A stretch of 38,545 nucleotides of DNA from an uncultured Lachnospiraceae bacterium. Lineage in GTDB: Bacteria > Bacillota > Clostridia > Lachnospirales > Lachnospiraceae. This document shows, piece by piece, positions 1 through 38,545 of this stretch; positions within the stretch are counted from its first letter, which is position 1, and each line of letters opens with the position of its first letter. The translations under genes were made by a program, and so were the position numbers. The notes under the pieces were generated by a model, which did no database searches, was not told the DNA's origin, and saw nothing but the letters and a program-made list of their open reading frames with translations. The stretch spans positions 1 to 38,545 of the forward strand of contig CACZJL010000018.1 of the NCBI GenBank assembly GCA_902781505.1. The letters are read 5' to 3'.

Positions 1-60
1 ATTCATAAAGAATTTTCAGGGTTGGTTTGCTGTTCAATTATCAAAGACCATTGCGGATCA
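1..60 (-). promoter_or_regulatory. rRNA operon leader with boxA-like site
   Basis: Read on the minus strand, this stretch contains TGGTCTTTGATAATTGAACA (plus 35-50 and on), which resembles the boxA antitermination motif and the pre-16S leader of Firmicutes. The last bases before the left edge, AATTCTTTATGAAT, look like the run-in to a 16S gene starting GAGAGTTTGATC. The 16S gene itself is not in the window, so its presence is inferred from the leader and from the two strong promoters behind it. Confidence 0.6.
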
Positions 61-103
61 AAGATTCGCATTTTTACACTCTTCTTTCGTCGAGTGCTTC
101 GCA

Positions 104-132
104 AGTTTAACAGAAACTGTTTAACTTGTCAA
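104..132 (-). promoter_or_regulatory. rRNA operon promoter P2
   Basis: On the minus strand a consensus -35 TTGACA (127-132) is followed after exactly 17 bp by TAAACT (104-109). It lies between promoter P1 and the boxA-like leader, as in the tandem P1-P2 arrangement typical of rRNA operons. Confidence 0.7.
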
Positions 133-201
133 CCCTTAAAAGCCCGCTTATTTAGTGGATTTGTTTGAGTTTTTTTGTTGCCGCCTCGCGACGACTTGAT
201 T

Positions 202-262
202 ATATTATCACCAACCCCAAACAGTGTCAACACTAAATTTTAAATTTTTTCTTTTTTTTGAA
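202..262 (-). promoter_or_regulatory. rRNA operon promoter P1 with UP-like A/T tract
   Basis: On the minus strand TTGACA (225-230) is followed by a 17-bp spacer and TAATAT (202-207), inside the longer TGATAATATAAT. Directly upstream of the -35 (231-262) lies an A-rich stretch that fits an UP element for the RNA polymerase alpha subunit. No terminator separates it from the radA stop at 276, so radA transcription may run into the rRNA operon. Confidence 0.7.
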
Positions 263-275
263 AATTCTATACAAT

Positions 276-1670
276 TTACAGCAGTTTCAAGGCTTCCGTG
301 ATGTTGCGAACCCCGATTAACTCTACTTTTCCGTCCGCTTTCACGTTCTTCAGACACACTTTTGGCAGAATAACAGATTTAAAGCCAAGCTTAATGGCTT
401 CATTTACCCTCTGCTGCGCCTGTGATACAGCGCGCACTTCACCTGACAGTCCTACTTCTCCAAACACAAGCGTCTCAGAGTCAAGGACCTTATTCTTAAA
501 TGAACTTGCAACTGCCATAATAATTCCAAGATCTAATCCTGGTTCTGTGACTTTCATTCCACCCGCAATATTCACGTATGCATCCTGACTTCCAAGATGA
601 AGTCCGGCTCTCTTCTCCATTACAGCCATTAACAAATTTACTCTGTTATAATCCGTTCCGGATGCTGTTCTTCTTGGCAGGCCAAAATTACTCTGGCAGA
701 CAAGAGCCTGAATCTCGACCATAACCGGGCGGGTTCCTTCCATGAGACAGACAACCGCCGAACCTGATGTCGATTCTTCTCTTCCCGCAAGCATATATTC
801 TGATGGGTTCTTTACTTCTACCAGGCCTTTACTCTGCATTTCAAACACGCCGATTTCATTGGTACTTCCAAATCGATTCTTAACAGAACGCAGGATACGA
901 TAGGCCGCACTCCTGTCACCTTCAAAATACAACACCGTATCTACCATGTGTTCGAGCATACGAGGACCTGCAACGACACCTTCCTTTGTCACATGACCTA
1001 CAATAAAGATTGAAATGCCAAGGCCTTTTGCAATCTGCATCAGTACGGATGTTGATTCGCGCACCTGTGATACGGAGCCTGGAGCTGATTCAACTTCTTC
1101 TCTGTACATCGTCTGAATCGAATCGATAATTACGATTTCGGGCTTTTCTTCTTCAATTACATTCTGAATGGTTGTAAGATTCGTTTCACAAAAAAGCTTC
1201 AGATGATCGTCAAATGTGCCGATTCGCTCTGCGCGCATCTTAATCTGCCTTAACGATTCTTCTCCTGATATATAGAGCACATCCTTTGCACGTGCAGCCA
1301 GCTTGTGACACATCTGGAGGAGGAGGGTGGATTTGCCGATACCAGGGTCGCCACCTACTAGAACAAGCGAGCCTGCCACAATTCCTCCGCCAAGAACCCG
1401 GTCGAGTTCTTCTATATCAGTAGATGTGCGGTCACTTTCATCTGTACTGATTTCATTAATCGAAATCGGTCTGCGTGTCTGGCCGGACAGCCGTGAAGCA
1501 GGATTTCCTGCATCTACTCTGACAACGCCTTTTGTTGTTTTGGAGCTCTTCGCAGTTGGTGCTTCTACTGCACTGTTCCATTCGTGGCACGATGGACACT
1601 GCCCAAACCACTTTGCCGATTCATAACCACATTCCTTACAAAAGAATGCCATTTCCTTCGCCTTAGCCAT
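276..1670 (-). CDS. radA: DNA repair protein RadA
   Basis: RadA is a RecA-like ATPase and branch-migration helicase that processes recombination intermediates in the cytoplasm. The 464-residue protein has the usual family length. It shows an N-terminal zinc finger (C11, C14, C25, C28), a Walker A GDPGIGKST at 107-115, the RadA signature KNRFG at 264-268 and a C-terminal Lon-like domain. The ATG start is supported by AAAGGGG five bases upstream; a second ATG at residue 7 is possible but less well placed. A terminator at 1724-1759 separates it from the preceding gene, so it is probably transcribed on its own, although it sits in the clpC neighbourhood as in Bacillus. The family call is certain. 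Confidence 0.97.
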   Translation of the reverse strand: MAKAKEMAFFCKECGYESAKWFGQCPSCHEWNSAVEAPTAKSSKTTKGVVRVDAGNPASRLSGQTRRPISINEISTDESDRTSTDIEELDRVLGGGIVAGSLVLVGGDPGIGKSTLLLQMCHKLAARAKDVLYISGEESLRQIKMRAERIGTFDDHLKLFCETNLTTIQNVIEEEKPEIVIIDSIQTMYREEVESAPGSVSQVRESTSVLMQIAKGLGISIFIVGHVTKEGVVAGPRMLEHMVDTVLYFEGDRSAAYRILRSVKNRFGSTNEIGVFEMQSKGLVEVKNPSEYMLAGREESTSGSAVVCLMEGTRPVMVEIQALVCQSNFGLPRRTASGTDYNRVNLLMAVMEKRAGLHLGSQDAYVNIAGGMKVTEPGLDLGIIMAVASSFKNKVLDSETLVFGEVGLSGEVRAVSQAQQRVNEAIKLGFKSVILPKVCLKNVKADGKVELIGVRNITEALKLL

Positions 1671-1691
1671 ATTTACCCCTTTACAATGATT

Positions 1692-1720
1692 CGCAGATGT
1701 CAGCTCTTAAGCAATCTGCG
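1692..1720 (-). repeat. Inverted repeat upstream of radA
   Basis: CGCAGAT and ATCTGCG form a perfect 7-bp inverted repeat separated by 15 bases, between the preceding terminator and the radA ribosome binding site. It is not followed by a T run. It could be an operator or a leader hairpin of radA; I cannot tell which. Confidence 0.35.
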
Positions 1721-1723
1721 GTT

Positions 1724-1759
1724 AAAAAAAGCTGCCCTCACAAAAATCAGGAAGGCAGC
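1724..1759 (-). terminator. Rho-independent terminator
   Basis: On the minus strand GCTGCCTTC pairs with GAGGGCAGC (9 bp, one G-U) around an 11-base loop and is followed by seven T residues. It ends the transcript of the 136-residue protein. Confidence 0.85.
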
Positions 1760-1782
1760 GAAGTATTATTTAATTTTTATTT

Positions 1783-2193
1783 TCAGGCTTTCTTAATTTC
1801 AACCTGAACAGGAGTGCCTGTAAATTCTACAGAGATTGTAAGCTTTCCGCTCATTCCAGTCTCCACAACACCTGCATCCTTGCCATCTACTGTAGTCTGA
1901 TATGCTGCATTTTCAGCAAGACCTACTGTAATCTGTGCGTCTTCCTTGCCATCAACTGTGAAGGATACGCCCTCGTCAGACTCTGCAAAGTTTGTAACTG
2001 CAGTTCCTGGCTCAGATTCATAAAGGAATGATCCGTTCTTTTCGAGCTTTGTAATTTCTCCGAAAGTCTTTACATAATAAACATCACCCTGATGTTCAAA
2101 ATCCTTTAACTTAGTCTTTTCTGTAAGTTCGTAATTACCAAAGCTTAAGCTGCCGTCCTTCTCAGAACGAAGTAACTCTTTAACTACTGCCAT
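1783..2193 (-). CDS. Conserved Clostridia protein of unknown function
   Basis: This is a 136-residue soluble acidic protein with no signal peptide, membrane segment or cysteines. It begins MAVVKELLRSEKDGSLSFGNYEL and appears rich in beta structure. I recall close relatives in many Clostridia that databases name 'endosialidase', a name I cannot support from any catalytic motif here. The start is fixed by GGAGGAG six bases upstream. It has its own promoter just behind the clpC stop codon and its own terminator, so it forms a monocistronic unit between clpC and radA. The function is unknown. Confidence 0.85.
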   Translation of the reverse strand: MAVVKELLRSEKDGSLSFGNYELTEKTKLKDFEHQGDVYYVKTFGEITKLEKNGSFLYESEPGTAVTNFAESDEGVSFTVDGKEDAQITVGLAENAAYQTTVDGKDAGVVETGMSGKLTISVEFTGTPVQVEIKKA

Positions 2194-2237
2194 TGATGTC
2201 TCCTCCGTTAGAAACTTTTAACGTATTCCGTACTGCC

Positions 2238-2266
2238 ATTATACAATAAGAACTGCGAGATTTCTA
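2238..2266 (-). promoter_or_regulatory. Promoter of the 136-residue protein
   Basis: On the minus strand a perfect -10 TATAAT (2238-2243) lies 17 bp downstream of TAGAAA (2261-2266), which matches four of six -35 bases. The -35 box lies four bases beyond the clpC stop codon. Confidence 0.65.
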
Positions 2267-2269
2267 TAC

Positions 2270-4726
2270 TTACTTATTCTTTCCGCGCTTCTTTCCAAAA
2301 TGGAGTTTACCATCTTTCACAGTAATCTGAACTCTGCTGCCTTCGGTATAGTATCCATCAAGGATTTTTTCTGCGAGCACATCTTCAATATCGTTCTGGA
2401 TTTCACGACGAAGCGGTCTTGCACCGTACTTTTCGTCATAGCCCTTATCAACGATGTACTTCTTAGCTTCCTCGTCAAGTTCGATGGAAATCTTCATCTG
2501 CTCCATAGTACGCTTATTGACGTTCTTCATTAAGATGTCAACGATCTTTCCAATCTGCTCCTTGCTCAGCTGATGGAATACAATAATTTCATCGATACGA
2601 TTCAGGAATTCCGGCTTAAAGAGGCGACGTACCTCTTCCATAACCTTTCCCTTCATATCCTCATGGCGCTTATCCTCACTATCCTCTGTTACAAAACCTA
2701 ACGTCTTAGGGGCAATGATATTTTCCGCGCCCGCATTGCTTGTCATAATGATGACGGTATTCTTGAAGTCGATTACACGGCCTGTGGAATCTGTAATATG
2801 GCCGTCGTCTAAAACCTGAAGCAGGATATTGAAGACATCCGGATGTGCCTTTTCGATTTCATCAAATAAAACAACGGAATATGGATGGCGACGAACCTGC
2901 TCTGAGAGCTGGCCACCTTCATCATATCCAACATAGCCCGGAGGTGAACCAATCATCTTAGAGACTGTGTGTTTCTCCATGTATTCAGACATATCAACAC
3001 GGATTAAGGAATCCTCTGTTCCAAACAGAGTCTCTGCGAGCGTCTTACTGAGCTCTGTCTTACCAACACCTGTCGGACCAAGGAAGAGGAAGGACCCGAT
3101 TGGACGGTTTGGATCCTTTAATCCTACACGGCCACGGCGAATCGCTCTGGCAATTGCTGTAACAGCCTCATCCTGACCGATAACTCTCTTGTGGAGGGTA
3201 TCCTCTAAGGTCTTTAAACGCTCTGTTTCACCTTCACTGATTCTTGAAACCGGAATACCTGTCCAGTTCGCAACTACACCGGCAATCTCTTCTTCGCCTA
3301 CGACAAGAGTTCTCTCAGAACGGGATTTTTCCCAGTCTTCCGTTACCTTATCGAGCTTCTCTCTTAACTTTAACTGCTTTTTCTTTATCTGACCGGCCTT
3401 CTCAAAATTCTCAGAGGCAATTGCTTCTTCTTTTGAGCGGCTTAACGCCTCTAATTCTTCTGAAATCTCCCTGATTTCAGGTGGCTGTGTAAAGCTTGAA
3501 AGGCGGGTCTTGGCTGATGCCTCATCAATCAGATCAATCGCCTTATCCGGAAGGAAGCGGTCATTGATATAGCGCTTGGAAAGCTGAACTGCTGCTTTAA
3601 CAGCATCGTCCGTGATGTTGACATTATGATGATTTTCATATGCACTCTTTAATCCGGAAAGAATAGCAATAGCCTCCTCTTCGGATGGTTCATCAACTTC
3701 AACCTTCTGGAAGCGACGCTCTAAGGCTGCATCTTTTTCAATGTATTTGCGGTACTCATCAAGAGTTGTTGCGCCCAAAAGCTGGAGTTCGCCTCTTGCA
3801 AGGCTTGGCTTTAAAATATTGGATGCATCGATGGCACCTTCTGCACCGCCCGCACCGATGATGGTATGAATCTCATCTAAGAAAAGTAAGACATGGCCAT
3901 CTGCAATGACTTCTGCAATAACATTCTTAATTCTCTCTTCGAATTCACCACGATACTTGGAACCGGCAACCATTCCGGAAAGATCTAATGTCACCAGTCT
4001 CTTATCGGCAAGTGTTTCAGGAACATCACCGGAGACAATGCGCTCTGCAAGTCCTTCCGCAATTGCAGTCTTACCAACACCTGGTTCACCGATCAGAACC
4101 GGATTGTTCTTGGTACGGCGGCTTAAAATCTGAATTACTCTCTGAATCTCATCACTACGTCCAATGACCGGGTCTAACTTGCCCTCTCTTGCCATCTGTG
4201 TGAGGTCTCTTGAATACTGATCAAGAGTCTCCGTTGAGCTTCTTTTTCCTCTTTTTCTCTGCCTTGCGTCTTCTCTTGCACTTTCCTGCACATCCTGGCC
4301 CATGGCCGTAAGAGTCGCAACATAAATCTGCTTGATTGACACATTGTTTAATAAAATCAGCTGGTAAGCAAGGCATTTGCCATCCTTAATGATACTTAAG
4401 AGAATATGTTCCGTACCGATTTTTTCTGAATTGTAGCGCTTTGCTTCCTTCGCAGCACCTTCCATTACCTGCATCGAAGCAGGTGTATAGCCTCCGCGCT
4501 CTGCAACACTGACGTTGTTTGCACGAATTTCCTGACTGATAACAGTCTCTAATCGTTCTGCTGAAATTCCAAACTCTGAAAGAACAGAGCCTGCAATACT
4601 GTCCTCTGTTAAGGACAGGCCGAGCAGCAAGTGTTCAGTACCAATTGCAGCATGGCCGTAAAGCTTGGCCGCTTCCGCTGCATGTTCAAGCGATTCTTTC
4701 GCCTTATCTGTATAGCGTTCCTGCAT
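2270..4726 (-). CDS. clpC: ATP-dependent Clp protease ATPase subunit ClpC
   Basis: ClpC unfolds proteins, including arginine-phosphorylated ones, and feeds them to ClpP in the cytoplasm. The 818 residues run in family order: two N-terminal Clp repeats (about 1-145), AAA+ domain 1 with Walker A GEPGVGKT at 213-220 and LFLDEIHT near 281, a middle region containing a UVR-like segment (about 435-455), then AAA+ domain 2 with GPTGVGKT at 550-557 and [13 protein letters not shown]. It starts nine bases after the mcsB stop, with GGAGGAG as ribosome binding site. Together with McsA and McsB it forms the phosphoarginine degradation pathway. No ctsR repressor gene precedes the operon here. Confidence 0.98.
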
Positions 4727-4735
4727 GTCTCCTCC

Positions 4736-5776
4736 TCAATTCTCAATTTCCGGCAGATTCTTCCTGATAAAATCAGCTCTTGCCGTGTTAATCTCTTCTT
4801 CTGTCAGTGTCTCGACTGCTTCAAGACACAGATTCGCCGGCGAGGCTCCAATCATAATCGGATAAATCGCCGCCGTCTTCTTAACCGGCTTCACCAGTCC
4901 ATTCAGAATACCAAACCGGATTTCTGATAGCAAAGTCAGCGCATCCTTTAAATCAATACTTCTTGCATATTTTAACACACCATACGCGCGATACACGGTA
5001 TCTCGTGCTCTAACCGGCATCGAATCAATATATTCCTTCTGAATCTCAGCCTCCTGCTTAGCCACCATTTCCGCAATCGCCTTCAGATTCTCAAGAATCT
5101 GCTTTTCTGACACACCCAGCGTCACAAGATTGCTGATTCGATACATGTCGCCAATACTGTATTTTCCGGTACCACCGACACTTTTAAGCTTCATCTGAAA
5201 TCGACCGACTTCACTGGCCAGCGAGTCAATTCCGCCCGCCGCAGCAAGCATTGGCAAATGAAGCATGACCGAAGCTCTCATTCCTGTTCCCGCATTCGAC
5301 GGGCAGATCGTTAAGTATCCGTACTTGTAATCATACGCATAATGAACCGCACTTCCAATCACATCATCAATTTCCGATGCCTTTTTATAAGCACTCTTTA
5401 AATCATTACCGGCACTGTATGCCTGAATTCGGATATGGTCTTCCTCATTCAGCATGACCGAAATATCTTCCTTTGGCGAGATAAATCCTGCTGCCTGCTT
5501 CTGCTGCAGAAGAAAATCACTGATGCAGTGACGTTCTCTTAAAGCAATTTTCTGAGTATCATCCAGATCCTTAAAATCGTACTCTAAGAAGCTGGCAAAT
5601 TCCTTCAATCCATTCAGCTCCTTCACAGCTTCATGAATCATTTTCGCGGATGCTTCCTCAGACAGCTTCAACGAAAAGTTGTATTTGCTGAAATTCCTCG
5701 CAAGACGAACCTTGGATGAAATAATAATTCCATTATTTGCGTCCGCCTGCTCATACCAACGTAAAAGACCAGTCAT
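4736..5776 (-). CDS. mcsB: Protein-arginine kinase McsB
   Basis: McsB phosphorylates arginine residues and so marks proteins for ClpC-ClpP. The 346-residue protein has the phosphagen-kinase fold signatures: SSKVRLARN at 20-28, NEEDHIRIQ at 110-118 and the catalytic-site segment CPSNAGTGMRASVM starting at C158. The C-terminal tail reads EEINTARADFIRKNL. From memory, the Bacillus enzyme has an RDxxRA phosphoarginine-sensing motif here, of which only the RA half seems to remain. The start codon overlaps the mcsA stop (ATGA), so the two are translationally coupled. Identification is secure; the degenerate tail motif is my hand alignment. Confidence 0.96.
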   Translation of the reverse strand: MTGLLRWYEQADANNGIIISSKVRLARNFSKYNFSLKLSEEASAKMIHEAVKELNGLKEFASFLEYDFKDLDDTQKIALRERHCISDFLLQQKQAAGFISPKEDISVMLNEEDHIRIQAYSAGNDLKSAYKKASEIDDVIGSAVHYAYDYKYGYLTICPSNAGTGMRASVMLHLPMLAAAGGIDSLASEVGRFQMKLKSVGGTGKYSIGDMYRISNLVTLGVSEKQILENLKAIAEMVAKQEAEIQKEYIDSMPVRARDTVYRAYGVLKYARSIDLKDALTLLSEIRFGILNGLVKPVKKTAAIYPIMIGASPANLCLEAVETLTEEEINTARADFIRKNLPEIEN

Positions 5777-6366
5777 GATTCCTGTCCTTTCCGAAGCCTG
5801 TATTCATCTCTGAATCTGGCAGCCGCTTCGTAATCCTCCGCCTCTACGGCCTTTTGCATCTGCGCCTTCAGCTCCTCAAGTGACAGGGGTTCACTCTTTG
5901 AACCCTCTTCAGTTTTCTTCTTTTTCCCCTTGGCTTTGATTTTCTTCACCACAGAAGGAATCTCAATCTCTTCCTGCTCGGTCTCATCCTGATATTTCTT
6001 ACCCAGGTGTCTGGTTCCGGCCTGAATCTTAAGCATATTATCTTCAATCAAAGGGCCGAACACATTGTAACACTCCGGACAACCAAACTTACCAACCTGA
6101 ACAAACTCCTTAAATACCATGCCGCATCTTGGACAGGACACATGCATTTCAGGACGATCATCCTCAGTAATCCCCTTTAACATCCCGGTCAGAAGCTTTT
6201 CAAACGCATCACGCTTATCAGCATGCTTCTCCATGTACTCATACCAGCTCATTGGTCTGATTTTCCTGGCACACTCTCTGCAGACCCAATGTTCTGTAAG
6301 GGTTCCATTATCATCTCTTAAGAAGTGATAGACCGCTTCCCTCTCTCCACAAATCTCACACAGCAA
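5773..6366 (-). CDS. mcsA: McsA, zinc-finger activator of McsB
   Basis: McsA activates the McsB kinase and links it to ClpC. I place the start at a TTG at 6366 rather than the GTG at 6375. The GTG lies inside the ribosome binding site AAGGAGG, whereas the TTG sits eight bases behind it and gives MLCEICGERE, which matches how family members begin. The 197 residues hold paired zinc ligands CEIC...CREC, a second set CPRC...CPEC, a lysine-rich linker and a C-terminal UVR domain (LEELKAQMQKAVEAEDYEAA). I find no CtsR-type direct heptad repeat upstream. Gene order mcsA-mcsB-clpC matches Bacillus apart from the missing ctsR. Confidence 0.93.
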   Translation of the reverse strand: MLCEICGEREAVYHFLRDDNGTLTEHWVCRECARKIRPMSWYEYMEKHADKRDAFEKLLTGMLKGITEDDRPEMHVSCPRCGMVFKEFVQVGKFGCPECYNVFGPLIEDNMLKIQAGTRHLGKKYQDETEQEEIEIPSVVKKIKAKGKKKKTEEGSKSEPLSLEELKAQMQKAVEAEDYEAAARFRDEYRLRKGQES

Positions 6367-6438
6367 GACAGACACCTCCTTCGTTCAATAAATTACAGGC
6401 AGCCGCAAAACAAGTGCCCTGCCGCCACCTTGTAACAG

Positions 6439-8001
6439 TTAATACAGTTTCAGTTCTTTGAGCACAACAAGTGGAACAAAATAAGTAATAAACGCTACTA
6501 CCATTGCCACACCAAGGGCAACAATTCTAATCCCTGTCCATGAAACCATCGCGTTATAGGCAAATGTAATGCAAACGCCCATAATTCCGGCACAAATGAA
6601 TGGGACAATAAATGTCTTTACAATTTCCTGACGGTAATGAATCCTCTTTCTTAACTGATAGAGGTTCAGAATCATAACCATCAGAGGGAAGGTCATCGTT
6701 CCGATTACCAGAGAGTAAATACCAAGGTTTGTGAAACGAAGCAGACCAACAACCAGAACGACATGTACAATTAAAGCATAAACGCTGTGCTTTACCGGTA
6801 ACATCAGCTGATCAATTCCCTGAAGTGCCGATGTTGTAACGGTCTGCAGGGTAAAGAAAATAACGGCTGCTGCACCGATCTTTAACATCATGTCTCCTTC
6901 ATTCGCATTATACTTTGAAAACAGAATCTGGATGACCGGCTTACCAAGTGTTGTCAGACCGATGAAACAGGGAATGGCAATCAGCATGTTCAGGCGGATT
7001 GTACTTCTTAATTTTCTTCTGACGCTTCTGTAATCGTGGTTCGTATAGGAACGAACAATACTTGGAAGAAGGGAAGCACTCATTGCTGAGGCGATGCCCT
7101 GTGGGATACTTAAGAGCAGGATGTAGCTTGTAGCATAGTTCCCCATCTGCTTCTTAACCATTTCAGAAGACATCGTTGCAATCGCCGTATTATTAAACAG
7201 AATATCGTCGATTACATTATTGATGTTGTTAAATGTCTGACCTAAGATAATCGGAATCATCGTGAGGATAATCAGCTTCACCATGCTCTCTGTGTCTGGC
7301 GCAGCATGCTCATCTGTTGCAACATTTGCCATGATCTTCTTCCGGCTTTTCAGGAAGAGGAACAGGAAAAACAGAAGTGCAGCGCCTGCGCCAAGGCAGG
7401 TACCAAGTGTGGAACCGGCCGCACCATATGCCGGTGCATTTCCGGAATTAGCATAGGCCTGCATCAGAAGGTAGCCTGCACCAATCGAAACACCTGCATT
7501 GACAATCTGCTCAACAATCTGGGAAACCGCTGTCGGTGTCATCATTCCATGGCCCTGGGCAAATCCTCTGAAGACACCAAGCACAGCTACGATGAATACC
7601 GTAGGTGCAAGGACACGCAGTGGAATTGCCATACCGGTAACACCCGGATACAGTGCATTCTCAATCCAGTTTGAACCAAAGAACAGGAACAGACAGGCAA
7701 GTCCGCCCGTGACTAAAGACACCTTAAGTGCTGTAATCGTCAGCTTCCAGGCTGCCTTATATTCTTTCTTTGCAAGGCGCGCAGAGACCAGCTTTGACAC
7801 TGCCATCGGAAGACCGTAGGACGAAAGCACCAGGATAATGTTGTAAACATTAAACGCCGCGGAATAGATTCCGTTGCCGTCACTTCCAATTATATTAACT
7901 ACCGGGATTCGGTACAGCATACCGATGACACGGACCAGGATTCCAGCAAGTGCCAGAATTCCTCCCTGTACCAGAAATCCCTTTTTTACGTCTTTCGCCA
8001 T
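6439..8001 (-). CDS. MOP-superfamily flippase, SpoVB/YtgP-like
   Basis: This is a 520-residue integral membrane protein with about 14 predicted hydrophobic segments. The N-terminal region, including RVIGMLYRIPVVNIIGSDGNG and SSYGLPMAVSKLVSARLAK, is typical of the polysaccharide biosynthesis / SpoVB / MurJ-like branch of the MOP superfamily. Such proteins flip lipid-linked cell-wall or polysaccharide precursors across the cytoplasmic membrane. Whether this one serves peptidoglycan, spore cortex or exopolysaccharide cannot be decided from sequence. The ATG has AGAAGG upstream. A promoter overlapping the end of the LeuRS-like gene probably drives it. No convincing terminator separates it from mcsA. 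Confidence 0.88.
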   Translation of the reverse strand: MAKDVKKGFLVQGGILALAGILVRVIGMLYRIPVVNIIGSDGNGIYSAAFNVYNIILVLSSYGLPMAVSKLVSARLAKKEYKAAWKLTITALKVSLVTGGLACLFLFFGSNWIENALYPGVTGMAIPLRVLAPTVFIVAVLGVFRGFAQGHGMMTPTAVSQIVEQIVNAGVSIGAGYLLMQAYANSGNAPAYGAAGSTLGTCLGAGAALLFFLFLFLKSRKKIMANVATDEHAAPDTESMVKLIILTMIPIILGQTFNNINNVIDDILFNNTAIATMSSEMVKKQMGNYATSYILLLSIPQGIASAMSASLLPSIVRSYTNHDYRSVRRKLRSTIRLNMLIAIPCFIGLTTLGKPVIQILFSKYNANEGDMMLKIGAAAVIFFTLQTVTTSALQGIDQLMLPVKHSVYALIVHVVLVVGLLRFTNLGIYSLVIGTMTFPLMVMILNLYQLRKRIHYRQEIVKTFIVPFICAGIMGVCITFAYNAMVSWTGIRIVALGVAMVVAFITYFVPLVVLKELKLY

Positions 8002-8055
8002 TTTTCTACCTTCTTTAACTTTTTCACGTCAGCACATAAGGCCTGCTTAAATCTC

Positions 8056-8084
8056 ATGATATAGCATTATCCCCGCAAATTCAA
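8056..8084 (-). promoter_or_regulatory. Promoter of the flippase gene
   Basis: On the minus strand TTGAAT (8079-8084) is followed after 17 bp by TATCAT (8056-8061). A GATAAT lies within the spacer as an alternative -10. The -35 overlaps the stop codon of the LeuRS-like gene. Confidence 0.5.
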
Positions 8085-9250
8085 CGAATAAGAATCAGGA
8101 TTCTGTCTTTCACGTAAATAACACGTTTCGCAATTGCAAGTGCCTCAGCGATTCTGCCTTCCTGCTCACCCGCCAGGTTTACAACCGCGCTTTCAGTCAT
8201 TCCCTTAGTAATCTGCAGTCGACCAATCACCTTATCGCCTTCCTTAACCGGAATCGTAAGAGGCATCTTATCCGGCTCCTGCAGCTCAGGCCAGGAAAGA
8301 ACGCCCTCTTCATCAGAGATAGAAAGCATTTCAAATAATTCCATCACAAAATGCGGTGCGACCGGAAACAGAATCTTTGCGAAGCCTGTCAGTGTCTTCT
8401 TGTCGATTCCGCCCTGTTTTTTTGAAATCGCTGCGATTTCCTTAAATCCCTGCATCAGCGACGATACCGCTGTATTAAACTGCCACTGCGACATCCGCTC
8501 TTGTACCGCCTTTGTGACACGGTACAGACAGGCATCCATCTCATTTGAGGAAATAACCTTTACAATCGGCTTGCCATGCTCATCATTTTCCGAAGCTTTC
8601 GGCACCCATCCTAAGTTTTCCTCGGCAAATGTACTGTATAAGCGATAAACGCGCTTTAAGAACCTTCGAATTCCTTCGATTCCGTCTTCATTCCACTCTG
8701 AATCCTGTGAAAGCGGGCCGGTATAGAGTTCATACAGATTCAGCGCATCTGCTCCGTAATCTGAAACCATATCCTTTACATAGAGCGCATTATCTGTCAC
8801 GCGTGACATCTCAAATCCATAGATATCTGTAAAGCGACCAACCGCCTGCATTCTCTCTGCTCTCACCCGGTTCTCATCAAAGAGTCGTTCCTGTTTTACA
8901 AGTTTTCTGATATCCGTAAATACAGCCAGTAAATTCTGGTCATATAAATCTTTCAGATTCTGTTCATTTGTTATAACCAGATGCACCTTTTCGCTTTTAC
9001 TGCCGGCCTGCTGCTGTGTCAGAAACCGTGCCATCGTCTGCGCTGCAATCAGTCCGCGGACATGTCCAACATGCCATTCTTCTTCCTCCACGTCAGGTAC
9101 CACAACGAGGATTGCGCCAGCCGCCTCGTTTTCTTTATCATCACCGGCAGCCATTTCAAAAGCTGCGCCAGAGTACTCAGTCGTTTCGACAAAACTTGAA
9201 ACCTGCTCTTTCCACTTCTTCTCAACTGATTTATGATTATATAATGACAT
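8081..9250 (-). CDS. Truncated leucyl-tRNA synthetase-like protein
   Basis: At 389 residues this is less than half the length of a LeuRS. The N-terminus KSVEKKWKE and the segment WHVGHVRGLIAAQTMARFL (59-77) match the start and HIGH region of LeuRS, with HVGH at 60-63. Then most of the Rossmann core and the whole CP1 editing domain are missing. The text resumes at the KMSKS region, where GFEMSRVTDNA replaces the KMSKS loop. YGADALNLYELY, GPLSQDSEWNEDGIEGIRRFLKRV and an anticodon-binding domain with FNTAVSSLMQGF and LFPVAPHFVMELFEML follow. With both ATP-binding motifs altered and the core removed, aminoacylation is unlikely. It has its own strong promoter and GGAGG ribosome binding site, so it seems maintained rather than a decaying pseudogene. 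The function is unknown. Confidence 0.85.
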   Translation of the reverse strand: MSLYNHKSVEKKWKEQVSSFVETTEYSGAAFEMAAGDDKENEAAGAILVVVPDVEEEEWHVGHVRGLIAAQTMARFLTQQQAGSKSEKVHLVITNEQNLKDLYDQNLLAVFTDIRKLVKQERLFDENRVRAERMQAVGRFTDIYGFEMSRVTDNALYVKDMVSDYGADALNLYELYTGPLSQDSEWNEDGIEGIRRFLKRVYRLYSTFAEENLGWVPKASENDEHGKPIVKVISSNEMDACLYRVTKAVQERMSQWQFNTAVSSLMQGFKEIAAISKKQGGIDKKTLTGFAKILFPVAPHFVMELFEMLSISDEEGVLSWPELQEPDKMPLTIPVKEGDKVIGRLQITKGMTESAVVNLAGEQEGRIAEALAIAKRVIYVKDRILILIR

Positions 9251-9277
9251 ACACGCCTCCGCTACAAACTACTACGG

Positions 9278-9306
9278 AGTTTACCGTTGAGGCCTGAATA
9301 TGTCAA
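9278..9306 (-). promoter_or_regulatory. Promoter of the LeuRS-like gene
   Basis: On the minus strand a consensus TTGACA (9301-9306), a 17-bp spacer and TAAACT (9278-9283) precede the GGAGG site by about 20 bases. The quality of this promoter argues that the gene is expressed. Confidence 0.75.
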
Positions 9307-9323
9307 GTTCCTGTACTTTCCAG

Positions 9324-9352
9324 TTGAAATCAGCACGTCAAAGTGTTAAAGT
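9324..9352 (+). promoter_or_regulatory. Promoter of tyrA
   Basis: TTGAAA (9324-9329) with a 17-bp spacer and TAAAGT (9347-9352) lies 55 bases before the tyrA start. It is back to back with the promoter of the LeuRS-like gene. I see no T-box or attenuator between it and tyrA. Confidence 0.6.
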
Positions 9353-9406
9353 GTATCAGCAAACACCGATTTGCATGCAGCAAAGCGTGACTTGAAAGGA
9401 TACTCT

Positions 9407-10288
9407 ATGAATATAGAAGAAAACGAGGTTAAACAGCCTCTTCATTTTGGATTTATCGGATTCGGACTGATTGGTGGTTCCGTGGCACAGGCAATTAAAA
9501 GAACCTACCCGGACTGTAAAATCACTGTCAGCTCCAGAACCCTTGAAAATATTGAACCGGCTCTCGCCGATGGTACAGCAGATGACATCACAACAGAGGT
9601 GGATGAACGCTTCAAATCCTGTGATATGATCTTTCTCTGCACACCGGTCAGCACCATTACCATTTACTTACGAAGCTTAAAGGAAATCATCCGGGAGGAT
9701 TGTATTCTGACTGACGTAGGCTCAGCTAAAGCTCTGATTTGTTCTACCGCAGAGAAAGTCGGATTAAAAAAGCAGTTCATCGGTGGACATCCGATGGCAG
9801 GCTCTGAGAAAACAGGATACGCCTATGCAAACGCAGATATTTTAAAAAACCGTCCATTTGTCCTGACACCAAATGACGAAACAGATCCGAAGCAGCTTGA
9901 ATTTTACAAAAACCTTGTCGAATCCTTCGGTTGTCGCCCCTACATTGTCGATGCTGAAGTTCATGACAAGGCCGTTGCTGCCATCAGTCATGTACCTCAT
10001 CTGGCAGCTGCCACTCTGGTTCAGGCAGTTAAGGAAGCTGACACAGATGAACTGATGTTTAAGCTTGCATCCACGGGTTTCCTAGATACCACGCGAGTTG
10101 CCGCTTCCTCTTCTGAAGTCTGGAAGCAGATTGTTGCAGTAAACACACCGAAAATTTCAGAATTCCTTGGAATCTACATCGATCATCTGACCGAACTGAA
10201 GGCACGGATTGACTCAGGTGACACAGAATGTGTTGCAAAGCTCTTTAACGACGTCCGCCCTTACCGACAGAAATTTGATAAACGTTAA
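9407..10288 (+). CDS. tyrA: Prephenate dehydrogenase TyrA
   Basis: This enzyme oxidatively decarboxylates prephenate to 4-hydroxyphenylpyruvate for tyrosine synthesis. The protein opens with a Rossmann NAD-binding loop GFIGFGLIGGS and contains HPMAGSEKTGYAYA, the conserved catalytic-histidine region of the family. The start is the ATG at 9407 (MNIEENEV), which has GAAAGGA six bases upstream; the upstream in-frame TTG at 9371 lacks a ribosome binding site. This gives 293 residues with no C-terminal ACT domain. The matching phenylalanine enzyme PheA is encoded at 26424-27560. Confidence 0.95.
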   Translation: MNIEENEVKQPLHFGFIGFGLIGGSVAQAIKRTYPDCKITVSSRTLENIEPALADGTADDITTEVDERFKSCDMIFLCTPVSTITIYLRSLKEIIREDCILTDVGSAKALICSTAEKVGLKKQFIGGHPMAGSEKTGYAYANADILKNRPFVLTPNDETDPKQLEFYKNLVESFGCRPYIVDAEVHDKAVAAISHVPHLAAATLVQAVKEADTDELMFKLASTGFLDTTRVAASSSEVWKQIVAVNTPKISEFLGIYIDHLTELKARIDSGDTECVAKLFNDVRPYRQKFDKR

Positions 10289-10315
10289 AAAACCGGCCCT
10301 CAAAACGAGGACCGG
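10287..10315 (-). terminator. Terminator of the dnaG-rpoD-trmK-kinase operon
   Basis: On the minus strand CCGGTCCTC pairs with GAGGGCCGG (9 bp, one U-G) around a short loop and is followed by six T residues. On the plus strand the same stem has a C-A mismatch and no T run, so it mainly ends the minus transcript. The T run overlaps the tyrA stop codon. Confidence 0.85.
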
Positions 10316-10322
10316 CTTATTC

Positions 10323-11945
10323 TTAATCAACTCCAAAGCAACCGCCACCTAAGAATTCTCTTAGGATTGAATTGTTTGGCACAACTTCCGAGCTGCAAGG
10401 CAGGAAGTAATTTAAGAACTTGAGCATCCTATGTGCTTCAAGGAAATTCGGATCATCTTCTGAAACCTGATAAAGGAGCGGTTCCACATATGGCTTTAAA
10501 ATAGAAAGCTCATATGCTTCAGCCGAGTTAAATACCACATCGGCACTCTCCTGGTAAGGGAAGATATTTTTCTCCTCACCTCTTCTTACCGAATCCCACA
10601 TTCCAAGCGTCTCCGACGCAGATGCATTACGTGTGCGGAAATCACGCACCAGGCGGCGTACCAGACGCCCGTCCGTCGTAGCCACGCGGTTATGTTCATC
10701 AATATTCAGCTGTGTTAATGCTGAAATATAAATCTTAAACTTGCTTTCTTTCGGAATCGCATAGGACAGCGCATCATTCAGGCAGTGAATACCCTCAATT
10801 ACAAGAATATCATCGTCCTTAAGCGTCGTTGGTTCCTTCGCAAAATCCTTACCGCCATTCGTAAAATTATAACGAGGCAGGTTAACCGGCTTTCCTTCAA
10901 GCAAATCATTCATCTGCTTATTAAAAAGCTCAACGTCAATCGCCTCAAGATCCTCGAAATTGCGGTCACCGCTTGCGTCACACGGAATATCCACACGTTC
11001 CTTATAGTAGTTATCAACAGAAATAACATGTGCATTATAGCCATTTGCCTGTAACTGCACTACCATGCGATTGGCAAATGTCGTTTTTCCTGAGCTGCTA
11101 GGTCCTGCAACCATAACAAAGCGCACGGACTCTCTCTCCTGAATCTTGTGCACGATTTCAACAATTCTCTGCTCCTGGAGAGCTTCCTGAACCAGAATCA
11201 TACGATTCATCTCTCCCTTTGCAATCTTCTCATCAAGAGAAGCTACCGTATCGAGTCCCATGCGGTCATTCCAGATTCCTGTCTGCTGTAAGGACTCGAA
11301 AATCTTATCCTGTGCGTGGAATTCAGGAACCACACCTGGTGCTGACTTTCTTGGCATCTGAAGTACAAAACCACTCTTATACTTCACAAGCTGAAACTTC
11401 GTCAGAATTCCGGTAGCCGGTGCCATGTAGCCATAAAAATAATCCTTATATCCGTCAATTCCATATACATTTACAAAAGAGCCGTTACGGAACCGGAAAA
11501 GTCTCGATTTATCAGGCATTCCAATGCTGTCAAAGTACTTTCTCGCGTCGGCTGTGCGCATGGACTCCTTCACAATCGGCAGATTTTCCGCTGCCAGATT
11601 CTTCATTTCTTTCATCACAGTTTCAAGGAACCCTTCCGTAACCTCGAAATTCCCCTTAATCCAGCAATACAGACCGGCATCCATCGAATGATCCACAACA
11701 ACATCACTCGCATCAAGTTCAACCGGAAGTCTGTGAACAGCGGTCAGCATCAGAAGAACAACACTTCTGCGGTATGCGTCAAGACCAATTCTATCTGCAG
11801 TTGTCAGAAGCTCTATTTTATCCTTGTCAGGATCCACTTCCACATTCTGAAGCTCTTCCAGCTTCCCGTTCAGCTTTGCAAGTACAATCGGATATTCATA
11901 TTCTTTCTGCAATTCTTTTGCGTAACTAACAAGTTTCATATACAA
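10323..11945 (-). CDS. Nucleoside kinase (uridine kinase-like) fused to a ThrRS-type N-terminal region
   Basis: The C-terminal part (about 275-480) is a P-loop kinase of the phosphoribulokinase/uridine kinase family. It shows VAGPSSSGKTTFANRM, ISVDNYYKERVD, LPRYNFTNGG and VIEGIHCLND, followed by DEHNRVATTDGRLVRRLVRDF. About 260 residues precede it. They contain a TGS-like segment followed by a region with VVDHSMDAGLYC that recalls the second additional domain of threonyl-tRNA synthetase; I recall this fusion from Clostridia and other lineages. The substrate is unproven. The start ATG has GGGGAGG six bases upstream. It is the last gene of the dnaG operon, 18 bases behind trmK, and is followed by a strong terminator. 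Confidence 0.88.
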   Translation of the reverse strand: MYMKLVSYAKELQKEYEYPIVLAKLNGKLEELQNVEVDPDKDKIELLTTADRIGLDAYRRSVVLLMLTAVHRLPVELDASDVVVDHSMDAGLYCWIKGNFEVTEGFLETVMKEMKNLAAENLPIVKESMRTADARKYFDSIGMPDKSRLFRFRNGSFVNVYGIDGYKDYFYGYMAPATGILTKFQLVKYKSGFVLQMPRKSAPGVVPEFHAQDKIFESLQQTGIWNDRMGLDTVASLDEKIAKGEMNRMILVQEALQEQRIVEIVHKIQERESVRFVMVAGPSSSGKTTFANRMVVQLQANGYNAHVISVDNYYKERVDIPCDASGDRNFEDLEAIDVELFNKQMNDLLEGKPVNLPRYNFTNGGKDFAKEPTTLKDDDILVIEGIHCLNDALSYAIPKESKFKIYISALTQLNIDEHNRVATTDGRLVRRLVRDFRTRNASASETLGMWDSVRRGEEKNIFPYQESADVVFNSAEAYELSILKPYVEPLLYQVSEDDPNFLEAHRMLKFLNYFLPCSSEVVPNNSILREFLGGGCFGVD

Positions 11946-11963
11946 TTCCTCCCCTTTTTTATT

Positions 11964-12662
11964 TCATCTTTCAAGCAGGCCTTGAACGAGAGATAGCTTC
12001 GCTCTGATTTCTTCGCGGCGCGCTATGGACTTATCCGAACCATCGCGATTTAAGTTTTCTAAAATACCGGAAAGTATCCCTTCTTCTTTCTTAAGCTGCT
12101 CGATCAGTGTGGCATCCTTTGCTCCAACCAGGCACGGGCCATACTCCAGTTCAGCCTCCGTAAGCTCATACGGCTCACCCGTGTACCTGACCGTCTCAAT
12201 GCAATAGAACTTTCCACGGTCAAAAAGTGCAAGCTCCGCCTCAATCACAAATCCGTTCTGAGAAAGATATTCTCTGTATTCGCGGTATTCTGACTGTGGA
12301 GACAAAATCAGCTTCATGGATGAATTCAGCTTACTCTTACCCTTTTCAAGGATTTTTGTAATCAGCGGACCACCCATTCCAAGGATTGTTACAATATCTG
12401 CCTCAAACGGCTCCATTTTCTCAAATCCGTCAGAGAGTCTGACATCAATTTTAGATGAAAGTCGAACTTCTCTGATATAATCAGCAGCTCTTTTTAATGG
12501 CTCTGTTCTTAAATCCATGGCAATTGCACGTTTTGCACGATTTTGTTCCACAAGATACACGGGTAACAGCCCGTGATCCGTTCCAATATCTGCTGCAATC
12601 TCCGCTCCATTTACCAAAGAAGCGGCCGCCAGAAGGCGGTCGCTAAGTATACGTTTATTCAT
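11964..12662 (-). CDS. trmK: tRNA (adenine(22)-N1)-methyltransferase TrmK
   Basis: TrmK methylates N1 of adenine 22 in the D-loop region of bacterial tRNAs, using S-adenosylmethionine. The 232-residue protein begins with the family pattern LSDRLLAAASLVNGAEIAAD and has the SAM-binding motif ADIGTDHGLLP near residue 24. ILGMGGPLI and a C-terminal helical region follow. It lies 19 bases after rpoD with AAGGA as ribosome binding site. The rpoD-trmK neighbourhood is conserved in Firmicutes, which supports the call. Confidence 0.93.
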   Translation of the reverse strand: MNKRILSDRLLAAASLVNGAEIAADIGTDHGLLPVYLVEQNRAKRAIAMDLRTEPLKRAADYIREVRLSSKIDVRLSDGFEKMEPFEADIVTILGMGGPLITKILEKGKSKLNSSMKLILSPQSEYREYREYLSQNGFVIEAELALFDRGKFYCIETVRYTGEPYELTEAELEYGPCLVGAKDATLIEQLKKEEGILSGILENLNRDGSDKSIARREEIRAKLSLVQGLLER

Positions 12663-12681
12663 TTACAGTTCCTTATGAAAA

Positions 12682-14307
12682 TTAATCGAGGTAATCTCTT
12701 AACTTTCTGCTTCTTGTCGGATGCCTTAACTTTCTGAGCGCCTTAGCCTCAATCTGACGGATACGCTCACGAGTTACGTTAAACTCCTTACCAACCTCTT
12801 CAAGTGTTCTTGCTCTGCCGTCATCCATACCGAAACGAAGACGCAGAACCTTCTGCTCTCTCTCAGTCAATGTATTTAAGACCTCTCCTAACTGCTCCTT
12901 TAACAGAGTGTTAGCAGCTGCTTCTGCAGGTACCGGTACGTTATCATCCTGAATGAAGTCTCCAAGATGAGAATCTTCCTCTTCACCGATAGGTGTTTCA
13001 AGAGAAACCGGCTCCTGGCTGATCTTCTGAATTTCTCTGACACGCTCAACCGGAATTTCCATCTCTTCTGCAATTTCTTCAGGCTTAGGCTCACGACCAA
13101 GCTCCTGAAGAAGCTGTCTGGAAACACGAACGAGCTTGTTGATTGTCTCGACCATATGTACCGGAATACGAATGGTTCTCGCCTGATCCGCAATCGCTCT
13201 GGTAATTGCCTGACGAATCCACCATGTCGCATATGTAGAGAACTTGAATCCCTTACGGAAATCAAACTTCTCAACCGCCTTAATCAGACCTAAGTTACCT
13301 TCCTGAATCAGATCAAGGAAGAGCATTCCACGTCCGACATATCTCTTGGCAATGGAAACTACCAGACGGAGGTTCGCCTCTGCCAATCTGGACTTGGCAA
13401 TTTTACCCTTATCAATAATGGACTGATCCTGTTCCTCAACCGGCTTCAGCTTTTCAGCCTCACCAGCTTCCATCAGCTTTGCGTATTCAATTTCCTGCTC
13501 ACCTGTAAGAAGCGGAACCTTACCAATCTCCTTTAAGTACATACGAACAGGGTCATCAAGACCGATGCTGTCCGGGACAGAAAGGTCAATCTTCTCAAGA
13601 TCAATCTCTTCATCGTCCTCATCCGGGATGAACTCATCATCTTCCTCTTCCGGCTCATCAAGCATGGTAACTTCGACATTATTCTTCTGTAAGAAATCAA
13701 TTGCCTTCTCGATACGGTCTGCATAAACATCCATACCGGCGAAGAAGTCGTTGATTTCCTTGGAATCTAAGGACTTCTTTTTCTTACCGTATGCTAACAG
13801 CTCCTTTAACTTTGCCTCAAACTGTGCTTCGCTAGTCTCTTCATCGTCCTCAGAAACCGTAATTTCCTTTTCCTTTAATAGCGCAATCAGTGCTTCCATC
13901 TGATCTTCGCCCATGTAAACATCCTTGAAGAAGTCATTAATCTGGCTGGTAGTTGTAGTACCTTCCTTCTTCACCTTCTTGGCAAATTTATCGACCATCT
14001 TTAAAAATGCCTTCGGATCAAGTTCTGTAAGTTGATTCTTTTCTTCTGCCTGTGCAGACTTCTTCGTTGTCTTCCCGGCAGCTGTATTCTTTGGCTTTTC
14101 TTCAACCGCAGCAGCTGCTGCTTCCTTCTTAACCTCAGCTACTTCTGCTTTAGCCTTCTTTGTTGTCTTCTTCGCAGCTGCTTTCTTAGGCTTTTCTGTC
14201 GCTGTCTTCTTCGCCGCAGCCTTCTTTGGCTTTTCTTCTGCTGTTTTCTTAGCAGTCTTCTTTACGGTCTCTTCAGCCTCTGTACCTGTTGTCTTTTTTG
14301 TTGCCAT
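12682..14307 (-). CDS. rpoD: Primary RNA polymerase sigma factor RpoD (SigA)
   Basis: This is the housekeeping sigma factor. The start is the ATG at 14307 (MATKKTTG), with GGAGG seven bases upstream; an in-frame ATG at 14325 lies before that site and is rejected. Of 541 residues the C-terminal 300 are standard: [12 protein letters not shown] (1.2), [20 protein letters not shown] and ATWWIRQAI (2.x), region 3, and [18 protein letters not shown] (4.2). The N-terminus is unusual. Residues 5-85 are a lysine/alanine-rich tract of AAKKT-type repeats. Then come two copies of a region 1.1-like domain (about 101-157 and 163-219) that align without gaps and share INDFF at the same offset, followed by an acidic stretch. 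It sits 23 bases behind dnaG. Confidence 0.97.
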
Positions 14308-14330
14308 CCCTGGTCCTCCATACATGCAGT

Positions 14331-16112
14331 TTATAGTTCTATTTTGAGCTTATTAATATCTTTTTGTTTTTTGATAAGTTCCATCATCTTTAACGGATCC
14401 GACGCTCCAGCCCTTGTAATCTGCTCTTTCAGACTGTTATCGAGAATCTTGCGAACAAAATCATTCACAGCCTTCTCAATATCCGTATTCTCCTCCAGAT
14501 CCGACGAAAAAATATCTGCAACCTCAGCCTGTCTTCCATCCTCATTGAAATGATCAATGACGGCGGCCGCCTTAAGATTGCCCTTTTCAAGCCCGTCATA
14601 GACAAGAATCGCTGTCTCATGGAACAAATCGGAAAGGAAATCATCCGGTGTCAGATATTCCTTTACCTTATCAAAAACTGCCGGATGATCGACACACAGA
14701 TTCAGAAGCATCTTCTCTGCCTTATCAATTCCAGTCTCTTTCTTCTTTTTCGGCTTTGCCGAGGTCGGCCCGATTTCATCCGGTCGTCTCTCGTACGGAC
14801 TCGCATTTTCCTTCTTTAAAAGGCCCTGCTCTCCGAACGTATTAACCAGATTCGTAAATGGTCCTTCCGGAATCATCGGATAATCGCGGCAAATGGCATG
14901 AATATAGTTCATTCTCTCGAGCTTTTCATCAAGTGCCGCTACCATTCTTGCGATTTCGTATTCAAAGCCCGTTGTTTCCGCCGGGTCTCCGGTATCTAAA
15001 TGATAATTTTTCGATGCCGCCTCTACGAGGTACATAAACGCGTTCTGCGCCTGATCAATTCTCTCCTGGAAGGCTTTTGCTCCCTCTGCCTTGATGAATT
15101 CATCCGGATCCTTATACGGTCTTAAATTGATGACCTTACAGGTCAGGCCCGCTTCTTTTAACAGACCTATTGCGCGTTTCGCCGCTTTCACACCGGCGCC
15201 ATCTGAATCATAGGTTACAAGAACCTGATCTTTATATCGCTTCATCAGCTTGCATTGCTGCGGTGTCAGAGCGGTTCCAAGAGACGCTACCGTCTGATCA
15301 AAGCCCGCCTGATGCATGGAAATAACATCCATGTAGCCCTCACAGATAATGAACTGCTGTGCCCTCGAACCTCTTGCAATATGCATTCCGAACAGATTTC
15401 GGCTCTTATCAAACAGAACCGTCTCCGGAGAGTTTAAGTACTTTGGCTCGCCGTCTCCCATGACTCGTCCACCAAAACCGATTACTTTCCGGTTGATATC
15501 CATAATCGGGAAAATTACCCGATTCCAGAACTTGTCATTCACCCGGTCACCGTTGTAGGTAAAAAGGCCGCTGTCCTTTAAGATTTCATCATCATAGCCT
15601 TTCGACTTTAACATCTGATACAGACCACCGCCCTGTGAGGCGTATCCTAAGCCAAAGGCTTTCATGGTCTCATCTGTTAACTGACGTTTCTGAAAATACG
15701 CCATTCCAAACTCGCCCTCAGGGCTCCTGAGTGCCTTATAATAAAAGGTTGCCGCAAGCTTGTTAATTTCAAGCAATTTGGCTCTTTTATCACTTCTTTG
15801 TTTTTCTTCCGGATTGTACTGCTCTTCCGGCAGGCTCATTCCGACTCTGTCCGCCAAAAACTTTACAGACTCTGGGAAGGTTAATCCTTCATATTCCATA
15901 ATGAAGGAGAACACATTGCCGCCTTTGCCGCAGCCAAAGCAATGACAGATTTGTTTAGCAGGTGAAACAGAGAATGATGCCGTTTTCTCATTATGAAACG
16001 GACACAGACCCATGTAATTAGAACCGGACCGCTTTAAGGCCACGTAACTTCCCACAACGTCAACGATGTCATTGCGGGAACGTACTTCATCAATGATTTC
16101 TGAAGTATACAA
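14331..16112 (-). CDS. dnaG: DNA primase DnaG
   Basis: DnaG synthesises RNA primers for replication. The 593-residue protein has the CHC2 zinc finger (C37, H40, C58, C61), the catalytic core with [20 protein letters not shown], the TOPRIM motifs [15 protein letters not shown] and VTYDSDGAG, and a C-terminal helicase-interacting region. The start codon is TTG at 16112, which lies eight bases behind GGAGGG; no better ATG is present. It heads the operon dnaG-rpoD-trmK-kinase, the classic macromolecular synthesis arrangement of Firmicutes. Confidence 0.97.
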
Positions 16113-16143
16113 TTCGCTCTCCCTCCATTCTTCATTTCTTACA

Positions 16144-16196
16144 TTTTGCGCATCTTTTAAATAATGCTGAAACCTGCGGTTTTCTGATGTGCAAAA
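16144..16196 (-). repeat. Inverted repeat upstream of dnaG
   Basis: TTTTGCGCATC (16144-16154) and GATGTGCAAAA (16186-16196) form an 11-bp inverted repeat with one G-T pair and 31 bases between the arms, 32 bases ahead of the dnaG start. It could be an operator or leader stem for the operon. No clear minus-strand promoter was found around it. Confidence 0.35.
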
Positions 16197-16255
16197 TCTA
16201 GTCTATTTTTGTTATTCTCGGCCGGCCTTTAATTTCCTTTTTTATTTTAAATTTT

Positions 16256-16284
16256 TTGACAGAATTTCGATTCCCTAGTAAAAT
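16256..16284 (+). promoter_or_regulatory. Promoter of the CNNM/CorC-type gene
   Basis: A consensus TTGACA (16256-16261) is followed by a 17-bp spacer and TAAAAT (16279-16284), 53 bases before the start codon at 16337. It is one of the best promoters in the window. Confidence 0.8.
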
Positions 16285-16336
16285 CAAGAAAAACAACAGA
16301 TTACATTTTTATAATTCACATTAAGAAAGGATTTTC

Positions 16337-17632
16337 ATGGACCCCTCGACTAGTATAGAACTCATTTCAATTATTCTTCTGATTGCACTTTCTGCATTTT
16401 TCTCTTCAGCAGAGACTGCATTTACAAGTGTCGATAAGATTCAGATTCTCACGCTTGCAGACAACGGAAATAAACGAGCCAAGCTTGTGCTCTGGATTTT
16501 AGATCACCAGACCAAGATGCTCTCAGCGATTCTGATTGGCAATAACATTGTAAATATCGCTGCTTCCGCAATTGCAACGACCGTAGCGCTTCAAATTTTC
16601 GGTGAGGTCGGCACTGGAATTGCTACCTTTGTTCTGACCTTCCTCCTCTTAATTTTCGGAGAGGTCACCCCAAAGACGATGGCAACGATTCATGCAAGAA
16701 ATCTTACATTGACATTAGCTCCGATTATTCGCTTCTGCATGTTCTTCCTAACTCCTGTCGTCATTGTCATTAACGCACTGTGCGCGGCTGTTTTAAAAGT
16801 ACTTCATGTAGATAACACCAAAAGGAGTCACAAAATTACGTCGAAGGAACTTCGTACTATTGCTCATGTCAGCCACAAACAGGGAGGCATCGCTTCTACA
16901 GAGAAGCAGATGATTGATAATCTCTTTGATTTCCGTTCTGCTCAGGCCAAGGATGCCATGATTCCTCAGATTGATATGACAATGATTGACATTGACTCTT
17001 CCTATGAAGAAGTCATCAAGACCTTTGAAGAAACCAAGTTCTCCCGCCTCCCGATTTTTGAAGAGAATCCGGATAATGTGGTTGGTATCCTTTACAGCAA
17101 GGACCTGTTTTTAAGCCTTCATAAGGACGAAGAGTTTAAGAAGCACTTTAAAATGATGGATTTAGCTCGTGAACCATTCTTTACCTTTGAAACCAAGAAT
17201 ACAGCTGAACTCTTTCGTGAAATGCAGAAGAATTCTACATCCATCGCAATTGTTCTCGACGAATACGGTGCTGTTGCCGGTATGATTACAACGGAGGATT
17301 TAATCGAAGAAATCGTTGGTGAAATCCATGACGAATATGATACAGACGAACAGGTACCTTTCCAGAAGGTAAAGGACGGCCTGTACAAAATTGATGCAAC
17401 CTACAAGTTAGAGGATATCAACGAGCGAATCGGATGTAAGTTAGAATCCGAAGACAATGATTCTATCGGCGGTCTGATTATTGAGAAGATGGACCGCTTC
17501 CCGGTTGTCGGTGACAAGGTTACTATTGAAGGTCTCGATATCACAATCGCAAAAGCCAGCCCAAACCGTATCGAGCGCATCCTTCTTAAAGTACCGGAGG
17601 ACGAAGCGTCCATACAGGAAATCGCACAGTAA
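16337..17632 (+). CDS. CNNM/CorC (HlyC-like) family membrane protein with CBS domains
   Basis: The 431-residue protein has an N-terminal DUF21/CNNM membrane domain with about four hydrophobic segments (SSAETAFTSV near the start, then LLIFGEVTPKTMATIHA). A CBS pair follows (AKDAMIPQIDMTMID, SRLPIFEENPDNVVGILYSKDL, IVLDEYGAVAGMITTEDLIEEIVGEI), then a C-terminal CorC/HlyC domain. Family members act in magnesium or cobalt transport or resistance; older databases call them hemolysins, which is not supported here. The start has GAAAGGA five bases upstream. Its stop lies three bases from the convergent murF stop, with no hairpin between. Confidence 0.93.
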   Translation: MDPSTSIELISIILLIALSAFFSSAETAFTSVDKIQILTLADNGNKRAKLVLWILDHQTKMLSAILIGNNIVNIAASAIATTVALQIFGEVGTGIATFVLTFLLLIFGEVTPKTMATIHARNLTLTLAPIIRFCMFFLTPVVIVINALCAAVLKVLHVDNTKRSHKITSKELRTIAHVSHKQGGIASTEKQMIDNLFDFRSAQAKDAMIPQIDMTMIDIDSSYEEVIKTFEETKFSRLPIFEENPDNVVGILYSKDLFLSLHKDEEFKKHFKMMDLAREPFFTFETKNTAELFREMQKNSTSIAIVLDEYGAVAGMITTEDLIEEIVGEIHDEYDTDEQVPFQKVKDGLYKIDATYKLEDINERIGCKLESEDNDSIGGLIIEKMDRFPVVGDKVTIEGLDITIAKASPNRIERILLKVPEDEASIQEIAQ

Positions 17633-17635
17633 ATT

Positions 17636-19039
17636 TTATTCCTCGTGGGTCAGCTTTTCTACTACTTCTGCGAATCCCATTCCATGGCTTGCCTTAACAA
17701 GAACCGTGTCGCCCTTTAAAATAAGTTCATCTAAGTGATCAAGCATTTCTTCCTTCGTGGCAAATGCATGAACTTCTGTATCATAGGCTTCATAATGCGC
17801 TTCGTGGAATGCTTTTGCACCCTGAGCAATGTTTTCTGCTAACTTGCCGGCAGTGATTAGCACATCAATCTGCTTTCCGCCAAGATACATGCCTACATCG
17901 TAGTGCATGCTACTCTCATTCTTACCAAGCTCGAACATGTCGCCAAGGATACAAACCTTGCGGCCTTCTGCACTGTTGATGATATCGATGCTGGCCTTCA
18001 TGGACGTTGGCGATGCGTTGTAACAATCATCAAGAACCGTGAGACCATTTGCCACGATCTTATTGTTACGGCCGGCGATGGTCTGCATTTTTTCGATACC
18101 AGTGCGGATTTCCTCAGCTGTCAGGCCAAGGACCTCACCTACAAGCGCTGCAGCCATGGCATTTAAAACCATATGTCTTCCTGCAACCGGGATGGTCACA
18201 GAAATCGACTCCTGATGATCTGCGGTATCAAGACCACGAATCACGCATCTTGTGCCTTCAAGGCCCAGATCTTCGATATCTTCTGCGTAAACACCGGACT
18301 TGTTATCAATTCCGAAGAACAGTGGTCTCTTGCCATGAGATTCCTGAACAAGCACAAGCTTGTCATCGTCACCATTTAAGATGACCGTACCATTCTCATC
18401 CATTCCTTCAAAGATTTCCGTCTTGGCTTTTAAAATACCATCACGGCTCTTTAAATTCTCCATGTGCGCAACACCGATATTTGTAATGACGGCTACATCC
18501 GGCTTCGCAACCGCCGTCAGATTGCTCATGTCGCCGAAATCACCGATTCCCATCTCAAGTACTGCAACCTCTGTTGTCTCATCTAAAGAGAACACGGTCA
18601 GGGGCAGGCCAATCTGGTTGTTGAAATTACCCTGTGTCTTTACGACGCGATACTTCTCGCCAAGCACAGACGCCACGGTTTCCTTGGTCGATGTCTTACC
18701 TACAGAACCTGTGATTCCAACCACCTTGCAGGAGAGCTGCGCTCTGTAGAATGCAGCAATGTCGCGAAGCGCAGCTTCTGTTGACTTTACACGAATGTAA
18801 GAGTTCCAGCCTTCCTGCACTTCCTGCTCACCGATTGCCACTAAGGCGCCCTTATTCAGACAATCCTCGATAAACTTATGTCCATCGACTCTTTCCCCGG
18901 CAAATGCAGCATAGAGGTTTCCTTCTTCGAGTTTTCTCGAATCGGTTGTAACCCCTGTGATTTCTTTCGTCAGGTCTGCCGTGCCGAAATACTCGCCCTT
19001 GCAGGCCTTTACGATATTTTCAATCGTTAAATTCTTCAT
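17636..19039 (-). CDS. murF: UDP-N-acetylmuramoyl-tripeptide--D-alanyl-D-alanine ligase MurF
   Basis: MurF adds D-Ala-D-Ala to the UDP-MurNAc-tripeptide in the cytoplasm, the last soluble step of the peptidoglycan precursor. The 467 residues have the Mur ligase order: an N-terminal substrate domain with GVTTDSRKLEEGNLYAAF, the ATP-binding loop GITGSVGKTS at 108-117, the central domain with NFNNQIGLPLTVF and MGIGDFGDM, and a C-terminal domain with DDCYNASPTSMKAS. It lies 24 bases behind ddl, which makes its D-Ala-D-Ala substrate, so the two form an operon. Confidence 0.96.
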   Translation of the reverse strand: MKNLTIENIVKACKGEYFGTADLTKEITGVTTDSRKLEEGNLYAAFAGERVDGHKFIEDCLNKGALVAIGEQEVQEGWNSYIRVKSTEAALRDIAAFYRAQLSCKVVGITGSVGKTSTKETVASVLGEKYRVVKTQGNFNNQIGLPLTVFSLDETTEVAVLEMGIGDFGDMSNLTAVAKPDVAVITNIGVAHMENLKSRDGILKAKTEIFEGMDENGTVILNGDDDKLVLVQESHGKRPLFFGIDNKSGVYAEDIEDLGLEGTRCVIRGLDTADHQESISVTIPVAGRHMVLNAMAAALVGEVLGLTAEEIRTGIEKMQTIAGRNNKIVANGLTVLDDCYNASPTSMKASIDIINSAEGRKVCILGDMFELGKNESSMHYDVGMYLGGKQIDVLITAGKLAENIAQGAKAFHEAHYEAYDTEVHAFATKEEMLDHLDELILKGDTVLVKASHGMGFAEVVEKLTHEE

Positions 19040-19063
19040 AACCTTCTCTTTTCTGTCGGCACG

Positions 19064-20101
19064 TTACGCCTCGTACTTCTTTAAGGAAATCTCAATGATT
19101 TTCTTTGTGAGATCATCATAGCTCCAGCCAAGAGCCGCTGCTTCCTTTGGAACCAGGCTTGTTGCCGTCATTCCCGGAAGGGTATTGATTTCCAGGGCAA
19201 ATGGCTCCATCTTTTCATTTAAGAGCTCATCAACACGTGCAAGTGTTGTAACACCGGCCGCCTTGCAGGCTTCCTCTGCCCAGTGCTGCATCACCTTCGC
19301 CACATCTTCTGGAAGGTCTGCAGGGCAGGTTTCCACTGCACCATTTGCATCATACTTATTCTTATAGTCGTACACGCCGTCCTTTGCCGCGATTTCAACG
19401 ATTGGCATAGCCTTTCCGTCAAATACGCCGATTGAGAACTCTCTGCCGGATACAAACTCTTCAATTACAACAGTATCTTCTAAGGCAAATGCCTCTTCTA
19501 ATGCCTTCTTAAACTGTGCTTCTTCCTTTACGATGGTCACACCTACAGAAGAGCCGCCACATGCAGGCTTTACAACACATGGAATCGGAAATTCAGGAAT
19601 TTCCTGATTCTTGTTTAATACGATACCCTTTGGCATAGGAATGCCAGAGGATACCAGCACCTTCTTAGTCAGGGCCTTATCCATGGATACGGCGCTGCTG
19701 ATGTAATCTGTGCCTGTGTACTTAATATTTAACAGATCGAAGGTTGCCTGAATCTTACCGTCTTCACCATTTGCTCCGTGAAGACCTAAGAATACGATAT
19801 CTGCTGCCTCACAGTACTCTAAAACATTGTCTCCGAAGAAAGATGCCTTTGTTTCTTTTCTTGCTGCCACTTCATCTTCAACAGAATCTGTGTCTGCAAG
19901 CATCTTTTCTGCTGTCTTTTCGAGGTCATTATCTGCCGCAAAGAACGCATCAGCGCTTTCGTACTCGTTTGTTCCGAAAAACACATCAATCATATTGGCC
20001 TGATAGCCATTTCTTCTAAGAGAAGCGCATACATTCTTACTTGTTGAAACAGAAACATCACGCTCTGTACTTGTACCAGCTGCTAATACTGCAATCTTCA
20101 T
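19064..20101 (-). CDS. ddl: D-alanine--D-alanine ligase
   Basis: Ddl joins two D-alanines with ATP for peptidoglycan synthesis. The start is the ATG at 20101 (MKIAVLAAGTSTERDVS), eight bases behind GGAG; an in-frame ATG at 20233 would add 44 residues encoded across the upstream terminator hairpin and is rejected. The resulting 345-residue enzyme is of family length. It shows the ATP-grasp features HGANGEDGKIQ, PCVVKPACGGSSVGV, VYDYKNKYD (family tyrosine) and LEINTLPGMT. It is followed directly by murF. Confidence 0.95.
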   Translation of the reverse strand: MKIAVLAAGTSTERDVSVSTSKNVCASLRRNGYQANMIDVFFGTNEYESADAFFAADNDLEKTAEKMLADTDSVEDEVAARKETKASFFGDNVLEYCEAADIVFLGLHGANGEDGKIQATFDLLNIKYTGTDYISSAVSMDKALTKKVLVSSGIPMPKGIVLNKNQEIPEFPIPCVVKPACGGSSVGVTIVKEEAQFKKALEEAFALEDTVVIEEFVSGREFSIGVFDGKAMPIVEIAAKDGVYDYKNKYDANGAVETCPADLPEDVAKVMQHWAEEACKAAGVTTLARVDELLNEKMEPFALEINTLPGMTATSLVPKEAAALGWSYDDLTKKIIEISLKKYEA

Positions 20102-20170
20102 AATCTTATCTCCAAAATTTGTTTTTCGCACACCACACGGGCTTTCGAAGGCCGCGCGTCGGGCGCACAA

Positions 20171-20203
20171 TAAAAAATGCCGGTGCATTTTTACACCAGC
20201 ATT
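20171..20203 (-). terminator. Terminator behind citrate synthase
   Basis: On the minus strand AATGCTGGTG pairs with CACCGGCATT (10 bp, one U-G) around a short A-rich loop and is followed by a T-rich tail. It ends citrate synthase transcription. A TTGTGT/TATATT pair with a 17-bp spacer lies immediately upstream, so an attenuator role in the ddl leader cannot be excluded. Confidence 0.8.
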
Positions 20204-20280
20204 GAATATAGCACTTTGAGCCCGAAAACACAACGAACAAACAGGTGCTGTTTTATCCCGAAAATCACGCTCGCTGTGAA

Positions 20281-21651
20281 TCAGCGTTCGTCAAGCGGCA
20301 CATAAACCTCATGATCATGAATGTTCATGTAAGCCGGACGGATAATCTTGTTGCAGTTAATCAGCTCTTCCATGCGATGAGCGCTCCATCCTGCGACTCT
20401 TGCAACTGCAAAAATCGGAGTAAAGAGTTCTCTTGGAATACCAAGCATGGAGTAAACGAATCCTGAATAAAAGTCGACGTTAGCCGATACACCCTTGTAA
20501 ATCTTGCGTTCCTTCGCAATCAGATTGGCTGCAATCTCTTCGGTTGCGCTCATCAGGGCAAATTCCTTCTCGTAATGTTCATGCTTTGCGAGCTTTTCTA
20601 CATAGCCCTTAAAGATGCGGGCACGCGGATCCGAAATGGAATAGACCGCATGGCCCATACCATAGACTAATCCTGTCTTGTCAAAGGCGTCCTTATGAAG
20701 GATTCGATCGATGTACGCTGTCAGCTCGTCACGGTCCTCCCAGTTCTTAACATTTGCCTTGATATCATCAAACATCTTCACAACCTTGAGGTTTGCACCA
20801 CCGTGCTTTGGTCCCTTAAGAGAAGCGAGGGCGGAACTGATGGCAGCATAAGTATCTGTGCCGGATGAGGTAACAACGTGTGTTGTGAAGGAGGAGTTGT
20901 TACCACCACCGTGCTCTGCATGCAGAATCAGCGCGATATCTAACACCTGTGCTTCGATTGAATCGAACTTTCCGTCTGCATGAATCAGACGAAGCAGATT
21001 CTCTGCTGTGGAGAGATTCGGATCCGGCTCATGAATGATTAAGGAAGCATTCTCTTCATATGCATAACGGTAGGCCTGATAGCTGTACGCCGCAAGAAGC
21101 GGGAACTCAGAAATAAGACCTACAGACTGTCTGATAACATTTGGAAGGGATACGTCATCCGGATTCTCATCATAGGAATACAGTGTCAGTACGCTTCTTG
21201 CCATTGCATTCATGATGTCCTTACTTGGCTTCTTCATGATAACATCACGCACGAAGTTTTTAGGGAGTGATCTGTAATCACTAAGGAGTTCCTTAAACTC
21301 GGCGAATTCCTGCTTGTTCGGAAGCTTTCCAAACAAAAGCAGGTATGTGATTTCTTCAAATCCAAAACGATTGTCATTCACACAGCCGTCAATTAAATCA
21401 TCCACTTTCAATCCGCGGTAATAAAGTTCACCGTCGCATGGGTGTGAAACGCCGTTCTCGTCGGTTTCAGACGCTTTAACCTCACTGATTTCCGTGAGTC
21501 CGGTTAAAACACCCTTACCATTTATATCACGCAGTCCGCGTTTTACATCATACTTACGATAGAGATCCTCTGTGATTCCATCCATCTCAACCACTGTGTC
21601 TGCTAATTTTCTGTGAAGGTTTGTTACTTCTGAATACTTGTTTTCTGCCAT
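20281..21651 (-). CDS. Citrate synthase
   Basis: The enzyme condenses oxaloacetate and acetyl-CoA to citrate, presumably for 2-oxoglutarate and glutamate synthesis in an anaerobe. The 456 residues exceed the roughly 370-430 of common bacterial enzymes, with an N-terminal extension of about 40 residues before the body. Catalytic regions are visible: HAEHGGGNNSSF with H247, KGPKHGGAN near 280, GMGHAVYSISDPRA and VDFYSGFVY with the catalytic aspartate. 2-methylcitrate synthase activity cannot be excluded. The ATG has AAGGAAGG five bases upstream. No aconitase or isocitrate dehydrogenase gene is adjacent. Confidence 0.93.
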   Translation of the reverse strand: MAENKYSEVTNLHRKLADTVVEMDGITEDLYRKYDVKRGLRDINGKGVLTGLTEISEVKASETDENGVSHPCDGELYYRGLKVDDLIDGCVNDNRFGFEEITYLLLFGKLPNKQEFAEFKELLSDYRSLPKNFVRDVIMKKPSKDIMNAMARSVLTLYSYDENPDDVSLPNVIRQSVGLISEFPLLAAYSYQAYRYAYEENASLIIHEPDPNLSTAENLLRLIHADGKFDSIEAQVLDIALILHAEHGGGNNSSFTTHVVTSSGTDTYAAISSALASLKGPKHGGANLKVVKMFDDIKANVKNWEDRDELTAYIDRILHKDAFDKTGLVYGMGHAVYSISDPRARIFKGYVEKLAKHEHYEKEFALMSATEEIAANLIAKERKIYKGVSANVDFYSGFVYSMLGIPRELFTPIFAVARVAGWSAHRMEELINCNKIIRPAYMNIHDHEVYVPLDER

Positions 21652-21713
21652 TCAAGCCTTCCTTTCTTTTATAAAATAATTTTTTGCGGCTTCCGCCTGT
21701 GTCCACCAAACGT

Positions 21714-21766
21714 GCCGGCTTCCCTCTTTCGCCGGCTGTCTTTTTTTACCGGCTGTCCCGTACGGG
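21714..21766. repeat. GCCGGC repeats and GC-rich palindrome
   Basis: GCCGGC occurs at 21714-21719 and 21731-21736, with ACCGGC at 21748-21753 and the palindrome CCCGTACGGG at 21757-21766. The first two can pair with each other and are followed on the plus strand by seven T residues, which would work as a terminator for plus-strand transcripts. No plus-strand gene ends here. The segment separates the DUF1653 gene from citrate synthase. Confidence 0.4.
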
Positions 21767-21773
21767 ATAATTT

Positions 21774-22409
21774 TTAACGCAGGCGCTCAACATCCTCATA
21801 TCTGGAACGAGTTTCGATGTTTTTCTTCAGCTTGGCAACTCTTGTTTCCGGGTCACCATCCGGAATCTCCATATCAAGGGAAGCAGCCATAGCATCAATC
21901 ACCTCATTAGTGAGCTTACCCCCTCTTAATGTAAGGAATTCGATGCGCTCCTTGCCGGTATTTAAATCCAGAAAATCCATCAGATTTTCATCCGGCTTTT
22001 CTTCATCGACTGTAGCTTCGGATATTTCTGGCTTTTCATCTGCAACATTGGCCGCTTCACTTGCTGCTGCTTCAACTGCCCTGTCGTTAAAGAAATAGTC
22101 TGCGTCATCCAGTGCTGTTGCCGGTTCTGCTGTGTAGTCCGTCTCTGCTTCAAGACTTACAAGCGAACCATCTGCCTGAGGAGATACGCGTTCAAATCTC
22201 CATTTCTGCGCAGCTTCCGGATATTTATTATGATCGACTTCGCTCATAAACATGGCGAGTGGGCGGACATACAGGCTGTACGTTCCATATAACGCCTGGT
22301 AGACCACCAGCTTCTCCTTGGTCTCTGAATGGACTGCAATGCCCTTGACCTGATAGAGTTTATTTTTGAAATGGCGGTAGATGCCATTTACCACGAGTTT
22401 TCTTGCCAT
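21774..22409 (-). CDS. DUF1653 domain protein
   Basis: The first 75 residues match the DUF1653 family, with GIYRHFKNKLYQVKGIA, HSETKEKLVVYQALYG and LYVRPLAMF. The middle is acidic and of low complexity. The C-terminal 65 residues (LMDFLDLNTGKERIEFL onward) form a predicted helical domain I do not recognise. The biochemical role is unknown. The start is the ATG at 22409 (MARKLVVNG), eight bases behind GGGGAG; the ATG six bases earlier lies too close to that site. It has its own promoter with a palindrome in the spacer. Confidence 0.85.
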   Translation of the reverse strand: MARKLVVNGIYRHFKNKLYQVKGIAVHSETKEKLVVYQALYGTYSLYVRPLAMFMSEVDHNKYPEAAQKWRFERVSPQADGSLVSLEAETDYTAEPATALDDADYFFNDRAVEAAASEAANVADEKPEISEATVDEEKPDENLMDFLDLNTGKERIEFLTLRGGKLTNEVIDAMAASLDMEIPDGDPETRVAKLKKNIETRSRYEDVERLR

Positions 22410-22445
22410 AGTCATTACTCCCCTGCTTTACTAAATACTAATACC

Positions 22446-22474
22446 ATTTTAAATTGTTTCAGGCTGAAATTCAA
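22446..22474 (-). promoter_or_regulatory. Promoter of the DUF1653 gene with embedded palindrome
   Basis: On the minus strand TTGAAT (22469-22474), a 17-bp spacer and TAAAAT (22446-22451) form a good promoter 37 bases before the start. The perfect palindrome TTTCAGGCTGAAA (22457-22469) lies between the two boxes and touches the -35, the usual position of a repressor site. Confidence 0.65.
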
Positions 22475-22588
22475 CCTGAGTCACAAAGAATTCACATCAA
22501 ACCGCGGATTTCACGTAAAATTCCACCTTCGCTACTTATCGTCCGCAAAGATTTTGAGCTTCCGTCAACTCTTCCTTTCCAAAAATGG

Positions 22589-22594
22589 TATAAT
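22589..22594 (+). promoter_or_regulatory. -10 element for the PHP gene
   Basis: A perfect TATAAT lies 33 bases before the PHP start codon. No good -35 is present at 17 bp; the best nearby match is weak, so this promoter may need help or be extended in another way. Confidence 0.5.
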
Positions 22595-22627
22595 AGGCCT
22601 ACATTACAAAAAACTAAGGAGTTTGTT

Positions 22628-23482
22628 ATGAAACAGGTTGATCTGCATCTGCATTCCACCTACAGTGATGGCACAGATACTCCGGAAGTACTCGTAGAGA
22701 TGGCCAAAGCTCTTGACTTATCTGCCATTGCACTGACGGATCACGATACATGCGACGGCTGCAAAGAAGCCATCGAACACGGCAGGAAGATCGGAGTTGA
22801 GGTTATTCCCGGCGCCGAGCTCTCCACCAGCTGGGGAGAGAAGGAAATCCATATCGTCGGACTTTTTTTGAATCCTGATGATGAAACATTGAATAAAAGA
22901 CTCGCTGAAATGAAAGACGGTCGTGCTCATCGAAATGAGCTAATGTGTGCCGCCTTTCGCGAGCACGGAATCCCGATGGAATACGAAGATTTACTTGAAA
23001 CCTACGGTTCCGCGACGATTACAAGAGCAACTTTTGCTGACTGGCTGATGAATCACGGATTTATCAAAAGCCGCCAGGAGGCTTTCGACCGCTATATCGG
23101 CGATTACGGCCCCTGCTATGTTCCTCGTCGGAAAATATCATCGCAGGAGGGTATTCGCTATATTTTAGAAGCAGGCGGCGTGCCGGTTTTAGCACACCCG
23201 ATTCTGTATCACCTCTCAAAAGATAACCTTGTGAAGCTGATTACAGAGTTAAAAGAGGCCGGTCTTATTGGAATCGAAGGCGTTTACACAACCTATTCTC
23301 AGGCTGATACCCGCCTTATTTCACAACTTGCCAAAGACCACGGTCTCCTGCTTTCCGGAGGTTCTGACTACCATGGAGCTAATAAGCCACGCATCCATCT
23401 GGGTGTTGGCCACGGTCACCTGTTCGTGCCGGCCTCCTACCTTGAAGGACTCCGAAGCTGGCGCGACGCACACCGTACTTAA
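22628..23482 (+). CDS. PHP-domain phosphoesterase
   Basis: The start is the ATG at 22628, with AAGGAG six bases upstream; longer in-frame reading back to 22454 lacks a ribosome binding site and crosses the promoter. The 284-residue protein has the PHP metal-binding pattern: HLHSTYSDGTDTPE near the N-terminus, ALTDHDTCDGC, IPGAELSTSW, VLAHPILYHL and SGGSDYHGANKP. Relatives include 3',5'-nucleoside bisphosphate phosphatases and 5'-3' exonucleases of the YciV/RnaAM type; the exact substrate is not shown. Its stop codon overlaps that of the convergent HAD gene. Confidence 0.9.
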   Translation: MKQVDLHLHSTYSDGTDTPEVLVEMAKALDLSAIALTDHDTCDGCKEAIEHGRKIGVEVIPGAELSTSWGEKEIHIVGLFLNPDDETLNKRLAEMKDGRAHRNELMCAAFREHGIPMEYEDLLETYGSATITRATFADWLMNHGFIKSRQEAFDRYIGDYGPCYVPRRKISSQEGIRYILEAGGVPVLAHPILYHLSKDNLVKLITELKEAGLIGIEGVYTTYSQADTRLISQLAKDHGLLLSGGSDYHGANKPRIHLGVGHGHLFVPASYLEGLRSWRDAHRT

Positions 23483-24318
23483 ATCACATGCAGAATATTC
23501 TTTAATCCATAGGCCACTCCGTCGTTGTCATGGTGCACTGTCACCTCATCAGCGACAGCGAGGGCCTTTTCTGATGCATTTGCCATGGCTATTCCGGTCC
23601 CAGCAAATTTCAGCATATCGATATCATTGTCGGCATCACCAAATGCCGCAATTTCTTCCTGCTTAACATTCAGTACATCCATCAGCACTTTCAGGCCGGA
23701 ATGCTTGCCGGCTTCCGGGTTTGACATTTCCAGAAGCTGTTTCACAGAGCTTGTCAGATAGACCGGAATCTCTTCCTTCTTAATCTGGTCATATATTTTT
23801 TGCTTCATTTGCTCATTTGATATAACCAGATCGAGTCCATCCAGATTTCCATCATGTGCCTTCACAAATCCGCGGAAGTCCTTTACAGGAGTTCTCGTGC
23901 GCTTCACGTAAGGAATTGCCGTCTGCGTCGTCCCGTATCCGACCGGATTTTCAACGTACTCAGCCCAGGCGTAAGCAACACCATCCACAAACGTCTCAAA
24001 TGCGTGCGGAATATCCGGAGCCATTTTTTCAACAAGATCCATGACACAGTCCGCCGCCCCAACCGGAAGTGCAAAGGAGTGAATCCTCTTTTTCTCCGGG
24101 ATGTAGTAAACGGCAGCACCATTTCCCGTGATTGCATATTCAATTTCCTTCACGGCTAACACATCCTCAGGCAACGAATCAAAACAGCGACCGCTCGCTA
24201 TACAAATATGGACGCCGTTATGAGCGGCGTCCACAAGTGCTTTACGGTTGCCGGAAGAAAGCCTGGCCTGCGAATTAAGCGTCGTGCGGTCTAAATCCAA
24301 AGCAACTAATTTAATCAT
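23479..24318 (-). CDS. Cof-type HAD hydrolase
   Basis: This is a 279-residue haloacid dehalogenase-family phosphatase of the Cof subfamily. It shows motif I LDLDRTTLNS, motif II IASGR, a C2 cap in the middle and GDADNDIDMLKFAGTGIAMANA at the end. In motif I the second aspartate follows LD as D-L-D, normal for the family. Substrates are usually sugar phosphates or FMN and cannot be predicted. It starts 75 bases behind purH with AGAAGG as ribosome binding site and no terminator between, so it may be the last gene of the purO-purH transcript. Confidence 0.92.
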   Translation of the reverse strand: MIKLVALDLDRTTLNSQARLSSGNRKALVDAAHNGVHICIASGRCFDSLPEDVLAVKEIEYAITGNGAAVYYIPEKKRIHSFALPVGAADCVMDLVEKMAPDIPHAFETFVDGVAYAWAEYVENPVGYGTTQTAIPYVKRTRTPVKDFRGFVKAHDGNLDGLDLVISNEQMKQKIYDQIKKEEIPVYLTSSVKQLLEMSNPEAGKHSGLKVLMDVLNVKQEEIAAFGDADNDIDMLKFAGTGIAMANASEKALAVADEVTVHHDNDGVAYGLKNILHVI

Positions 24319-24393
24319 AAATAACCTTCTTCTTTCGAAGCAATCGCTCTTCCCTGCCTTTGCGGGCTCAGTGCGAAGCAGTGTCGATACGAA

Positions 24394-25575
24394 TTAATGA
24401 TGGAATAAACGGATTCCGGTAAATGCCATTGCAATACCGTACTTATTGCATGTATCGATAACGTTCTGGTCTCTAATTGAGCCACCTGGCTGAGCGATGT
24501 AAGATACACCGGACTTGTGAGCTCTTTCGATGTTATCACCGAATGGGAAGAATGCATCAGAACCTAAAGCTACGCCTGTGTTCTTAGCAAGCCAAGCCTT
24601 CTTTTCTTCTCTTGTGAAAGGAGCCGGCTTTGTAGTGAATACTCTCTCCCACTCGCCATCAGCAAGAAGGTCTTCGGATTCATCACCGATATAAACATCG
24701 ATTGCATTATCTCTGTCTGGCTTGCCGATGTCATCACGGAAAGGAAGGTTCATAACCTTTTCGCTCTGACGGAGCCACCAGTTATCAGCCTTGGAACCAG
24801 CAAGACGTGTGCAGTGTACACGAGACTGCTGACCAGCACCGATACCGATTGCCTGACCACCCTTAACGTAGCATACAGAGTTGGACTGTGTGTACTTCAG
24901 TGTGATAAGGGCTACTACTAAGTCAATCTTAGCAGAATCAGGGATTTCCTTATTCTCTGTAACAACATCCTTTAACATTTCCTTGTCAATATGAAGGTTG
25001 TTGTGACCCTGCTCGAATGTTATGCCAAATACCTGCTTCTTCTCAAGCTCAGCCGGCTTGTAGGAAGGATCGATCTGGATGATGTTGTAGTTGCCCTTCT
25101 TCTTGGACTTTAAAATCTCAAGAGCTTCCGGCTCATATCCCGGAGCGATTATGCCGTCAGATACTTCGTGCTGGATAAGCTTAGCTGTTGCAACATCACA
25201 AACATCGGAAAGAGAAATGAAATCACCGAAGGAAGACATACGGTCAGCGCCTCTTGCTCTGGAGTAAGCACAAGCAAGTGGAGAAAGCTCGCCAATTGTC
25301 TCATCTACCCAGTAGATTTTCTTAAGTGTTTCATCTAAAGGAAGGCCAACTGCAGCGCCTGCCGGAGAAACATGCTTAAAGGATGTGGCTGCAGGAATTC
25401 CTGTAGCTTCCTTTAACTCGCTTACAAGCTGCCATCCGTTTAAGGCATCGAGGAAATTGATATATCCTGGTCTGCCGTTTAATACTGTTACAGGAAGCTC
25501 AGAGCCATCTTCCATGAAGATGCGGCTAGGCTTCTGATTTGGGTTACATCCGTACTTTAACTGAAATTCGTTCAT
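24394..25575 (-). CDS. purH: AICAR transformylase (stand-alone PurH C-terminal domain)
   Basis: The enzyme formylates AICAR to FAICAR with 10-formyltetrahydrofolate. The start is ATG 25575 (MNEFQLKYG), with GGAG six bases upstream. The 393-residue protein corresponds to the transformylase half of PurH: KYGCNPNQKPSR, the catalytic Lys-His region SFKHVSPAGAA, YTQSNSVCYVKGGQAIGIGAGQQSRVH read in pieces, and ALGSDAFFPFGDNIERA. The N-terminal MGS-like IMP cyclohydrolase half of normal PurH is absent. That step is instead supplied by PurO, encoded 15 bases upstream in the same operon. Confidence 0.94.
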   Translation of the reverse strand: MNEFQLKYGCNPNQKPSRIFMEDGSELPVTVLNGRPGYINFLDALNGWQLVSELKEATGIPAATSFKHVSPAGAAVGLPLDETLKKIYWVDETIGELSPLACAYSRARGADRMSSFGDFISLSDVCDVATAKLIQHEVSDGIIAPGYEPEALEILKSKKKGNYNIIQIDPSYKPAELEKKQVFGITFEQGHNNLHIDKEMLKDVVTENKEIPDSAKIDLVVALITLKYTQSNSVCYVKGGQAIGIGAGQQSRVHCTRLAGSKADNWWLRQSEKVMNLPFRDDIGKPDRDNAIDVYIGDESEDLLADGEWERVFTTKPAPFTREEKKAWLAKNTGVALGSDAFFPFGDNIERAHKSGVSYIAQPGGSIRDQNVIDTCNKYGIAMAFTGIRLFHH

Positions 25576-25590
25576 TTTGATCTCCTTCAA

Positions 25591-26304
25591 TTAGTGGTTC
25601 TTGTTTACAATACGAGTCTCGTACTTGCCGGTTTCAATGTCGATGAAACGGACAAAGAGAGATACCTTATTGTCTTCGTTTAAGTTGTTCCATACCTTCT
25701 CGGTAAATGCATCGATATCGCCATCGATATCAACTAATGTTGGTTCACCTTCGAAGCTAGGCAGTGGGTTTGCATCCTTCATGTATGTGTGGATGAATCT
25801 TCCTTCGCCAGCCTTAGGGTTGTCGTAAGAGAATGTATAACGATTGCAGCAGGATGGATCACCATTGTTGCTCTTTAAAATAGACATCATGAAGCTGAAG
25901 TCATTGTCTGCTACTGTCATAACAGCAGAAATTCTAGGTGTATAATTTGGACCATCCGGCTCAAATTCACGAGTTCTTAAAGCTTCCTCAAATGTCTTAC
26001 CTTCGCCCATAAGATCATATACAGTATCTGTCTGGTCACCGTTTGTAACGATTGTGTCGTTACCAAGTACGCGAACCGGTGCATAGATAATAAGGCTTGG
26101 ATCCTCAAGCTTGCTTGGGTCAAATGCCTGTGTACGGATACCTTCACCATCTTCAACGAAAACACGGTTACGGCTGTTTGAGCTTCTGCCCATGATAAAG
26201 TAAGCTGTTACGGCTTTCTTACCATCTTTGCTTCTGCCAACAACAATACCTCTGCCCGGGTATGTAGTGCTGGAAAGTTCTGCTTCAAGTTTCTGCATCT
26301 CCAT
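25591..26304 (-). CDS. purO: IMP cyclohydrolase, PurO type
   Basis: This protein closes FAICAR to IMP, the last step of purine synthesis. The 237 residues match the PurO family known best from archaea: YPGRGIVVGRSKDGKKAV, YFIMGRSSNSRNRVF, SLIIYAPVRVL, NGDQTDTVYD and TPRISAVM. Its pairing with a transformylase-only PurH strongly supports the assignment. The start has AGGAG seven bases upstream. A TGCTAAAAT extended -10 lies about 50 bases before the start. Confidence 0.92.
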   Translation of the reverse strand: MEMQKLEAELSSTTYPGRGIVVGRSKDGKKAVTAYFIMGRSSNSRNRVFVEDGEGIRTQAFDPSKLEDPSLIIYAPVRVLGNDTIVTNGDQTDTVYDLMGEGKTFEEALRTREFEPDGPNYTPRISAVMTVADNDFSFMMSILKSNNGDPSCCNRYTFSYDNPKAGEGRFIHTYMKDANPLPSFEGEPTLVDIDGDIDAFTEKVWNNLNEDNKVSLFVRFIDIETGKYETRIVNKNH

Positions 26305-26354
26305 GATTTTTCTCCTGAAATCAAATTATTACTGACTCACTCATCAGCCCAACC

Positions 26355-26363
26355 ATTTTAGCA
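26355..26363 (-). promoter_or_regulatory. Extended -10 promoter of purO-purH
   Basis: On the minus strand TGCTAAAAT fits the TGnTATAAT extended -10 form and lies 51 bases before the purO start. No good -35 is present. I could not recognise a PurR box or purine riboswitch between it and purO. Confidence 0.45.
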
Positions 26364-26423
26364 CAGTACATCACTAAAAACTATATCCTTTATGCACAAA
26401 ACATTTTCCGAGTACGCGCCGGC

Positions 26424-27560
26424 TTAATAGTTTCCCAGCAGTCTGACTGCCTTGGCTTCTTCTTCAATGCCACGCATCGCGTTAATGACATTGGCATCAT
26501 CAATATTTCCGTCAAAATCAATGAAGAAGCGGAAATCCCAGTTATTATCTCCCATTGGGCGGGATTCAATCTTGGTCATGTTCAGTCCGTTGTAAATAAT
26601 GTGGCTCAGTGTGTTGTACAGGGTACCTGGCTCGTTTGGAGTTTCAAAGAAGATGCTCATCTTCTTTGCGCCCTTTACAAACTTTCTGTCCTTGCAGACA
26701 ATGATGAAGCGAGTCACATTGTTGTCTCTGTCATTGATGCATTCGCGCAAGATTTCAAGACCGAAAACCTTAGCAGCTTCGCGGCTTGCAATTGCAACCT
26801 GAGTCTTATCCTGCTCTTCCACAACCTTCTTGGCACTCATAGCCGTATTTGCCTGGGAAATCTTCTGCCAGTCAGGATACTGCTCTAAGAACTTCTGACA
26901 CTGCATCAGACCCTGTGGATGAGAATACACCGTCTTCACCTTAGAAAGATCTGTTCCCGGAAGGCCTAACAGACAATGCTCAACCTTTACATAAGTCTCT
27001 GCAATGATGTAATTGTGGAACTCCTGTAAAAGATCGTAGACATCAGACACAAAGCCGGTTGTAGAATTTTCAATTGGAAGCACGGCATAGTCTGCCTTAC
27101 CGTCACGAACGGCCTCCATCGCTTCACGCCAGCTTCTGACATTGAAATTATCGACATCTTCGCCAAAATACTGATGCATTGCAATAGAAGAATATGCACC
27201 CGGAACACCTTGGTACACAACCTTCACCCCATCCTTATTCACTTCATCGATTGCAGTGTAAGGCTCACGTAAACTCTGGCCGGATTCCTCCAAAAGACGA
27301 TACTGCGTCTTTCTTGAGTCCGCCATAATCTGCGTAAACATACCGTCGATCACATGCTTATTTTCCGGGTTCTGAACCAGAGAGTCAATCTTTTCAAGCT
27401 TCTCGTGCTCACGTGCGCGGTCTAAAACCTTTTTACCGGTTGCAATCTTATATTCAGCGACATCATGACACAGCTTCATGCGCTTCTCAAACAGCTTTAC
27501 AAGCTGCTGATCAACGTCATCAATCTCCTCACGAATCGCACCTAAATTCAATTCCTGCAT
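26424..27560 (-). CDS. pheA: Bifunctional chorismate mutase / prephenate dehydratase PheA
   Basis: PheA converts chorismate to prephenate and then to phenylpyruvate for phenylalanine synthesis. The start is ATG 27560 (MQELNLGAIREEIDD), six bases behind AGGAG; the in-frame start at 27620 lies in the leader. Domains in order over 378 residues: AroQ-type chorismate mutase (1-85; DDVDQQLVKLFEKRM), dehydratase (about 110-285; VVYQGVPGAYSS, LPIENSTTGFVSDVYD) and ACT domain (about 295-378) with the phenylalanine-binding motif ESRPMGD. Feedback inhibition by phenylalanine is therefore likely. No T-box or leader peptide rich in phenylalanine is visible. Confidence 0.96.
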   Translation of the reverse strand: MQELNLGAIREEIDDVDQQLVKLFEKRMKLCHDVAEYKIATGKKVLDRAREHEKLEKIDSLVQNPENKHVIDGMFTQIMADSRKTQYRLLEESGQSLREPYTAIDEVNKDGVKVVYQGVPGAYSSIAMHQYFGEDVDNFNVRSWREAMEAVRDGKADYAVLPIENSTTGFVSDVYDLLQEFHNYIIAETYVKVEHCLLGLPGTDLSKVKTVYSHPQGLMQCQKFLEQYPDWQKISQANTAMSAKKVVEEQDKTQVAIASREAAKVFGLEILRECINDRDNNVTRFIIVCKDRKFVKGAKKMSIFFETPNEPGTLYNTLSHIIYNGLNMTKIESRPMGDNNWDFRFFIDFDGNIDDANVINAMRGIEEEAKAVRLLGNY

Positions 27561-27654
27561 ACTAAACTCCTGAAATAAAATATCCTGCCCGTCATCAGGT
27601 TCCGACAATGCAGTCAACAAGAGCGTTTGTCAAAAACAGATAACGAACAGGATT

Positions 27655-27663
27655 ATTTTATCA
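27655..27663 (-). promoter_or_regulatory. Extended -10 promoter of pheA
   Basis: On the minus strand TGATAAAAT fits an extended -10 element and lies about 95 bases before the pheA start, just behind the gntP-like stop codon. TTCACT at 17 bp is a weak -35. Confidence 0.45.
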
Positions 27664-27684
27664 CATTACAGTGAAAGAGTGAAA

Positions 27685-28947
27685 TTAAAAACCTAAAAGG
27701 TAAATAATTGTCGCAACTACGGTACTTGTAAGACCGATGCAGGCTTCATAAGGAATGAGCTTCATGCGCTCGCCAATCTTCATGCCGGCAGCGCCGCCAG
27801 TCGCATGGAAGAAGGAGCCGTGAGGCAGGGAGTCGATTACGGTGGCACCTGCGTGAATCATAGCACCTGCTGATAAAGCAGAGACGCCGGATGCTGTCAG
27901 TGTTCCGGCAAATGTCTGTGCCGCAATGGTCGCACCTGCTGTTGTGGATGCTGTGGCACCTGCCATTAAGATACCTGCGATTGGTGCAAGTAAGAACGCT
28001 GGCATATTTAAGTAATCAAGAAGATTGATGAAATCGTACTGAAGGGCGGAAGCCTTGATAATTCCGGCAATGGTTCCGGTTCCGATTAAGAGAACGGATA
28101 CGCCGACTACCTTGCTTAAGCCAAATTCGGCCTGATTTTTAAAGCCCTTAATCTTGCCGCACACCAGGGAACAGATAAAACCACCTGCAGGAAGCGCAAT
28201 CAGTGGATCGATTGTGATACCTGCAACCGGACGAAGGCCTAAAAGCACGATAACTACGACTGGTCCGATGATTGCCTGAAGGAAGGATGGAAGGGACTTA
28301 TCTTCTCTGACTTCCAGGTCATCTTCTGTTACCATACTGCCATTCTTCTTTGAAAGAAGGGTTGCGAGAATGCAGGTCACTACCAGTGCAAAAAATGCCG
28401 GTACAAGGTTTTTGAGCATCAGAGATGTCAAATCAACCTTGAAAGCCTCAGAAACTGCAATTGTATTAGGGTTCGGGGACAGGATATTGCCGGCCTTACC
28501 GCCACCGATCATGGCAAGTAAGAGGGATGGCTTATTGTAGCCTGCTCTCTCGCCGATTGCGAGAGCAATTGGAGCTACTGTGATTACAGAGATATCGATA
28601 AATACGCCAACTGCGCAGATAATCATTGTTGCAATTGCGACTGCGATGATGGCTCTTTTCTCGCCGAGCTTGCTGACGATAACTTCTGCAATCTTCTCTG
28701 CAGAGCCTGTCTTAATCAAGGTTCCTGCAAGCACGCCACTTGTCATGATACGAAGCACAGAGCTGATCATGGAAGATGCGCCGGAAACCATAGTATTTAC
28801 CGTGAGAACCAGGTCTCCGGAACCGATGATACCACCAACCAAAGCTCCTAAAATCAGGGAGTACGTTGGGTTCACTTTTTTAACAATCAGGATGATTGCG
28901 AGTACGAGGCCGATACACGCCCCGAGGGTTGTAAATGATGCTGTCAT
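27685..28947 (-). CDS. GntP-family permease, probably for glycerate
   Basis: This is a 420-residue integral membrane protein with about 12 hydrophobic segments and the GntP-family features: an N-terminal NPTYSLILGALVGGIIG, the central GGGKAGNILSPNPNTIA and LPHGSFFHATGGAAGMK near the end. The family moves gluconate and related hydroxy acids with protons. Its place behind glycerate kinase and near a CdaR-type regulator suggests glycerate or a closely related sugar acid as substrate; that is inference. AAGGAGAG precedes the ATG. Confidence 0.88.
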   Translation of the reverse strand: MTASFTTLGACIGLVLAIILIVKKVNPTYSLILGALVGGIIGSGDLVLTVNTMVSGASSMISSVLRIMTSGVLAGTLIKTGSAEKIAEVIVSKLGEKRAIIAVAIATMIICAVGVFIDISVITVAPIALAIGERAGYNKPSLLLAMIGGGKAGNILSPNPNTIAVSEAFKVDLTSLMLKNLVPAFFALVVTCILATLLSKKNGSMVTEDDLEVREDKSLPSFLQAIIGPVVVIVLLGLRPVAGITIDPLIALPAGGFICSLVCGKIKGFKNQAEFGLSKVVGVSVLLIGTGTIAGIIKASALQYDFINLLDYLNMPAFLLAPIAGILMAGATASTTAGATIAAQTFAGTLTASGVSALSAGAMIHAGATVIDSLPHGSFFHATGGAAGMKIGERMKLIPYEACIGLTSTVVATIIYLLGF

Positions 28948-28992
28948 AATTTATCTCTCCTTATATTCTGGGCAGTTGCCGGCGATTCAAGC

Positions 28993-29065
28993 TTACTTTC
29001 TGCCGGCTGCCTTCATCAGCACCTGCCACATGCTTTCATCAGTGCTTGCCGCATGCTTTCATCAG
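28993..29065 (-). repeat. Three tandem copies of a 23-bp unit at the end of the glycerate kinase gene
   Basis: Units at 29043-29065, 29020-29042 and 28993-29019 all begin CTGATGAA(A/G)GCA on the minus strand; the first two are exactly 23 bp. The first unit encodes LMKACGKH and is followed by the present stop. The third, in its own frame, reads LMKAAGRK and a stop. Because two inserted units add 46 bp, the frame shifted and the older stop was left 46 bases downstream. Confidence 0.75.
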
Positions 29066-30265
29066 GCGGAACGCCTGCTCTGTTGCAGCTGCCATATTCG
29101 CCTTTGCATTTTCCACGTCCATCGCTTCTGCGAGTGTCACCACTCCGCGAAGAATTGGGAAGAACGCGTCGATTCCTGCATCATTGCAGGCATTGGCATC
29201 TTTCGTCACACTTCCGGCAAATGCCAGCACGGTCCTGTCAAATTTTTTGGCAAGTTCAGCAACGCCAACCGGTGCTTTGCCAAATGCAGTCTGACCGTCC
29301 AGTCTTCCTTCGCCGGTGATGACAACGTCTGCGTCTTTCACGTAATCAGCAAGCTTCGTTTCACGAAGCACAATGCTGATGCCGGATTCGAGCTTTCCGT
29401 GAAGGAACGTGCGGAATGCGAAGCCTAAGCCACCTGCAGCTCCGGATCCCGGGAATTTGGGATCTGTGTCCGGATATTTTTCTCTTGCAAGGGAAGCATA
29501 GTACGCAAGCCATTTATCCATCTGCATAACCATTGCCGCGTCTGCTCCCTTTTGCGGGCCGAAGATGGCAGAGCAACCCTGCTCTCCGCAAAGAGGATTC
29601 GTGACATCGCACGCAATCTGGAATTCACAGTCCTTAAGTTCTTTCAGAACTCCTGAATCATCGATGGATTCAATATCTTTCAGTCCCTTTGCACCAAAAG
29701 CTACCTGATTACCGTCTTTATCAAGGAAGCCAAAGCCAAGTGCCTGAAGCATTCCAACACCACCATCGTTTGTTGCGGAACCGCCGATTCCAACAATGAA
29801 TCTTCTGCATCCCTTTTGAATTGCATCCCTGATCACCTCACCAACACCGTAGGTTGTAGTGTTCATCGGATTCTTTTCCTCACCTGATACCATCGTAATG
29901 CCGGCTGCACCTGACATCTCAATTACCGCAGTCGCTCCGGTCAGAACCTTTGCGCCGTCTGCCTTGTCAGATGCATCACCTGCCTGGGAACTTGCGTCGT
30001 CTGCCTGTGGCTTTGCGTCACCCTCGATAATTCCATAAGGACAGACCACAGGTCGTCCGTGTGGGCCAGTGACTTCAACATGCTCGAGACGCCCGTTCAT
30101 ACCGGCAACCAGCGCATCAACTGTTCCCTCTCCACCATCAGCAAGTGGTCTGACAACAATGTCTGCATCCGGATATACTTTTTTGATTCCTTCCGCTGCG
30201 GCCTCACCGCACTGAAGTGATGTAAGACTTCCCTTCATGGAATCAATTGCACATACTACCTTCAT
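29039..30265 (-). CDS. Glycerate kinase
   Basis: The enzyme phosphorylates glycerate (GarK/GlxK family, class forming 2- or 3-phosphoglycerate). Seen in the protein are AIDSMKGSLTS at the N-terminus, RPLADGGEGTVDALV, GIGGSATNDGGVGMLQALGF, GSGAAGGLGFAF and ITGEGRLDGQTAFGK. The ATG at 30265 is six bases behind GGAGG; a TTG one codon earlier is less well spaced. Residues about 82-107 are an alanine/aspartate-rich insertion not usual for the family, and the C-terminal eight residues come from a tandem duplication. It is transcribed divergently from cdaR and probably with the permease gene. Confidence 0.93.
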   Translation of the reverse strand: MKVVCAIDSMKGSLTSLQCGEAAAEGIKKVYPDADIVVRPLADGGEGTVDALVAGMNGRLEHVEVTGPHGRPVVCPYGIIEGDAKPQADDASSQAGDASDKADGAKVLTGATAVIEMSGAAGITMVSGEEKNPMNTTTYGVGEVIRDAIQKGCRRFIVGIGGSATNDGGVGMLQALGFGFLDKDGNQVAFGAKGLKDIESIDDSGVLKELKDCEFQIACDVTNPLCGEQGCSAIFGPQKGADAAMVMQMDKWLAYYASLAREKYPDTDPKFPGSGAAGGLGFAFRTFLHGKLESGISIVLRETKLADYVKDADVVITGEGRLDGQTAFGKAPVGVAELAKKFDRTVLAFAGSVTKDANACNDAGIDAFFPILRGVVTLAEAMDVENAKANMAAATEQAFRLMKACGKH

Positions 30266-30304
30266 CAAGAACCTCCATTCTTTTTATCCTTGAAATCTGA
30301 TGTA

Positions 30305-30310
30305 ATCATA
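30305..30310 (-). promoter_or_regulatory. -10 element of the glycerate operon
   Basis: On the minus strand TATGAT lies 40 bases before the kinase start. The region where a -35 should be is occupied by one arm of the palindrome at 30324-30343 and is a poor match to TTGACA, as expected for an activator-dependent promoter. Confidence 0.4.
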
Positions 30311-30323
30311 TCGAATTTTCCGG

Positions 30324-30343
30324 TTGTATGGAATGTCATACAA
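30324..30343. promoter_or_regulatory. Palindromic operator between cdaR and the glycerate kinase gene
   Basis: TTGTATG and CATACAA form a perfect 7-bp inverted repeat around six bases (20 bp in all). It overlaps the -35 region of the kinase promoter and lies about 40-60 bp before the likely cdaR start point. CdaR, encoded next to it, is the obvious candidate to bind it; this is inference. Confidence 0.55.
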
Positions 30344-30369
30344 AACAAACATCACGGTCTTTTTCGTGC

Positions 30370-30375
30370 TATAAT
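30370..30375 (+). promoter_or_regulatory. -10 element of cdaR
   Basis: A perfect TATAAT lies 82 bases before the cdaR start codon. The -35 region is poor, which suggests dependence on an activator, possibly CdaR itself. Confidence 0.45.
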
Positions 30376-30456
30376 TGTCACAAAAGACAACGGCACCCTT
30401 TAGTGTAAAACCAGAATGGGCACGCTGAAAGAGCGGCGAATACCTGAGGAGTTTTT

Positions 30457-31563
30457 ATGGCAGTTTTAAACAACATTCATAAGGAATTAGCAGAGCAGAT
30501 TGTTTCAACCGTGAAGAATGTGTGCGGGCAGGATGTAAACTTTATCGACCCGAATGGCATTATCTACGCGAGTACCAATGCTCGCAGAGTCGGCACGTAT
30601 CATGACATCGGGCGTATGGCTGCCGAGCAGGGCAAGGCTATTGAAGTAACAAAAAATGATGAATACAAGGGCAGCCGCCCTGGCATTAACGTGCCCATCT
30701 TTCATAATCACAAGGTACTGGCGGTAATCGGAATCACAGGAACACCGGAGAAAGTAAGGAAATATGCCGAGCTCGCGGTAAGAATTACAAATCTGCTGAT
30801 TCGTGAGCGGGAAATTAACGAATACGCGAGAACGCATGAAGAGAAGATGCATTTCATCCTGCAATCTCTGATTTACGGCGATTCGGTCAATCACGATTAT
30901 CTAGAGGATGTGTGCGCAGATTTAAAAATCGAAACAGACAGCCGCAAGTCTATACTTCTCATCCATCTGAACCGCAGATATAATCCGAAGAACCTCGAAA
31001 TGCTCGAAGCTCATATTCAGGACTTCTTCCAGACCATTCCGGAGATGATTACCATGTTCCGGTATCCCGGTGATTACATCTGCATGGCAGACAGTGCCCT
31101 GCTTTTAAAGAAGGAAGAACAGATTCGGACATTTGCCGAAAGCCATGCGCCAATGCTCACCTGCACCATCGGCGCCTCAAAAGACCTGTATCTTTTACAG
31201 GCATCCTACAAAACGGCTGTCACAGCGCTCTCCGCTCTTGAACGGACAGGAGACGCCTTTTGCAAGTTCGACGACCTGACCCTTGAAATTCTGCTTTCCG
31301 GCCTTTCTGATGAGAACCGCACTACTTATCTGTCAAAGACACTTTCAGAGCTTGATGATGAAGATCTTGAGCTTTTAAAAATCTATTTTGACGAGGAGTT
31401 ATCCTTAAAGGCCACCGCCGAACGCCTTTTTATCCACGTCAACACCCTGCAGTACCGTTTAAACCGGATTGCTGACGTAACCGGCTTTAATCCACGCAAA
31501 TTAAAAGGAGCAGTGCCTTTGTACCTCGCACTGCTCCTGAATCCTGGCAAGTTAAACCACTGA
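30457..31563 (+). CDS. cdaR: CdaR-type sugar-diacid/glycerate regulator
   Basis: The 368-residue protein has the CdaR layout: an N-terminal sugar-diacid recognition domain (LAEQIVSTVKNVCGQDVNFIDPNG read in pieces, STNARRVGTYHDIGRMA, GINVPIFHNHKVLAVIGITG) and a C-terminal PucR-type helix-turn-helix (SLKATAERLFIHVNTLQYRLNRI, about 330-352). In Escherichia coli CdaR activates glycerate and galactarate genes. Here it is divergent from a glycerate kinase and GntP-type permease, so it probably controls them. The ATG has GAGGAG five bases upstream. Confidence 0.92.
   Translation: MAVLNNIHKELAEQIVSTVKNVCGQDVNFIDPNGIIYASTNARRVGTYHDIGRMAAEQGKAIEVTKNDEYKGSRPGINVPIFHNHKVLAVIGITGTPEKVRKYAELAVRITNLLIREREINEYARTHEEKMHFILQSLIYGDSVNHDYLEDVCADLKIETDSRKSILLIHLNRRYNPKNLEMLEAHIQDFFQTIPEMITMFRYPGDYICMADSALLLKKEEQIRTFAESHAPMLTCTIGASKDLYLLQASYKTAVTALSALERTGDAFCKFDDLTLEILLSGLSDENRTTYLSKTLSELDDEDLELLKIYFDEELSLKATAERLFIHVNTLQYRLNRIADVTGFNPRKLKGAVPLYLALLLNPGKLNH
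31503..31537 (-). terminator. Minus-strand terminator inside the cdaR coding sequence
   Basis: GGAGCAGTGC (31507-31516) and GCACTGCTCC (31528-31537) form a perfect 10-bp stem with an 11-base loop. On the minus strand it is followed by four T residues. It lies within the last codons of cdaR and probably ends the convergent NUDIX transcript. Confidence 0.65.
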
Positions 31564-31605
31564 CCCGCCGCTTTTTTCCAACCAAAAGTCAGGCCACTGA
31601 CCCGC
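31557..31605 (+). repeat. 12-bp direct repeat after cdaR
   Basis: CCACTGACCCGC occurs at 31557-31568, where it includes the cdaR stop codon, and again at 31594-31605, 37 bp later. It may be a remnant of a small duplication. No function can be assigned. Confidence 0.5.
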
Positions 31606-31609
31606 GGGA

Positions 31610-32065
31610 TTAAATTTCCATATCCTTTGCTGAAATGAGGGCATCGCCTTCGTACACCAGCTCCATGCCCCAGCCGTTCTTTCCTTCCATCACCTTTGGA
31701 AGGAACAGGCGGTCGCCTTCCCAGAGGTTCAGATTAAGGACCTCACGAACCGGTGTCCACTGCGTAACACCTTCGTTGCATTCAATCTGCTCTCCCGTAA
31801 AATCGCTGGAATGAAAAACGTGAACTCTCTCGTAAACCTCATCGTAGTGAAAGTCCACAACGCCAAGCTTTTCAATCCGCCCGAGCACAAAGCCGGTTTC
31901 CTCAAGCGTTTCACGGCGAATGCACTCCTCTGCACTCTCGCCGGCTTCCAAATGACCGCCGATGCCAATCCATTTGCCATGATTAATATCGTGTTCCTTC
32001 TTAATCCGGTGCAGCATCAGGTACTTCCCGTCGCGCTCCAGATAAATTAATGTCGTCTCTTCCAT
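31610..32065 (-). CDS. NUDIX hydrolase, MutT-like
   Basis: The 151-residue protein carries a complete Nudix box, GHLEAGESAEECIRRETLEE followed by TGF (about 37-59), preceded by HGKWIGIGG. This arrangement is common in proteins annotated as 8-oxo-dGTP diphosphatases, but the substrate of NUDIX proteins cannot be read from sequence. It lies 24 bases behind the ThrE small subunit, with AAGGA upstream of the ATG. Confidence 0.92.
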   Translation of the reverse strand: MEETTLIYLERDGKYLMLHRIKKEHDINHGKWIGIGGHLEAGESAEECIRRETLEETGFVLGRIEKLGVVDFHYDEVYERVHVFHSSDFTGEQIECNEGVTQWTPVREVLNLNLWEGDRLFLPKVMEGKNGWGMELVYEGDALISAKDMEI

Positions 32066-32089
32066 ATCCTAAATCCTTCCCGGCCTGTC

Positions 32090-32530
32090 TCATCTGTTCG
32101 TGGTCTTTCGAACCTTTCTTGACAGGTCGCAAATCGTCCACGCAATGCCCATTCCAAGCGCAATTCCTAGCGCACAGGCAAATGCATCTGTTCCGTAACT
32201 TCCTGCATCCGCAAACTCTCCCTTAACGACCGCATTCACCGCCTTGTATAGGGCACGGCCCGGAATCAGCGCAATCACAGACGTCTGAAAAAACGGCGTC
32301 GACGGCGCCTTGCAGACGCGCGCAAGCATCTCCGCATACAATGCACCGGCGCCTCCTGCAATCAGAGACGGCAGAAACACCTTGCCAGGATAGGCAAGAA
32401 CCATCAGCAAATACACGCCCCAGACCAGCATTCCACCGACTGCCACCACCGGCAGGAATCGCTTTCTCATGTGAAAAATGAGCGCAAAGCCGGCTGTACC
32501 AAGGCCTGCCATCAAAATCTGTAAAATCAT
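32090..32530 (-). CDS. Threonine/serine exporter, ThrE C-terminal-half type
   Basis: This is a small integral membrane protein of about 146 residues with four or five hydrophobic segments, of the DUF3815/ThrE_2 family. The start is the ATG at 32530 (MILQILMAG), five bases behind the stop of the larger ThrE gene and preceded by GGGG; the in-frame ATG at 32587 lies inside that gene. It is expected to form the exporter together with the upstream product. Confidence 0.85.
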   Translation of the reverse strand: MILQILMAGLGTAGFALIFHMRKRFLPVVAVGGMLVWGVYLLMVLAYPGKVFLPSLIAGGAGALYAEMLARVCKAPSTPFFQTSVIALIPGRALYKAVNAVVKGEFADAGSYGTDAFACALGIALGMGIAWTICDLSRKVRKTTNR

Positions 32531-32534
32531 CTTC

Positions 32535-33329
32535 TCACCCCACAATCCCTGCGACAAGCCACATGGCGGCGATTGCTCCGGCCGCAAGCGCTCCGGTTAA
32601 CAGCATCGCCTCAATAAATCTTAAGATTCCGGATAACGTGTCGCCAAGCAAAATATCCCGAATCGAATTCGTAAATGCAACACCAGGCACCAGCAGCATA
32701 ATGTCGCCAATCATAATCTTATCCTGTGCCAGCCCCGGAACCAGCCTGCATGTCACGCCAATCAGCAAAAAAACGGCAAATGAGCATATAAATTCAAACA
32801 CTTCTCGTGTCATGCACGCGGGCGCAACTTTCATCTGCATCCAGACAATCAGTAAACTAAAAATCGCCGCTGCGATTCCGTCAGCCACGTCTCCTCCAAA
32901 GAACAGGGCAAATGCCCCTGCTGCCAAAGCAGACCCTGCAATCACGCCCCGTGCCGCCTTAAATCCCTTCGCCTGCGCTTTTCTTCTTAGAATCGCATCC
33001 ATCCGCTCTGCAAATTCAGCAACCGGAACAGGATTTAAGCAAATCTCCCTGCTCAGTTCATTTATTGACTCAAGCTCTTCAAAATCATTGCCCGTAATGC
33101 CGCGCATCCTGCGCGTTTCAGTAATCGATGAGCCATCAGCATAGTCCATCGTAATAACCATACCGGAAGTGATTACAAAGACATTCATTTCCTTCACGCC
33201 ATACGCATATCCGATTCGATTCAGCGTATCTTCGACGCGGAAAATCTCAGCACCACACTGGGTCAGCGCCTCGCCCATCAGAAGCAGGCTATGTATCAGA
33301 TTATTCCTGTCCTTTTCTGTCAAAATCAT
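32535..33329 (-). CDS. Threonine/serine exporter, ThrE N-terminal-half type (DUF1212)
   Basis: About 264 residues. The N-terminal cytosolic domain contains LLLMGEALTQCGAEIFRVEDTLNR read in pieces, and VITSGMVITMDY, typical of the DUF1212/ThrE family. About five membrane segments follow. In Corynebacterium ThrE both halves are one protein that exports threonine and serine; here they are two coupled genes. Starts at 33335 (TTG), 33332 and 33329 (ATG) are possible; AAGGGG favours 33329. Confidence 0.87.
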   Translation of the reverse strand: MILTEKDRNNLIHSLLLMGEALTQCGAEIFRVEDTLNRIGYAYGVKEMNVFVITSGMVITMDYADGSSITETRRMRGITGNDFEELESINELSREICLNPVPVAEFAERMDAILRRKAQAKGFKAARGVIAGSALAAGAFALFFGGDVADGIAAAIFSLLIVWMQMKVAPACMTREVFEFICSFAVFLLIGVTCRLVPGLAQDKIMIGDIMLLVPGVAFTNSIRDILLGDTLSGILRFIEAMLLTGALAAGAIAAMWLVAGIVG

Positions 33330-33410
33330 CATCAACCCCTTAAATATGCCTGTAATGCGGTAAACTCATCCCCTGTAAAGCCACCGTCTTTAAATCTTTC
33401 ATTGAAAACT

Positions 33411-33899
33411 TCATTCCTTCCCGAGCTTCTCCATGAATCCCGTAACACCTTCCGCTACATCATTCCACGTTGCCTTAAAATTCCTTGTGTACCACGGATC
33501 TGCAACATTCCCCGGATGATCAGTGTAATCAAGTAAAAGCGATATCTTCCCTTCCGGATCACCGCCTGCAATTCTCTTCATATCATGCAAATTCTCCGAA
33601 TCCATGCCGATGATATAATCATACTTATCATAATCCGCACGTGTCATTAATCGCGCCCGCTTCTTTTGTACACCAAGCTCATTATCTCTGGTTCCAATCC
33701 CGTGACTTAACAGTTCCTGCATTGCCGGAGGATAAATCGGATTGCCCTTACCTCCCCAGATTTCTTCTGTTGTAGTTGCTGCCGATGCAATCTCAAACTG
33801 GTCTGATATCCCCTTACGGGTCACATAATCTTTCATATAAAACTCCGCAATCGGAGAACGACAAATATTGCCGTGGCAGATGAATAGTATTTTTATCAT
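33411..33899 (-). CDS. Low-molecular-weight protein-tyrosine phosphatase
   Basis: The 162-residue protein has the CX5R active-site loop CHGNICRSP (C8, R14) at the N-terminus and the general acid region ADPWYTRNF near residue 130. Both are diagnostic of the LMW-PTP family. The length is normal. It is the last recognisable chromosomal gene before the mobile element, which lies directly upstream of it, so the element may have replaced its original promoter region. Confidence 0.94.
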   Translation of the reverse strand: MIKILFICHGNICRSPIAEFYMKDYVTRKGISDQFEIASAATTTEEIWGGKGNPIYPPAMQELLSHGIGTRDNELGVQKKRARLMTRADYDKYDYIIGMDSENLHDMKRIAGGDPEGKISLLLDYTDHPGNVADPWYTRNFKATWNDVAEGVTGFMEKLGKE

Positions 33900-34017
33900 A
33901 GTCTTAAATTCCTTATAAAGGTTGTATTTACAGGCTTTCCTGATGTTTTTATGTAGAGTTTGAATTTTGATTACATGGCATATATTGGCATAATTTTGCG
34001 TATTTTTGTAAGCAAAA

Positions 34018-34054
34018 GGTATAAAAATCGGTATAAAAATGTTCGATTTATACC
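34018..34054. repeat. GGTATAAA repeats, probable integrase arm-type sites
   Basis: GGTATAAAAATC (34018-34029) and GGTATAAAAATG (34030-34041) are direct 12-bp repeats without a gap. TTTATACC (34047-34054) is the same core inverted. They lie 40 bases behind the integrase stop, near the expected element end. Tn916 carries short direct repeats near its ends that bind the N-terminal domain of Int; I infer the same role. The inverted pair could also serve as a weak terminator for int. Confidence 0.5.
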
Positions 34055-34093
34055 TCAGTATTTATGCGGGTTTGAGGCGATTTTCCGTCTCCT

Positions 34094-35296
34094 TTACATG
34101 ACTTTTTGCAGTCGAAAAACCTCTTCTTTTGCATCCTCAAATCCAAGATGAGTATAAGTATTTAAAGTAACACCAATATCACTATGTCCCATTAAATACT
34201 GCAAGGTTTTTGGATTCATACCTGACTTAGCCATATTCGAGCAATAAGTATGTCTGCAAACATGTGGTGTAATCTTCGGCATCTGAATCTTATAGATTTT
34301 ATTGTACTTCTCAACAATGTGTTTGAAATAATGTTCCCAATGCAGGGAATACATAATACTTCCATCCTTATCAAAGTATAAAAATCCACTATGACCATCT
34401 ACCATTGGTTCTACCTTCGGAGGGTTACGCTTCTCAATAATCCTTCGAAAACATTCTTCAATATCCGGAGTCATTGGCAAAACTCTAGTGCCGCTTGTAG
34501 TCTTCGTTTCCTGAATATAATATCCGGTACTGCCCCTCTTTAATAACTGATGATCAATATTAAGCGTGTGATTTTCTAAATCAATATCCGCTAATGTTAA
34601 ACCACAAAACTCTGAAATACGAAGTCCTGTTTTAAAAAGAATATAGATTCCTTCATAGTAATTCGAAAAGTGTTTGTCCTCTTTTACAAACTTTAGGAAT
34701 TTACGTTCTTCTTCACGACTAACGGCTTCTCTTCGAACAGAATCATTTACAATTACATCCACCAGCTGAAAACCAAATGGATTCTTACGAATCAAATCGT
34801 CATCAACCGCCATCTGAAAAGCAGGTCTTACCACACCTCTAATAGTGTGTATACTACTGTAACTTTTTCCTTGCTCCTGCTGCAATTTAATGAGCCACAC
34901 CTTTGCATCAGAGATTCTTACTGTATCAATTCTTTTGGCACCAAAATGGTCTTTTCGCAGTAAATTCAAAACCGTATTATAACCAGCTCGTGTCGTAGGT
35001 CTTACACCTGTCTTAGTCGAAATATATTTTTCTACCAAATCATAGACTGTAAGATTTCCGCCATTGGATATGATATGGTCAAACATATCCGCCTGAATCT
35101 GCTTTTCCATCTCTCTTAAAGAAGGTGTCTTCTTTTTTCCAACGGGCATTCTGTCATTATGGTCAAGTCGCCAACTATAAATAACCTTCTCTTTGCCAAA
35201 TGAATCCAGATACTTGTAACGATATCTCCCATCGCTCATCTGCATTTCGCCATTATGTAATATTCTTCCTCTACTATCTCTCCTTTTTTCGCTCAT
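34094..35296 (-). CDS. int: Tyrosine recombinase (integrase), Tn916 Int type
   Basis: The protein catalyses integration and excision of the element. The 400 residues begin MSEKRRDSRGRIL, very similar to Tn916 Int, with the arm-binding domain (1-75), a SAM-like core-binding domain (85-185) and the catalytic domain. Catalytic residues visible are R226 (KTGLRISE), H345 and R348 (HVCRHTY), H371 (MGHSD) and the nucleophile Y381 (LNTYTHLG). AAAGGAG precedes the ATG by nine bases. The gene follows xis and has its own promoter, with an inverted repeat and three 21-bp repeats between. Confidence 0.96.
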   Translation of the reverse strand: MSEKRRDSRGRILHNGEMQMSDGRYRYKYLDSFGKEKVIYSWRLDHNDRMPVGKKKTPSLREMEKQIQADMFDHIISNGGNLTVYDLVEKYISTKTGVRPTTRAGYNTVLNLLRKDHFGAKRIDTVRISDAKVWLIKLQQEQGKSYSSIHTIRGVVRPAFQMAVDDDLIRKNPFGFQLVDVIVNDSVRREAVSREEERKFLKFVKEDKHFSNYYEGIYILFKTGLRISEFCGLTLADIDLENHTLNIDHQLLKRGSTGYYIQETKTTSGTRVLPMTPDIEECFRRIIEKRNPPKVEPMVDGHSGFLYFDKDGSIMYSLHWEHYFKHIVEKYNKIYKIQMPKITPHVCRHTYCSNMAKSGMNPKTLQYLMGHSDIGVTLNTYTHLGFEDAKEEVFRLQKVM

Positions 35297-35307
35297 ATAT
35301 TTGGTCT

Positions 35308-35370
35308 CCTTTACTATTCTTTATAATTCCTTTACTATTCTTTATAATTCCTTTACTATTCTTTATAATT
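35308..35370. repeat. Three exact tandem copies of a 21-bp repeat
   Basis: CCTTTACTATTCTTTATAATT is repeated three times without change at 35308-35328, 35329-35349 and 35350-35370. It lies in the leader between the int promoter and the int ribosome binding site; the last minus-strand copy supplies part of AAAGGAG. The 21-bp period equals two helical turns, which suits protein binding, for example by Xis or Int, or may reflect slippage. Confidence 0.9.
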
Positions 35371-35375
35371 AAGAA

Positions 35376-35423
35376 GACCATCTCGGCAAATTCTATTTTA
35401 TCACGAGATGGTCATTCTGTCGT
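35376..35423 (-). promoter_or_regulatory. int promoter with overlapping inverted repeat
   Basis: On the minus strand ACGACA (35418-35423), a 17-bp spacer and TAAAAT (35395-35400) with an extended TGA before it form a promoter for int. GACCATCTCG (35376-35385) and CGAGATGGTC (35404-35413) are perfect 10-bp arms on both sides of the -10 box, well placed for a repressor or Xis site. Confidence 0.55.
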
Positions 35424-35463
35424 GGCAAAATGAACACTATTATCCGTCCCTTGCCTACGTGTT

Positions 35464-35679
35464 TTAAACTCCAGTAACTTTATCTAAATACTCTTCAAAT
35501 AGTTTTCTTTTAAATCTAATATGGCTCCCAATCTCTAACACAAAATCTTCTCCCTGATTTTCATAAGCAATCTGGCGTAATCGCTTCTCTCCTATACCAT
35601 AGTATTCAGCTGCTTCCTGAATGCTCAAAGAGTATTTTCTCCAGAGGGGAACATTTACCTTCATATCCTTTTCACTCAT
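35464..35679 (-). CDS. xis: Excisionase, Tn916 Xis type
   Basis: The 71-residue DNA-binding protein resembles Tn916 Xis. VPLWRKYSLSIQEAAEYYGIGEKRLRQIA forms a winged helix-turn-helix (split here across residues 10-38), and GSHIRFKRKLFEEYLDKV closes the domain. Xis bends DNA at the element ends and directs Int to excision. AAGGAGGG lies seven bases upstream and contains the end of the dnaC-like gene, so the two are coupled. Confidence 0.93.
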   Translation of the reverse strand: MSEKDMKVNVPLWRKYSLSIQEAAEYYGIGEKRLRQIAYENQGEDFVLEIGSHIRFKRKLFEEYLDKVTGV

Positions 35680-35682
35680 ACG

Positions 35683-36507
35683 TTATCCCTCCTTCCCAAA
35701 GATTTCCTTTAAGATTTCATTCTTATGTCTTCCGGATGCTACTCTCTTACTCTCTACAGTCTGCATATGAATCGGTCTGCACATATCAAGAATCCTGTCT
35801 GAGATTCGTGCAAACATAAGCTCCTGCTCTTTTACATTCCTTATGTCTGCCAAATCTAAATTGGTCGTAACAATCAAGGGCTTTCCAGAAGTCCATCTCC
35901 GGTTAATCACATTGCCAATATTCTGCAAAGCAAACTCAGAATTCTGCTCTGCTCCTAAATCATCGATGACAAGAAGTGAGTATGAATCCAACGACTTCAC
36001 ATATTCCTCTGCATCGAATTTTGAGATGTTGGATATTCTGGCAAAGTCTGTCATAAGAACTTTCTTCTCCTGCTCTAATAAAGCATTGGCTATGGCAGCC
36101 GCCATATAGGTCTTTCCTGAGCCCAAATTGCCCCATAGAAGCAGTCCAATATGTTCCTGCCGAACCTTCTCCCAATTTTCTACATAACACTTTGCCATCG
36201 CCATTTGAGGCACGGTGCCATCATCGTTTTCAAAAGTCCAATCCCACATGCGACGGTCTGTAAAACAAATCCCCTTATTTCGTTCCACAAGTTCTATATG
36301 CTCTCGCCTGGCATGTTCTTCACGCTCCCTTTTGATTTTTTCCTCACGGCATTTACATGTGCTTGGGCGTTTATCAGATTTAAAGAACTCGTTGTATTCA
36401 GGAAGCCTGATTTCTAATGGTCCACCACAAAGGGAACAATGTAATAAGCCATCTTCTGCAACATAGCTATCCGGTATATTTTCTCTATTCCAAATTTCAT
36501 TCATCAT
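35683..36507 (-). CDS. DnaC/IstB-like ATPase, helicase loader
   Basis: The 274-residue protein has possible zinc ligands C24, C27, C51 and C53 at the N-terminus, Walker A GNLGSGKT at 126-133 and Walker B LLVIDDLGAE near 175. This is the pattern of DnaC/DnaI-type loaders that place the replicative helicase on an origin. It overlaps the initiator gene stop by one base (TAATG). A transposase-helper IstB role is unlikely because no IstA is adjacent. Together with RepA it suggests autonomous replication of the excised element. Confidence 0.9.
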   Translation of the reverse strand: MMNEIWNRENIPDSYVAEDGLLHCSLCGGPLEIRLPEYNEFFKSDKRPSTCKCREEKIKREREEHARREHIELVERNKGICFTDRRMWDWTFENDDGTVPQMAMAKCYVENWEKVRQEHIGLLLWGNLGSGKTYMAAAIANALLEQEKKVLMTDFARISNISKFDAEEYVKSLDSYSLLVIDDLGAEQNSEFALQNIGNVINRRWTSGKPLIVTTNLDLADIRNVKEQELMFARISDRILDMCRPIHMQTVESKRVASGRHKNEILKEIFGKEG

Positions 36508-36992
36508 TAAAACGTGTCCTCCCCATATTTATAAGATGTTATTGATTCTTGTTTATTATTGTTATTAGTGGCTGATTTTCCGCCCCATGTAGAGGCAGTT
36601 TTCTGACCCTTATACGGTCGGTTTTCTGTCCCTACTACAGGCGATTTTCCGACTATACTTGAGGAAGGAACTTTGACATAAATCATATTTGCACGACCTT
36701 TTCTCATGCGCTTCTTCTCGATCAACCCTGCATCCACAAGTTCCCTCATATTCTCCTTTATCGTACTCAGACTCTTGCCCATTTCCTCAGCCAAATCTTC
36801 AAGTTTATAGTTAATATAAACTCTTCCGAACTCATCCACCTTTCCATTTGTGATGGATAGATTGGAACGATTTAAAAGCTTGGAATATAAAATTGTGGCA
36901 GTGCTGCTAAGCTCACCTCCGTGAAGATCATTTGGAATCACAGAATAATTGGTTAGCTTTGTGCCACGGGTTAAAAACTGTAATGCTTCCAT
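36507..36992 (-). CDS. Replication initiator, RepA N-terminal family
   Basis: The 161-residue protein matches the RepA_N winged-helix domain: SSTATILYSKLLNRSNLS, GKVDEFGRVYINYKLEDLAEEMG, SLSTIKENMRELVDAGLIEKKR and NMIYVKVP. The C-terminal 50 residues are hydrophilic and low in complexity. RepA_N proteins start replication of many Firmicutes plasmids and integrative elements by binding iterons. Start and stop both overlap neighbours by one base. The iteron-like arrays at 37711-38200 are natural candidates for its binding sites. Confidence 0.85.
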   Translation of the reverse strand: MEALQFLTRGTKLTNYSVIPNDLHGGELSSTATILYSKLLNRSNLSITNGKVDEFGRVYINYKLEDLAEEMGKSLSTIKENMRELVDAGLIEKKRMRKGRANMIYVKVPSSSIVGKSPVVGTENRPYKGQKTASTWGGKSATNNNNKQESITSYKYGEDTF

Positions 36993-37675
36993 TAATCTTC
37001 ACCTCCAAATTTTTTCTGTATTTCCTTCAACTCATCCGAGACTCGAAATACCTCAAGTTCCATCTTCCGATATTCGTTTATTGGTATCAGCCCAAGCTTC
37101 ATCTGGAAGAAGATTTTTACCCGCTCTATAAAAGGTAGGCCCTTATCCATGAAATCTCGCTGTTCCAACTGCTGAAGTCTCTTATCGCAGTTATTCGCAA
37201 GTGCCATAACTTTTTCACTAATAACAGTAATAGTCTTCGCAGAATCTTTGCGAAGCTCCAGATTTTCTTTATATGCTCTTGCCTCTTGTTTCTGGCTAAG
37301 TTCTTTAAGTTGGTAATAGTTATCCATCCAATCTGATGTTTCCCCTTTTTGAAAATCATAAAGAACTTCCAATTCTTCCATCTCCTGCCCTCGATAATCA
37401 ATCTTTGAAAAATGTATCACCGAATCTATAGAAGCCTCGAGGATATTCAGTTTTTCCAGATCTATGAAGTATCTTTTTCCATCGCTGCTAATCTTTATCA
37501 AACTGTCTCTGGCATATCGAAAGGCACTCATCTTAGCTCTGGCAGTTGACTCCGGTTTTCCGCACTCATCCATTAAATATTTCTTTGCGCTATCGAAGCT
37601 GTACTCTCCGTCTCCTGCTAAGCAATATAATTCCCAATGATTTCCAAGATGCTTTAATGTTTCTGCAATATTCAT
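36992..37675 (-). CDS. Unknown protein of the element's replication operon
   Basis: I do not recognise this 227-residue protein. It is hydrophilic and mainly helical, with no signal peptide or membrane segment. The first 75 residues look like a small globular, possibly DNA-binding domain (TARAKMSAFRYARDSLIKIS), and the middle (about 115-175) has coiled-coil character. AGGAGG stands upstream of the ATG, and the stop overlaps the RepA start by one base. As first gene of a replication operon behind an iteron-like region it may regulate or assist initiation; that is inference. Confidence 0.75.
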   Translation of the reverse strand: MNIAETLKHLGNHWELYCLAGDGEYSFDSAKKYLMDECGKPESTARAKMSAFRYARDSLIKISSDGKRYFIDLEKLNILEASIDSVIHFSKIDYRGQEMEELEVLYDFQKGETSDWMDNYYQLKELSQKQEARAYKENLELRKDSAKTITVISEKVMALANNCDKRLQQLEQRDFMDKGLPFIERVKIFFQMKLGLIPINEYRKMELEVFRVSDELKEIQKKFGGED

Positions 37676-37678
37676 TAA

Positions 37679-37732
37679 TTAAACCTCCTGTTCTTTCCGC
37701 TCATAATTCATTTGGTTCAGCAAGTGACTCAT
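37679..37732 (-). CDS. Possible 17-codon leader peptide
   Basis: An ATG within the first 70-bp repeat opens MSHLLNQMNYERKEQEV and stops three bases before the 227-residue gene. The ribosome binding site of that gene lies inside its last codons, an arrangement typical of coupled leader peptides. No ribosome binding site is seen for the leader itself. A similar peptide, MVDFSTHMYVERKN, opens at the same place in the third repeat. The evidence is weak. Confidence 0.2.
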   Translation of the reverse strand: MSHLLNQMNYERKEQEV

Positions 37733-37999
37733 TACTAGAAAAATGAAGAATTCTTTTCAATGCTTCTCTTAAATCCTTCACATTACATTTGGGGTGGTTT
37801 TCCGCCCATTACTAAATCAAAAGCAAAATTTCTCAATTTTTTCTTTCAACATACATATGGGTTGAAAAATCAACCATTACTAAACCGAGAAGAATTTTTC
37901 TTTATCCCTTCATCTACTATTTGGAACGAGTCAGAACCGATTACTAAAAAATTCTTATTTCCACCCGTTCAAAATACATATGGGACACATATGATCTGA
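37711..37999. repeat. Four-copy degenerate 64-77-bp repeat array upstream of the replication operon
   Basis: Four copies of T(T/A)TGG followed exactly 20 bases later by ATTACTA occur: 37711/37731, 37788/37808, 37856/37876 and 37920/37940. A fifth T(A)TGG at 37979 lacks the second element. Each copy is preceded by a (C/G)TTCA-like end and an ACAT(A/T)TGG or ATTCATTTGG run. The 15 bases between the two elements differ, but form hairpins in copies 2 and 3. The spacing of copies (77, 68, 64) is not a multiple of three, so it is not coding. It is probably an iteron or copy-control region. Confidence 0.75.
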
Positions 38000-38018
38000 A
38001 TCTGCAGAAATTTTGCGC

Positions 38019-38048
38019 AAAAAAGAAGACAGGTGTTTTCCTGTCTTC
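38019..38048 (-). terminator. Rho-independent terminator 1 of a tandem pair
   Basis: GAAGACAGG (38025-38033) and CCTGTCTTC (38040-38048) form a perfect 9-bp stem with a six-base loop. On the minus strand six T residues follow. It stops minus-strand transcription coming from the right before it reaches the replication operon. Confidence 0.88.
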
Positions 38049-38080
38049 AATCTGCTCTCTTCTTTAATTTTTTTGTAACC

Positions 38081-38112
38081 AAAAAGGAACCTGGTGCATT
38101 TACCAAGTTCCT
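38081..38112 (-). terminator. Rho-independent terminator 2 of a tandem pair
   Basis: On the minus strand AGGAACTTGGT pairs with ACCAGGTTCCT (11 bp with one U-G) around a six-base loop, followed by five T residues. It is upstream of terminator 1 on the same strand. Confidence 0.8.
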
Positions 38113-38141
38113 CGTTCCAACTAATCTGATTCTACTGTAGC

Positions 38142-38239
38142 AGACCCCAATTTCAAAAAAAAGGGCCATTAGGGACCATTTAGGGCCATTAAGGACCATT
38201 GGGAACCAAGTTTTATACAAACAATAAACACTGGGGTCT
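38142..38239. repeat. 8-bp inverted repeat enclosing the iterons
   Basis: AGACCCCA (38142-38149) and TGGGGTCT (38232-38239) are perfectly complementary and lie 82 bp apart on either side of the 10-bp iteron array. They could close a large cruciform or stem-loop. Confidence 0.5.
38161..38200. repeat. 10-bp tandem iterons
   Basis: Four consecutive 10-bp units end in CCATT: aagggccatt, agggaccatt, tagggccatt and aaggaccatt (38161-38200). A degenerate fifth, gggaacca, follows. On the minus strand the consensus is AATGGYCCYT. A strict period near one helical turn puts every unit on the same DNA face, as in initiator-binding iterons. Confidence 0.85.
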
Positions 38240-38254
38240 TAGGGAGCGCCCTAA
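38239..38254. repeat. Short palindrome next to the iterons
   Basis: TTAGGG and CCCTAA (38239-38244, 38249-38254) form a perfect 6-bp inverted repeat around AGCG. It starts on the last base of the enclosing inverted repeat. Confidence 0.5.
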
Positions 38255-38260
38255 CAAGTA

Positions 38261-38279
38261 TATTTTGTCAGACAAAATA
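38261..38279. promoter_or_regulatory. 19-bp dyad, probable operator
   Basis: TATTTTGTC and GACAAAATA are perfect 9-bp arms around a single A. Outside it, CAAG and CTTG continue the symmetry imperfectly. On the minus strand a TATACT lies beside it. It looks like the site of a dimeric repressor, for instance a Cro/CI-type regulator of the element, whose gene is not in the window. Confidence 0.6.
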
Positions 38280-38307
38280 CGTATCTTGCAATAAAAAATA
38301 AAGATAA

Positions 38308-38434
38308 GTGTAACAGGTGTATCAGCTAATGCAGAAGACTCTCAAAGTATTGAAAATACTGATGTTACAGGTGATACAGCAATTTATTAGAAAAAATGAA
38401 ATGAAACACTTATGTTACACCACTCGTTGTAACA
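38308..38434. repeat. TGTTACA/TGTAACA motif cluster
   Basis: A 19-bp element at 38308-38326 (GTGTAACAGGTGTATCAGC) recurs at 38362-38380 (ATGTTACAGGTGATACAGC) with 14 of 19 bases equal. TGTTACA (38413-38419) and TGTAACA (38428-38434) form a 7-bp inverted repeat around eight bases. The cluster suggests a further binding region of the element. Confidence 0.5.
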
Positions 38435-38451
38435 GTTGTAATTTTTAAGGC

Positions 38452-38544
38452 TCAATCACAAATTTTATGTGATGGCTGATTCCTGACATACTTCTTCCGG
38501 CTCATATCCATGATCTTTAAGAAGAAGTATTCATCATCAGGATA
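38452..38544 (-). CDS. C-terminal end of an unidentified protein (partial)
   Basis: One minus-strand frame is open from the right edge to a TGA at 38452-38454. It encodes 30 residues that begin YPDDEYFFLKIMDMSRKK and end RNQPSHKICD. The composition is protein-like and the other frames are closed, but it is too short to recognise. It would be the next gene of the element; the rest lies outside the window. Confidence 0.45.
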   Translation of the reverse strand, partial: YPDDEYFFLKIMDMSRKKYVRNQPSHKICD

Positions 38545-38545
38545 G

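Follow-up and report, generated by a model that had tools for sequence, protein, structure and literature searches.

Organization of the locus

In the window, by which we mean the whole stretch of 38,545 nucleotides that was analysed, the gene for the 227-aa protein P0088 leads the replication operon of an integrative element (Table 1) and is itself directly preceded by an array of repeats read on the minus strand, the sense of the operon. The first-pass annotation had described four copies in which T(T/A)TGG and ATTACTA lie 20 bases apart, with unit-to-unit steps of 77, 68 and 64. Every one of these values holds: T(T/A)TGG starts at 37711, 37788, 37856 and 37920 and ATTACTA at 37731, 37808, 37876 and 37940, the offset being 20 in four of four copies. 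On the operon strand the copies read TAGTAAT-N15-CCAWAT. The pattern T[TA]TGG-N15-ATTACTA does not occur elsewhere on either strand of the window, and none of 20,000 base shuffles of the 410-nt array region gave two pattern matches. The four copies are joined by a fifth T(T/A)TGG at 37979, part of a further unit of a different kind. The repeats are real, but the unit is about 65 bp and not the ~70 bp proposed, and the inner 15 bases, which do vary in content as claimed, are not random spacer: they fall into recurring kinds that reappear in other genomes.

The array is not a decayed gene because the reading frame changes from unit to unit, and this candidate, which the annotation had listed as a possible refutation, was rejected. 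The longest open stretch is 35 codons on the operon strand and 86 on the other. In some gene calls (P0057 and P0085) the 227-aa protein runs on into the array, but frames nonetheless differ between units, and the 79-aa antisense frame at 37760-37999 also shifts frame from one unit to another.

P0088 had no family match in four libraries, and a plasmid search with the operon returned short integrase matches only. The promoter match upstream of the two hairpins recurs in loci L006, L007 and L020; in the promoter scan the number of matches was no higher than in shuffles. Upstream of this promoter-like match we observed short tandem AGGGCCATT/AGGGACCATT repeats and scattered TGTAACAG/TGTTACA motifs (38162-38210 and 38309-38440). 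The contig ends 0.6 kb past the array, inside a repeat common to three other contig ends: the last ~105 bases (38441-38545) are 98-100% identical to the ends of contigs C32, C9 and C14 of the same genome, and the open frame there resembles the end of a gene, perhaps for a transposase, whose repeated copies interrupted the assembly. At the other end of the operon, three perfect 21-bp repeats, TCCTTTACTATTCTTTATAAT, lie between the Xis-like gene and the integrase (35307-35370) and might be arm-type integrase sites. A low-molecular-weight phosphatase gene beside the integrase in the window (33411-33899), L006, L180, L227 and L231 may mark a common insertion site; other elements adjoin ychF-like or guaA-like genes (labels by sequence look, the window phosphatase excepted).

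Table 1. Features of the array and the operon behind it. Coordinates are those of the window; dialects are named after the contigs of the conjugative elements described below.
Feature	Position	Strand	Remarks
Tn916-type tyrosine integrase, 400 aa	34094..35296	-	
Small Xis-like protein, 71 aa	35464..35679	-	Label from position and sequence look
DnaC-like helicase loader, 274 aa	35683..36507	-	
RepA_N/DnaD-like replication protein, 161 aa	36507..36992	-	
P0088, 227-aa protein	36992..37675	-	N-terminal winged helix and long helix; candidate reader
Unit 1, gene-proximal	37692..37756	-	Span -20..+44 around AGTAAT; weak G336:C19-dialect match, 15.0 bits (background maximum of this dialect 18.7 bits)
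Unit 2	37769..37833	-	G336:C19 dialect, 37.4 bits
Unit 3	37837..37901	-	G336:C19 dialect, 37.4 bits
Unit 4	37901..37965	-	Spacer CGGTTCTGACTCGTT; kind common in arrays; no match among five dialects
Fifth unit	37966..38013	-	TTTCTGCAGAT-N17-CATATG (37977-38010); G103:C15 dialect, 17.0 bits
Terminator-like hairpin with T6	38025..38048	-	Directly upstream of array
Second terminator-like hairpin	38084..38113	-	Upstream of array
Sigma-70-like promoter match TTGAAA-16-TAGAAT	38129..38156	-	Upstream of both hairpins

The box family across genomes

The fixed inner spacing recurs across Lachnospiraceae. Read on the operon strand, the unit of ~65 bp consists of A5T4, TTTAGTAATSRG, a 15-nt gap, CCAWAT and a purine-rich tail. 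In a profile of 88 distinct sites (55 effective sequences, drawn from 825,774 bases on both strands), A5T4 occupies positions -20 to -12, TTTAGTAATSRG positions -3 to 8, CRNCCCAAATG positions 17 to 27 and a TGAAAGGAAAAA-like tail positions 33 to 44, a layout that looks like a promoter or a promoter-overlapping site. Some loci repeat the same sequence (L013 and L181 that of L012, L182 that of L009, L233 that of L011 and L183 that of the window), L231 and L237 are near-identical, and L006 holds the window's element as found in a different genome record; repeated sequences were collapsed or down-weighted in the profile and in the R1 model.

Across the 19 loci scanned first, 58 sites were found, and none scoring 13-19 bits stood isolated. 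In viral contigs used as background DNA (1.4 million bases, chosen for the core pattern) there was no site of at least 20 bits. A phage origin was also considered and dropped: the strict tandem pattern had no match in viral contigs, and a stricter single unit matched one contig, at a locus of the same type as G008:C42 and G698:C20. The tandem pattern occurs in 11 of 397 genomes of the family, against 0 of 397 for the reversed control; one of the pattern's places is a leucine-rich-repeat gene, and G203:C36 was dropped from the pattern matches. A sequence-only model matched 16 of 392 genomes of the order, two of them being weak single matches outside the family, and five of 391 in the class sample, two of these weak; outside the family each sample holds two partial matches, where chance would give about 0.4.

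At each of the nine fetched loci that encode the 227-aa protein, the array stands immediately ahead of its gene, in one to four full copies, and relatives at 44, 39, 34, 31 and 30% identity bear it as well, with at most six copies by profile and seven by eye. Relatives without the spacing, the other outcome that would have spoken against the first-pass annotation, did not turn up; the spacing is kept. Its placing of the repeats before the replication operon of an integrative element is right for the window but too narrow for the family, whose members also head xis/int, recombinase, relaxase and secretion operons. Among integrative elements of several recombinase types, the unit heads replication, xis, integrase or recombinase operons. 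By labels given mostly by sequence look, the units are followed by the winged-helix gene at 16 loci (by inspection), by a Xis-like gene and a recombinase trio at five (L170, L171, L226, L229 and L235), by a large integrase at four (L173, L174, L232 and L234, broken in L234), by an integrase with or without a Xis-like gene at another four (L189, L225, L227 and L228), by a small HTH gene at L172 and, once, by a GG-leader bacteriocin-like peptide (L175). An automatic ORF call puts the following gene on the same strand for 33 of 38 arrays or single units. At L014, L230, L232 and L234 the call took a short antisense frame, and a gene or gene fragment can be seen on the unit's own strand. Elements with the same array differ in the cargo upstream of it, and copies of the unit are gained and lost.

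The window's genome holds five exact sites, four in the array and one before a xis-int operon. Its three one-mismatch sites compare with five control matches; hence no host regulon is seen there, and that reading was dropped.

Several features beside the arrays deserve mention in their own right. At L176:8760-10453 the family's winged-helix gene and a three-unit array precede an apparent large serine recombinase, not a tyrosine integrase. L020/L178 and L025/L177 have a ~90-nt leader between the last unit and the start codon with a GGCA-GACG-TGCC hairpin; a second pairing seems kept between the two loci and might be an additional RNA control. Near-palindromic ACTTTTGGTCCA(T/A)TGGACCAGAAGT hairpins stand at gene ends upstream of arrays in L009, L010, L011, L021, L024 and L246, and a version peculiar to G103:C15 (L262), CTTGTGGTCACNNTGACCACAAG, occurs there four times.

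Predicted conjugative elements spell the box in private dialects

Five contigs (G336:C19, G103:C15, G197:C40, G706:C8 and G713:C17) pair a gene for the winged-helix domain with a relaxase of 594-623 aa. Judged by sequence, they carry five homologous predicted conjugative elements, each with relaxase and secretion genes. They came from a relaxase search of 22 genomes; a separate relaxase search gave distant mobilization proteins. Boxes lead the winged-helix, DUF5688/relaxase and secretion-ATPase operons in all five elements, and three elements have a box before another secretion operon too. Each of five operons in G336:C19 is headed by a single unit, which starts 0-17 bases past the previous stop codon or behind a hairpin.

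The spelling of the box is nearly constant inside each element and different between elements: TTTAGTAATGAGC-TTTTT-CAACCCAAATGTA in G336:C19 (5 sites), TTCTGTAATCACGATTTTCAGGCTCCAAGTA in G706:C8 (6), TTTTGCAACTAGCTTTTTCGAACCCTAAGTA in G197:C40 (4), TTAAAGGGAT..TTGTGACATTCCATAGGTG in G713:C17 (5) and TTTCTGCAGAT-N17-ATATG in G103:C15 (3), where it is constant only in the left box and the right end. The fixed inner spacing is kept within every dialect. All 23 sites lie on the operon strand and none is antisense, by patterns set after the repeats had been seen. Since the proteins behind the boxes are homologous between the five elements (blastp, E<=1e-5), it is homologous operons that carry the different spellings.

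Arrays combine dialects

When matrices from the five elements were applied to the array loci, the sites at 19 of 31 were best matched by two different dialects, a count in which some loci are near copies of one another. The mixture is G336 with G103 in 15 loci (the window included), G336 with G706 in three (L179, L227 and L228) and G706 with G197 in one (L180). The count excludes six matches distant from the arrays (L009 157, L012 2964, L173 4098, L189 6108, L231 11439 and window 18427). The G103 matrix, made from 3 copies, is noisy, its background reaching 18.1 bits where the window's unit scores 17.0, but the pattern itself is clean: TTTCTGCAGAT-N17 is present in 15 of the 31 loci (the window and 14 others) and absent from 1.4 Mb of viral contigs. 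For the kind of unit 4, the five dialects offered no match in a conjugative element. As the repeats of the window match boxes of two conjugative elements, its element likely answers more than one helper.

Four of the five conjugative elements (G336, G197, G706 and, in part, G713) have an oriT-like sequence, GCGGGCGACATAGGAGCACGG...GTAACTTTATGCGTATCCTGTTA, upstream of their first box. It is found on the same strand in 11 array loci, with partial matches in L006, L011 and L180; the match in L257 is also partial. Of 35 GTATCCTG places 15 were aligned, the duplicates L233 and L237 and 18 places lacking context being left out. The end of the sequence resembles the nic regions of MOBP systems. The window's genome contains no oriT-like sequence within two mismatches and no PF03432 (MobA-type) relaxase, and so no helper of the box family is visible in it; in L006, the same element elsewhere, a partial oriT-like match lies 810 nt upstream. 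On the contigs of replication-type arrays, no PF03432 relaxase above the cut-off comes within about 27 kb of the array. In five genomes, the recombinase-trio elements encode a relaxase of 539 aa some 9-15 kb upstream.

A winged-helix protein is the candidate reader

The model of P0088 shows a winged helix (the first 80 residues, block pLDDT 87-93) followed by a long helix, with a mean pLDDT of 78.5 and a pTM of 0.43, and the nearest structures by Foldseek are, weakly, ArsR-type repressors (E 0.05). A 454-aa protein of G336:C19 has the same domain by hhalign (93.7%, E 2e-7), modelled with the same order of helices and strands (block pLDDT 75-84) inside a whole model that is poor (61.0). Each of the five conjugative elements encodes this domain in the gene that follows its first box. 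Across the same 392 genomes, units occur in 16, the domain in 13 and both in 11 (Fisher p 4.6e-16, an optimistic value because unit-bearing loci supplied part of the domain profile). A box of some dialect stands before the domain gene in 12 of the 13 domain genomes, the thirteenth, G613, having a marginal match. The domain is missing in five unit-bearing genomes (G261, G698, G700, G383 and G168) and in G397 and G469, whose unit matches are weak; many islands, that of the window included, encode it and some do not. From these associations we infer that the winged-helix protein reads the boxes, while noting that any element-encoded protein could vary along with the box, not just this one.

Alternative readings of the unit

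The first-pass annotation had suggested that a protein or an RNA structure reads the two ends of the unit. On the sequence evidence a protein, the 227-residue one among the candidates, is the best reading left, and RNA is not supported. If the units were structured 5'-leader RNA controlling translation or termination, one would welcome the facts that a hairpin and T run precedes 24 of the 38 first or single units (by a loose rule), that boxes are always on the gene's strand in the five conjugative elements and that some spacers can pair; column pair 2-25 also covaries above shuffles, on about four sequences, and registers outside the stem reach z of about 3 in one set (26, 32-33 and, in the non-G6 set, 21). 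Against this, stem registers 27 and 28 have no covariation, mean folding z over 19 arrays compared with shuffles is -0.69 on the operon strand and -1.48 on the antisense strand, and Rfam had no match above the gathering score in 35200-38545. A hairpin within the unit was therefore rejected, folding, covariation and per-unit folds giving it no support in the stem registers. With no covarying stem, leader RNA is a very unlikely reading. A spacing that is fixed while no RNA structure is seen agrees with two contacts to double-stranded DNA at a distance of two helical turns.

The layout of the unit suggests a promoter, and the boxes might be core promoters of an alternative holoenzyme, with AGTAATSRG as the -35 element, CCCAAATG as the -10, A5T4 as an upstream element and dedicated sigma factors. 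The boxes and A5T4 do stand at promoter-like distances if transcription starts at the pyrimidine-purine step 33/34, the shortest leaders just fit a Shine-Dalgarno sequence, and the same-strand position of the next gene (33 of 38, by the automatic call above) agrees with this. What argues against it is that every element would need its own sigma factor, and a search of the Sigma70_r4_2 family alone, covering four of the five conjugative elements (all but G706), found no gene over the cut-off on G336:C19, G336:C15, G197:C40 and contigs C18 and C5 of the window's genome, none within 60 kb of the boxes on G103:C15 and G713:C17, and on eight other unit contigs only genes at least 10 kb away. A -10 reading of positions 26-31 was rejected, last or single units scoring barely better than upstream units (3.68 vs 3.36 of 6). 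We consider such promoters improbable, if less so than leader RNA. Origin iterons bound by P0088 as replication initiator, with regulation secondary, would explain why, in the window and its close relatives, the replication module follows the array directly, and we hold them to be about as improbable as leader RNA: boxes also head int, recombinase-trio, relaxase and secretion operons, the copy number goes down to one, the copy-to-copy spacing is not helically phased, and the array is not tied to an initiator or replication gene as in plasmid iterons. The gain and loss of copies and the changing cargo upstream of the same array recall attC- or dif-like sites for cargo exchange, but tandem copies have no cargo gene in between and no symmetric core, and in the conjugative elements boxes head conserved homologous operons, which makes recombination sites the least credible reading of all.

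Discussion

The reading we favour, with a probability of roughly 0.6, is that the boxes are private operon boxes of predicted conjugative elements, likely read by a winged-helix protein, which mobilizable elements have collected into multi-helper arrays. Each repeat of the window would then be a member of an operon-leading box family found in these conjugative elements. The winged-helix protein encoded behind the first box likely binds the box on double-stranded DNA, and binding would switch the operons on rather than off, each version of the box answering its own element's protein. By gathering several versions, mobilizable elements could excise, replicate and transfer with several helpers; the array of the window likely lets its mobile element answer more than one helper before excising and copying itself. 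The transfer nick would presumably fall at the oriT-like sequence that many mobilizable elements have in common with the helpers. The broader proposition, that Lachnospiraceae conjugative elements use private dialects read by their own winged-helix protein and that the arrays of unrelated islands are a receiver for several helpers whose spelling names them, is tentative, and we would put it at somewhat under even odds.

If it were true, the letters of an array would predict which conjugative elements mobilize an island, and sequence could reveal helper-island pairs, which in gut bacteria are usually unknown. The dialects would also supply natural matched protein-site pairs for learning how two boxes, spaced by two helical turns, are recognised by a winged-helix dimer. 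Among the cargo beside the arrays are genes that look AbiE-like and restriction-modification-like by their sequence, and the dialect code may accordingly time the spread of phage defence. In open-licence papers on Lachnospiraceae elements we found no description of the box.

The nearest described case is AcaCD of the IncA/C plasmids, whose activated motif lies upstream of excision and mobilization genes of the unrelated islands SGI1 and MGIVmi1 (PMC4207636). Here too one motif stands before operons of conjugative elements and before excision or replication genes of islands. In that account a single plasmid family uses a single motif, whereas here several conjugative elements have private versions and islands mix them; activation is described there and would be expected here; and the candidate here, a winged-helix protein, is encoded by many islands as well and is thus not a regulator confined to the helper. 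Winged-helix proteins of Gram-positive conjugation include TcpK of pCW3, which binds tandem repeats, and TraN of pIP501, which represses promoters (PMC6540685). The TcpK repeats lie within oriT, whereas the boxes here head operons. Finally, mobilizable elements with an oriT and without a relaxase have been termed iOriT (PMC11389934 and PMC5704250). The recombinase-trio elements differ from these in carrying the 539-aa relaxase, whereas the replication-type arrays, with no PF03432 relaxase over the cut-off close by, are like them, and the 11 array loci share their predicted oriT-like sequence with four conjugative elements.
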